From an uncultured bacterium (lineage in GTDB: Bacteria > Patescibacteriota > Gracilibacteria > Absconditabacterales > Absconditicoccaceae), in NCBI GenBank assembly GCA_947168725.1, contig CAMVNA010000007.1, positions 1 through 58,419 of the forward strand: a DNA stretch of 58,419 bases, written 5' to 3'. Positions 1-58,419 of the stretch are shown here, one piece after another (position 1 is the stretch's first letter; the number at the start of each line of letters is the position of its first letter). A model generated the notes under the pieces. That model was not told where the DNA came from. It searched no databases and saw nothing but the letters and a program-made list of their open reading frames with translations. The translations under genes were made by a program, and so were the position numbers.

Positions 1-10
1 TATTTAATAA

Positions 11-51
11 AATCCCCAGTCACTCCGTGACAGCCCCTTTACAAAGGGGCA
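11..51. repeat. partial R1 palindromic dispersed repeat
   Basis: Contains CCCCTTT and AAAGGGG arms around a very short loop, preceded by a second small hairpin (GTCAC/GTGAC). The same design (AAATCCCC, small hairpin, then a C-rich/G-rich palindrome) recurs inside dnaX and inside the methyltransferase gene at 5.6 kb, so this is read as half of that element. It lies downstream of the first SLH gene. Confidence 0.6.
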
Positions 52-93
52 AAGTAATTAAAAGAATAATATAATTGTAGTTATTATTTTCAA

Positions 94-123
94 TAAAAAA
101 TGGAGCAATATCGCTCCATTTTA
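94..123 (-). terminator. Rho-independent terminator of the SLH gene
   Basis: Six-base-pair stem TGGAGC/GCTCCA with a 6-nt loop. It is flanked by an A-run that becomes the U-tract on the minus strand, 25 bases after the stop of the SLH gene. Confidence 0.75.
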
Positions 124-147
124 AAGTGCTTATTGATTTAGAAACTA

Positions 148-1557
148 TTATTTTATATTAAAAATATTTAAATCGGTAATTTTATTTAAATCAGTAATTT
201 TCTTGTTTGCTTCATTTGGTGAATAAAATGTGTATTTATTATTACTTCACAAAACTGTATCTTTATATTCATCTCATATATCAAACTCTTCATTACGAAC
301 AGCATGAATCACAAATAGTTGTTGATTTCATTTTGATGCTTCAATTCGGTGCATATTATATTTTTTTTCAGATGTTGTATTATATTCTTCAGAATCCCAT
401 TCTTTTATAAAGGCTCAACTATATTCAGATCAAAATTTAAAACTAATTCAATATCAACTATTATAATATGTGTTATCATTTCTAACTTCTTGCACCTCTA
501 CAGAATCAGCAACTTTTTGGAATTTATAACTAGCTCATTTTGTTGTATTGATTGTTAGATAATCTGGCTGTAAATAAATTTGAGCACCATTTAGAATAAA
601 TTCTTTCTCAGCATCCATTAAAAGTTTCCATTCACATGCTATTTCAGTTTGAATTTGTTCTTTTACACTAATTGTGTTTCAACTTATTGAATAGTTTGGA
701 GCACTTATGCTATTACAGAATGTTGCATATATATCTTTATCAGTAATATTTAATGAAATATAACTATCATATTCATCAAAATTTATTTCATTAGCATCAT
801 TGAATCATACAAGAGAATATTTTCATTGGATTGTTTTATTAGTAAGTTCTTCACATGTATTATTTTCTGTAACTCAGAAATTATAACCTGGTTTTACTCC
901 AGCAGCATTTAAGAAACATCAATTTGAATAAACCTTTCAATCTTCTCAACAAACTGGATCATAAAGTTCTACACAACTGAGATATTCAGCTTCATTCAAA
1001 TTATCACTTCTCATAAGCATTAACATTACATATCATCTTACTTCTTGTAAATTTGGATCATCATTAGTGATTATTCATCTAGCTTTTAATCAGTATAAGT
1101 GTGAAGAATAATATACATCCTCTCAATCAGGAGTTCAATATAACATTCTGGAAAGAACTGTTCAAAATTCGGCTCTTGTAACATAGTCATTAGGTCTAAA
1201 ATCAGTTATTCATTGTCACATTAATCATAACTGGCAACTTTCAGTCATATATTGAACAAGATCCGCAGATACATTAGAATTTAAAAACAAACAAGATTTA
1301 GTTGTATCTGGTGTTTTTCATAATATATTTTTAGCATAATTAGTTATCATTTTAGCCATTTCTGCTCTTGTTATATATCCATTCATATTTGCTTTATCTA
1401 TAGAATCCATAGTAGTTATTCCATTTTTATAAGCAAAATCATAAGCTTTTTGAAATTCTTCTGAATAATTGTTTTCAGCATTAACTCCATTAGTAATTCA
1501 TCAAACCAATAACAATCATGTAATTGATAGAGTAAATAAAAGTCATAATTTTTTCAT
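148..1557 (-). CDS. SLH-domain surface protein
   Basis: With TGA read as glycine this is a 469-residue protein. It has a hydrophobic N-terminal signal segment followed by S-layer-homology-like modules: a GYITRAEMAKMI segment near residues 70-80 and a second around NDYVTRAEF. SLH modules bind cell-wall polymers, so the protein is expected to be exported and anchored at the surface. The C-terminal half is Cys-poor, rich in aromatic and acidic residues, and not recognised. It is monocistronic, with a structured leader upstream and a terminator downstream. ATG at 1557 was chosen because it directly precedes the signal peptide. A second SLH protein lies at 37.6 kb. Confidence 0.85.
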
Positions 1558-1579
1558 GATAAATATCTTAAAAACTAAA

Positions 1580-1660
1580 AAGACGGCTAACCCCACTAGT
1601 CGCCAAACTATTACATCCTATCACCAAAAAGAGGTTCAAGAATTCGGAATTAACCGTCTT
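1580..1660 (-). promoter_or_regulatory. candidate structured leader RNA of SLH gene
   Basis: The 5' region of the SLH gene has a long-range closing stem, AAGACGG pairing with CCGTCTT about 70 nt later. Inside is a second hairpin around CTAGTGGGGTTAG. An extra hairpin (GGTGAT/ATTACC) lies just upstream. The 3' arm runs into a T-rich stretch. This resembles a riboswitch or leader fold. The GGGGTTA hairpin recalls the last stem of GEMM-I, but the rest of that consensus is missing, so no ligand is proposed. Confidence 0.4.
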
Positions 1661-1716
1661 CTTTCTCTCCTTGGTAATAAAAATCACCGATGTAATAATT
1701 TGGCTCTTTCCTTATA

Positions 1717-1750
1717 TTAAAAAATTCACCTTTTACAAGGTGAAAATTTT
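1717..1750 (-). terminator. hairpin terminator after AAA ATPase
   Basis: Perfect 8-bp stem TTCACCTT/AAGGTGAA with a 4-nt loop and A/T tracts on both sides. It could work on either strand. It ends the ATPase transcript and separates it from the SLH leader. Confidence 0.75.
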
Positions 1751-1764
1751 ATTTACATATTACC

Positions 1765-1808
1765 TACATTCACATTAATCTTTGGAAATATTCTTCCTTG
1801 CTCATTCA
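1765..1808 (-). repeat. displaced copy of dnaX 3' end (copy A)
   Basis: 44 bp identical to 3174-3217, the last codons of dnaX, except for one position. That difference is synonymous in the dnaX frame (CAA versus CAG, Gln). The copy starts only a few bases after the ATPase stop codon. It looks like the original dnaX terminus, pushed away by insertion of the 1.37-kb ATPase segment. Confidence 0.9.
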
Positions 1809-1812
1809 TATT

Positions 1813-3042
1813 TTACTTAAAGTTCAAAAGAAAATCGGATATGTACATATGTTTAATTCATTTATAGTCCATCGCCAAAGGATCAGCAGAGATTACATAT
1901 TTAGGATATGCATCTTCTATTTTTAGAAGATTTCAGAATTCTCTTTCCTTTGTTTTTTCATCTGAGACAGTATATGATACTTGTATATAGAATATTTTGT
2001 CTGCCTTTTTGCAAACAAAGTCAATTTCAGAGTCTCATAAATTTCACACAAAAATTTCATATCAAAGTCTTTTTAGTTGAAGAAAAACGATACTTTCTAG
2101 TAACTTTCCTTTATCATCCTCATATGAAAATTTTAAAACATTTCTAATTCATAAGTCATTGAAATAGTATTTTTCATTACGTTCTAGTATTTTTTTTCAT
2201 TTAATGTCATAATTTGAAACATTATGGATAAGGTATGGAATTTGCAGAAAATCTAAATAAGTACTTATTTTCTCGATAGAAGCAGTTCACCATCAAAAAT
2301 TTTTTGAAGAATTTTGGATATTCCTTAGAGACAACGGCGTTCAAATATTATCGGCGATAAACATCATAATCTTATTGAAATAATTTATATCTCTAATCTG
2401 AAATCTGGATACAATATCTTTGAGTACAGTACTGTCGAGTATATCCTTCAAATGGCGATATTTTAGTGTATTGTCTGATATAGCAACAATTTCAGGCATT
2501 CATCACCATTGAAGATAAGAAACTAAATTTTGAGGTATATCTGATAAATTCACATAATCTAAATATTCAGCATAATCAAATGGATAAACTGAAAATGTTA
2601 GATATCTACCGGAGAGATAGGTTGATAAATCTCCTGATAAAAGTTTTGAATTAGAACCTGAAATAATAATTTTATATTTCTTTTCTACAAATTTTGCTCT
2701 GATAAAGTTCTCTCGATTCTTTATATCTTGTATTTCATCAATTACAATATATTTTGGATCTCATTTTTCATTTTGGTAATCTATAAATAATCTATTCAAA
2801 TCTTTAACATCAGATATACTTCATTCAATATCCATTTCTTTATTTACAAAAAATACATCATCAAAATTGATTTTTTTGTACTGAAAATATCACATTATAA
2901 CATAACTTTTCCCTGATCTTCTTTGTCACTGTACTACAATTATTTGTTCACTTTCTAAAAATTTATCTAATTGCTCAAAATAATCTTTTCTAGGAAAGAT
3001 TTTTTGATTTAGAAGATTTTTACTTTGCAGTATTATATTCAT
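1813..3042 (-). CDS. AAA_14/DUF4143-type ATPase
   Basis: A 409-residue protein of the archaeal/bacterial ATPase family with an AAA_14 domain and a C-terminal DUF4143 domain. The P-loop GQRRSGKS is at residues 39-46, with Walker B IDEIQD near 101-106. A conserved SGSNSKLLSG segment follows (sensor region), then a C-terminal nuclease-like part containing EIDFVCKK. Genes of this family are typically accessory and frequently transferred; their cellular role is not settled. The gene sits exactly between two copies of the dnaX 3' end (1765-1808 and 3174-3217), and about 130 bp of AT-rich DNA separate its ATG from the dnaX stop. It uses TGA for Gly, so it is adapted to this genome or came from a code-25 relative. 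Confidence 0.85.
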
Positions 3043-3172
3043 ACGTCGTAATTAGAAAATAAACATACCCGACAATAATCATATTTTTATCTTTTTGTCG
3101 ATTATACTCGACAATTTAAAAAAATCAAGAGATTTTTTAAAAAATAGCCAAGATTTTACTCTGAGAATTTGC

Positions 3173-4645
3173 TTACATTCACATTAATCTCTGGAAATAT
3201 TCTTCCTTGCTCATTCACTGAATATTCAAAACTACTTTTTTACCTAGTTCTTTCTCCAATAAAGCTTCGATTTCTTTATGCTCTTTTTCAAGTATAGTCT
3301 TTGCTATCATATTGTTATCATGTATCAAAGAAACTTCATTATCACTTACTTTATCAATAGTCATATGGTCCTTGAAAATTTGTCTCGTAGTTGATGATTG
3401 AATTTGACTAATTACTCTTTCCCATAAATCTCAATCAGATTTTTTCAAATCCTCCACCACTTCGTGGTCCCCCTCCTTTGTCAAGGAGGAATTTTCATTA
3501 TCTGCGGGTTTATTTTCCCCTCTTGATAAAGAGGGGTTAGGGGAGATTTGTTCAGCTTTTTCTTCTTTTTTTTCTACTTCTTTTTCCTTTTGTGCTCCTC
3601 TTTTAAGGGGAGCTGCCGAAGGCTGAGGGGTTTCTCCATTCAAAAATTTATTGAAAGCTATCTTGTAAAGCACTGCAGGATATGGATAAAATCTTACTTG
3701 TCTCATAATTTCAGAAAAAGTTTCAGAAACTTTGAGATAAAAATCTACATCATCCATTATATGAGCATCAATATATCCAATACATTGTTTAGCGAATTGC
3801 TGTAAATCAGTTCATTGAGCTAATTTATCAATCTGTTCAAAAATCTGATTTCTATCATTTGTTTTAACTACTTCAAAGAATGATTTAATCGTAGCATCAG
3901 TAGAAATTCATAAGAATTGACTTACATTTTCAGTAGAAATTTTTCCTAAAACACTTACCTGGTCCAAATATTTAATAGCATCACGAACACATCACTCCGA
4001 TATCGTAGCAATCAGTTCCAAAGCTTCATTCTCAAATTCAAATCATTCAGTTTTACAAATATTTCATAAATGAGCGACCATTTCATCTTGAGGGATTTTC
4101 TTGAAATTGAAAACCTGCACACGAGAAACTATCGTTTGAGGTACTTTTTGTAATTCAGTAGTCGCTAAAATGAAGCATACATTTCCACTTGGTTCCTCAA
4201 TCGTTTTGAGTAATGCATTAAAAGCTGCAGTAGAAAGCATATGAACTTCATCTATCACATATATTTTCTTTTTCAATGAAATAGGCTGATAACCAGCTTG
4301 GTCAATTATTACTTCACGAACATTATCTACTCATGTATTTGAAGCGGCATCTATTTCCACATAATCTGTAGTTTTTCAGCTATTTATCAATTCACAGTTT
4401 GCACATTTGTTACATGGATTTCCATCGTGTGGATCCAAACAGTTTATCGCTTTTGCTAAGATTCTTGCAGAAGTAGTTTTTCAAGTTCAGCGAGGTCCAC
4501 ATAGTAAGTAATTTTGCAGTGAAGAAGAATCTGACTGCATTTTAGCTTTCAGAATTCAAATTATGTGTTGCTGTCCTATCATTTCATCAAAAGTTTGAGG
4601 ACGATATCTATTCGCTAAAGATTGAGATTTAGTTACATCTGCCAT
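3173..4645 (-). CDS. dnaX: DNA polymerase III gamma/tau subunit
   Basis: A 490-residue clamp-loader ATPase. The P-loop GPRGTGKT is at residues 50-57, two of its glycines being TGA. The four zinc-binding cysteines are near residues 69, 78, 81 and 84. Walker B VIDEVHML and the sensor segment ATTELQKVPQTIVSR follow. Domain III leads into a Lys/Glu-rich linker (about 330-400) that contains two palindromic-repeat insertions translated in frame. The last codons form the 44-bp repeat also found beyond the ATPase gene. ATG at 4645 gives the canonical start; an in-frame ATG three codons upstream (M-G-K-M) is possible. It does not overlap its neighbours. Confidence 0.95.
3174..3217 (-). repeat. dnaX 3'-end repeat (functional copy B)
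   Basis: The 3'-terminal coding bases of dnaX, duplicated at 1765-1808 with 43 of 44 identities. Together the two copies form direct repeats flanking the AAA_14 ATPase gene. Confidence 0.9.
3451..3550. repeat. R1 palindromic repeat inside dnaX
   Basis: Composite element made of a CCAC/GTGG hairpin, a CCTCCTT/AAGGAGG palindrome, AATTTT, a spacer, a CCCCTCTT/AAGAGGGG palindrome and a closing GGGGAGATTTG. The 5625-5714 element has the same order of parts. It is read in frame as part of the dnaX linker (peptide features SLSRGE and SLTKEG). Confidence 0.8.
3595..3637. repeat. second, partial R1 repeat inside dnaX
   Basis: CTCCTCTTTTAAGGGGAG followed by a GCCGAAGGC hairpin and GAGGGGTTT. This is half an R1 unit, translated in frame in the same DnaX linker (PSAAPLKRG). 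Confidence 0.65.
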
Positions 4646-4769
4646 TTTTCACATTCTTCATAATATAAATTATTGCTCTTTCTTTCAATCTATCTATTCA
4701 GACTTTTTTTTCAAATATAAATAAAAAATAAAATAAATCTGAATAAATCTAAAATCAGTTTAAATTTTA

Positions 4770-4973
4770 TTATAGACTATAATTTAATATACAATAAACA
4801 GCAACTATTGTAAATAGAATTTGTAATATTCATGCTGAGATTTTAAGTCGTTTTGGAAAATTAATTCTTCATAATCATAAAACATAAATTATTCAAATCA
4901 TTTCTCAAAATAACAATAAAAGTAACAGACTTATGTATATAATAGGCATAATATGAGGGTAATGTACAAACAT
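4770..4973 (-). CDS. small membrane protein, unknown
   Basis: 67 codons, readable only with TGA as glycine (five TGA). It predicts two hydrophobic segments, near residues 9-31 and 50-64, separated by a short basic loop (GRINFPKR). It lies upstream of dnaX on the same strand, about 120 bp from the dnaX start. No family is recognised. Use of TGA at membrane-helix glycine positions supports it being a real gene. Confidence 0.55.
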
Positions 4974-5071
4974 TTAATATATTAAATATAAATGGAATTA
5001 CTTATTGTAATCTAATTATTAAAGCTTTTTTTTCAAATATAAATCTATATAAAAATTTGTGTGTATTAGTT

Positions 5072-5152
5072 TGTCATTCTGAGCATAGCGAAGAATCCAG
5101 GAAAACATGATGTTAATAGATTCTTCGGTCGCTTTGCTCCCTCTGAATGACA
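5072..5152. repeat. R2 dispersed repeat (intergenic copy)
   Basis: Imperfect inverted element with ends TGTCATTC and GAATGACA and internal GAAGAATC / GATTCTTC arms. Repeats of this TGTCATTCTGAGC-type design are common in many bacteria. A related copy lies inside the downstream methyltransferase gene at 6284-6391. Confidence 0.75.
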
Positions 5153-5189
5153 CAACGACCGTGAACTTGTTTAATTTATTCCAACCATC

Positions 5190-6803
5190 ATGAAAAGTAT
5201 TTCATATTTAGATATGGTAAAAGAGATTTTGAATGAAGCAGAATTTTTTGAGTTTGAAAAATGTTATAATAATCCAGTTAAAAAAAGTATAAAAATACTA
5301 AATCATCGCTGATATAAAAATAATAAATCTGATTTACATAATATTATGTATTCTACATTTTCAAATGAGCGAGATTTGTCTGAGCCAGATTTTTCTTATA
5401 ACTGAAATAAATATAATGATGTTTTATTCGCTACAAGGAAAGAAAATCTAAAATCGGCTAGTTTATGAAGTCATTTTTTGCATCAAGCATGACTAGTCTA
5501 TGTGCAGGAAATGGCTGCAAGTTTAAGTGTTCAAATGCTTTGAGTATGGCCTTGAGATTATGTTTTGGATATGTGTGCTGCACCTTGAGGAAAATCTGTG
5601 CAAATCGCTGACCAGTTAATGGTACAAATCTCCCCCGACCCCTCTTTGTCAAGAGGGGGGAATTTTTTGTTCCCCCTTGATAAAGGGGGAGACGGCGAAG
5701 CCGAGGGGGATTTGTGACAAAATCTTGGATTTTTTATCTCCAACGAAATAGATTCATGAAGAAAAAAAGCACTGGAATCAAATCTCCACCGCTGTGGGAT
5801 ATTCAATGTCTGAGTAATTAATCAAGATTGATGCATTATCTGAGATAAATTTCCTGAGACTTTTGATAAAGTGCTGGTAGATGCTCCTTGTTCATGAGAA
5901 TGAATGCAGTACAAATCTGATAAAAAAATCCGACAGCGAGATGAAAAAAAATCAAAAAAACTTTCAGATTTACAAATCCAGTTGCTTATTTCGTGATTAA
6001 AAGCTTTGAAAGTCTGAGGAGAATTGGTTTATTCTACTTGTACGACTAATGTATTAGAAAATGAATATGTAGTTTCAGAAGTTTTGAAAGAGTATTGAGA
6101 TAAAATTGAATTATTGCCAGTTCCATTAGATGAAAAATCTGATTGAATTTGTAGCTGGAGAGAAAATGAAATATTATCAGCTGAAGATGCTAAAAAAGTT
6201 GCTAGACTCTGGCCTCATGTACATTGAACTGGTGGATTTTTCATTGCAAAATTTAGGAAAGTTGGCAGCACTCAAAATGTAAGTCGTCATCTCGAGTGAA
6301 ACGAGAGATCCATGAGTGTTGAGTGGATTTCTCACATTCGTTCGAAATGACAATACATACAAGATTCTTCGGCTAAAGCCTCAGAATGACAGATGTGGGA
6401 GAAGCTTTCCTCTTGGTGAATTTCTCCAGTTTCAGATTTAGACTTTTTTGTTTCAAAATATACCGTAAACATCGCTCCAAAATCACTAATTCAATCTCAT
6501 TTTGAAAATAAGATTCCAAATATAGAAATCTGACTTCCGACATTCAAAATCCTTGGAGATAAAAAGAATAATTCTCAAAAACTGATTCCACTTGTGTGAA
6601 TTGCTCAGATTCTTTGACATTTGGCTACTCAAAATGTACTTGAAATAGACGATGAACAATTAAAATTACTAATGGAGAAAAGAGATTTGATTGATGAAAG
6701 ATTAAAAGATTATGAATGAAATTTTGTAATTTTGAAATGGAATTGAGTGGGAGTTTGACTTGTTTCAGTCCAGAAATGAATATGAAAAAACAAGTGTTTC
6801 TAG
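5190..6803 (+). CDS. 16S rRNA m5C methyltransferase, RsmB/RsmF (NOP2/Sun) family
   Basis: A 537-residue SAM-dependent methyltransferase that should methylate cytosine in rRNA. SAM motif I, DMCAAPGGKS, begins at residue 127. The release cysteine motif DAPCSGEG has Cys at about 234. The catalytic YSTCT has Cys at about 284. A C-terminal RNA-binding region follows. Two dispersed repeats are inserted in frame: R1 right after motif I (residues about 146-176) and R2 after the catalytic core (about 365-401). R2 contributes TGA glycine codons. The product is therefore longer than usual for the family. The gene starts about 40 bp after an R2 copy and is followed by dprA. It is probably functional, since the catalytic motifs are intact. 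Confidence 0.9.
5625..5714. repeat. R1 palindromic repeat inside methyltransferase gene
   Basis: The fullest R1 copy in the window: CCCCTCTT/AAGAGGGG palindrome, AATTTTTT spacer, CCCCCTT/AAGGGGG palindrome, GGCGAAGCC hairpin and GAGGGGGATTTG. All of it is open in the coding frame. Confidence 0.85.
6284..6391. repeat. R2 dispersed repeat inside methyltransferase gene
   Basis: GTCATCTCGAG ... AAATGAC inverted ends, followed by an AGATTCTTCGG ... TCAGAATGACA half element like that at 5.1 kb. It is translated in frame and contains three in-frame TGA codons, so it is open only under code 25. Confidence 0.8.
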
Positions 6804-6890
6804 TTTTGTCAAAAATTTCTTTGATTTAGTCTTGCAATCAAAAAATATATCCATATTTTATTGTCATGATTTATTGTGACATAATAGAAA

Positions 6891-7943
6891 ATGGACATTT
6901 ATACACAGAAAATATTAGCATATTCATTGGATGAAAATCTGACTCCATCAGAGCTTCGTAAAGCTGATGATTTTTCAGATTTCTTTGAAGATCCGGATAA
7001 TCAGCATTCTGCTGAAAAATTAGAAACATGGATGACTCAACATAATATTATATGACTACTGGATGACGATTCAGATTTTCCACACCAATTCTCATCCATC
7101 AAGAATCCACCAGCAATTCTATATGCAATGTGAAATCTAGAAATCCTAAATAATCAAATTCTTTGAATAGTCTGACCTCGCGATATGTCCCAGTATGCCA
7201 ACCAAGTCATGCAAGCATTATTTACTCAAATCTGAAATTCAAATATTGTAACTGTATCGTGAATGGCAAGGGGAGTGGACCATCTCTGTCATCAGCTTTC
7301 TGTCGGTTATCATCTGCCGACTATCGCAATTCTTGGATGATGACTTCGTTATTATCGAAATAGTTCAGCTCGCAGTTTCATGGAGCAAATCATCCAAAAT
7401 GGATGACTGATTTTATCGGAATTTAAACTGGATTTCAAGCCTACTGCACGAAGTTTTCCACAGAGAAATAGACTCATAGCAGGACTTGCTGATGCAGTTT
7501 TTTTGCCAGAAGCTCGTGAATGATCATGAAGCCTAATTACTGCAGACTATGCATATCAATCCCACAAACCGATTTTTGTAGTACCAAATCCAATCTTTTC
7601 AGAAAACTGAATCTGATCCAATCATCTCGTCACATCTTGAAAGGCAAATCTGCTCAGTGATTTTAGTCAAATTTTGAGATTATTTAATATAGACAATTGA
7701 AAAGATGAGATAAAAACAGACTGTCAATATGATAATTTATCATCATTAGAAGGCCTTACTCAGGAAGAAAAAAACTTGCTCAAAATTGTATCACAGCATT
7801 GTAATCAAGATTTTTCCCAGTGGATGTGTGAGATTTCGTCGGATTATTGAGAAGCTATGGTCAAACTTACAGACCTTGAAATGCAATGATATGTCGTTCA
7901 AGAGACTCCGTGAAATTATTTTGTCAAGGTAAAGTTCAACTAG
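6891..7943 (+). CDS. dprA: DNA processing protein DprA (Smf)
   Basis: A 350-residue Rossmann-like ssDNA-binding protein that loads RecA during natural transformation. Visible motifs are GPRDMSQYA, VSGMARGVD, TIAILGGG, LSEF, the FPQRNRLIAGLADAVFLPEA stretch and GSLITADYA. A C-terminal winged-helix-like segment ends the protein. It follows the methyltransferase gene by 87 bp on the same strand and precedes a pilin gene, a competence-flavoured neighbourhood. Start ATG at 6891; no clear Shine-Dalgarno. Confidence 0.93.
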
Positions 7944-8022
7944 AATCTTGCAATAACGATAAATATTTTTATGATGACATACGGTTAATTTAAATTTATC
8001 TTTTTATTTTTTATACAAACTA

Positions 8023-8628
8023 ATGAAGAAAAGAACAATTAATGCGTTTACATTAGTGGAGATGCTAATCGTAATCGTAATTATCGGTATCTTGATTGCT
8101 GCATTGATGCCAAGAATGCAAGCAGCACAGTGAAGAGCAAGAGACGTATCTCGTAAGACAGCATTATCACAGATTCAGTCAGCTATTGTAACATCACAGT
8201 GAGACAAATGAAAATGGCCAGGAATGGATATTGGTGCAACAGGATGAATATGAATCAGTAAAATAAGTTGAGACTTGGTTGCAGCAGGAATGAATAGTAT
8301 ACCTAGAGATCCTTTAGAAAATACCGTAAGTATTGGATCTAGCTTTGCTACATGATCAACATGAGATTATGGATATGTGGTTGCAACAAGAAACTGAGCA
8401 CCAAATTGATGATTTGTATTGATGGCTCAAACTGAGGTTGAGTGATGATCTAACTGGGTATATTGTTGAAATACGACAGGGCAATGATATATTACATGAG
8501 GAACAGATATAGCACAGATAACAATATGTCAGAGTTTAACTAAAACAGGATCGACTTCTTGTAAAGCCAATACTGATAAGTGTGAATATTCGAGTGATAA
8601 TCAATTAAGGTACATAGTAATATATTAA
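8023..8628 (+). CDS. type IV pilin-like protein
   Basis: A 201-residue prepilin. A short basic leader MKKRTINA is followed by the cleavage and methylation signature FTLVEMLIVIVIIGI with Glu at position 5 of the mature protein. A Gly-rich variable domain with several cysteines near the C terminus follows. It should be processed by PilD and polymerised in a pilus or pseudopilus. It stands alone with its own terminator, away from the pilus cluster at 26-32 kb, which suggests a major, separately expressed subunit. Proximity to dprA is consistent with DNA uptake. Confidence 0.88.
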
Positions 8629-8642
8629 TTTATACATAATTA

Positions 8643-8677
8643 TAAAAAATCCACTCCAACGAGAGTGGATTTTTTTG
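8643..8677 (+). terminator. Rho-independent terminator after pilin
   Basis: 8-bp stem ATCCACTC/GAGTGGAT with a 6-nt loop, followed by seven T. Confidence 0.88.
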
Positions 8678-8775
8678 CTTTTTTTCCCCCTTTTTCCATT
8701 TTTCAACATAGTTGTTGTAGATAAACAGAAAATCAATATAATTAATCTAAAATCGAATAAAATTAACTCTAGACT

Positions 8776-9384
8776 TTACTGTCCAATGACTACTTTACTA
8801 GGGAAAATTGTAACCTTATCTCAATTCTCTTTCTTATAATAAAAACCCTGTTCAAAAACCTGAATTATTTTTCATTTCAATTTTTTATCATCAGTAGGTT
8901 GTATTCAGATTGGTTCATGCATTAATGTATCAGGAGTCTCATGCAATGATGGTATAGGAAATACACCAAATTCTTCTAAAGCTTTGATGAACCTATCATA
9001 CACCATTTGTACTCATTTTCACATATTAGATTTCTTATCTTCATCAGACAAATTTTCCAAAGATTTACGTAAATCTTCCACAAATGGCAAAAGTTTCTTC
9101 ACGATTTTAATCAATAAATCCTGATGCATCGATTCTGCTTTCATAGCTGATTGACGCTGAATCATTTCCATATCATTTTTTGCACGAAGATATGCTAATT
9201 GAGCATTTTTAACTATTTCATCTTTTTCTGCTAATTGAGCTTGTAGCTTTTTGATTTCAGCTTGTAATTGTTCAATCATTTCCTCATTATCTTTATCAGA
9301 TTTTACATCTTCTAACATATCCTCTAAATCTTTCATATCCGGATCATCTTGAATAATCACTTGATCGTCGTGTTTCTTAGTCAT
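8776..9384 (-). CDS. grpE: nucleotide exchange factor GrpE
   Basis: A 202-residue DnaK co-chaperone. The acidic N terminus leads into a long coiled coil (about 35-110) with LRAKNDMEMIQRQ. The typical LLPFVEDLRKSL segment comes next, and then the C-terminal beta domain, where PTDDKKLKGKIIQVFEQGFYY contains TGA-coded glycine. It starts 17 bp after the carboxypeptidase gene on the same strand, so the two probably form an operon. No dnaK/dnaJ is visible next to it. Confidence 0.9.
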
Positions 9385-9401
9385 GTTTATATTTATAACA
9401 A

Positions 9402-10157
9402 CTAAAAATTTGATTTATTTTCTATATTTTCATAGAAATATTCTGCAAAAGTCTGTCATCTATCATGTAGAAGTGTGGCTAATCATGTTCAAACATATCT
9501 CCAATGCCACGGTTCAACCATCTTCCCATCTATTTCCATTCATTTCTGATAACTATTATGAAATCCATATAAATGAGCATTATCTATCAACCATTGATAA
9601 TATTTTCAGCTTCATGCTTTAATATTTCATCCATTTACCCCTAAATCAAGAGCTAATCCAGCCTCATGTTCACTTGTTCATGGATTTGCACAACGGGCAT
9701 TTGAACAATTTTTCGATAATTGACGCTGAAACGACTGAGACCTTCGTGCAGAATTGATAGTCAATTTTGCTTTGAATCCAAATGCGTTTGAAAATGCTCG
9801 AGCCATTCATTCAAACATTTCAGTAGCCTCTTCACGCAACATAAAATTTGAAGATCTATTTGAAGTAAAGTCTGAATTGATTTTTACTATATCATCTGCT
9901 TCATAGTTTTGTGATAATGGATGATTATCATCCAAAAATTTTTGAAATGATGTATCTGAATAGAAATCCATATTCGCAGTTACATCTTTTTGTATTTCTT
10001 CTTCTTTTTTTTGCTCATAAAATCAGGAAATCGGATTATAAATCCATGGTAGATTTGATTGATTATTGTTTCCAAAATGAAAAACCTCCCATCCAAAAAC
10101 TATTCCAGATGAAAATATTCCAAGAAAAATTCAAACTATAATCAGATTTTTTCTCAT
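9402..10157 (-). CDS. D-alanyl-D-alanine carboxypeptidase, VanY family (M15)
   Basis: A 251-residue exported zinc peptidase. The N-terminal signal segment (MRKNLIIVGIFLGIFSSG) precedes an M15B/VanY domain. GTSEHEAGLALDLG carries the zinc His and Asp, and EPWHWRYVG carries the C-terminal zinc His. It should trim peptidoglycan stem peptides in the periplasm or at the cell surface. It sits directly upstream of grpE and diverges from mutS. Confidence 0.9.
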
Positions 10158-10300
10158 TTATAAACTTTATATAATAAAAAGTTTATCCATCTAATTATAT
10201 CAATATTAAATATTAAATCAAGAACGATAAAATTCTTGTATTTAAAACCAAAAATATTAAATTTAACTACCGAAGACCAATTATCTCTTATATAAAATAC

Positions 10301-12949
10301 ATGGAATTAACTCCTGCAATGAAACAGTATCAAGAAATGAAAAAGCAGAATGCTGATTGCATATTATTTTTTCGTATTGGAGATTTTTATGAAGTTTTCT
10401 TCGAGGATGCGAATATCTGTCATAATGTATTAGACCTAGTCCTCACATCCAAAAATAAGTGAGCTGAAAATCCAATTCCAATGGCATGAATCCCACATCA
10501 CAGCATTGATAAATATATTCCAAAACTTATTCAGCATTGATACAAAGTTGCGATTGCAGAACAGATTACAGATCCTAAACCATGAAAACTTGTTCAACGT
10601 GAAATCACTCAAATAATCACACCATGAACTTATATTCAGGAATGAACCAAAAATTTCAATTATATGCTTGCCATCACGAGAAAAGAGCTCAGCTCGTGAG
10701 AGATTTATCATTTAGCTTGGTGAGATTTTACATTGGGGGAGTATCAGACCAAAAGTTTTTCAAATCTTTGAGATGCACAGAAACGAATTCTGACCCTTTC
10801 GCCAACTGAAATAATCATTGATGTAGATTTCTCAGAAAAGGACAGTATTTCTACACCAATTCAGCAGTATTTGCAGTGTTTAATTTCCGTTTATGAAGTT
10901 CCAGTTGATCCTGAAAGTTTTCTCTGTAATATGGCTAAAGTTCAGACTTTATCAAGTTTCTGACAGGCAGTAGGAGAGTGAAGACTTCAAGCTATTGCGT
11001 TATTGCTTCACTACATTAGACACGTTCAGCAGCAAAATATTGCAAATATTTCCAAAATTTCATATCATGCTCAGACATGATTTGTTCTTATGGATGAAAT
11101 TACTATCAAAAATCTGGAAATCTTCAGTTCAAGCTACGAAAATAATCAACAATATTCATTATTTTGAATTCTAGACCAGACCAAAACAAGCGCATGAGCT
11201 AGACTTTTGCATTATTATTTAGCAAATCCAATTAATTCATTATCTGAAATACAGAGAAGACAAAATCTGATTTCTCATTATCAGGAGATTGATTATTCCA
11301 AGTTTATTCTTAAGAAATTGTGAGAATCATATGATTTACAAAAGCTTACATCTTCAATTCTTTACAAAAAACTCAGTCCAATTCCATTTCTCAAACTTAG
11401 ATTTACTTTGAATCTATTCTTTTGATGAAACGAGGAAGCTAAAATCCTACTTAGCGAGCTAAAATTGCTTTGACTTCAGCCAGATGAGGAAAATGAATTA
11501 AAATCATTGCACGAAATTCTGAAAAAAATGCTAAAATCTGATCAAGATGTGATGGACTGAGACTATTTCATTGCTGATTGATGGAATAACGAAGTAGATG
11601 AACTGAGAAAAATAGCTTTTCACAGTGATGATTTGCTCTTACAATACCAGCAATTCCTAGTTCAAAAAAGTTGAGTGCAGAACGTAAAATTGAAATTCGT
11701 GATGAATCAATGATATTTTATCGAACTTACAACCAGGGATTCTATCCAATTTGAAGAAAAACTTTGAATTTGAAATTGAAACCAAGAAGATGAAAAACTG
11801 AATCTTTATCGTAGAAATACTCTAAAATGAAATCAGCGTTATTCTTCTATTTACCTAGAAAAACTTCAAGAAAATATTCTAACTGCCCGTGAAAAACTCA
11901 CTAAACTTGAAAATAGTTTACTCAAAGAAATGTGAGAAAAGATCTGAGATAAAAATGCTGAAATATCATCATTTGCACAGAAAGTCGCTGAGTTGGATGT
12001 ATTTTGTTCTCACGCGGTTTTTGCATTTGAAAATAGATACATTCAGCCTGAAATGAATAACAAAAATCTGATAGAAATCGTATGATGAAGACATCCAGTA
12101 ATTGAAGCTTATTTGCCTACAGATCAACAGTTTATCCCAAATGATTTATCAATCTGAGAAAAGGAGAACCAAGAAAAGGAGATGATACATATTATCACAT
12201 GACCTAATATGTGATGAAAATCTACATTTTTGCGTCAATCAGCCTTAATTGTACTTCTCGCTCACTGTGGACTTTTCGTCCCAGCCACAAGTGCAAAAAT
12301 CTGATTGGTTGATGGTATATTTGCCAGAGTTGGAAGTGGAGATGTTATCGCGAAAAATCAATCCACATTTATGACTGAAATGATAGAAGTTTCAAATATT
12401 CTCAATAATGCAACTTCTCAGAGTTTTATAATTTTTGATGAACTTGGTCGTGGAACGAGTACTTACGATGGATTGGCCCTTACTAGTGCAATTTTGCAAT
12501 ATGTACTCAAACATGTTAAAGCAAAAACTCTGATAGCAACCCACTATCACGAACTTATCAAACTTGAAAAAATGTATCCAGAAGTGAAAAATTATTCTGT
12601 AAGTGTATATGAAACAGATAAAGAAGTTCTATTTATGAAAAAAATAGTAAAAGGCTGAGCTAGTAAAAGCTACTGAATCGATGTCGCGAAAATTGCTTGA
12701 ATTCCAGATGAGATTTTGAGATTATCTCGTGAAATTTTAAAATGATTTGAATCTAAACAAGATAGTAATTCACATACTCAAATTATTTCTACTCCACTTT
12801 TTGAAATTCAGAATAATGATTCTAAATATCAAGAAAAATACCAAAAAATTCAGAGAATTATTACTCAAGCAGATTTGAATAATATGACTCCAATCCAAGC
12901 AATCCAATTTCTCGCAAAAATCAAAGATGAACTAGAAAATGAGGACTAA
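10301..12949 (+). CDS. mutS: DNA mismatch repair protein MutS
   Basis: A full-length 882-residue mismatch recogniser. The mismatch-binding N-terminal domain starts [14 protein letters not shown] with FFRIGDFYE, the Phe-x-Glu mismatch-reading motif. Connector and lever/clamp domains follow. The ATPase has Walker A TGPNMGGKST at about 633-642 (all three Gly are TGA) and Walker [13 protein letters not shown] with D713/E714. The GITTHYHEL-type switch is seen as ATHYHEL. This gene is the clearest evidence for UGA = Gly in the window. No mutL is visible nearby. Confidence 0.97.
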
Positions 12950-12979
12950 AAAATTTTTTAAGTTAAATATTCTTATAGT

Positions 12980-14119
12980 TTATAAAGCAAAAGTATTAAG
13001 CAGTAATTTTAATCATTGCCAATAAATAAACGCTAGTATTAAAAATCATACGATGCTAGTTATAATTCATTTTAACCTTAAACTTTGGAGTAGATAAAGT
13101 AATAATCATAACCATCACATAGCAGGCAATAAATACAAAGATGTTTTCATTCAAAACAACGGTCCAATAAGCCAGAACAAGGTTATAGTTATATTAGCTA
13201 CAATAACAATAAATTCAAGCAGTTTTATTGTTATACCAAAAAAATAATCAAAAGAATATTTTTCAAAGGAGTGTGATAAATCACGTCTTAATAATTTAAA
13301 TAATACTGATTTTAGTCATATGGTATTGATAATAAGTTCAGTTGTAGTCAAGGAAGCTGGTAGAAGCTTAGCTCTTCACATAACGTTATTAGAATAAAAA
13401 TATTCTTTCAAAATATCAATATTTGTAACTGCACTATTCTTATCTATCAAAAACTTATTTTCAGCATTTGCATCGAGTATTTCTTTCTCAGCATGTTTTA
13501 TTGAATTGTTAGCTTCTAAAACTAAAGAAGCCATTTTATTGAAATTTGTTCAAAGTCTGATTTTTTTCATCTCAGATGAATAATTTTCTAATTCTTTTAT
13601 TTCGCTTCATCATAAAACTCAAACACCAGCTTTTAGTAGTTGTTCTATATGATCAATGGTTGCATTAAGTACCTTTAATCAATCTTTTATTCCTCTTTCT
13701 TCATATTTTTTTCTTTCTTTTATGTCCTCAAATTCTTCTTGTTTTTTTATTTTTTCCTCTTCTTCCTCAACTTTCGAGATCGTAGAATTAATTATATTCA
13801 GCATTTGTTCATCAGAAATAGGATTTTCTATCAAATTCATCCGTGATGGTCTCAATCACAAAGAAATCATAAAAGCTATTCCTTCGGACAGGTTATCTCA
13901 AGGCATTATTAGCTGAATATTTGTTGATTCATACGTTATATCAACAATAATATTTCAAAAGCTTTTTGGATCTTCTTTATATTCATTAATTGAAACAATT
14001 ACAACTCATCGATTCGCCAAAAACTTTCTGATGAAATCCTCATCTCATCATTCTAACAAAAGGTTTAAATCATATTTTATTCAATTTTTTTCTTTGATTC
14101 AAATTAGATGAAAATACAT
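12980..14119 (-). CDS. coiled-coil membrane protein, unknown
   Basis: A 379-residue protein without a recognised family. An N-terminal soluble domain (1-130, with VVIVSINEYKEDPKSFG) is followed by a highly charged coiled coil (about 130-165), more helical sequence with AENKFL, and then about four hydrophobic segments in the last 110 residues. The N-terminal motif recalls small regulatory domains of membrane secretion ATPases, but this is only an impression. The gene converges with mutS and diverges from the KH-ATPase gene. Confidence 0.75.
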
Positions 14120-14394
14120 ATTCTAGAAAGCAGGTAATAACTAAATAATCCTCACCCAATAATAAAGTTTATATTGAAATTTGAAAAAAAATCAATATAT
14201 AAGGTGGCCGAAATTTGAATGATTTTACAATACAAAAAATTTTAAGAAGTTTTAGGAGATAACAGATTGAATTAATAAATCTATATAATTTTTTGTGGAA
14301 AAGGGAAGTAAAAAAATCAGATTTTTGTATCAAAATTTGCGTTTTTATGAATTTGGAATATACTTATCTTGTTTTAATTTACTTACAGTAAAAA

Positions 14395-15822
14395 ATGTCA
14401 GAAACTATAAAAAGCGAGAAAATGTATGTTCTAGATAACTATTTTGATGAAACGACAATGTCCTTGCATCTCAAGGCGGATCGTCCAATACTTAGAAAAA
14501 AATGAACTCCATGAAACCGAAACCCAGTAATGGATGAAAAAATTATTACCCAGGATGAAATGGATGCCTTAATTCAGCAGATTTTCGATGAAGCAACTAA
14601 TGAAAAATGAAATTATTTGGAAATAGACAGAAAACTAAGCAAAGTTTTGCAACTTGGACCATATAGAATTGTAATAGTTTATCCACCACTGTCTGATGCG
14701 ACTGAAATTACAGCAGTACGCCCAGTCAAAAAAACAACAATCGAAGATTATGATTTATCTTCTGAAGTGATGGATTTGCTTACAAATCATTCAAAATGAA
14801 TTCTAGTTTCATGAGCTCCTGGAAGCTGAAAATCAACATTTGTTCAGGCTTTAGTCCAAGTTTATCATCAGAATCATCATATTATCAAAACTATTGAATC
14901 GCCACGTGATTTAATGGTGGATGAAGATGTAGTTCAGTATAGTTTTACTCACTGAACGCATGATGAAGTGAGAGATATTCTTTTGCTTTCCAGACCTGAT
15001 TATACAGTTTATGATGAAGTGAGAAATACACCAGACTTTGAATTGTACAAAGATCTAAGACTTACATGAATTGGAATGCTTGGAGTGATTCATGCAACTA
15101 AACCAGTAGATAGTATTCAGCGTTTCATCGGTTGTATTGAAATGTGAATTATCCCACAGGTAATTGATACAGTAATATTTATAGATAAAGGTAAAATTGC
15201 AGAAATTCTTCAGCTTACTCTTACAGCTAAAGTGCCTGAGTGAATGCAAAGTGAAGACCTTTCTAGGCCTGTCATTATTGTAAATTCCTTCTTAAGTAAG
15301 CAAGATTTATATGAAATCTATACATTCTGAGAACAGGTAGTGGTAATGCCAATTACAGCGGAAATGAAAGAAAAAACAGCAGCCACTCAATGATGAATGT
15401 CTAGTTTCGCCAAAGAATGAATCGAAAAGAAATTAAAAACAATTCTGAATAGTGATTTCGTAGTAAAAATGAAATGAGCGGGAATCGAATTATATATTCC
15501 AGAATTCGTTAAATGAAAAATAATCTGAAAATGATGAGCAGCGATTACAGAATTAGAAAAAACATTATGAATGAGTATCAAAGTTAAAACATTTGATGAA
15601 TTACCATTATTAGACGTAAAAACAGATATCAGTGGATGAAAAAAATGAGGTCAGCTTTTTATAGCTTTCCCAAATGGCTACGAATCAACAACGGTAACAT
15701 TACTAGTTTGAGATAACTTGATAAAATATCAAACTGATAGAAATTGAGTAATCGCAATTAATGATAGAAATGAAGTCAGAACAATTGAAAGAAGATGATT
15801 TGTGGTAGTTGATGACAAATAA
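14395..15822 (+). CDS. PilT-like ATPase with KH domain (COG1855-like, PIN domain absent)
   Basis: A 475-residue P-loop ATPase. Walker A GAPGSGKST is at about 140-148. The Asp box region ([17 protein letters not shown]) and GHDEV-type segment ([19 protein letters not shown]) follow, then [12 protein letters not shown] (Walker B-like) and [20 protein letters not shown]-terminal KH-like domain has [21 protein letters not shown], mostly TGA-coded glycine. Archaeal/bacterial COG1855 relatives carry an N-terminal PIN nuclease domain; here the ATPase starts after only about 130 residues that do not look like PIN. An RNA-linked role is inferred. It is followed at 39 bp by the pyruvate-kinase-like gene. 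Confidence 0.8.
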
Positions 15823-15861
15823 AATAGGGTAGTATTTTATTTTATATAAATATGTGTGGGT

Positions 15862-17268
15862 ATGAATAACTTTCGTTTTACAAAGATTGTCGCTAGTGTT
15901 AGCCCAATTTTAGCAAAAGAAACAGTTTTGAGTAAGATTATCAATATGGTTGATGCGTTTACTCTCACGCTTTCTCGTGGATTTGATGATAACAATAAAA
16001 AATATATTGATACATTAATGAAGCTAGATAATAGTAAAACAATAATTTTAGAAACAAAGTGAAATGAGGTCAGAATTAAAAATATCTGAAATTTTGCAGT
16101 AAAAGAGTGACAAAAAGTTGTGGTAGAATATTCTGAATATACACAAGAAAATCAGAATAAAATCTATATTGATTATCCAAATATGGATTTAATCTCTGTC
16201 TGAAGTGAAATTAAATTTGTTCAATCATGAGTAGTATTAAAAGTTGAAAAAAATATTGAAGATGCCGTTGAATGTACAGTAACTGAAGCGAAAGAAAGAC
16301 ACGTTTTCCAGTATGATAGATGCTTACTTGAACATAATGAAGATCCAATCGAAACATTATTAGAAAGAGATGAAAAAGATATTTTACGGTGACTTGAATA
16401 TTGAGTTCATATTGTTTCAATTTCAGCATGTTATTCGGCTGAGCATATCCAGGCAACCAAAGATTTTCTAAAAGAGAAGAATAATGAAGATATGAAAGTT
16501 TTTGCTAAAATTGAAACAAGAAAATGACTAGATAATTTACAAGAGATTGTAGAAGTAGCTGATGGAATTGTTTTAGTAGCAGATTTTATTACACCTCTTT
16601 TATCCAAAGAAGAGACGCTAGACGACTTGGTGCAATATATTAGATGAAAATGAGTCCCAGTTTTGATGAATTATGCATGTCGCAGTTCTCAATCAGAATA
16701 TCCTTTTAGCCAAGATGAGCAACTACAGCATCGATGTGGTCAATGCGTTGACTGAGTATACCTAGAACCAATGATTATTGAGGATGAAGTTTTTGATGCA
16801 ATAGAAAGATTAGAAACAACTTTGGAGAATCTTGAATTAAAGTATGAACCAAAAAATCCTGCTCGTTTTGATGAAAAAGATTTTGAAATTAGAGATTATA
16901 TTATCTTCAATGCATACAGAATTACTCAGGAATTAGATATTAGAGCAATAGTATGTTTTACTGAAAATGGTTATACGGCAGCTAGAATTGCATCGTTAAA
17001 TCCGGCAGTCCCTATTATTACATTCACTAAATCTACGCATACATACAGATTTCTAAATATTGTACGATGATTAAAATGATATAAAATTTCTCAATCATTC
17101 AACTATGAAAATCTCAAAAGAATCTGAAAAGAAATGATCAGAATTATCTTTAAATGAAATATATCATTAGATGATAAGGTGCTTATCGTACAATCGAATG
17201 AGTTAAATAATGATGTAAAAAGTGATATGATTAACGGAATTGAACTTTATCAATTCAAAAATATCTAA
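15862..17268 (+). CDS. pyruvate kinase-like protein, degenerate active site
   Basis: 468 residues with the pyruvate kinase domain order: FTKIVASVSP at the N terminus, LETKGNEVRI in place of LDTKGPEIR, the catalytic-lysine strand VFAKIETRKGLDNL, ADGIVLVADFI in place of DGIMVARGDLG, and a C-terminal domain resembling the PK allosteric domain (FTENGYTAARIASLNPAVPIITFT). The RxNxSHG motif, the GP of the first motif and the RGD metal/substrate motif are all changed, so glycolytic activity is doubtful. It may be a regulatory pseudoenzyme or a diverged kinase. It lies between the KH-ATPase and nusB on one strand. Confidence 0.75.
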
Positions 17269-17291
17269 TTTACTTTGGAATTTAAAACAAA

Positions 17292-17906
17292 ATGGTAGAT
17301 GTACATCAGAGAATAAATGCAAGAAAATTTGTGCTTTCATATTTGTATCAGTACTGCTTTTATTCTACATTTCAGACTTCATTAAATCATGTAGAAAAAG
17401 AAGAAAAAGCAGAAGAAAATAAAGAAACTTCTCCATTTTTGTGAAATGCTCATGATTCATTTTTCACAGAGGAATTCCTTGCTGATGTGCAGAAACTTTA
17501 TGATAAATCCAAAGATGAATGAAAACAGCTCAAAGAATGTGTCCAGCAAATTCTTTCAGAACAATGAGAAGATGATATGCCGTATTATCTCAAGAATTTC
17601 TTCGATAAACGAGATGAAAAAGATATTGATGTAGATTATGTGCTTAAAATGATGTGAAGTTTTGAAAAATATGTAAAAACAACCAAAGAAATGGTAAATA
17701 AATATGCAGATAGTTTTCATTATGAAGAAATGGACATTGTAGATCAAGCAATTTTTCTACTTTGATACACAGAATACCAGATTTTTAATACTCCAAAGGA
17801 AATTTTAATTAACGAAATGATAGAACTCTGTAAAAGATATTCAGATGCAGGTTCTCCAAAACTTGTAAATTGAATATTTGATAAATTTCTTAATGAATCT
17901 AAGTAG
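17292..17906 (+). CDS. nusB: transcription antitermination factor NusB
   Basis: A 204-residue all-helical RNA-binding protein that acts with S10 in rRNA antitermination. The N terminus RINARKFVLSYLYQYCF carries the Arg-rich helix. The C-terminal half keeps MDIVDQAIFLLGYTE, INEMIELCKRYSDAGSPKLVNGIFDKFL. It is longer than the usual 130-170 residues because of an acidic insertion (about 38-100). It is 23 bp from the upstream gene, probably co-transcribed, and followed by a strong terminator. Confidence 0.85.
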
Positions 17907-17921
17907 TATTTTTATATTTTC

Positions 17922-17953
17922 GAAAAAAGCACTGTGAAAAACGCAGTGCTTAT
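17922..17953 (+). terminator. bidirectional terminator after nusB
   Basis: AGCACTG/CAGTGCT stem with an A/T-rich loop and flanking A and T tracts. It separates nusB from the convergent small gene. Confidence 0.8.
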
Positions 17954-17981
17954 TGTGCCATTTTTACGCAGCAGAGGTTGT

Positions 17982-18272
17982 CTATCGACGACGGAGGTTC
18001 CTAAGGGTGAACCCCGCATCTCTTATTGATTTTATAACCTCTTTGTTCTGTAGGATTCCTGAATACTCGGGAATGACCAACTTCTTGATATCCCCACCTT
18101 CCAAGAATGCATACAGCTTCTTGCCTCCAGTTTCACAAAGTACCCCAAATTCTGGAGCAGTTTCCTGAAGAGATTGGATGTCTTCTTGAGCTATTGTTTT
18201 GGCTCCAGAAGATTCCCAATTTGCGGTAATGGCAGCCGCAATTTGATTCTTACTTATCATATATGTATACAT
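17982..18272 (-). CDS. small protein of foreign composition, unknown
   Basis: A 96-residue protein, basic at the C terminus (TLRNLRRR). All of its about nine glycines are GGN and none TGA, and it is GC-richer than its neighbours with CGT and CTC codons. This contrasts with the surrounding genes and suggests transfer from a standard-code donor. The sequence (FGVLCETGGKKLYAFLEGGD, then LVIPEYSGIL) is not recognised. It has its own promoter. An internal ATG five codons in is an alternative start. Confidence 0.7.
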   Translation of the reverse strand: MYTYMISKNQIAAAITANWESSGAKTIAQEDIQSLQETAPEFGVLCETGGKKLYAFLEGGDIKKLVIPEYSGILQNKEVIKSIRDAGFTLRNLRRR

Positions 18273-18305
18273 ATTACCATAGCGACGTTGCTACGGGCAA
18301 AATCC

Positions 18306-18333
18306 AATATAATAAAATTGACAATAATGTCAA
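18306..18333 (-). promoter_or_regulatory. sigma70-type promoter for the 17982-18272 gene
   Basis: On the minus strand TTGACA, a 16-bp spacer and TATATT, about 35 bp upstream of the ATG. The -35 is part of an inverted repeat TTGACAATAATGTCAA-like on the plus strand, which could also be an operator. Confidence 0.55.
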
Positions 18334-18410
18334 CACAAATTTAGAAAATCCGACTTTTACTTTGATTAAAGTTTATTATATAATCCTTTATGTTTACCTA
18401 AAATATTCTC

Positions 18411-18689
18411 ATGATTTGAAATACTATTGCGATTTACATAATTCTCATCAATATCATCACATTCATAATTCGATGAATAGATAAACGAAAATCTATCAAA
18501 CATAAACGAAGAATTAGCGAAAAACAGTTGCTAACTTTTTCAGCACTTTGATGATTTATTGGTGCTGTGATATGAATGACAATTCGACATCATAAAACTA
18601 TAAAATGAAAATTTTTATGGAAATTCTGGCTAATAGTTTTTGTTTGGTTTGTATTCTTAGCATTAATCTATTATTTTCTTTATCGATAA
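18411..18689 (+). CDS. DUF1294 family membrane protein
   Basis: A 92-residue integral membrane protein, visible only with TGA as Gly. The family pattern is clear: a hydrophobic N-terminal helix, then GIDKRKS, RRISEKQLL, GGFIGAVIGM, RHHKTIKGKF and a C-terminal hydrophobic helix ending near IYYFLYR. DUF1294 proteins are of unknown function. A terminator starts at the stop codon. Confidence 0.85.
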
Positions 18690-18714
18690 AAAAAGAGACA
18701 GTTCAGTCTCTTTG
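18687..18714. terminator. bidirectional terminator between DUF1294 and lipoprotein genes
   Basis: AAGAGAC/GTCTCTT stem with an A-run on the left and a T-run on the right. Confidence 0.8.
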
Positions 18715-18732
18715 TTAATTCTGGTAAATTTG

Positions 18733-19080
18733 TTATTTATCGTTTTCTTCTTTTTTAATAACGTCTTCTTCATTAACTATATCCTCATCATTAATCAATT
18801 TATCATCTCCAGTATTAATTGATGCTTTTTCTAAATCGCCATCTCCCACTCAATCATTTTCGTTATTTTTCATTTCAGTTCGTTGATCTGAAATAGTATT
18901 AAAATCACTAATAAATGAGTCAAATGCCTGATTCAAATCATCATTTTTGCCCGTATTTAGCTTTGTTTCTCAATCACTAAGTAGCCAATCTTCATCAGGT
19001 ACATGAAAACAACCAACTAGAACTAAACTAGTAAATAATAAACAAACAAATCAGATTTTTTTAATTAACTTGTTTATCAT
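18733..19080 (-). CDS. putative lipoprotein, acidic
   Basis: 115 residues. A basic start (MINKLIKK), a hydrophobic core and the lipobox LVLVGC place the lipidated Cys near residue 24. The rest is hydrophilic and strongly acidic, with no recognised domain. It is probably anchored in the membrane facing outwards. It lies downstream of rpmF on the same strand but is separated from it by a hairpin terminator. Confidence 0.75.
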
Positions 19081-19099
19081 TTATTAGTGGTAAAATCAA

Positions 19100-19133
19100 A
19101 TAAAAATAAACCCCACTTAATGCTAAGCAGGGC
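19100..19133 (-). terminator. terminator of rpmA-rpmF operon
   Basis: On the minus strand a nine-pair stem (including G-U pairs) CCCTGCTTA/TAAGTGGGG with loop GCAT, followed by a T-rich tract. Confidence 0.7.
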
Positions 19134-19149
19134 AGTATTTTAAAGCTGA

Positions 19150-19380
19150 TTATGCATCAATTACATCATTCTTAGATTTAGTTTTTATAGTCATTACTTG
19201 TTTTCCATTGTAATAACCACAAACTGGACAAACTCTATGAGTAAGCATATTTGCACCACACTGAGGACATTTTGTAGTTTGATACTTATTAGTCAACTTC
19301 TTTAAGTTAATAGTCTTCCAAGTAGAGTGTCTTCTATGTTTTCTCGCTTGAGAGATCTTATTTCTTGGACCGATATTCAT
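19150..19380 (-). CDS. rpmF: 50S ribosomal protein L32
   Basis: 76 residues. The basic N terminus with [10 protein letters not shown] and the four-cysteine zinc ribbon CPQCGAN ... CPVCGYY are typical of bL32. It is somewhat longer than average because of a C-terminal tail. All glycines are GGN, with no TGA. It starts 34 bp after rpmA and is co-transcribed with it. Confidence 0.93.
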
Positions 19381-19414
19381 GACAGTAAGAAATTAATAAG
19401 ATAAAACATAAATA

Positions 19415-19909
19415 TTATTCAGCCTTTTTCTTAGCAGGAGCTTTTTTAGCTGCTGGCTTAGTTGCTGTAGTTTTTTTAGCAGTTGTTTCTTTTTTTGGAG
19501 CAGCTGCTTTTTTAGCAGGAGCCTTTTTCTCTGCTTTTGGAGTTTCTTCTTTAGCTTCTACTTTTTCTTCTTTTTTAGCTTCAGTTTTAAGATCTTCTTT
19601 TTTAGCAGGAGCTTTTTTTTCAGTTTTAGGTTCTTCAGTTGAAACATAAACAACAGTTTTTAGATAAGTTCTTCCATCGAATCTTTTAAAGTTCTTTTGC
19701 TTAAACATTACTATTCCATCTGTTGCCGCATGAATAGAGAAATCTGAAGCTAAATATGTATTAGCTCCACATTCATATTTAGAACCATTTTGTCTAACGA
19801 TAATATTTCATGCAACAGCTTTTTGTCCTCCGAAGAGTTTAATTCCACGATATTTTGGTTGTGAATCCCTAAGGTTTTTAGCCGCACCGGCTGCCTTTTT
19901 GTGTGCCAT
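19415..19909 (-). CDS. rpmA: 50S ribosomal protein L27 with long Ala/Lys/Glu tail
   Basis: A 164-residue bL27. The core starts [20 protein letters not shown] and contains [20 protein letters not shown]; one glycine in that stretch is TGA, the only TGA in the gene. After about residue 92 comes a low-complexity tail of about 70 residues rich in PAKK, KKE and TAKK units, like histone H1/HU tails, absent from ordinary L27. It is preceded by a structured leader and a promoter and is followed by rpmF. Confidence 0.93.
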
Positions 19910-19924
19910 ATTTCTGGATAAATA

Positions 19925-20032
19925 AAAATAAAGATAAGGTCCGAATTCCATCTTTAGTTTGGTTGACAGCCCAAAGAAAAGCTAATTCCGACAAAGGTTT
20001 TCCCAACCGCCAAGTTCGCGGAAAGTACTAAA
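19925..20032 (-). promoter_or_regulatory. structured 5' leader of rpmA
   Basis: About 110 nt between the promoter and the rpmA start codon. The region is clearly GC-richer than the surrounding intergenic DNA. It has nested pairings: TCCGC/GCGG hairpin, GGTT/AACC, GGTTG/CAACC, and an outer near-complementary pair AGTTTAG/CCAAACT. It is a candidate autoregulatory ribosomal-protein leader. It was not matched to a known family by eye. Confidence 0.5.
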
Positions 20033-20036
20033 CTAA

Positions 20037-20064
20037 CTTATAATAAATTGAATATTTTTTTCAA
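20037..20064 (-). promoter_or_regulatory. promoter of rpmA-rpmF operon
   Basis: Minus-strand TTGAAA, 16-bp spacer, TATAAG. The predicted start point falls at the beginning of the structured leader. Confidence 0.55.
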
Positions 20065-20172
20065 GAGAAACTATAAATTTTATTGTATTTTAACAAGATT
20101 TCTTTATACTCTACCTTGATATATTGTGAAAGTAATTATTCTAAAACTCAATAATATAAAAACAAAAAGCAT

Positions 20173-20295
20173 ATGAGTGTTACATCAATTTTAGCAATAA
20201 CTTTTTTAGCAGTAGTCTTTATTGTAGATGCAATAAGGATTGTACAATTAGTCAGAAAACGTAAAAAAAGTCGTAACAATTCTCTTACAGTGTAA
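20173..20295 (+). CDS. tiny single-span membrane protein
   Basis: 40 residues. A hydrophobic helix (ILAITFLAVVFIVDAI) is followed by a basic tail (RKRKKSRN). It is followed by its own terminator. No family is recognised. A second, unrelated tiny membrane protein follows at 20436. Confidence 0.5.
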   Translation: MSVTSILAITFLAVVFIVDAIRIVQLVRKRKKSRNNSLTV

Positions 20296-20322
20296 AGAGA
20301 TTAGTAAATCTTTCAAAAAACT

Positions 20323-20357
20323 AATACTCTATGTGTATTTCGCAATGGAGTATTTTT
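20323..20357 (+). terminator. terminator after tiny ORF
   Basis: AATACTC/GAGTATT stem followed by seven T. Confidence 0.75.
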
Positions 20358-20369
20358 TTATAAAAAGCC

Positions 20370-20398
20370 TTGTATTTACAACATCAAATCTATATACT
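20370..20398 (+). promoter_or_regulatory. promoter of second tiny membrane protein
   Basis: TTGTAT, 17-bp spacer, TATACT, ending 38 bp before the ATG at 20436. Confidence 0.55.
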
Positions 20399-20435
20399 AA
20401 AAACAGTATGTATAACAAAAATAAAATTTAAAATT

Positions 20436-20543
20436 ATGGGAGTAATTGAAGGAATTTTTGCTTACATCACTCTTTTAGTGATAAGTTACGGTTTAATCTT
20501 TTTTATGATGTATAGGATGGGAAAAGATGAGCCTAGATATTAG
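20436..20543 (+). CDS. tiny single-span membrane protein
   Basis: 35 residues: MGVIEGIFAYITLLVISYG, more hydrophobic residues to about 28, then a charged end (GKDEPRY). It has its own good promoter and terminator, which supports expression. Function unknown. Confidence 0.5.
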   Translation: MGVIEGIFAYITLLVISYGLIFFMMYRMGKDEPRY

Positions 20544-20582
20544 GATTATTTTTTTCTTCCATGCGTTTTCAAACCCTAAAAG

Positions 20583-20612
20583 ATAAGAGGCTATGTTTTC
20601 ATAACCTCTTTT
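20583..20612. terminator. bidirectional terminator
   Basis: AAGAGG-TATG/CATA-CCTCTT stem with loop TTTT, followed by T-rich sequence. It serves the tiny ORF on the plus strand and lies beyond the stop of the minus-strand hypothetical gene. Confidence 0.7.
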
Positions 20613-21082
20613 TATTTACGGAAAATATTCAAATATATAATTTTATTTGAAGCGTATGTCTTTTCAGATTTTACTTCTTTATAAGGTCATTCATAATAGA
20701 GAGAACCTTTGGGAATAATCGCGCTTAAAATAACTAGATCAGCGTTAGTAGGTAATTTATAAAGTTCAGGTTTTTTTGTTAGTTCTTTATTGTTTATTCT
20801 TTGGGTTAAATAAACAACAAAATCTTTAGCAGACTCAATATCTGCAAATGTATGGAAAAAACCTTCACCAATAACTCAATCTTTTCTATAATCTTTTTGA
20901 GAATCATTAGATTCTTCCGTGTACAACACATTTAATTTATATTCAACCAATTTATCATTTTTAAGAAAATACTGAAATGCAGGAGGACATACATAAAAAG
21001 AATCTCTCCATTTTACCATAACTTTAAAACATTTAATGTCATTTAATGCTAAATTAGGTTTTTTCTGAGTTGTTATCAACAT
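20612..21082 (-). CDS. hypothetical protein
   Basis: 156 residues with two TGA glycines. It appears to be a cytosolic alpha/beta protein without signal or membrane segment and contains WRDSFYVCPPAFQYFL and YYEGPYKEVKSEK. No family is recognised. It lies downstream of gyrB on the same strand but behind the gyrB terminator. ATG 21082 is preferred; a TTG two codons upstream is possible. Confidence 0.6.
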
Positions 21083-21110
21083 AAACAAAATCTGATTTTT
21101 AAAACGAAGA

Positions 21111-21131
21111 AAAAACTCGATTCCTCGAGCT
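21111..21131 (-). terminator. terminator of gyrB
   Basis: CTCGA/TCGAG stem with a 4-nt loop and a run of T on the minus strand, 16 bp after the gyrB stop. Confidence 0.65.
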
Positions 21132-21145
21132 TTTCATATTTTACA

Positions 21146-23071
<1,926 letters not shown>

Positions 23072-23255
23072 AATTTTTCTTTGAGTATAAAAAAATCAAT
23101 CAAAACTTAACCAACATAAAAAGCATAAAAAAATCAGACCTTTTTTCAAGTGAAAATTCAATTTGTAGCTATCTAAAATGTAGCATAAAGACTTGAATTT
23201 TTTGGTCAATTTTTTATAAAAATTTTAACTAAATTTCAGTCAGATTTTTTGAAAA

Positions 23256-23714
23256 ATGAAAGTAGTAACAAAGAATAAAAGAGCATATTTCGACTATGAA
23301 TTTTCCACTGATTATACAGCTGGAATAGTTTTGGCATGACATGAAGTAAAATCTATCAAAACTTCACACGTAAATATTTCAGATACCATCATTTCTATTC
23401 AGAATTGAGAAATATTTTTACTATGAATGGATGTGCCGCTTTACTCTAAAACTTCTCCTAACCTAGCTCCACATTATCAGCCAAAGCAAAAAAGAAAACT
23501 TTTGGTAAATAAAAAAGAGCTTTCCAGAATCGCAGCTCAGCTTGATAAACCATGAATGACGGCAGTTGCATTGGAAGTTTTGATTACAGATAGAGGATTT
23601 ATCAAAATCAAAATCTGAATTGGTCGCTTAAAGAAAAAAATAGAGAAAAAGCAGATTCTCAAGGAACGTTCACAGGAAAAAGAAATGAGAAAAGAAGCAA
23701 AGTTATTTAGATAA
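23256..23714 (+). CDS. smpB: SsrA-binding protein SmpB
   Basis: A 152-residue partner of tmRNA in ribosome rescue. It has NKRAYFDYEF, AGIVLAGHEVKSIK, PLYSKTSPNLAPHYQPKQKRKLLVNKKE and a basic tail ending KEMRKEAKLF. The 3' end overlaps the stop of the convergent downstream gene by 12 bp. A decayed copy of the last 60 bases appears at 24283-24340, beyond that gene. tmRNA itself is not visible in the window. Confidence 0.95.
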
Positions 23715-24137
23715 ATTTTGAGGTGTGTTTGTAAGAGTTTTATAAATATTGTCGTTCGCTCATTTAGTTTTTATTATCTTTACTTTCTCATCAATCTTTT
23801 TCTTTAGTTGCTCAGGACTTATAAATCTATTCCCTGTATCTTCTGCACTCCAACCCTCAGCTATTAATTCTCATCTCTCACATATATTGTATCCAATTGT
23901 TGTGGAATTTTTTTTAAACATTATTATTTTGAGATCTCGAGGTAAGATACCTTTTCTTTTATCAAAAATAGTGATAGATTTTGTAAGTCAATCTTCCTCA
24001 ATTTCAAATCACATTAATTTTTTACCATTCTCATCAAGAAGTGAATCCATTTTTTCCGCAGTTTTTAGAAAGTAATGCCAGAAATTTTCTACACTCATTC
24101 ATTGATTTTCTGAACTTTCTTCTAGTTTATTTAACAT
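23703..24137 (-). CDS. hypothetical protein, antisense cargo behind smpB
   Basis: 144 residues with four TGA glycines: acidic N terminus (LEESSENQG), ILPRDLKIIMFKKNSTTIGY in the centre and NRFISPEQLKKKIDEKVK near the end. No membrane segment and no recognised family. Its stop overlaps the smpB stop convergently (TTATTTAGATAA serves both). It lies between smpB and a decayed duplicate of the smpB 3' end. Confidence 0.65.
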
Positions 24138-24282
24138 AACATTATTATTAATGTATAAAACATTTTCATTAAAATAAACAAAAAAAACTAAAAATCAAAC
24201 ATTTTTGATTTTTATATTTACATAACATAACATTTAAAATATAATATATTTTTAGAATATCTTATTTTTAATAGATTTCTTA

Positions 24283-24340
24283 AAAAAGCAGATTCTTAAA
24301 TAATGTTCACAAAAAAAGAAATAAGAGAAAAAAATGTAAA
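24283..24340 (+). repeat. decayed copy of smpB 3' end
   Basis: About 58 bases alignable to 23645-23702 (core GCAGATTCT.AA..AA.GTTCACA, then an A/G-rich part with one gap). Identity is roughly 80% by eye. In the smpB frame it now contains stops. AT-rich composition lowers the confidence. Confidence 0.5.
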
Positions 24341-24446
24341 GAAAAATTATTACGGAATTTGAATAATTAGTTTATGTATGTGAATAATAAAATTCGCCAT
24401 AAATCGTATTCATGACTATTTATATAAACTAAAAACTAATACATAA
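24303..24446 (+). CDS. possible tiny membrane protein
   Basis: 47 codons with two TGA glycines in a hydrophobic stretch (YYGIGIISLCMGIIKFAI) after a basic start. It begins inside the smpB-like remnant and overlaps the convergent obgE stop by 11 bp. It may be an accident of AT-rich DNA. Confidence 0.3.
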
Positions 24447-25923
24447 TATACTTATCATCCTGACCAACATAATAACTCTTAATTTTGAGTACATCTCATT
24501 TTCTAGCTCAGAATTCTTCTAATAAATTGATATATCATTTCTGGTCCATCTGCTTCCAAAACCGCATTTCGGCTTCATCATTTCACCATGGAGTAATGAA
24601 AACTAATCTACATATTTCAGCGTTCTTGATTTCATAAACATTTGTATATCTTGCAGCTGCAGGTTCTAAATATCATTCTTCCACCAAGAAATCTTTTTCT
24701 TTATCCGTGATATCCTCAATCATTTCTCCATCTTCATCATCAAAATCTAATGCGATTTTTGGTTCAACTGTAGGTATTTCCATTTTTGGTAACTTTTTGA
24801 GCATTTCAGCTAATCCACGACACCATTCTCATACTCAATAATATGTTCATGCGGAAGTGATGAAAATATTTTTTCTGATTAAATCTTCAGGTAGTGGTTT
24901 ATATCAATGTTCTTTCAGATAATCAGTAAAAATCTGAATTAACAATTTTTCATATTCGGCTAATAATTCTTCATCGTTTATCAAATCATATTTATTTAGC
25001 ACAAATACAACTCTCTTGGTCATGAATAAATCTCCATCTACATACACATTGAAATTGATTCAGTCTCATTGCTTTTCAAATGTGAATTTATAATCATCTT
25101 CATCTTGTAAGAATTTCTGTTCAATGTATATACGAATTTCATCGAATAGTCAGTTTGTTTCTTTTATCCCTTCATCATAGCGAGACATATCCATAACCAT
25201 AGCAAAAATTCTGGCTTTCAAAACGTGACGTAGAAAATCATTTCCTAGTCATTTTCCTTCCGCTGCTCATTCTATTAGTCATGGAATATCCACCATGTTA
25301 AATCTGAAATCTCCGACAGATACACTTCATAAATTTGGCACAAGTGTTGTGAAAGGGTAGTCAGCTACTTTAGCTTTAGTTGAAGCTGCACAGTTAATCA
25401 ACGATGATTTTCCTACACTTGGATTTCAAATCAGTCCTACATCTCCTAACAGCTGTAATTCCAAAATCAGATTTAATTTCTGCCCAGGCTCTCATAATAG
25501 GAAAAAGTTTGGATATTGATTCACAGCATCCTTGAAATGAATATTTCATTTTCATCCAATTCCTCATGCCACAGCTTTCCAAGTTTCTCAATCCTCTGTG
25601 AAATGATGTAATATTTTCCCAGTTTCGGCATGTTTTACCATGGTTTCCACTGGAACTATCAAAGTCAAATCAGGTGCATTTGCTCCGTATTGGTCTTTTG
25701 TCCTTCAGTCTTCTCAGTTCTTTGCTTTAAATATTTTCTTGTATTTGTATTCCAGTAATGTACTTTCATCTTTGCTTGCTTGAAAAATTATGGAACCTCC
25801 GTTTCCACCATCTCATCCATTTGGTCATCAGTAGGGGATTCAGCTTTCTCTTCTCCCACTAGCGAGTCCATTTCCTCATTTTCATGATTCTATACTAATT
25901 TCTACTTCATCATAAAATTGCAT
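24436..25923 (-). CDS. obgE: GTPase Obg/CgtA
   Basis: A 495-residue ribosome-associated GTPase. The glycine-rich Obg fold (about 1-160, e.g. [15 protein letters not shown] with mixed GGN and TGA codons) precedes the G domain: G1 GNPSVGKS, G3 DIPGLIEGA, G4 NKYD, G5 ITSA. A C-terminal extension (about 370-495) is acidic and then globular. It is at the distal end of the minus-strand pilus cluster, 78 bp downstream of the last pilus gene. Confidence 0.95.
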
Positions 25924-26001
25924 AATTTTCTGAAAAATAGTAAAATCTGGTATAAAATATAGAAAATTATTAAATTAAATCAAGTATTTAAGTTCGATAT
26001 A

Positions 26002-26880
26002 TTACTCTCATAATACATTTAATGTCCAGTCAGGCACTCATTTTTTAACTATAGATTGCAAACCTACTTCCATATCTCCGTAATGTCAGAATACTGTAAT
26101 AAGTGAATCTGAATATGGAATAAGTTCATTATTATCCATTGTAATACAGAATTCTGCAACTTCATCACCAGTTCATGGATTTTTTATGGTTAAATATCTA
26201 TGATCTCATGCCATGTCTTCTATATTGATAGATAAGAATGCTCATAAGTCAGTTCCAGTCGATACAACAATATTATTCATCTCTCATGCATCGTTATAAT
26301 CAAATAGTCAAAATGTGAAGTAATTAATAGATCCTCATTTCCATTCATTACCTTCAAGTTCTAATCTTTCAATGGAGTCGTTTGAAAGTTTAATAATTCA
26401 TGTACCATCTCAAAGAATCTGATAAATATTTTTATTTGATAATTTATCCGAAAATAAAGATAGCATAATTCATTCTCATGAACCTAATTTAATTTTATTT
26501 CAAGAACTACATTCATCAGATTTTCTAATATCTTCAGTTAAATATAGAAAACTTCAAGTAATATTCATATGAAAATTAGGTTCAAATCATTCATATCCAG
26601 ATAGTAAATTTCACGTTACGATAGCACTTCCACTCAATATTTCATGATTAAATCCATCTCATCTATTATATACTTCTGTTAGTCAGAGTTCAGTTCCAGC
26701 TTTTGCAATATAAAAAGCTCTAAAATAATTGAAAGTCATATTTCCATAAGTTATCAAGCGCTGAATTTGGTTGATAGACAGTAGAGAAATTACACTACTA
26801 GCCAATAATATCAAAATCACAAGTAATGAGATATTACCTCTTAATTTTTTATTTCTGATTTTTGCTAGTAGTTTCTTCAT
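26002..26880 (-). CDS. type IV pilus minor component, PilX-like
   Basis: 292 residues. A basic start and one hydrophobic helix (ISLLVILILLASSVISLLS) are followed by a long extracytoplasmic domain of beta-rich, Gly-rich sequence with many TGA codons. FYIAKAGTEL after the helix is characteristic of PilX-type accessory proteins (AxAGxE). It starts one base after the stop of the upstream prepilin gene, so translation is probably coupled. Confidence 0.7.
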
Positions 26881-26881
26881 T

Positions 26882-27550
26882 TTATAGGTTTAGATTAAAG
26901 AATAATTGTAAAGGTTGATCTATTTTGTTGGTTCATGTAGGCTGATAAAAAGGTGCATACAGATGTATAAACATCCAAAAAGCAGGTTGATGTACTTTGT
27001 TTATTGCAACTCATTCTTCATTAGAATTAAAATAATTTTCATCGCTATCATAAGGAATAATTCTGAATTTGACTCCTGATGTAATTACTTTTCAGTTTGA
27101 TATCAATGAAGTTGCATTTCCTCACTGATCTAAAATCAATTCGCATCATGATAGAGCATTTTGTACTTTCTCAGAATAATCTGGATAAGTTCAATCAGAA
27201 TTTGCTGAGAAATTATTATTTAATTCTAAGCATCCATCTCATGTTGTATATATACTAGTTCATGACCATTGTCCTCATGTTAGATATAAAATATCAGTAA
27301 ATCAATTTGTCTCAGTTAACTCGTTTTCGTATTTTTCATAATCAATTGTCGCTTCATCTGAAATTGCTTGGAAAACTTGTGTGAGAATTAAAGATTCTTC
27401 TGAGATATTCTTTTCTTGTTCTATTTTTAAGGCGGTTCTAGAAATAGTTGTATAAGATTCAGTCAAAACAACAGCCAAAATTCCTACGATAATCAGTACA
27501 ATCATAGTTTCCAACAGTGTAAATCATTTTAGCATTGTTTTTCTTTTCAT
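26882..27550 (-). CDS. prepilin-like protein
   Basis: 222 residues. The prepilin signature KGFTLVETMIVLIIVGILAVV follows a short basic leader (MKRKTML), and the peptidase glycine is TGA-coded. The mature part is a variable domain with two cysteines. It is a minor pilin or pseudopilin in the cluster. Confidence 0.8.
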
Positions 27551-27564
27551 TACAAACTATAAGA

Positions 27565-28242
27565 TTAAAATAAAACATCCTGATTAAATTCATAGTTTCC
27601 GATGAATGTTTCCATCACTTTTTCTCACGTGATAGTTCATCTCTGGTATAGTACATGAGATTCTACCTTAAGTATCTTATCTTTAGGGAGGATTTCTCCA
27701 TTATTGACTACTCAAGTAATTAGCAAATATCTTGCAAATCACGTTTTCTCATCTTCATTTCAAACGTAGTCATATCTAAATCATGTTTCTCCATTCAAAG
27801 CATTTCAACTATGGAAATAAATCTGAAATCAACTCAAATTTTGATCAAAATCTTCATATAAAGTAGCTTTTTCTATATGAACATATTCATTTCCAGATCA
27901 TATTCAGATTTTTAATATGTTTGCATCTCCAGATCATAAATATCAATCACAAGCTGAATTACTAATTTCGTTTCACTTACTATCTAAATTAATTGTAATA
28001 CCATTCTCATTGTATTTAAAAATACAGTTCCAAGGCAATTCTTTGTGATAATTTGCATCACGAAGATTGAAAAGTAATTCGATTCACTCACGGGCAAAAA
28101 ACGCAGATTTGATTTGAGTATTTGCATAGTCTTTATTCCTCAAAGTTTGAGATAGTCATTGTAATACTACCAAAATTCCAATACAAAAAACTACTATAAC
28201 AATCAGGGTTTCTATTAATGTAAATGCTTTAAATTTTTTCAT
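27565..28242 (-). CDS. prepilin-like protein
   Basis: 225 residues. MKKFKAFTLIETLIVIVVFCIG is a prepilin leader with Ala instead of Gly before Phe. The long hydrophobic helix is followed by AREGIELLFNLRD, common in PilV/GspI-type minor pilins. It lies 14 bp upstream of the next prepilin gene. Confidence 0.8.
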
Positions 28243-28268
28243 GATGTTTTTTGTATTATAAATTATTA

Positions 28269-28877
28269 TTAATTACAACCATTTCACGAAGTAAGAAGAC
28301 ATCTTAAAGTTTCGCATTTTGAGTTCGATACTTCGATAAGTCTACAATTTTTTTGATTAATTTCAAAACAATAATCTTTATTATCATTTACACGAGCTAC
28401 AAATACAACATTTGAATTCCCTCCTTCTTCTCATATTGTACAGGGTATTTTATATGGTAAGTATTTCAAGCTAATGCTTCCAGTTAACTTATCCTGGAGG
28501 TTGACTCCAGTATAATGATAGTTTTTAAGAATATACTTTATTTCAAATCTATCTTTGAAAGTATTTTCTATTCAATCACCATTATCCCCAGTATTATACT
28601 TAAATTTAATTTCATTTGATCAACCAGAAAAAGTTACATCCATACTATCATACATTTCTCCCGCGAAACTAGATGATCATAAATTTCTAGAATAACGTGA
28701 TTGCATTTCAGCTAAAATTGATTCTTTTACAGTTTTGTTTTTTACTTTTTGAATTTGTTCTCCGGATAAGAACACAGTTGCTGTCAACATGATTCAGATT
28801 ATTATCAAAACTATCACCATCTCTATTAGAGTGAATGCCTTACGTGATATGTTTTGATTTTTTATTTTTTGAATCAT
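28269..28877 (-). CDS. prepilin-like protein
   Basis: 202 residues. A longer leader (MIQKIKNQNISRKA) is followed by FTLIEMVIVLIIIGIMLTATVFLSG. Several cysteines near the C terminus may form disulfides. It starts 33 bp after pilC. Confidence 0.8.
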
Positions 28878-28910
28878 GAGAATTTATCATTAATTGGCAT
28901 AAAAACTTCA

Positions 28911-30068
28911 TTAAATTCCAGCAGAATCCATTACAGCAAATATTAGACTGAATACTCCGATAGCAATCATCAAAACTATTCATCAAACAAAAATCAAAAT
29001 GAATGGTTCGATTGCTTTCGAAAAGTTTTTAATTGAATTATCTAGTTCTTCTTGATAAATATCAATTACATTTTGCATAGCATTTTCGACATTAGCAGTT
29101 TCTTCTCAGACTTTTATCAAAACGGCAACATTTGATGGGATGATATCAGGATGTTCGCTAATTGGCTCGTATAAACTTTTACCAAGAGTTATATCAGCTA
29201 AAACTCTTTCAATCATTGATTGATATAAAGGAATCTTTAAGATATCACGCAAAAGTCTAAAAGTATCCACGTAGTCCATTCAGCTTCCAATCATTAATTT
29301 CATGTATCTAGCCCATTTGATTAAGTAGTAAGACTTTGTCATATTACCAACGATAGGCATATTAATCAAAGACCTGTACATTTGTCTTTTACCTTTCTCG
29401 GTAGCAGAATATGTAATTCATAATAAAATAGCTAAAACTCAGAATAATAAAATAAGTTTCCAATAACTAACAGTAAAATCTGAAAAGTTTTTCAGCATCA
29501 TAGTGATTGCTGGCATGTCTTCAACAGCTATTGATGAACTAAGAGAATCAAAAATTCCAGGCAATACAAATCCAAATAGGTATATCACAGCCACAATTGA
29601 AATTACAATTAATGATACAGGATAAATCATCGCTCAAATATATTTTTGTTTAATTTCACTCAAATAAGCGTATTCTTCAGCTAATGATTGTAAAACATCA
29701 GGTAGGTTTCCACTAGTTTCTCAAGTTTTAATAATTGCAGCATCTCATTCATCAAAATATTCAGGTAATCTACTAATAGCATAGGATAATTCTTTACCTT
29801 TATCCAAATAACCATAAATCACTCTTGCCACATTTTTAACAGCTGCATTTTCAGATGTGGTTTGAATGGTTTTCATTGTCTCGAGAAGGGGAACTCCACC
29901 TTTCATCATATAAACTAATTCTTTATAGAAAAGAATTTTATCTTTTCACGAAAAGGTAGTTTTATCAGCAGAATCCAAAAAATATTCAATTATTTTATCA
30001 ACAAAAGTTTTTCTAGTCATAATCTTATCTAAATCGTATCATTCAGCCTTTGGGGTTTTATCAGTCAT
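28911..30068 (-). CDS. pilC: type IV pilus inner-membrane platform protein PilC (GspF family)
   Basis: A 385-residue protein with two GspF domains. The first begins FSGKDKILFYKELVYMMKGGVPLLETMK, split here by membrane segments around 180-205 (VSLIVISIVAVIYLFGFVLPG) and 230-250. The second has YLIKWARYMKLMIGSGM and VGEETANVENAM. A C-terminal membrane helix ends the protein. It anchors the motor ATPases in the membrane. No pilB/pilT gene of standard type is in the cluster. Confidence 0.9.
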
Positions 30069-30104
30069 TTTTGTTTAATTGATAGAATTTAAATTTTTAA
30101 GATA

Positions 30105-31067
30105 TTATTTCTTAAAACTCTTAAAGATTTTCTGCAAAAATCAATCAGAATCATTTAAACCGTCATCTTCTTGTTGATTATTTACTTTAACATTTTCAGT
30201 ACCATCGCTACATGCAACTTGGTCATCAAATCTTTCATCATGATAATAATAAGCAATCATCGAAATATCTGTAACTTGAGGTTCATCATTAGTTACTATA
30301 TCATATGATACAGCTTGAATTTTATATAAAATACGATCTTCACTGTTTTGGATTAATTTTTTTTCTACATTATGTAAGAAATCTGTTAAATCATTCACAG
30401 TAGAAAATTCAATTTCAACATCAACTGTAACCATAAAGAAATGATCGTCTCATCATTCAACAGGTTCTGGATCTCCAATATTGATTTTCAAAATATCTCA
30501 GACTCTTCTTCTATCATTTCATGTGATATCTTGTTTAATCAAATATTCATTTAAATTTCTAAGAACTCTTTTTTCATCCACAGGCATTTTTTCATTCCAC
30601 AAAGAACTTGTTTGTAGATAAGATAGAGGAATGGAAAGATCATAATGCATATCCTCTCCAGTTCATGTTTTCCATGTTGCAGGTAGATTTGCACAATTAG
30701 TTTTCTCATTCAAACAATTCATTAAGGTTTCTTCATTATTTACGATTCCATTTTTGTCATTACACAAGTATTCCATATCATTTTTTGCATTTTCTATATC
30801 GAGTTCAACATTTCTTAGTTGTGATTTTGCTTGATCATAAGCAGAAGATTCTCATCTTAGAGATTGCTGTTCTTTTGGAATATTAACTCCGAGAATTGCG
30901 ACAAAAATAAGCATGAGTATAATGTATACTTTATACTTTGCAGAAATAATCCTAATTTTGGATATTTGGATATCTCCATTTGATTGAGATTTTGATGATA
31001 CGCCCTTTACAGTGGCTTGTGCCTTATCATCCTGTAAAAGTCTTTCCATGATTTCATTATTTTCCAT
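30105..31067 (-). CDS. pilus assembly protein with one membrane span (PilO-like position)
   Basis: 320 residues: a cytoplasmic N terminus of about 45 residues, one hydrophobic helix (KVYIILMLIFVAILGVNI), a coiled coil (QAKSQLRNVELDIENAKND) and a periplasmic alpha/beta domain with FFMVTVDVEIEFSTVNDLTDFL, which resembles the ferredoxin-like fold of PilO/PilN. It starts inside the 3' end of the upstream gene (11-bp overlap) and precedes pilC. Assignment rests on topology and context. Confidence 0.65.
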
Positions 31068-31608
31068 TGTTGATTACGTTAGCAGTTAAAGTAAATTTAT
31101 ATCATAACTCTCATTCAGACTTTTCATAAGTCTTGATAGAGATATTATCCAAAAAATCTAATTCCTCAAATTTTGCAATAAGTCCAGATTTAGAATTAAC
31201 TCATTCATAGAGGAGACGTAGGTTTGTTACGTATCCATCTAATTTGATCTTATCTAGTGAAATTTCAAAATTTGAAAAAGCAATATTAAAAGTATCAGAT
31301 TTATCCACATCTAACAAATCTCAAAAGATTTCCATGATGGCACTTATATGATCAGATCGAGGCATCATGTGGTTATTATTTTCCATATCTTGAATATATT
31401 GCAATTTATCATATCCAGGTTTATCAGAGAAGCTTTTTAATTCAGCATCTTTCTTTGCAATCTGTTTCTGGACCCTTTCAATGTCATAACCAATAAATGT
31501 ACTAGAAATCTTTAAATAAGCCCACCATGCTAAAACAATTAAAAAAACTAGTAAAGCAAGCCAAAAAATTTGCTTATAATTCGTGGTTTTTTCTTGACGT
31601 GTTGCCAT
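31057..31608 (-). CDS. pilus assembly protein, PilN/PilO-like
   Basis: 183 residues: a short cytoplasmic segment, one membrane helix (IFWLALLVFLIVLAWWAYL), a coiled coil (YDIERVQKQIAKKDAELKSF) and a small alpha/beta domain ending LTANVINNGK. This is the alignment-subcomplex architecture. An in-frame ATG 15 codons upstream (31653) would add a second hydrophobic stretch; the internal start was chosen because it places the helix normally. It overlaps the next gene by 11 bp. Confidence 0.65.
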
Positions 31609-31688
31609 GAATATAACTAAAAGAATAAAATTTCTACTCCATAGTATATTCACTTTCTATAAAAAATGCAAATTTTGAGGGACTTTTT

Positions 31689-32261
31689 TTACATTCTTAA
31701 GATATATATAACTCTATCAATATCACCATCAAAAAGTTTATAATGATGTACCAATTCTAAAGTTAAATTTTTTTTCTTGGATTCACGCAATAAAATATTT
31801 TTTTCATCTTCATCAAATTGTTTCATCAAAGCAAGTCTTCCTCATTTTTTTATAAGGGGAGTGGCTCGATTTAATAATTTATCAGCGTAAGCAACTGCAC
31901 GAGCTGTAACTAAATCAAAAGTCTGATTTTTGATATCTTCTATTCTAGTTCGCATCATTTCCACATTTTTTATTCATAATTCATTCAAAATTTTTCAAAC
32001 AGCGATAGTCTTTTTTCTCACAGAATCGATTCATACAAAATTACATTCAGGATGAGAAATCGCTAAAGGCATAAGCGGGAATCCACCTCATGTTCAAATA
32101 TCTGCGATTCTCATTCACTTTTCTCGTTCTATTATTTTTTCTAATTCTAAACTATCTTGAATATGCTTTATTCTCACTCAATCTTCATCACGAATAGCAG
32201 ATAGATTTATCTGTTTATTCTTTTCCAAAAAAGTTTTTACTAATTGATCCCATTCCACCAT
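31689..32261 (-). CDS. rsmG: 16S rRNA m7G methyltransferase RsmG (GidB)
   Basis: 190 residues. INLSAIRDEDGVRIKHIQDSL is followed by SAM motif I, IADIGTGGGFPLMPLAI, and later VTARAVAYADKLL, all typical of RsmG, which methylates G527 of 16S rRNA. Several motif glycines are TGA. It lies upstream of the pilus genes on the same strand. Confidence 0.92.
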
Positions 32262-32335
32262 AAAAATCTAAAAATATAATAAAAAAAACTATAACAATAA
32301 TAGCCAAATATATTTTTAAAATCAAGTAATTATAA

Positions 32336-32893
32336 TTAAGCTTGAGAATCGCGTTGTTCAGTCATGTTCAAAATCCTCATAAGTTCTTCTTTGCTTATTT
32401 TCTTTATCTGCCCAGAAATATTTTTGTGAGACAGAAAATGGCCCGATTCAAACGTAGTTATTCATAATAAAAGTTGGTCAAATAATTTACGATTATCATC
32501 ATCCAAATCAAAATAAAGTTTGTTTAAATTAAGCATTCATTGTGGAGTCTCATCTAAGTTGCTATTTGTTGTAACAATTATAGATTTACCAGATCAAAAT
32601 GAAAATTTTATACAACGAAGATACGGTTCGTTTCATTCTTGCATAAAATCTTCATGATTTTCAACCATTCAATGCGTAGCAGATAGATAATCCCAAAATA
32701 TTGTCTTATCATTCATAATTACTCATCTTTGTATATTAACAATTCTATCATCCGGTTTTATTCAAAATTTTCTGCTAAAATTTATACATCAACTATGATT
32801 TAACATTAAAAAAAGCTGGTCGTATTTCCGAATAATTACAGAAAGATCACCTTTTGAATAAAGATTATTTTCCGAATTCTCAATAGTTTCCAT
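32336..32893 (-). CDS. hypothetical protein
   Basis: 185 residues, cytosolic, with several TGA glycines. It contains IIRKYDQLFLMLNHSG, KTIFWDYLSATHGMVENHEDFM and a repetitive LNLNKLYFDLDDDNRKLFDQLLL helix. No family is recognised. It is located between the HEPN-CBS gene and rsmG on one strand. Confidence 0.65.
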
Positions 32894-32992
32894 AATTACC
32901 AAAAATATAGCTAATTAAATCATGTTTAAAATAACTATATTAATAATAGCAAAAAAGTCAATACATTTTTAACGTTCGAATGCTGTTATATT

Positions 32993-33781
32993 TTATAGTC
33001 CAGTTCACATTACAAAATCATCTATTAATGCGATATCATTCCCAGACATAATTCAGATTATCTTTTCTTTTGATGTTCAATTTTTGGTAATAAACATTGC
33101 ACCGAGTCATTTTCATTTTCTTTTCCTCGTCGTAAATATCTCATCGGCTTGATACATATTTATGTTGCTACTTACAAACATATAATCTTTAAGTGCTGTG
33201 GAAATATGTAAATGTTCCACCCTTACTTTGGATAAATCAATAAAATTTTGATCTAGCATCTCATTTGCGATTCGTTGAAGGATTCAGCTTTCAGTAATTA
33301 CTCATAAAAATTCTTCTTCATCGTTATAAACTGGAATATAAGTATATCAGTCAGATTTGATATTTTTTAAAACTTCTGAAACTTTATCTCATAGATGAAC
33401 CGTGTAAACTTCCTTCCTAAAATAATCTATACATAAAGGAGGTTCTACAATTTTTTCAATAAATTCTGAAAGCTTATTTATCGCACGGTCAGTTGGAATA
33501 GCATAAAGATACTCATCTACTTTTAGTCCATGAGCAATATGATTTCTAAGTTCACCAAAATATTTTAATTCACTCAAATGTAATCTTACAAACCAAGAAA
33601 TAGCAAATTTTCATTCGCTGATTTGTTTGAGTTTATCATTATATGGCATAAATCTATCAGTTTCTACTAATGTATCAAAATATTTATCCAATTCATTAAA
33701 AAGAGAAAGATAACGCATAACGATAGCTTGTTCTTCCTGCTCTTTTTCGTTCAGATTCTCTAATTTTTCTGTATCTACCAT
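32993..33781 (-). CDS. HEPN-like plus CBS-pair protein
   Basis: 262 residues. The helical N-terminal domain carries FGELRNHIAHG, where R79xxxxH84 matches the HEPN Rx4-6H motif. A tandem CBS module follows: LGDKVSEVLKNIKSDGYTYIPVYNDEEEFLGVITESGI, then a second unit ending EKIIGIMSGNDIALIDDF. CBS pairs bind adenine nucleotides or c-di-AMP; HEPN domains are often RNases or substrate-binding partners. The combination suggests a nucleotide-sensing RNA-related regulator, which is inference. It diverges from rplI. Confidence 0.7.
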
Positions 33782-33921
33782 AAGTTTTTACAAAATATAG
33801 TAAAAATTCTGACAGGTAAATTATAATCAAAATTTTTAATTTTGCAAAAAAACCATTGCATTTTTCAAAAGAATCATTATATCTCAAAACTGACAATTAT
33901 TTTATTTTTTTGTGTTCAGAG

Positions 33922-34545
33922 ATGGCAAAAAGATCAGCAACAAACAGAACAATTGAGGTAATTATGCTCCAAAATGACAAACATTTAGGAGAAAAATATG
34001 AAACTGTTAGAGTTAAACCTATTTTCGCTAGAAACGTATTATTTCCAAATAAGATAGCAATCCTTGCAGACAAAGAAGCAAAGAATAATTATGCTCAAAA
34101 AATGGAAGCTGCTAAAGCTAGTAGAGAAAAGAAAGCTGCTTCACTTGAGGATTTATTCTCAAAGATTACTGCAGATGATGGAATCGTAATTACTAGAAAA
34201 GCTAATAAAGACAATACATTATATGCAAAAGTTGATGAAAACGACATCGTAGAAAAGATTAAGGAAGTCTATGGAATGGAAGTAGAATCTCACCTATTCA
34301 AACTCAAAAAAAAGTTGAATGAAGTTGGAACTTATCCAGTAGCATTCGCTTACAATGATTTGAAAAGGGAAGTATTGGTAAAAATCGTAGCTGAAGTAGA
34401 TGAAAAGGCTGCAAAGAAAGAAGAAGAGAAAGAAGAAGTGAAAGAAGTAGTAAAGACTAAAGAAGAAATTAGAGCAGAAAGAGAAGCTGCTAAAGCTAGA
34501 GAGAAAGCTGAAAAGATTGCTAAATTAAAGGAGAAGTACAAGTAA
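33922..34545 (+). CDS. rplI: 50S ribosomal protein L9 with charged C-terminal tail
   Basis: 207 residues. The N-terminal bL9 domain is IEVIMLQNDKHLGEKYETV with VKPIFARNVLFPNKIA. The long connecting helix and C-terminal domain (LFSKITADDGIVITRKA ... VGTYPVAFAY) are followed by a Lys/Glu-rich tail of about 50 residues (KEEEKEEVKEVVKTKEEI...). All glycines are GGA and there is no TGA. It is followed by a strong terminator. Confidence 0.93.
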   Translation: MAKRSATNRTIEVIMLQNDKHLGEKYETVRVKPIFARNVLFPNKIAILADKEAKNNYAQKMEAAKASREKKAASLEDLFSKITADDGIVITRKANKDNTLYAKVDENDIVEKIKEVYGMEVESHLFKLKKKLNEVGTYPVAFAYNDLKREVLVKIVAEVDEKAAKKEEEKEEVKEVVKTKEEIRAEREAAKAREKAEKIAKLKEKYK

Positions 34546-34565
34546 TAATTAAATTCATAATATAA

Positions 34566-34596
34566 AATTTCTGCCATGATTGTGGCAGTTTTTTTA
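34566..34596 (+). terminator. terminator of rplI
   Basis: CTGCCA/TGGCAG stem followed by seven T. Confidence 0.85.
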
Positions 34597-34597
34597 T

Positions 34598-34639
34598 AAA
34601 AAAACTCTCACACAAGTTATCATTAACTTGCATGAGAAC
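34598..34639 (-). terminator. terminator of tRNA-Lys
   Basis: Long stem CTCTCACACAAGTTA/TAACTTGCATGAGA-type with loop TCAT. On the minus strand it is followed by a T-run, 28 bases beyond the tRNA 3' end. Confidence 0.7.
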
Positions 34640-34666
34640 TATATTTCAGTAAATTTTTACAACCCC

Positions 34667-34739
34667 TGGGAGGGGTGGGATTCGAACCCACGACCTTATC
34701 CTTAAGAGGGATCTGCTCTACCAACTAAGCTACACTCCC
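34667..34739 (-). tRNA. tRNA-Lys (anticodon CUU)
   Basis: 73-nt cloverleaf on the minus strand: acceptor GGGAGTG/CCCTCCC, D arm GCTTAGTTGGTAGAGC, anticodon loop CTCTTAA (CUU), T arm GTGGG-TTCGAA-CCCAC, discriminator A. CCA is not encoded. One acceptor and one anticodon-stem pair are mismatched. Confidence 0.92.
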
Positions 34740-34866
34740 ATAAATGCGATTTAATATATACAGATTCCAATCAGAAATGCAATAAATTTATGACTAATTC
34801 TTTCTTGAAAAAAAGGATAAATTTTTTATCGTAAAACAAATTTGAATTTATCTTAATTTAATACTT

Positions 34867-35673
34867 ATGACAACACAATCTGATAATATAATAGAAATTA
34901 AAAATCTGGTAAAAAAATATGGAGATTTTGAGGCTGTTAAGTGAATATCTTTTGATATAAAAAAAGGAGAAATTTTTGGTTTTCTTTGACCAAATGGAGC
35001 TGGGAAATCAACAACTATCAAAATTCTTACAACTATGCTGGATAAAACATCCGGAAGTGTAAAAGTTGATTGAAACGATTTGGCAGATCAGCACGCAGTT
35101 AGAAATACATTCTGAATAGTTTTTCAAGATTCTAGTCTAGATGATGAATTAACTGGATGGGAAAATATGTATTTTCATGCGATGCTATACTGAGTTCCAA
35201 ATGATGAAATGAAAACAGACATTGAAAATTTAATGAAATTCGTAGAGCTTTGGGAATTTAAAGACAAAATTGTGAAACAATATTCATGATGAATGAAAAG
35301 GAGATTAGAAATGGCTAGATGACTTCTGCATCACCCAAGAATCCTTTTCCTTGATGAGCCAACAGTTTGACTTGATCCACAGAGTAGAACTCATATTCGA
35401 GAATATCTCAAAAAAATGAATAAAGAACAGTGATTAACGATATTCATTACGACTCACTATATGGACGAAGTGGAAAAAGTTGCGGATAGGGTAGCTATTA
35501 TTGATCATGGAACGATTCAAGCGATGTGAACAATCGACGAGCTAAAAAAACAAACTTGAAAGGATAATCTGGATGATGTGTTCCTTGAATTAACTTGAAG
35601 AGATATTCGTGAAGAATTAGTTTCAGAATCTGAATGAATGAGAGCTTCTATGAATGCTAGAAGAAGAGGTTAG
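34867..35673 (+). CDS. ABC-2 type transporter, ATP-binding protein
   Basis: A 268-residue ABC ATPase of the drug/polysaccharide exporter (DrrA-like) class. Walker A GPNGAGKST (first Gly TGA), Q-loop FGIVFQDSSLDDELTGWEN, signature YSGGMKRRLEMARGL, Walker B ILFLDEPTVGLDP and H-switch TTHYMDE are present. It is 21 bp upstream of its permease, so the pair is co-transcribed. Substrate unknown. Confidence 0.93.
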
Positions 35674-35694
35674 TTTTATTACGTCAATATTATT

Positions 35695-36459
35695 ATGAAA
35701 AACATAAGAGTTATATACATCCTACGATGGAGACAGGTAAAAAGATTCTTTAGGAAAAAAGCTAGATTAATCTGAACAATTGGGCAGCCTTTAATTATGC
35801 TTTTTGCGTTATCCGCATGATTCTCTGGTATCTTTGAGGCAGCATGACAAGAGAATTATATGTGATTTCTTGCAGCTTGAATTATTGCCATTAATACTAT
35901 GATGTGATCTTTAGCTTCATGAATCGATATTATCCGAGATAAAGAACTCTGATTTATGAAAGAATGTTTAGTTTCTCCCAATAGGAGAATATTTATAATG
36001 ATATGAAGGACTCTTTGATGAGCAACTACTTGATTTCTTCAGTGACTAATGTTACTTGTTATACTCTTAATTTTCTGATGAATTAGTTTCCCATGAATTT
36101 GATGAATTATTGTGGCAATTTTATTCATGATTTGAGTTTCTATCCTCTTTGCTGCATTATGAATAATTATTGCATCGCTAATTCCAGATTTTCAGGGATT
36201 TCAGTTGATTAATAACTTCTTAATTATGCCTTTGATGATGCTTTCATGAGCAATGTATCCTCTTGATACAGCAGCAACCCGATTACAGCGAGTGGCAAGA
36301 TTTGATCCATTGGCATATTGAGTAGATTGAATGAGGCGAGCTTTAACATGAAACTCATTTTTCTGAATGTGAATGACGGCTTGAATTCTTTGATTATTGA
36401 TGATTGCTTTCATAATTATAGGATGATTTACTTTTAATAGAATGAAAGCTGATAGCTAA
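35695..36459 (+). CDS. ABC-2 type transporter, permease
   Basis: A 254-residue membrane protein with about six helices. The cytoplasmic start includes WRQVKRFFRKKARLI. The family motif around KECLVSPNRRIFIM is followed by helices in which most glycines are TGA; this gene is shredded by TGA in the standard code. PLDTAATRLQRVARFDPLAYGVDGMRRAL is the typical ABC-2 C-terminal signature. It partners the upstream ATPase. Confidence 0.92.
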
Positions 36460-36485
36460 TCTCAAATTTATTCCCCATTTTTCTA

Positions 36486-36734
36486 ATGACTAGGAACTAT
36501 ATTACAGAAGAAAATAGAATTTCTTTACAGGATGAAAACTGAAATATTTTAGCAGAAATTGATTTTGAGAAAATGGATGAAAAGACATATAATATCTCTC
36601 GCACATTTGTGGATGATTCACTGAGAGGGCAGGGGATAGGTAGCGAATTAGTAGAAAAAGCTATAACTTATTTAACATGAAAATGATACAAAGTTTCAGC
36701 AACCTGTTCTTATGCTAAGAAAACTGTAAAATAA
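36486..36734 (+). CDS. small GNAT-like acetyltransferase (COG2388 type)
   Basis: 82 residues. RTFVDDSLRGQGIGSELVEKAI is the acetyl-CoA pocket, and KVSATCSYAKKTV is the C-terminal Cys-containing signature of YjdJ/COG2388 proteins. The 3' end is repeated in diverged form at 37519-37570, on the far side of the membrane-protein/XRE gene pair. It is 26 bp after the ABC permease. Confidence 0.85.
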
Positions 36735-36765
36735 ACAATTATATAAAATCTCTTGAATTATTACA

Positions 36766-36790
36766 TGTTATGTATATATAACATAATGTT
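36766..36790. promoter_or_regulatory. palindromic operator candidate
   Basis: Inverted repeat TGTTAT-GTATAT-ATAACA directly followed by a second palindrome AACATAATGTT, 30 bp upstream of the membrane-protein/XRE pair. Probably the autoregulatory site of the XRE protein. Confidence 0.55.
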
Positions 36791-36819
36791 ATATATTTTT
36801 AACATCTATCGATTTAAAG

Positions 36820-37212
36820 ATGACTAAATCCCCAAAAATCAGAAATTTAATTTTATCTGGATGTTTGTTAGTATGATGAATTTTTCTTGTTATATTTTGA
36901 AAATGAGAGACATTTGTTGCTAGTTTTGCAACATGTTTTGCTGGGTGTTGGATGCTATGAACATTACTTACTCCAAATGGTAAAAGACAAAAAGATGAAA
37001 TGACAAAGAAAGCATGATATACAGCATTAGCTTTAACTGCTCAGATTTATATTTTCACTTTATGAGTAGTTTTCGTAGCTAATGCATTTTTTAACTTTTT
37101 GGATTGAGTTAAATCATCAGATGTTTTATTATATTCTGCATATTTTATGTTGTTCATTGTGCGATGATCTTATGCATATTATCTACGTCATCCAGAAAAA
37201 ACATGACTTTAA
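36820..37212 (+). CDS. membrane protein paired with XRE regulator (DUF2178-like)
   Basis: 130 residues with four hydrophobic segments and about a dozen TGA glycines. A charged loop (NGKRQKDEMTKKAGYTA) in the middle resembles membrane partners of small XRE regulators, where the pattern D-E(R/M)-x-x-x-I-x-x-x-A is typical. It precedes the XRE gene by 15 bp, the usual two-gene module. Function of such pairs is poorly known. Confidence 0.7.
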
Positions 37213-37227
37213 TATTAAATAATTAGC

Positions 37228-37419
37228 ATGAAGAATAGAATTAAAGAATTAAGAGCAAAATATAATCTCACTCAGCAAGAATTGGCTAATAAAGTCTGAG
37301 TAAGAAGAGAGACTATAGTTTTTTTAGAAATGTGAAAATATAATCCATCCCTAAAACTAGCTTTCGATATTTCAAAAGTCTTTTGAGTTAAAATTGAAGA
37401 TGTTTTTATAGATGAATAG
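37228..37419 (+). CDS. XRE-family HTH transcriptional regulator
   Basis: 63 residues, all helix-turn-helix: [32 protein letters not shown], then YNPSLKLAFDISKVFGVKIEDVF. Arg in place of the usual Ser/Thr in recognition-helix surroundings is normal for the YozG-like group. It probably binds the palindromes upstream of its partner gene. Confidence 0.9.
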
Positions 37420-37495
37420 TGAATAGTATTGCTTTGTAGATTCTCGTATTTTTAATTTGCTTTTTTGTGAGAACTCCAGCATTCCCTTATTAATG

Positions 37496-37570
37496 GGTAG
37501 TGCTAATTTAATTAAAAAATGATTTAAAGTTTCAGCAATTTGTTCCTATGCGAAGAAGACGGTAAAATAA
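37496..37570 (+). pseudogene. remnant of GNAT 3' end
   Basis: 25 codons reading GSANLIKKGFKVSAICSYAK... to a TAA stop. They match the C terminus of the 36486-36734 acetyltransferase (GSELV...GYKVSATCSYAKKTVK), with an internal deletion of about seven codons. Most base differences in the last 52 bp are synonymous. There is no start codon. Confidence 0.75.
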
Positions 37571-37588
37571 TATATTATTTATAATTAA

Positions 37589-37623
37589 GAAAAAGCCTCA
37601 TCTATCAAAGACAAGGCTTTTTA
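37589..37623. terminator. bidirectional terminator
   Basis: AAAAGCCT/AGGCTTTT stem flanked by A and T tracts, lying beyond the stop of the large SLH gene (20 bp) and beyond the XRE module. Confidence 0.75.
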
Positions 37624-37642
37624 TGTTTAATTATATGAACTT

Positions 37643-40171
37643 CTATTTCCCAGCGACAATAGCAGCAATATCTTCAAGAGATATACTTCAGTTACTTTTC
37701 TTAACATTTTGAGATCTATATAACATTAGCAATATTCGACTCCTTTTTTCCATTATCTTAGGATTTGTGTTGCCTAATATTCCAGCATTTTTAAGAAGAT
37801 CTAAGTGCTTTGTATAATAACTAGAACTTTCAATATTATATTCATTTCCATATAATATTCTTGAGAAAACGGTTCAGAATTCTCATCTAGTTACTAATGA
37901 ATTTGGTGAGAATCTACTTAAAGGAGTTCCATCAGCATGTATTCACATAATTTGTAATTTGTATCACTCTTGGATATAGAATGCTAAATCTCCCAATTTA
38001 TTGCTTACATCTGGATAAGTTACAGATTTTTCAGTAGCATGTTTCATTCATAATAATTTTATAGCATATATAGATAACATTTTATCTAATTCGGCTCTTG
38101 TTATAGGATTTTTTAAGTTGGCTTTCATAATATTATCAGCAGCAACTATTCATCTTTTACAAGCCCACATATATGCTTCATTTACTTCATCAGAATAAGT
38201 AGATCATTGAATCGAACATGCTCTCTCTATGTCAGAAACTTCTCCTCAAAATGTTAAATCTTCGTCATCATTTCATCTGCTTGAACTTGATGATCATCAT
38301 CTTGAAGAGGAACCACCTCCTCATGAGTAACCTCATCATCCAGATGAAGATCAATTACCATTAGAATTATCTACTCTAAGTTCTAATTTAAATTTTAGGA
38401 TACAGTCATTTAATCTAGCACTTAAATCGAAAGAATTTTTGCTACCTAATCCAAGATTTATATTAATCAATTGATTAACATCAGAGACATCAAATAAAAA
38501 TCCTTGATTAGCTAATTTAGACCAAATACTGTTACTCTCAATTCATAAAATTTGATTTATCAAAGAGTTTATATATGGAGCCAAATCATGAACTTCCTTT
38601 CCTTTATCAAAGGTTAAAACAAGAATATTGTTTTCTATTGAAGTTTTTATTCAAGAGATTTTATTATCAGTTAGTTCTTCATCAACTGCAGTTTTTAAGA
38701 TATTCATAGCATTATTAGCAGTGTTGGCATCACAAGTCTGGACAGAGCTATTAGCATCCCTAAATTCTAATTGAAAATTTACTAAACAATCACCATAAAG
38801 GACTCAGGCATTAAAGATTTTTTGATCGTTTGTTCTTAAGATGATATTATATAGTAGAGTAACATTAGAAGATGTAAATATAAACCCTTTTTCAGCTAAT
38901 TTAGATCGTATAGAAACAGTGTTATAACCTAGTATAACATCATACAAAGGCTGAACATACGGAGTTAAGTCTGGAATATCTCTTCCATTGCTAAGAGCTA
39001 AAACAATTTTGTTTCCTTCAATACTTGCCTTAATTCAGGTAGCATTTTTATTCAGGATTTCTTCATTGATAGCATTCTTTATTGTAATCAAAGCACTATT
39101 TGTTGTATTAGCATTACAAATTTGAATAGAACTATTATCGTTTCTAAATTCTAATTGGAACTTTACTAAACAATCATTAAATCTAACGGACATATCGTAT
39201 AATTTTATATTATTAACGCCCAATTTAACGTTTATTAGTTGTGTAACATTTGATACATCAAAAGTAAATCATTCTTGTGCCAATCTATACCATATAGTAT
39301 CATCATCGTATCCCAATATTACTCTAGTTAAAGAAGTTACATACGGAGTTAGATCTCAGATTTGTTTATCTTTGTTAACCATTAAAACGAGATTATTTCC
39401 ATCGATAGTAGCTCTGATTCCAGTAGCATTCCTGCTTAAAATCTCTTCATTAATAGCATCTTTCATTAAAATTAAAGCATTGTTTGTTGTAGTATTATCA
39501 CAAATTTGAGTAGAGCTATTATTTGTTCTAAACTCTAATTGAAATAGGACAGAGCAATCAACAAATTGAACATTCAAATCGAAGAGTTTTTTATTATCTA
39601 GTCCTAAATTAATATCAATTAACTGGCTAACAGTAGAAATATCTAATAGAAATCCTTTTTGTTTTAATTTAGATCGAATAGAAACCTCATCATAACCCAG
39701 CAAAAGATTAGTTAGAGAATCTTTGTAAGGAGTTAAATCTCAGATTTTCTTATCTTTGTTTAAAATTAAAACAAGTTTACCTCCTTCAACAGTAGCCATA
39801 ATTCCTGTGATATTTTTACTTGAAATTTCTTCATTAACAGCATCCCTCATAATATTCAAAGCAGTCCTTGTTGTGCCCTTATCACAAATTTTAATAATTT
39901 TATCTTTAGATTCATTATTTGATCCTGCAACTACTTTTACATCATAATTTGTAATTGGTTTAACATCACTTACAGATTTATTTACTTCTTTACTAACAGC
40001 AGTACTATCAACACGAGAAGATGTAGATACAGATTTTGAGACTTCTGAAGCTGATTGAATAGCAGTAATTTTTTCAGAAGCACTGACAACGCCTGTTATC
40101 AAGGTTTGACCTATTAAAGATGCACAAGCCAGTAAGGCTAAAGTTTTCTTAAAAATGTTGTTCATCGTCAT
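37643..40171 (-). CDS. large repeat-containing SLH-domain surface protein
   Basis: 842 residues. Signal peptide (FKKTLALLACASLIGQTLITGVVSA) is followed by a Ser-rich stretch, then at least four tandem repeats of about 126 residues with the pattern QLEFR-NSS-QIC / AINEEIL-NATGI / DLTPY-SL / LGY-SI-SKL-KGF. A Gly/Ser/Arg linker (GGGGSSSRGGSSSSRG) leads to SLH-like modules at the C terminus (NPITRAELDKML, SLVTRGEFGTVF). It should be wall-anchored and display the repeat region outward, as an S-layer or adhesin protein. It starts with ATG-ACG-ATG; either ATG could be used. Confidence 0.85.
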
Positions 40172-40427
40172 AATACAAAAACATATAAAACTATATAATC
40201 TTTAGCATATTGTCATATCTCCATACGCAATATACTAGGCTAGTACAATGTATAAAAAACATAATCTTTATTTCAAGAACAACAACTCACAAATGTGCCA
40301 ACTATTGGTTATCAATCAAACAAGTTGTCAAGTATAAAAAAACGAGCTATAATAATGTCAATTTTGAAAAGTTAAAAACAATTAATATCTTTAACAAAAA
40401 AGATGTATAATAAAAATTATATTATAG

Positions 40428-41246
40428 TTATTTTATATTCTCATACTCTTCAATTTGCTTTTTCACGATAGCTTCATCATCGGGATTAGTTACTCCAAAC
40501 CATTGGTCAGGAGTAGAATAAATTCTCATTTTTACTCAACTATTTTTGATAATATTAGTTAATTCTACAGGTAAGTAACATTCAATTCTTCTATCTCATT
40601 CATGTTCTTTTTTGAAGTTAGTCAAAATTTCATTTAAAGATTCTAAGGTTTTTTTATTCAATCCAAAAATATTCATACTACATAAATCATCCAAAGTTAA
40701 TCAGAATTCTGATAATTTATCTTTTTCAATTCAAATTGTTTCGTTGATGTTTTTTACATATCAGTCTTCGACGGTAAAAATTCATCTATTAGTACTTCAT
40801 ACTTCAGGAATTACATTTCACAAAATATAACCCAAAGTACAAAGTTCATCAGGATTATTTTTCAAATGGTCATACACTATTTTGAAAGAGTTTTTCCCAT
40901 AAATATCATCTCCGTTACAAACAACAAATGGTCAATCTATACAATCTAATGCGCTACAGACTGCATCGACAGTCCCCCAAGGTCTATCACGACTTTCTTG
41001 GTCGAAAGTTTGTTTTGCATATTTTACAGGTACTCATTCATATTCATCTCCAAATATTTCCTTAAAAGGTCATTCAGTCATATTTCAAACAATGAAAACT
41101 ATTTGGTCGAATCCTGCAGGTAGAGCCTGACTTAGAGAATATTCTATCAAAGTTGTATCATTTGGTCAGACTTTTGCAAATTGCTTAATTCTTCCTCCAA
41201 AACGAGAAGACATTCCGGCTACCATGTAGACTAGAGATATTGCCAT
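40428..41246 (-). CDS. nucleotidyltransferase (NTP_transferase, GalU/RmlA-like)
   Basis: 272 residues. The N-terminal MVAGMSSRFGG is the nucleotide-binding motif of sugar-phosphate nucleotidyltransferases. The active-site region includes VVCNGDDIYG, and RPWGTVDAVCSA supports base recognition. A C-terminal PDQWFGVTNPDD is common in this subgroup. The substrate is unclear; it is likely involved in surface glycan precursor synthesis. It lies upstream of the SLH gene on the same strand, 256 bp away, a gap with no other feature than AT-rich palindromic sequence. Confidence 0.85.
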
Positions 41247-41389
41247 TTGTTGATTGATAAAAGAATAAAATCTGATTTTAATTTATAATTAAATTATAAA
41301 ATTTCAAGATTCAACTACTCATGAAAGCATTGACTTTTATTGTAAATTATATAATATAGTTTTATAAATATAAGTTAAATAAAATTTAA

Positions 41390-41442
41390 AGCGGGTAGAA
41401 AGGAGGTAAAAAGTATCCTGCCGACTTATCCGGTCGTAAAAT
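41390..41442 (+). promoter_or_regulatory. structured, GC-rich leader of phoH
   Basis: A GC-rich patch in otherwise AT-rich DNA, about 40 bp before phoH. GCGGGTA can pair with TATCCTGC, leaving AAAGGAGGTAAAAAG (a perfect Shine-Dalgarno) in the loop. A CCG/CGG mini-hairpin follows. It is probably part of the imported segment. The AGGAGG is about 70 bp from the ATG, too far for phoH itself. Confidence 0.4.
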
Positions 41443-41477
41443 GGAGAGTTAATAAAAACAAAAAAATCAATAATATT

Positions 41478-42794
41478 ATGGCAAAATCTAAGAAGTTAAA
41501 AAGAACATTTGTTCTTGATACTAACGTTTTGATTCACGACCCTAATGCTATGTATAGCTTTGATGAACATGATGTCGTGATTCCAATTACGGTAGTGGAA
41601 GAACTGGACCGTCTGAAGAACGGTAATGAGTCGCGAAATCTTAGCGCAAGACAGGCATCGAGAAATTTAACGAAACTTATTAAGGAAGGAGGCTCACCAA
41701 CATCTATTTCTCTCGGAAAAGGTAAAGGAAATTTAATCTTCTTCGTCTTTGAAAAGTATCCAACAGTTTCTACAGATGCAGACAATTCTTTCAGAAATAT
41801 CTTTATAGAAGATACGGCAGACCATCGTATCATCGCCGTTGCCTACATATTGAAAGAGCGAGGAGACAATGTTACCATTGTAACGAAAGATAACAACGTC
41901 CTCATCAAGGCAATTGCACTTGGCATCAACGCTGAGGATTATACCCATGATATGGTGCGTAATCCAGACCAGCTCGGTGAAAAGATTAAGGAGATTGACC
42001 CGGAAGACTTGGACTTGCCTAGGGTAACTACAGATCTCGAACTCTACCTCAACCAGCCGGTAATGGTAAAAGGTTGCAGCGATGGTCAGAATCACATTTA
42101 TCGCTGGCAAGGAAAAGACTTTGATCTAATTAAGAGGCAAGAAATCGGTAAGACAGGGATTAAGCCAAAAAATCTTGAACAAGATTTTGCGGTGGACATC
42201 CTGATGGATCCTTCCCTCTCAGCAATAGCTCTTATTGGGTCTGCAGGGTCAGGAAAGACGTTGTTGTCTATTGCAGCTGCGGTTTCTCAGAAAAAAGAGT
42301 ATGAGCGTATTCTTGTGGCACGTCCAGCTATTGAACTGAGTAATAAGACTATGGGTTTCCTTCCTGGGACTTTGGAGGAGAAGTATAATCCATATTTGGC
42401 GCCTGTTCGTTCATCTTGCCGACTGATTATGAGCAAGACGGAAGAGAAAAAAAAGGAAAGTGATGTGAAAATCTGGATGGATGATAAAGGTATCGAGCTT
42501 CTCCCACTTTCGATGATTCGTGGTGAAACATTCCATGATGCCTTTATTCTCGTGGACGAGGCTCAGAATCTTACCCCGACGGAGGTGAAGACTATGGTAT
42601 CTCGTGCTGGTGACGGCACAAAAATCGTGTTCACCGGAGACATCAATCAGATAGATGTTCAGTATCTCACAAAAGAGACCAATGGACTTTCACATCTAAT
42701 TGACCGCTTCCGTGGGCAGAAGTTCTTCGCCTATATCGAGATGCAAAAATCTGTGAGAAGTGCATTAGCTGAGGCAGCGGACAAGTTGCTTTAA
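41478..42794 (+). CDS. PhoH-like ATPase with N-terminal PIN domain
   Basis: 438 residues. The PIN domain (about 10-135) has VLDTNVLIHDP, VVEELDRLK and DTADHRII acidic residues. The PhoH ATPase domain has Walker A GSAGSGKT at 254-261, the ARPAIELSNKTMGFLPGTLEEK segment, Walker B LVDEAQNLTP and FTGDINQID. It probably acts as an RNA-targeting nuclease/helicase like other PIN-PhoH proteins. It contains no TGA: all of its many glycines are GGN. It uses CTC, CGT, ACG and GGC freely and is clearly GC-richer than neighbours. It has its own leader and a strong GC-rich terminator. It is best explained as recent horizontal acquisition from a standard-code bacterium. Confidence 0.95.
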   Translation: MAKSKKLKRTFVLDTNVLIHDPNAMYSFDEHDVVIPITVVEELDRLKNGNESRNLSARQASRNLTKLIKEGGSPTSISLGKGKGNLIFFVFEKYPTVSTDADNSFRNIFIEDTADHRIIAVAYILKERGDNVTIVTKDNNVLIKAIALGINAEDYTHDMVRNPDQLGEKIKEIDPEDLDLPRVTTDLELYLNQPVMVKGCSDGQNHIYRWQGKDFDLIKRQEIGKTGIKPKNLEQDFAVDILMDPSLSAIALIGSAGSGKTLLSIAAAVSQKKEYERILVARPAIELSNKTMGFLPGTLEEKYNPYLAPVRSSCRLIMSKTEEKKKESDVKIWMDDKGIELLPLSMIRGETFHDAFILVDEAQNLTPTEVKTMVSRAGDGTKIVFTGDINQIDVQYLTKETNGLSHLIDRFRGQKFFAYIEMQKSVRSALAEAADKLL

Positions 42795-42817
42795 GACGAT
42801 TCAATCCTATTAATATT

Positions 42818-42855
42818 AAAAACCCCGTGGATTAATTATCCCACGGGGGTTTTTC
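42818..42855 (+). terminator. strong GC-rich terminator of phoH
   Basis: AAAACCCCGTGG/CCACGGGG-type stem with a 10-nt loop and a TTTTT tail; the most GC-rich terminator in the window. It may have arrived with phoH. Confidence 0.9.
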
Positions 42856-42867
42856 AAACCTGATTTT

Positions 42868-43842
42868 TTAATCAGTTAGTTGTCTTAACTTTTTCTTAGC
42901 TTTATCATTGCTAGGTTCAAATTCCAAAATCGTAAAATAATTCTTTTTAGCATTCGCTATATCTCAAATTTCTTCATATAGCATTGCTAAAGTAAACAAA
43001 TAGTTTGTATTCGTAGGTCTGAGTTTTATAACCTTTTCCATGCAAGAAATGGCTTCCACCATTCTACCAGTATTATAATATATTTCTACAAGGCTTAAAT
43101 TATATTTCGGACTATCCGGCTTTAGATTTACAGCTTTATCAACTAATAATTCAGCAGTTCAATTATCTCAGTTTATAAAATAGATTTCTCAAATCTGCCA
43201 CAAAGATTTGTGATCATCAGGAGTCCATTCGGTAATTTTCTTTAGTAAAGGTAAGGCCTTTTTATAGCTTCAAATCACAAAATAATAATCAGCTAACATC
43301 TTTGTTAATTCTAAATTTGAAGGATCGATAGCTAATCATTCAATGATTTTTTTCTCATATTCATCATATTTTCATCAGTTCTTCAATGTTGTAGCATCGA
43401 TAATTATTCTATCAATCATCTTCTTTTCTTTTTCATCCAATACTTTCTCACTAGGTGTATCGAGTGAAGCAGTTTCATCAAAAACAGAAGATTCTGAATC
43501 TTCTTGTATGGTATCAGATTTATTATCTTTTTTCTCATTTTTCGATTCTTTATTCTCTTCAATATTTTCTTCTTCGTTCTTTTCAGCTACAGCAGTTTCT
43601 ATGATTTCTTGAAATTTTTCATCGTTTTTGGTGTCTTCAGCATTAGGATTTATTATAGTTTCCTTATTTTCTTTAAGCTCTTTCTTTATTTGTTTAGACT
43701 TTATTTTTTCTTTCCAAAAAAGCACAATCTTATTTTTCAGTCAATTAGATTTACCCAAAAATCACTTAATAATTCGAGCAATCACAGCCATCAGTAGAAT
43801 AATGGTCAATATAACCAAAACTCGAGCTAAGAATTGTTTCAT
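42868..43842 (-). CDS. TPR-repeat membrane-anchored protein
   Basis: 324 residues. An N-terminal membrane helix (ARVLVILTIILLMAVIARIIKG) precedes a long acidic/lysine-rich linker (about 40-150). TPR units follow, e.g. NLELTKMLADYYFVIGSYKKALPLL and PKYNLSLVEIYYNTGRMVEAI. A scaffold or assembly role at the membrane is likely. It is the last gene behind ftsH and ricT on the same strand and converges with phoH. Confidence 0.8.
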
Positions 43843-43953
43843 AGATACTCTAAAAAAACTAAAAGTCAAATCTGTTTTTTTTAAGTATTTTTATTATATC
43901 CATCCATTATAATGATCTCTAAACAATAATCAACAAAATAAAAACCAAGAAGA

Positions 43954-44871
43954 CTATTGCTCCTTATTTTCTACATTTTGCTTTCCTTCAGAAGGAGACT
44001 CTTTCACTTTTCCTTTCAACTTATCTACAGGAATTCTGATAAATCAATCACTAGTTTTGATATTTACATCCTGAGTTATAATATTATAAGATGCAACGAT
44101 TCATGTATTATCACCATTTTCATCGGATCTTCTTTCACGAAGTCATGCCATATCTATCTTAGATCATTTGCGAGGAAACTTTTTACTCTCATTCACATAC
44201 AAGTCTAGCTCATAAAGCAGACAACATTTCAATTTTCAGCATTTTCATTTTAACCTTTCAATATCTCTTCATTCCAAATTTTGCATAACAACACTTTCAA
44301 TCTCAATATTTGGCAACATTGTACAAGTTTTACAGCATAGACATTGACCAGAGCTACACATCATTCCATCAGCTCCAGGGGACATTCTCATCATATCTCT
44401 AGCTCAAACCTGGAATAAGAACATATTTTTTCATAGTTTTTCCCTAAATCTTTTTACAAATTCAGTGAAAACGTATCTTTCTTCAGAATAAAAAAAGAAA
44501 TAAAGCTGATCAGAAAAAATTTGAAATCTAGCTGTTACAGGCACAGAATTTGGGAATTCTTCTTGAAATTCTCTCTTAAATGTCGGAAAAATTTTTAGTG
44601 CAATTTCCTGCTGAGTGTTAAATTCTTCTTCTTCTTTTCATTCCAATATCCTTACAAAATCTGCAGAAAAGAAATTTTTATCTTTATCTCCAGACTGTAC
44701 TCCTCACGAAATTATAGTTCAGATTGAAAGTTTCATAGCTCCAGTTTTTGGGTCAGGTTGTTCATAGACGATTCTATCCCCAACTTTTAAATTATCAAAA
44801 ATCTCAAGAGAAATTTTATTTATATTTAAATATTTATTTGTATATCGATCTAAAGCAATTAAACTTTTCAT
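43954..44871 (-). CDS. PSP1/RicT (YaaT)-family protein
   Basis: 305 residues. The central PSP1 domain contains SSGQCLCCKTCTMLPNIEIESVVMQNLEGRDIERLKGKCGKLKCCLLYE in family order, with conserved Cys clusters that bind iron-sulfur in the Bacillus Ric complex (RNA maturation). Several of these glycines are TGA. N- and C-terminal extensions are lineage-specific. It is 28 bp after ftsH, probably one transcript. Confidence 0.85.
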
Positions 44872-44898
44872 GAATATCTATTCCTTGGATAAAAATTT

Positions 44899-46980
<2,082 letters not shown>

Positions 46981-47168
46981 TTATTTTTATGTAAGGTAAA
47001 TTAATCAGATTTCTGGTGAAATATACCATATTTCACACCAACAGTAAATTATATGAAATTTTACTTTCAATGCAAGCGAGAAGAAACAAATTTCTTTCCT
47101 TGAATTTCACATTCTAAACATTATTTTTATATACAGATTTTTTTATTTTTTTTGTTCTCCAAGAATTG

Positions 47169-50100
47169 ATGTCGTGAGAAGTAGCACAGAAAACTAAAAT
47201 GGAAGCATATGAATTTGAATTACGTCGGAGAGCATTCGCATGATTGTCCAGAAGGTTTAGATATTCACGAGATGAAGAGAGTATTGCAAATTTAGTTAAA
47301 AGAACTGATAAATGACAGCTAGAGACTGCATTGAAAGATACTTCCCCAGAGGATTTACATAAATTTACACTTCAAACATACACTCAATATAAAAAAGATT
47401 TCATAGAAAAAAATCAGAACGAATTTCCATGAAGAGATAAGAGATTTTCACTCGGATATTATATTGATCGTTTGGAATATGAACTAAAGGTTATCAAGGA
47501 AATGTGATTCAATTCATACTTCCTAATTGTGTCAGAATATGTACGCCGAGCTAAAGAACATCAAATTTCTGTATGACCATGAAGATGATCATGAGCATGA
47601 TCATTACTAGCTTGGTTAGTATGAATTACAGAAGTTGATCCACTTCCATTTGATTTACTTTTTGAACGTTTTCTTAATCCTGCCAGAATTTCAATGCCAG
47701 ATTTTGATATTGATTTTGAGGATTCTTTACGTCAAAATGTAATTGAACATTGTTATGATTTATACTGAGCCGAAAAAGTTTGCTCCATCTGAACATTCAT
47801 GAAAATGGCAACCAAAGCCGCATTCAAAGATGTTGCCAGAACTCTTTGAGTACCTTTTGAAAAATCAAATTATATAACAAATCTGCTTCAAGACAAAGTA
47901 TGATTAGTTGCACAAGTAGAAGATCCAGAATGAGCTCCAGAATTGAAGAATATATATGAATCTGATGAAAAAATTCATCAGGCTATTGAATATTGAGATA
48001 AATTAACATGAAATCTTCGCCAGATGTGAGTTCATGCTTGTTGAATTATTATCGCTCCAGAAAAAGTTACCACTTACACACCAACTCAATATAACAAAGA
48101 GGAAGACCATACTATCGTAAGCCAATATGATTGACCAACATTAGAATCAATCTGACTTTTAAAAATGGACTTCCTATGATTACGTAATCTTTCCATCATC
48201 AAGAACTGCGTAAAGATCATCAAGGCTCGTGCAGATCAGAAATGAGAAAAAATTCCAGAAATGTTTGAAGAGTTTTTGGAAACAATGAGTTTAGATATTC
48301 CAATCGATGACGAAGAAACATATAAATCAATCTTTCAGCAATGAGATACAACGTGAATTTTTCAGTTCGAATCCGCATGAATGCGTCGTTATCTGATTGA
48401 GCTAATTCCCGAAAAAATCGATAACTTAGTTGCTATGAATGCACTTTATCGTCCATGACCTATGGAATTTATACCAAGATATATTAATAGAAGACTTTGA
48501 AAGGAAGAAATTGAATATATGTATCCAGAACTTAAAATAGAACTAACTAGAAAATACTGAGCTGAAGTAGCGGAACAAGAAAGAAAAAAGCTGATTGAAG
48601 ATTTGGATCCATTTCTAAAAGAAACATATGGAATCGCTGTTTATCAGGAGCAGTTAATGTTCCTTGTACAAGCAATGGCGTGATTTTCACTTTGAGAAGC
48701 TGATCTGCTTCGTCGTGGAGTCTGAAAAAAGAAAAAATACGTAATAGAACAGTTAAAGAAAGAGTTCATCGAACGTTGAGCGTCTTTTCATTGATATAAA
48801 CCTGAAACCACAACTCAGATTTATGAAAAAATGATAGAGCCAGCAGCTTCATATTCATTCAATAAATCGCATTCTGTATGTTATGCCATGATTGCATATC
48901 AGACAGCTTACCTAAAGGTTCATTATCCAATTGAATTTTCAGCAGCCTTGATACGTTCTGTAGAAGAAGATATAGATACTCAGAGTTTTTATTTCTCTGA
49001 AATTCAGCAGAAATGAATTGATATCTTACAACCTGATGTGAATGTTTCATTTAATCATGTTGCAGCCATTGACCAGAGCGTAAGAATCTGATTTATTTCT
49101 ATTAAATGAGTGTGATTCGATACATGAGAAGAGATTCAGGAGGAGAGAAAAAGGTGATGAAAATTTACTTCACTTGAAGATTTTTGTAAAAGATGTTCAA
49201 AAGTCATAAATAAAAAAAGTTTGGAATGATTAATCAAATCATGAGCATTGGACCAATTCGAAGATCGTAAAGTGTTACGAAATAATGTAGATCAAATCAT
49301 TAATTGGATTTCAAATTCAGCAAATGCTAGTCAAGGTTTGTTTTGAGATTTAGAGAATAAGATTCCATTAAAAAAAGTAGAGAAATCTACTCTCATGGAA
49401 AGATTGATGATGGAACAGGAAGTTTTCAAAAGTTTCATTTCATGAAATCCTTTGGATTGATTATATAAATTCATAAAAAAAAGAACTCTGCTCTCAAATA
49501 TCAAAGATAAAACCGATGTCTGAAATTTTGAAATAGTTTGATATATTAAGGATATACGTCGTGCAAAGAAAAAATGATTTTTTATTACAATAGAGGATAT
49601 TTCCGATAGTTTTGATATATTCTTATCAGAAACATATGGATTATCAAAGTTTGATCTAGTTATTGTATCATGATGGAAGAAAAACAGAATTCAGATCTCT
49701 AAAATTGTAAAAACTTCACGTGAAAAATTAAAAGAATTAGCTTGATGATCTTTCGATGAAAATGATACAGTTTCAGCTGTTAAAAAAGCCAGGGCAGGAG
49801 AGCAACAACAACTTAATATAGAGCGTATAAAAGCTGAAATTGTGGCAGAAAACACAAAAATGGCAGAAGAAAATAAAGTGAATCAGAATAAAAGTACTTT
49901 CAATAATGAAGAAACGGTTCTAGAAGATTTAGAACTTGAAGATATAGAAATGGACGAAGATTTAACCGAAGAAGAAAAAGTGGATGAAAACAATACGGAA
50001 GATGTTATAGAAGATATATCAGATCCAGATACGCAAGAAAATGATATAGTAATAGGGGAAGATGAAAATATAGAAATTTCAGAAGATGACAAAGAAAAAG

Positions 50101-50330
50101 AGGAAGAAATTAAAGAAGAAAAACAAGAGCCTGAAACAAAAGATGATTATAATTTGGATGATAAAGAGATTTTTATTATTACAGCAGAAAATCTACCGTT
50201 CTCAAAAATGAAATCATTAATGACTATTGTAGCTTGAAATCCTTGAGATATCACGATTCAAGTTTTATGAAATGAGATGAAAGTTTCAGAGAAATGATTA
50301 GGAGAACTTAAAAAAATAATTCAAGAATAA
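47169..50330 (+). CDS. dnaE: DNA polymerase III alpha subunit lacking the PHP domain
   Basis: 1053 residues. After only about 100 residues the palm begins: [40 protein letters not shown] (five TGA glycines) and the catalytic PDFDIDFED (D178, D180, D182). Fingers and beta-binding region follow ([62 protein letters not shown]). An OB domain comes next, then an unusual acidic insertion (about 895-1000, E/D-rich) and a normal-looking C-terminal domain. The roughly 280-residue N-terminal PHP domain found in other DnaE is absent, and the 188 bp upstream do not encode it. Confidence 0.93.
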
Positions 50331-50351
50331 TTTATAATTAATACTAAAATA

Positions 50352-51326
50352 ATGCAGGGGGGAGAATTAAAAAAAAGATTGGAACAAGCACAAAATATCG
50401 CAATTTTTGGGCATCAATCGGTTGATGGAGATGCGATAGGATCAATGTACGGACTTTGATTGCAATTAGGAAAACTCTGAAAAAATATTTCATATTTTAC
50501 TCCAGACGCTCCTAGCGAGACTTTTTCATTTTTAAATATTCAAAATTTACAAACAGAATTCGATTATTTAAATTATGATCTTTTAGTATTTGTTGATTTT
50601 TCTACATATAATATGATAAAAAAGTTTACACATTGACATGAAGCATATTTTGATAAACAGCAAAAGGTTATTATAGATCACCATATTTTTTCAAAGGAAT
50701 TACCAAATTCAGTTGAATTTCGTGATGATAGTTCTATTAGTGCTGCTCAATTAGTTTTTGAACTTACTCAGCAATGGCGACCAGATTTGATAGATTCTCA
50801 AATAGCTACATTCATATTGACATGAATAATGACAGATAGTGGAAATTTCCGTTTTGATGAAGGAGAAGAATCAATTCGTGTGTCAAGAAATAATTTATCA
50901 TTACTAGAAAAATGAGCCCATAAAAAATTGATCATTGATAATGTTTTTCGTAGCAAAAGTTTTGAAGATTTAGAGTTTATGCAAATAATTCTTGGTAGAA
51001 TGAAAAGGGATGAAGATATAATTTATTCCCGATATTCACAGGAAGAATTGGAACAATACGGATTACACCCAGATAGTGCAGATTATGCTTTATATTTGAT
51101 TTGAGACATCAAAGATCAAGAATTAGTTATTCTGTGAAAGGAAAAAGATGATCATATAAAGTTTAGTCTCCGTGCAAAGGGAAAATATAATTGTAGAGAT
51201 ATTGCAAAACATTTTTTATGATGATGACATGCAAATGCAGCATGATGTTCCATCGAAAAATCATGAGATTTAGAAAAAGACGTAAAAGATTTTGTGCGTC
51301 AAGTAAAAGTCTTAATAAATTGATAA
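50352..51326 (+). CDS. nrnA: DHH/DHHA1 phosphoesterase, NrnA-like
   Basis: 324 residues. DHH motifs are GHQSVDGDAIGS, VDFSTYN, IIDHHIFSKEL and TGIMTDSGNFRF. The DHHA1 domain ends with GGGHANAAGCS, whose three consecutive glycines are TGA-TGA-TGA. It should degrade nanoRNA and/or pAp or cyclic-dinucleotide products. The gene ends TGA-TAA: the TGA is read as a final glycine. It is 21 bp after dnaE, the same operon. Confidence 0.92.
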
Positions 51327-51348
51327 TCTATAAACTTTATAACTTATG

Positions 51349-51380
51349 AAAAAAGCAACTCTGAAAGAGCTGCTTTTTTT
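51349..51380 (+). terminator. terminator of dnaE-nrnA
   Basis: AAAAGCA-CTC/GAG-TGCTTTT stem with loop TGAA and a T-run. Confidence 0.82.
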
Positions 51381-51404
51381 GTCTCTCATCTTTATTAAAG
51401 ATTA

Positions 51405-54400
51405 TTAATTTAATTCTAGTGCAATTACTTGGCTTCATCCACTTACACTGCTCATTAATAAGTTTTGAACCATAGATGAAATCTCATTTTCTCATCACTT
51501 TTTGTATCACAAATAGAGATTCACATATGTCGTTAAGACTGTTCTTTCCTCCTGTGTTAATTCTTTAGCAATTCATTCAATAGATTTTCAACTTGTATAT
51601 GCATTTATAAAAGAAGTAGCAACATTAGCAACTTTATTACCATCAATTTCTAATCAATAAATATTAGCAATATCTTCAACTCACGCTTTTGTATCATTCA
51701 TAATTCTTGATATAAAGATTCCGGCAATAGATCAGAATATAGAATTTGCATCATTAAAATATTGTAAAACAGCCATTTTCGATCTAGTAAGGATTAGTTC
51801 ATCATCTGTTAGATTTTCTCCAAAATAATTTCTAATAGTATCATCATCAACAGTTAAAGCATATTTAGATCATAAATTATTTGTGCTAAGTAACTTTAAA
51901 TAACCTTCCTTGGCTAATCTTACCAGAGTTGTTATAGTCCCATCTTTTTCAATTTTAGTTTTGTCTCCATTTAGTTTAGCAAAGAATCTGTAGAATAAAG
52001 TCTCATTTCATTCTCACATAGTTACAGTTCAGATATTAGGATCAATAATTAAATAACGAGTATTATCATTTTTTAATCTTCGATATGTTTTACACAAATC
52101 TCAATCCGAAGAGTTTTTATAGAATTCTCCAAGCATTCAATCTCATTTTATATTCCATTGATTTCATAAGAAATATTGGATATACGTTCAGGCAATAATT
52201 ATTCAATCTTTATTATCACGGTCAGCTAACGCATTAATGATTGGATTATATTGAGGGAACTGTAGATTGAATATGTTCTTCGCTGTGTATCAGTACTTAG
52301 TTTTATTACTAGCTTGCAAATTATCATCAAAAACTTGCATAGTTCCCACATTTCACTTATACCACACAAATACCGAATTAGCTCACTGAGAAGCTATCCT
52401 TAAGAAGTTAAACACAATCTGAATTCAGAATAAGATTCAAACAAGTATAATCAAAATTTGTGGAATAATCTTTGGATTCTCTTTACCATTCTTTTGCAAA
52501 ATTTTATCCCAGAATAGGGCAACAGTAATCATAGTCCAAGATATTAAAGCAGTTCAGTACCAAAGTATAGATGATCATATAATCCACCAAATTCACCAAC
52601 CAATAAGAGTAGTTAAAGCAATTGATGTTAAAACTTTATCTTTCTTTACAATAGCATATATTAGAGCAACTAATAAGAATACATATACAAAAATCCAGAA
52701 AAATCCAATATCTGTATAATAACTACTCAAATTCTGTAATGACCAGTTGTACGAAATATTTAATGGTACCAGATATCTATAAGGGATGCTTATAGAACTT
52801 TCAGTGGATGAAATACTATGGGACTGGTAGTACTGTCTTAGATTAACTATTTCATCATGGAATATCGCAACATTAGAAGATCAGAATCAAAGTGTTCATT
52901 CAGATTTTGCTTTGTCATAAGCATCTATTGCAGATTTTAATAGTTGTCAGGCTTCTCAATCTTTATTTTTTATTCAATTCTCATATATTCCACGCAAATC
53001 ATCAATCCTAAAATTATCTATAACATTTGCATTATTACACAACACTTTAGCATCATGATTAAATCAATAACAAGTATCACTTGTTGGCCATACTAATTTC
53101 ATAACTCAATATGTTAAATTCTTTTCACAAATAACATTATTCGCATCTGAAGATTCACCACATTCACCACTTTTTGGCCACATAGCCTTAAAGAATTTAA
53201 ACCATTTTTTATTTGCAGTATCTTCATCAATACTAAATAAATTTGAACTCGTAAACTGTTTCCATCAATATCATATATATCTTCACAAGTCTTCTCATCA
53301 ATTTCAACCATCAAGCACCTGTAAATTTTCATTTAATTCCTTATCTGAATAAATATTTCCAGCAGATGAACATTGCTGAAATGTTTTATCATTTTTTGAA
53401 GATAATATAGTAGAATCCACAGAATCTTGAACCTCAATTGAATCAATATCATCGGAATCTGTAATTGCATCTATATTATTAATATTTTCATTCTCTGTAT
53501 TTTGAGCCAAGAATTTATTATTTATTTCATTTTTCTTTTCTGTATCCATACTCAAGAAAACACCTTTTATGGAATTTGAAAAGGAATAATTGTCAGTCAT
53601 TATTTGACTGATTGTAGTCCAAGGTAATTTAAGAACAATAAGAGGAAGTAAAAATCAGACTCACAAAATAATCAAATCCTTAAAACTTCTTCAGAAATCT
53701 TTTCTATTTGAACGTTTTAATAAGTGTAACATAAGTCATACAACTGTGATAATTCATCAGATAATAATAAACCATAAGGCATTCGAATCAGTCAGCATAA
53801 CTGAAGAAGTCAAAACGTTAAATTTTCTTACAAGTCACATAACCATTATTCATAGTCCAAGACCTGTCAATGAAGAGAATCGCAAGCATACAAGTAATAA
53901 TCAGAACAAAACAAAATCAACAAATGCAGTAATCTTTGCTAAGGCAGCAAATCCAAAAAATAGTCACGCAACCAAGATATATTTAAATAAATCTTTTTTG
54001 TTTTTAGAGTTCTCTCTATTTTGAAGAAAGATTAATCCTGCTAACAGAGCCAACAAGCATAATGCCATCACTCATAAATCTGTTTTATTATCGACGATTA
54101 CAAGAAATGCTCACATTCAACCAGTTAGCCATAGTAACAAGATATACCATCACATAGTTATTCAATTTGAATTATTCATTTCAACATCAGTAATCGAATC
54201 TTTTCATTTTTTTAGCTCAGATTTTTCATCTTCATTTTTTTGTTTCTTATTACTGATGAGTGAAAATATCTGGAAAATTATAGCAATTCAGAAAATTAAA
54301 ACGAGAAAAGCACTTATATTGTTCATAGAAATCGCGATGTTATCTGGAGATAATCCAAACCATCAATTAGTGCATCCAGTTAAGGAAAAAACGAAAGTTA

Positions 54401-55283
54401 AGAATTGGTGCCAGAATCATGGCATTCCACCTCATACACCGTTTCATCGATAAATCCCAGCATTTTCAGCTAATATTTTTGGAATATACATATATTCATG
54501 GTTAGCATCCCAAGCCGTTGAATATGGAGTGAATGCATTTTGTATTCACATATATAAATAAGCTACCGAAAAAAGAACAGGTAAAAATATAGCCAAAAAT
54601 CAGATTTTTTTTCAGCTCCAAAATTTTTTCGAATTTACATTCCATTCTCAAGCTGTAACTCATTCCTTAAATTGGGTTAATATACCTCAAATTATTTCTC
54701 ATCGTTTTCAGAGTTGTTCTCTTTCATATCGAATCATAAATCCTAATCACAAGAAAAGAATCCAACTTACAATTCAATACAACAATCAAATTCATAATAA
54801 GATTTGAACAAGAATTACAAAACTACAAAATCAGATTCAGAAACTTAAAAATATTTCCTGCCAGCGAAATTGACTAAATTTTACCCGTTTTCTTTCAATC
54901 CAACTTCATAAAGCGGAAAATCAAAGTATTAAATAAGTTCATAAACAAACAAGCAATATAGTATTGAAAATCGTTATTATATTTCAGAATCAAATAGGGT
55001 CTCATTTGATATTGCTATGTACTAATCCAAAAACTCAAGCTCAAATTATGAATCGCATAATCAAATTTCTGATTTTAAATTTTGAGCTCAGAAACAAATA
55101 TAGCAAAGGGAAACATCAAGCACACGCCAAAGCAGAAAGAAAAACTCACCAATTTTGACCAGAAGACAGCATTCAAAAATAATACGTATGCTCCGCTAAA
55201 TACGCAAAAAGAGCCTGATATCATAGCCAACCGATAATTAAAACTAAAGCAGTGATACCGATCAGGGACAAATACTTTTTCAT
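51405..55283 (-). CDS. very large multi-spanning membrane protein, GT-C glycosyltransferase-like
   Basis: 1292 residues, the largest gene here, invisible in the standard code because of over 90 TGA. About a dozen hydrophobic helices lie in the N-terminal 620 residues, and more at about 930-1020. An extracytoplasmic loop after the first helices has AWDANHEYMYIPKILAENAG and GMPGFWHQFLTFVF, reminiscent of the acceptor loops of GT-C enzymes (the DE/ED-type acidic pair is not certain). A large soluble insertion (about 630-830) is Asp/Asn/Ser-rich, and the C-terminal 250 residues form another soluble domain. A role in surface glycosylation is inferred from topology and from the neighbouring GT4 and acetyltransferase genes. 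Confidence 0.7.
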
Positions 55284-55365
55284 TACCAAAAAAAATGAAA
55301 TAAAAAACCAACAAATATTGTATTTTTTAGCCTTTCTTTTTCAAACTAAAAAAGTCTTCAAAAAT

Positions 55366-55394
55366 TTGACATTTTTTTATTTTTAGTATATAAT
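55366..55394 (+). promoter_or_regulatory. consensus sigma70 promoter of the M23 peptidase gene
   Basis: TTGACA, exactly 17 bp, TATAAT. Both hexamers match the consensus perfectly. The start point would be about 27 bp before the ATG at 55428. Confidence 0.8.
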
Positions 55395-55427
55395 ACTATA
55401 TATTAATTTATATATACAAATACAAAA

Positions 55428-56867
55428 ATGGCTCATCGATCAGGATATGAACAAGCTTATCAAAAATTTAATATCGCTCTGTGAAGGAGAATAATTTCCC
55501 ATAATCACAGAGGTAGAAGAGTGGAAAAGCTCTATAATGCAGCAAAAAAATGTTCTCATTGGCGAGTGTATGCATGAGAAGCAGTTCTAGCTTTTTTGTT
55601 TATCTGATGGGCAACTATGCGATGATCATGAGACAACCTAAAAAATAATACAAGTCTTGTTTATCCATTATTTCAAGTGTCTACATTGGAATGTAGAACA
55701 ATGGAACGAAATTCTATGCCAGATTCTTGTAAAATTAAATTGCCAATTATCAATAATGCTGATTATACAACATATGTAAATGAAAAAGTATATACAGATA
55801 TTTATACAACTCTTTGGTGATGATCATACCAAGAAGAATGGAATCAAGCAGCATGAGCTCACTACTGAGTAGATATTGCATCAGCAAAATGAACTCCACT
55901 TTATGCAATTGCAGACGGAGAAGTTTATTCAGCTTGATATAATTCTGCATATGGGAATGTAGTAAAGATAAAATTCAAGTTTAACGGAGAAATTCTTTTT
56001 GCAACATATGCACATATGAATAGTATTTCAGTAAAAGCATGAGATATGGTTACAAAATGACAGAGAATCTGAGAAGTTTGAAATACATGAAATACATTCT
56101 GAGCACTAGGATGATACCATGTTCACTTTGAAATTGACAAAAATAGCTGATGAAGACCAGCATATGCATTTGCATGATGTCCAGACCTTTCTAAATGACA
56201 TTCAGAAATTATTGCAAAGTGATTATGTAGAATGCAGTTATTCCAAAATACAAAAGATCCAATCGCTTTACTTGAATCAGTAGATGCTCCATATCCAAAT
56301 CAAGTGGTAGAGAAACAAGAACCTAAACCAGAAGTAAAAGAAGAGAATAATAAAGAAGAAAATCATTGAACATCAACATGAGAAATAGTTTTATCATGAG
56401 AAGTTAAAGATTCTACATGAGCAGTTAAAGAATCAACATGAGAAATTAAAAAAGTTGAATTACCAGAAACTAAACCAGTTGAGCAAAAACCACTAGCACA
56501 AAATGAAAAGAAAAATCTGATTGAATTAAATTTTGATGGACTTGATGTGAAATGAAAGGAATTTGTAAACAAGTGGAATATCGAAGTTGAAAAAGGATTT
56601 GATGATTCTGTAATGATAGAAAGATCTACACAAATTACTATCCGTGTAACAAACAAAGTTTCATGAGCTAAATATAATTGAGCATTAAATATTCCATTCA
56701 CAGCAATAGCAAGCAATACAAATATTTCACTAAATCCAGTATCTGTAATGTTGGTTCAAGATGGAGAAGCTAAAATCACTATCACTCCAGTAAAAAAATG
56801 AAATACATATATTGCACTTAATTTCGGTAATGCAAAGATTTGATGAACAACGATTTCAGTTAAATAA
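55428..56867 (+). CDS. M23 (LytM-type) peptidase
   Basis: 479 residues. A basic cytoplasmic N terminus and one membrane helix (around 50-65) precede the M23 domain: HYGVDIASAKGTPLYAIADG (zinc His/Asp), YAHMNSISVKAGDMVTKGQ and GYHVHFEID (catalytic/zinc His). Most of its turns have TGA glycine. After the peptidase comes a Pro/Glu/Lys/Thr-rich linker with WTSTGE-like repeats and a C-terminal beta-sandwich domain of about 120 residues. It should hydrolyse peptidoglycan cross-bridges outside the membrane. It is expressed from a perfect consensus promoter and ends in a terminator. Confidence 0.9.
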
Positions 56868-56887
56868 TATATAATACCATATAATAA

Positions 56888-56921
56888 GAAATCTGATTCT
56901 AAAATGAGTCAGATTTTTTTT
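56888..56921 (+). terminator. terminator of M23 gene
   Basis: AAATCTGA/TCAGATTT stem with a 12-nt loop and a run of eight T. Confidence 0.82.
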
Positions 56922-56989
56922 ATTTAATCTTGCAATATTGTAAATTTAGGGTATTGTAAGCATAGTTTTACTATTTTCCTGCTACATAA

Positions 56990-57538
56990 ATGAAATATTT
57001 TCCAAAAATCTCACGAGGTAAAGTTTACCTCTCACCAATTCATACGGATGACTATGAACTTTTTACAAAATGGATGAACGATAAGAGGATTACAGATTGA
57101 ATAACAACTTGACCAAGAATTATTTCAATAACAAGTGAAAAAGAACGGCTAGAAAGTGTAGCAAAAAGCTGAGAATATAATTTAGCAATAATCAGAAAGG
57201 ATGGAGATAAACTTCTCTGAACTGTATGATTATTCCATATTGACCATATAAATCAATCAGCTGAACTTTGAATTTCAATCGGAGACTTTGATGAACATAG
57301 TAAATGATATTGAGCAGATGCAATTAATGCTATGCTGTCATTCTCATACGATACACTTAATTTATATAATGTTTTCTTACAAGTAAAATCATTCAACAAA
57401 AAAGCTATTGCATGTTATAAAAAAGTTTGATTCAAAGAAATCTGAACTAGACACCATTGTCAGTATTGTAACGGTGAATGGCATGATTTAGTTATAATGG
57501 AAATGTTGAAACCAGATTGGCAAGAAAAGAATAAATAA
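56990..57538 (+). CDS. GNAT-family acetyltransferase (RimJ/RimL-like)
   Basis: 182 residues. MKYFPKISRGKVYLSPI is followed by LAIIRKDGDKLLGTVGLFHIDHINQSAELGISIGD, the GYGADAINAMLSFSYDTLNLYNVFLQV pocket and FNKKAIACYKKVGFKEIG, typical of the Acetyltransf_3 group. It is the first of two tandem paralogues. The neighbouring glycosyltransferase suggests acetylation of an amino sugar in surface glycan synthesis, which is inference. Confidence 0.88.
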
Positions 57539-57561
57539 TTTATCTTTTATATATTCATAAA

Positions 57562-58134
57562 ATGAAATATTTTCCAAAAATATCACGAGGAAATATTTAC
57601 CTTTCACCCATCAATCCAGAAGATTATGAACTTCGGACAAAATGGGTGAACGATAGTAGAATAACGGATGGAGTGAATCAGACTAAAGCAATTATGTCGA
57701 TAAACAAAGAAAAAGAATTTCTCGAAAAATATTCAAAAGATTCAGATTCTACAAAAGCTTTTGCAATAGTGAATAAGGAAAATGATAAAATGTTGTGAAT
57801 TGTAGATTTATGAGATATTAATCATATAGATCAAGTAGCAAGACTTGGAATCTCGATTTGAGATGTTGAAGAACATAATAAATGATATGGAACAGATGCA
57901 ATTAATGCGATTTTGTTATTCTGATTTTATACATTGAATTTACGTAATATAGATTTACATGTTTTCTCATTTAATAAATGAGCAATTAGATGTTATCAAA
58001 AAGTCTGATTTAAAGAGTACGGAATAAGAAAAGAAACGCATTACTGTAACTGAAAGTTCCGGGATGAGATTTATATGGATATAACAAAAGTAGAGCGAGA
58101 GGAAAAGAACAAAGAAATTTTAAGAAAATCTTAA
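57562..58134 (+). CDS. GNAT-family acetyltransferase, tandem paralogue
   Basis: 190 residues, beginning with almost the same 27 bases as the preceding gene and following it by 23 bp. Motifs are ARLGISIGDVEEHNKGYGTDAINAILLFGFYTLNLRNIDLHVFSFNKGAIRCYQKVGFKEYG, in the same order. Protein identity to the first copy is moderate, so the duplication is not recent. Its TAA overlaps the convergent glycosyltransferase stop by 3 bp. Confidence 0.88.
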
Positions 58135-58419
58135 CTATATTTTTGCAGCTTCTCTCTGATAGTATCAGAAATTTGACGTCTATTCCACTCTTTATTTTCA
58201 AAACCCTGAATAGCATTTTTTAACGATGATATACTTTTTTTATCAATCAAAATCCCACTATTTTCATCCACTAATTCTTGGCTTCATCACTGAGCGAATC
58301 AAATTACAGGAACTCACAAAAGCAAGGCTTCCGCAGTTCACATTCAGAATGATTCTTTAGTCAGATTTATCAATCATTTTGCATTTCTGATAATCTTCAA
58401 ACTTTCCTCCTGTGGTAGC
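58131..58419 (-). CDS. GT4-family glycosyltransferase, C-terminal part
   Basis: The last about 95 residues of a gene that continues beyond the window. ESFGMGTAEALLLGVPVIGF with GGSQELVDENSGILID is the donor-binding EX7E region of GT4 enzymes (glycogen-synthase fold). The remainder is the C-terminal helix. It transfers a sugar nucleotide, probably for a surface polysaccharide. Confidence 0.85.

Follow-up and report, generated by a model that had tools for sequence, protein, structure and literature searches.

A palindromic repeat in frame in an RsmF-like methyltransferase gene of a bacterium with UGA as a probable glycine codon

Introduction

Can the genetic code of a bacterium influence which palindromic repeats enter its proteins? 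The question is raised by an rRNA methyltransferase gene in which a dispersed repeat, here called R2, stands in frame and contains three TGA codons. The initial annotation of the locus held that R2 is translated only because UGA is sense, and that reassignment of this codon makes otherwise disruptive palindromes translatable, a possible neutral route to new peptide segments. In-frame palindromes are in themselves a known route to new protein segments: the Rickettsia palindromic elements (RPEs) reportedly go back to Ogata et al. in 2000 and 2002. We know of no earlier test of the genetic code as a limit on this route, and our literature search, with subscription papers mostly outside it, returned no title on code-dependent in-frame palindromes for these bacteria. 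A repeat family common to relatives that read UGA as sense and relatives that read it as stop, and divided into loop-length classes, constitutes a natural experiment with built-in controls.

Results

UGA is most likely read as glycine

The window analysed here is a stretch of 58,419 nucleotides, contig C7 of G000, our label for the source genome (other G numbers denote compared genomes, and L numbers loci). G000 is a draft genome of 1.07 Mb in 17 contigs, 91% complete. Long open reading frames (ORFs) cover 70% of its examined DNA under code 25, against 2% under the standard code 11. In the methyltransferase gene, the codons for glycines 101, 133, 238 and 448, all invariant among 30 homologues, are TGA. 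A tRNA with a UCA anticodon (G000:C1:346-419) is 74 nt long; it has an initial G, a G1-C72 pair and a terminal U73, all features of glycine tRNAs. From the ORF coverage, this tRNA and the TGA codons at invariant glycines, we conclude that UGA is sense in G000, most likely glycine; TGA accounts for 3169 of the 6481 glycine codons in long ORFs. ARAGORN calls the UCA tRNA (L390) SeC, and its size and ends agree better with a glycine tRNA that reads UGA, as in code 25.

The methyltransferase gene looks intact

The methyltransferase ORF matches PF01189 with an E-value of 1.9e-39 and possesses the RsmB/F domain, two conserved cysteines and an RsmF-type C-terminal domain. As it scores 176.6 bits with the NCBIfam equivalog model for RsmF (NF008898), below the cut-off of 588, we place it in the RsmB/F family as RsmF-like. 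The two cysteines conserved in RsmF-type enzymes, C234 and C284, which we take to be catalytic, are invariant among the 30 homologues. The ORF holds 31 TGA codons, so UGA as sense is needed throughout the gene and not only in R2. The statement that the repeat is translated only because UGA is sense is thus correct for the R2 frame, but it would hold for any other part of this gene. A dprA-type gene (6891-7940; PF02481, E-value 4.9e-59) with 18 in-frame TGA codons adjoins it downstream.

An AlphaFold model built on the 30-sequence alignment has a mean pLDDT of 80 and a pTM of 0.85. Its residues 2-537 align with T. thermophilus RsmF (3m6v; Z 36.3, rmsd 3.0, 436 residues aligned), confirming that the frame runs on past R2 into the conserved C-terminal domain; the match to E. 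coli YebU is similar (Z 35.1, rmsd 2.9, 437 aligned). The pLDDT falls below 50 in inserts at 148-167, 169-176 and 364-393, and also at 44-46, 59-73 and 83-87. The inserts made by R2 and by a second in-frame repeat, R1, are accordingly predicted to be disordered, and in the model the RsmF fold is kept despite them, C-terminal domain included; taken together, this suggests that they are placed where the fold can bear them. With both cysteines invariant and the predicted fold preserved, the gene looks intact.

R2 is a composite of two dispersed palindromes

Table 1. Positions of the methyltransferase gene and of the repeats in and around it (window coordinates).
Feature	Position	Strand	Description
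rRNA cytosine-C5 methyltransferase gene	5190..6803	+	RsmB/F (RsmF-like) family; 537 aa, PF01189, 3m6v fold, code 25 translation
R2, composite in-frame palindromic repeat	6284..6391	+	Residues ~365-401, linker between catalytic and C-terminal domains
Element A of R2	6286..6351	.	Palindrome GTCATCTCGAG...TTCGAAATGAC; second repeat family, core GATTTCTC-N-TCGAAATGAC
Unit B of R2	6363..6390	+	GATTCTTCGGCTAAAGCCTCAGAATGAC; reads DSSAKASEG, TGA=Gly at 6387
R1, second in-frame palindromic repeat of the methyltransferase gene	5624..5720	+	C/G-rich family; loop after SAM motif I helix, residues about 143-177
Family B copy, intergenic	5073..5155	.	Full dimer palindrome just upstream of the methyltransferase gene
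R1-family palindromic repeat in dnaX	3437..3565 (ends approximate)	-	In frame in the dnaX linker; I1 match 3512-3551

Read codon by codon from the ORF start, the three in-frame TGA codons of R2 are indeed present, at codons 370 (6297-6299), 387 (6348-6350) and 400 (6387-6389). Its description as a dispersed repeat is borne out as well: BLAST of the 113-base R2 region finds further partial copies within G000, with E-values as low as 3e-11. The description needs one correction, in that R2 joins two REP-like palindromes: element A comes first and is followed by one unit of family B, which forms the right half.

The family B core, GATTCTTCG-N-CAGAATGAC, occurs in 48 of 286 genomes in our sample of the phylum, and the family to which G000 belongs contributes 211 matches across 16 of its 49 genomes, 9 of them in G000. 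The family A core is likewise found in 16 of the 49 family genomes. Reversed-letter patterns, which served as controls, have no match for either core. The complete 113 bp are present, among the 49 family genomes, only in G000 and G003, at an equal position in the gene and with 97% identity. A census of family A gave 31 copies, 6 of them in genes and 3 of these 6 in a TGA-containing register; two of the three are R2 itself, in G000 and G003. At one locus in G002 (L176, G002:C11:32600-39100), five near-identical family B units form a tandem array with a spacing of ~97 bp.

The R2 copies of G000 and G003 differ at 2 of 108 bases (98% identity). Both differences change an amino acid and so give no sign of selection on the R2 peptide. 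Third codon positions are identical at 36 of 36 sites within R2, compared with 127 of 177 in the flank upstream of it, and, apart from the insert, the gene closest to that of G000 is found in G004, which is without R2. Near-identity next to a diverged flank implies that R2 was shared or converted later than the genes diverged, and points to a recent transfer or conversion.

Repeats turn over between relatives

The linker that houses R2, from K354 to G410, measures 40-58 residues across 18 sequences and 57 in G000. Composite A+B is found there in G000 and G003, and a full B dimer alone in G005. The linker of G004 is a different, repeat-like one; that of G002 holds an independent copy of B, which reads DSSHSFRMT and has no TGA. 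In the distant orthologues L036 (58 residues) and L027 (56), the linker is equally long, unrelated and free of any recognised repeat, so R2 sits in an already variable linker. Residues 365-401, annotated initially as an insertion, are thus repeat-derived without being a clean gain of 37 residues; the counter-example named at that time, an equally long unrelated stretch in orthologues lacking the repeat, is found in part in these two loci. The linker of G004 (L023) reads PHPTPLLIGEGK and resembles a third dispersed repeat, also seen at L004 (PHPNPLLIGEG); one linker hosts several unrelated repeat families.

The R1 loop, judged by the same comparison of orthologues, is a clear gain of length, clearer than that of the R2 linker. 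It measures 51 residues in G000, 42 in G003, G004 and G005, and 17-29 in 12 of 14 other orthologues, the exceptions being L029 (43) and L030 (35). A phmmer alignment of the methyltransferase with 2frx has its gap at query positions 142/178, that is, at R1. The C/G-rich R1 occupies this loop in G000, and a family B copy reading DSSSQAPQND does so in G003, G004 and G005.

R1 has an inverted match at 3512-3551, inside the dnaX gene (3173-4654, minus strand), in which DnaX ATPase domains were found. The R1-family repeat in the dnaX linker contains no TGA among its codons. It is present in G000 and G004 and absent from G003, G005, G006, G007 and G001; the linker is plain and charged in G003 and G005, and different again in G002. 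The intergenic family B copy has its core match on the minus strand (5073-5097).

In-gene copies of family B under two genetic codes

We compared family B copies between the family that reads UGA as sense and standard-code members of the phylum, scoring whether each copy lies in a gene and in which register. A copy was taken as being in a gene if it fell in an ORF of at least 200 aa with coding signal on both sides. Copies with identical context within one genome were counted once, and G149, whose code is unclear, was left out. The UGA-sense set comprises 192 of 211 pattern matches, from 16 of 16 genomes with matches, and the standard-code set 167 of 188, from 37 of 47; the code of the latter group was verified by ORF coverage except in G111, G301, G171, G236, G258 and G291. 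All UGA-sense genomes in the census come from one family, so the reassignment counts as a single event.

Sixty UGA-sense copies lie in genes, 121 outside and 11 are ambiguous; the corresponding figures under the standard code are 34, 125 and 8. The proportions in and out of genes differ between the groups (p = 0.02; per-genome Mann-Whitney p = 0.017; genome-label permutations 546/20000). A smaller census that preceded this one gave in/out counts of 47/97 versus 22/82 (p = 0.06), and of 28/55 versus 9/40 (p = 0.07) for the loop-length class 1 described below. When the standard genomes of that first census were read with TGA as sense, 23 in-gene copies were found versus 22, so spurious long ORFs are not the source of the effect. 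In-gene copies are depleted in both groups: the coding fraction of the DNA analysed is 0.86 in UGA-sense genomes, where 60 of 181 decided copies are in genes, and 0.83 in standard-code genomes.

Copies in genes favour one register, here called DSS. It is used at 40 of 47 independent in-gene sites of the UGA-sense clade versus 8.8 expected, a value reached in 0 of 20000 simulations, and by 18 of the 34 standard-code in-gene copies versus 7.9 expected. A register that needs TGA is used at 25 of the 47 UGA-sense sites (16.8 expected; 184 of 20000 simulations reach this). HSE..EES, the antisense register, exceeds DSS in hydrophilicity (mean KD -2.06 versus -1.08) and yet is used 5 times versus 47, for which reason we reject polarity as the sole cause of the bias. 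Depletion from genes together with the preference for one register indicates that something filters the insertions. The register bias argues against plain neutrality, as selection or insertion preference would act as the filter, and the neutral route proposed in the initial annotation thus appears doubtful.

Loop length decides whether the DSS register contains UGA: it does in class 1 and does not in class 0. Class 0 copies in genes use DSS in 17 of 17 cases in the UGA-sense clade and in 17 of 19 under the standard code; the class as a whole is split between genes and other DNA in similar proportions in both groups (22/19 versus 19/19 in/out). Class 1 copies use it in 23 of 28 cases and in 0 of 11, respectively, the register being closed there by necessity under the standard code. 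It is in this class that the groups separate, with 35/66 in and out of genes in the UGA-sense clade (35 of 101 in genes) versus 11/70 (11 of 81) under the standard code (p = 0.001). Counting shared sites once gives 28/66 versus 11/70 (p = 0.011); with genomes as units in addition, the excess is met in 1259 of 20000 label permutations (p ~0.06). Class 2 copies are seldom in genes in either group (3/36 versus 4/36). The in-gene excess of the UGA-sense clade is therefore confined to the class whose preferred register holds UGA. Within class 1 the effect is carried by 25-mers (20/46 versus 6/61), and the 28-mers, the length of R2's unit B, show no excess (6/14 versus 3/5).

Full dimers lying outside genes have an open DSS register in 21 of 45 cases if TGA is sense, versus 1 of 45 under the standard code. 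Openness over six frames rises 2.77-fold under code 25 for real elements and 2.26 ± 0.19-fold for shuffled ones; since shuffled elements gain nearly as much, most of the added openness is the effect of losing one stop in any such DNA. The earlier claim that reassignment makes these repeats translatable thus finds support in the class-specific excess, and is tempered by the generic gain in shuffles. Its generality is also limited by the standard-code in-gene copies, which use other registers or loop lengths, and by the TGA-free copy in G002. Altogether, the census suggests that UGA as sense widens the usable registers, without being the sole condition.

Discussion

We consider it quite probable that R2 is REP/RPE-like debris in a tolerant linker, and that reading UGA as glycine widened the registers open to such repeats. 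The linker of the RsmF-type methyltransferase, exposed and tolerant of changes in length, would have received interspersed palindromes of this kind, whose debris is translated, we infer, as an unstructured segment. An insertion in a gene would survive if it falls at a loop or linker and if its orientation, register and length modulo 3 yield a flexible peptide that the protein can tolerate; the remaining ones would be purged. UGA as glycine opens the register GAT-TCT-TCG...GAA-UGA (DSS...EG) where the loop length places UGA there, as in R2. The code change would in this way have enlarged the set of registers through which repeats enter proteins. As to the present driver of mobility, we reject a RAYT transposase: PF01797 (Y1/RAYT) has no match in the draft of G000, 91% complete, nor was a Y1 transposase found in the drafts of G001, G002, G004 and G005, all of them repeat carriers, and its presence in 14 of 41 genomes does not agree with repeat number.

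Ordinary linker variation would be a simpler account: an RsmF linker of free length takes any genomic repeat, the code is irrelevant, and TGA appears because it is the commonest glycine codon. The range of linker lengths over 18 sequences suits this account, as do the two distant linkers of similar size and the copies in G002 and dnaX that have no need of TGA. So do the standard-code copies in genes, TGA's share of glycine codons in long ORFs, and a TGA frequency per codon of 0.052 in the elements against 0.040 elsewhere in their ORFs, a small enrichment. It nevertheless seems rather unlikely to us, given that the class-specific excess, together with the DSS register of full dimers, almost always closed under the standard code, indicates an effect of the code on which copies sit in genes.

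Retention for a DNA or RNA hairpin function (mRNA processing, transcript stability or recombination), with translation as a tolerated by-product, is improbable. R1 (z -5.21) and the intergenic dimer (5070-5155; z -4.66, 0 of 200 shuffles as good) do fold far beyond shuffles, and the unchanged third positions of R2 between G000 and G003 would fit such a role. Element A folds with z -2.24 (6286-6353; 6 of 200 shuffles as good), but R2 as a whole folds weakly (z -1.48, equalled by 12 of 200), and it is missing or replaced in G004, G005 and G002. An assembly artefact from a misjoined repeat, conceivable in a draft of 17 contigs, or a decaying gene is far less probable still: G003, another genome of the genus, has the 113 bp in identical placement, and the open frame, both cysteines and the predicted fold are kept.

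In-frame palindromes have been known from Rickettsia since 2000 (PMC10969869, PMC3733652, PMC2996958). In the portions of these sources available to us, RPEs are short palindromes inserted in frame in genes unrelated to each other, where they add segments to the encoded proteins; of the R. conorii RPEs, nearly half are reported within genomic ORFs (PMC10969869), and RPEs typically occupy non-structured protein segments (PMC2996958). The repeats described here are likewise palindromic, interspersed and in frame, and the ORFs that contain them still specify a complete protein. Unlike RPEs, with which the comparison is by description only, they occur in another phylum, and UGA is sense in their hosts, giving glycine in the preferred register. 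Given the Rickettsia precedent, the code-dependent register is the new part.

CGTC-tagged REPs, as described in the accessible text of PMC3733652, are short stem-loops with a GTC end that form head-to-head dimers, are sometimes intragenic and have no dedicated transposase; RPE-4 and RPE-6 are among them. Our repeats share the GTC-ended stem-loops, the dimers and the presence of some copies in genes. However, unit B terminates in TGTC, as does A on its right side; CGTC is found only at the left end of A, and the five phyla named in that text exclude the host phylum here. As the terminal CGTC is lacking in unit B, we do not assign the repeats to this superfamily. In the UGA-sense clade, a head motif, GTCATYYTG, lies at most 75 nt upstream of 33 of 62 copies in genes and of 45 of 93 others; with only about half of the copies so paired, many B units are single.

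PARCEL repeats of Mollicutes are palindromic coding repeats in another UGA-sense clade, where UGA nearly always encodes a conserved Trp (PMC2996958). They differ from the present repeats in being tandem and in the meaning of UGA, and the part of that source at hand contains no comparison of registers between codes. The repeat of a hypervariable Gracilibacterium gene, by the accessible part of its description (PMC6851277), is a tandem PTD repeat, unrelated to R2.

More tentatively, and with less than even confidence, we propose that the change of code altered which mobile palindromes enter proteins. By the opening of DSS...EG, the housekeeping enzymes of the clade may have acquired one flexible Ser/Glu/Gly linker peptide after another, through a route closed to standard-code relatives with the same repeats. 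If true, this would tie the reassignment of a codon to a measurable change in the entry of selfish DNA into proteins.

Follow-up and report, generated by a model that had tools for sequence, protein, structure and literature searches.

Standard-code phoH, one of some twenty long-resident single-gene units in the chromosome of a recoded bacterium of the Absconditicoccaceae

Introduction

The codons CGA and CGG have been predicted to encode tryptophan in Absconditabacteria (Shulgina and Eddy 2021, PMC8629427), and phages without in-frame TGA codons have been predicted for both Absconditabacteria and standard-code bacteria (Liu et al. 2023, PMC10746230). Much like the code-11-compatible phages of Absconditabacteria and Gracilibacteria in the latter work, the genes considered here are TGA-free, readable in both codes, and tied to code-25 bacteria. 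That account, in the portion available to us, deals with phage genomes and does not include a CGA/CGG test, whereas here single chromosomal genes lie at loci shared by sister species. As for the reassignment of CGA and CGG to Trp, native genes of the present genome conform to it, while a class of other genes does not, and such genes are not described in the available portion of PMC8629427.

The gene at the center of this work, phoH, encodes a protein with the domain order and length of PhoH2 (PIN-PhoH) proteins. Its nearest named relatives outside the family are chromosomal PhoH proteins of Bacteroidota (~39% identity), which differ in being encoded in a standard-code genome and at different loci. 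To our knowledge, no chromosome has been described in which individual genes follow one or the other of two genetic codes that have long been kept apart, and the papers searched make no mention of one. In the window analyzed here, a 58,419-nucleotide stretch of contig CAMVNA010000007.1 (assembly GCA_947168725.1), phoH is a member of a set of about 20 single-gene units, long resident in the genome, that are kept in the standard code by a bacterium recoded for TGA (Gly) and for CGA and CGG (Trp).

Codon composition and product of phoH

The phoH2 gene (41478..42794, + strand) encodes 438 amino acids with 26 GGN and no TGA glycine codons, at an overall GC of 0.426 and a GC3 of 0.425. The remaining ORFs of the window have a GC of 0.26–0.36 and a GC3 of 0.13–0.28, and usually 40–90% TGA. 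Across the 1.067-Mb genome, called with code 25, glycine is encoded by 13433 TGA and 7818 GGN codons (63% TGA), and the chance of finding 0 of 26 TGA at a share of 0.64 is 3e-12. The gene has the highest GC3 of all genes of at least 120 amino acids (genome mean 0.204, sd 0.041), its CTC, CGT, ACG, GTG, and CAG codons are raised relative to the genome bulk, and its compositional island in the window has sharp edges. A first-pass annotation had described exactly such an island, with GGN-only glycines amid TGA-heavy neighbors and elevated CTC, CGT, and ACG, and this description holds. The L9 gene of the window is likewise free of TGA, yet has just four glycine codons.

The domain order PIN_4 then PhoH ATPase, as in PhoH2, is recovered by Pfam, with PF13638 (PIN_4) at residues 11–155 (7.6e-32) and PF02562 (PhoH) at residues 228–434 (2.4e-48). 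The protein scores 227.8 bits against the NCBIfam equivalog NF053827, below its cut-off of 680, and is therefore filed as PhoH2-type only. Judged from its sequence, the product is a predicted PhoH2-type protein with a PIN nuclease domain and a PhoH ATPase; what is new lies in its dialect and not in the protein. Three CGA codons occur in the gene, at less conserved and never at invariant positions. Those at residues 53 (41634..41636) and 315 (42420..42422) correspond to Arg in both sister genomes (CGC/CGT and CGT, respectively), while residue 128 (41859..41861) is variable.

Flanking signals and neighboring genes

A predicted sigma-70-like promoter box (TTGACT ... TATAAT-like) lies at 41330..41360 (+) and is kept in two sister genomes by alignment. 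It is followed by a conserved leader (41391..41443, +), encountered in three genomes only and near-identical among them, in which GCGGG and CCTGC could form a stem around the SD-like box TAGAAAGGAGGT in the loop, with a possible CGAC-GTCG hairpin thereafter; its fold energy is ordinary (z -0.86). A putative upstream ORF of three codons (ATG GAR NGT TAA; 41441..41452, +) keeps its start and stop in the three aligned genomes. Downstream of phoH, an intrinsic-terminator-like, GC-rich hairpin, CCCCGTGG...CCACGGGG, is followed by a T-run (42820..42855, +). An SD-like leader and a GC-rich terminator had both been noted in the first-pass annotation, and both are present, although the SD-like box, a perfect 12 nt at 41396-41407, stands ~70 nt from the phoH start codon. 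The leader had no match in IMG/VR, its exact pattern was found only in two family genomes, and no Rfam family matched it.

Both neighbors are native genes on the minus strand. The upstream one (40428..41246), nucleotidyltransferase-like by eye, has TGA at 13 of 24 glycines, is the same neighbor in two sister genomes, and served as the native control gene for comparisons with phoH. The downstream one (42868..43869), TPR-like by eye, has TGA at 10 of 12 glycines and recurs in sister genome G004.

Age of phoH at its locus

Copies of phoH at 80–85% identity were found in two other assemblies, G004 (L017) and a 3.7-kb contig labeled Bacillota (L018). The gene flanking phoH on the latter is TGA-rich and 93% identical to its counterpart in the window, and by its flanking genes this contig belongs to the code-25 family. 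The same upstream neighbor, TTGACT box, and leader occur at all three loci, and none of the three phoH copies has a TGA glycine codon. The Bacillota-labeled contig also carries a further TGA-free ORF of 194 amino acids directly after phoH (2811-3395), with no PHROG match.

Fourfold sites of phoH differ by 61% between the window and L017, which is near saturation. Third-position changes, counted by parsimony so that multiple hits are missed, number 84 from AT to GC and 75 from GC to AT, for an equilibrium GC3 of 0.39 as against 0.15 for the native neighbor. Since these changes are balanced, phoH is not ameliorating. With native orthologues of the window genome (G000) and G004 as a clock, a GGN codon is expected to become TGA with a probability of 0.23 per lineage, and in phoH none of 46 did (P=7e-6). 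Its site patterns depart from the starlike pattern of the neighbor gene, a difference that could reflect allele replacement.

Distribution and phylogeny of phoH2 in the family

The gene is present in 17 of 49 family genomes, that of the window included, and in the other 16 it lies mostly at loci common within a genus, with parts of the neighborhood shared between genera. Eighteen copies (17 in family genomes, plus that of the Bacillota-labeled contig) contain 494 GGN and one TGA among 495 glycine codons, and the sole TGA belongs to a copy that contains Ns and is broken at its end. With local neighbor rates in 13 genomes and copies treated as independent, the joint probability of this absence is ~1e-89. 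The GC3 of phoH spans 0.16–0.46 without tracking the local genome, and the gene is TGA-free even where its GC3 is no higher than that of its neighbors (phoH/neighbors: G021, 0.16/0.16; G001, 0.20/0.31).

Three genomes of the window's genus (G001, G002, and G007) possess a distant phoH, at 30–34% identity and at other loci. In G002 and G007 (L283, L284), only 10–14% of glycines near phoH are TGA, possibly through a retreat from TGA use; these genomes use little TGA overall, so their phoH copies are less informative. In the copy on L175 (G071), the first Asp of the PIN domain is replaced by Asn (VLNTN).

In the tree, the window gene clusters with members from a second code-25 genus of this family (98, starred), near Bacteroidota and three viral contigs, and one single clade for the family has a p-AU of 0.46. 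A place inside the native clade, among orthologues with TGA, had been named in advance as the outcome that would speak against a recent import; phoH does fall inside the clade, but its orthologues lack TGA as well. A phage or prophage origin finds no support in the locus, a single gene flanked by native genes with best viral matches of ~41%.

A class of TGA-poor genes

The window genome has about 20 genes in which TGA is scarce and GC3 elevated, among them phoH, thyA, tdk, an NDK-like and a ClpP-like gene, and many unknowns. The threshold used (GC3 of 0.27 or more, no more than one TGA) lets in one or two ribosomal genes of the native kind and may overlook class members of low GC. The class genes are single units and are followed by terminators in 17 of 21 cases, as against 188 of 805 other genes (p=7e-8), and TTGAC boxes are somewhat commoner at them than elsewhere. 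Several have a partner at the same junction in G004, at 37–91% identity, with conserved flanks at several loci. A second class-like ORF of the window (17982..18272, - strand; 96 amino acids, 0 of 8 glycines TGA, GC3 0.385) has its own TTGACA box and terminator.

Two dialects for CGA and CGG

A second and independent point on which the two codes differ is provided by CGA and CGG. In alignments of G000 and G004, these codons in native genes face TGG in 558 cases and a different Arg codon in 17; in class genes, where each gene offers few Gly and CGR codons and the counts come from a small set, the figures are 0 and 8, respectively (p=3e-12 versus native). Native CGR also aligns to Trp in other family genomes, apart from a few Arg where a region contains standard-dialect thyA (G066 gave no informative site), while Arg is its counterpart in G372, a standard-code genome from outside the family. 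Among 55 CGR codons in 16 phoH genes, 20 fall at positions where Arg is the majority among 15 reference proteins and none at Trp. The first-pass reading of phoH in the standard code is thereby extended, as its CGA is used as Arg where native CGA and CGG mean Trp.

Thymidylate synthase is encoded in both dialects, and some genomes hold thyA in both. TGA-free copies have CGR at Arg columns in 17 of 17 clear cases, and TGA-rich copies have it at Trp columns in 25 of 25; two standard-dialect copies have one or two TGA codons. On three contigs (G061 C12, G064 C43, and G059 C171), a TGA-free thyA lies beside a shorter, TGA-containing thyA-like ORF. Taken with the glycine codons, these results show that phoH and its class have long followed the standard code in this lineage, in two respects that are independent of each other. 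Because native genes use CGA and CGG for Trp, these codons are mistranslated, as Arg, wherever NCBI table 25 is applied to native genes of the window.

The tRNAs were compared with the Arg and Trp identity rules set out in PMC8629427, as given in the portion of that paper available. Those with anticodons GCG and CCU carry the Arg identity base A20, and those with CCG and UCG do not. The CCG tRNA has G73 and U1.G72, like tRNA-Trp, while the UCG tRNA (G000 C1:135416-135488), with U73 and no A20, has neither Arg nor typical Trp identity by these published rules. No Arg-identity tRNA for CGA/CGG was found in this genome, a MAG that is 91% complete and from which one could be missing, and only one RF-1-family gene was found.

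Alternative explanations

The first-pass annotation had proposed a recent, unameliorated import from a standard-code donor, and the composition island and the lack of TGA are what such an event would leave. The shared locus and synteny in two sisters, the saturated synonymous sites, the stationary GC3, the family-wide pattern, and a tree position inside the code-25 family all argue against it, and it is now very improbable; no standard-code donor was found, and a one-way valve for gene flow, also suggested there, is not required to explain one recent arrival. Slightly less probable still is translational selection, in which strong expression of a native gene would lead it to avoid TGA because that codon is read slowly. 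Pooled ribosomal proteins and elongation factors do have a TGA share of 0.35, versus 0.64 for the bulk, but EF-Tu uses TGA at 39 of 56 glycines, the codon shift of the class correlates with the ribosomal shift at only 0.33, and CGA as Arg is left unexplained; high expression was rejected as the cause. Biased gene conversion was likewise set aside, as a 3.6-fold GC bias would by our own arithmetic still leave about a third of glycines as TGA, and low-GC3 copies are TGA-free too. An assembly or binning artefact could be suspected from the fact that several assemblies are MAGs and one sister contig is labeled Bacillota, but is hardly credible when phoH is bordered by TGA-rich native genes, in a shared gene order, across many separate assemblies.

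The main rival to a reader in the host is recurrent import, in which most evolution of the class takes place in a standard-code pool, made up of hosts or of phages that suit both codes, from which its genes enter again and again, including by in-place replacement at old loci. TGA-free phages of the kind predicted in PMC10746230, in the part of that work available, would supply such a pool, and the free-ranging GC3 of phoH, its non-starlike site patterns, and a thyA that at 78% is as close between genera as within a genus are all consistent with it. Against it stand the loci shared within genera, the conserved flanks at several class loci, and the failure to find a close phoH donor among phages, plasmids, and IMG/VR, with a scan of genome contigs yielding the two sister copies only; searches for near viral kin likewise found none for thyA or for the gene at C5:89974. 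Moreover, tdk and the C5:89974 gene have a fourfold divergence that is ordinary for the G000/G004 pair, and rapid in-place replacement is unsupported at most class loci. Recurrent import is on balance unlikely, though ahead of the other alternatives. Less probable than this, but more so than a recent import, is a second reading state within the bacterium, with the class translated in conditions that lack the recoding tRNAs or supply those of the host. It would account for vertical inheritance and for both codon rules without any transfer of nucleic acid, but it has no known precedent, and the failure to find an Arg-identity tRNA for CGA/CGG and the single RF-1-family gene speak against it.

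A possible reader in the host cell

The reading we tentatively prefer, at somewhat less than an even chance, is that selection on the class acts through a standard-code ribosome, likeliest that of the cell on which the bacterium lives. A ribosome of this kind is inferred because changes of the CGA<->CGT type are silent only there, and because A20, the base that marks Arg identity, is lacking from both tRNAs found here for CGA and CGG, so that Trp would be the residue expected at these sites from the bacterium's own ribosomes. The units are old residents, with GC3 at their own equilibrium and loci common to sister species, and they appear to bring their own promoter and terminator signals. Among them are putative nucleotide-metabolism and PhoH genes, the kind that phages use on their hosts. 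A conjugative coupling protein (PF02534) and a relaxase (PF03432) were both sought and not found in the 91%-complete genome, which counts against delivery to a host, and with neither of these two DNA-transfer families present the host step can be put no higher than this same tentative grade. It is possible, if rather doubtful, that a parasitic or predatory bacterium holds chromosomal genes in its host's code, with host-readable signals, for expression in the host (nucleotide supply, PhoH, and proteases), and that some genomes also keep, for their own needs, a version of that enzyme in the recoded dialect.

Implications

Translation of these genomes by code 25 alone gets native Trp codons wrong. 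Should recurrent import prove to be the cause of the class, the finding would be less new. If instead selection reads the class in the standard code, these genes would point directly to products synthesized beyond the bacterial cell, or else to a second reading state. The finding also makes it testable how recoding affects gene flow and host interaction.
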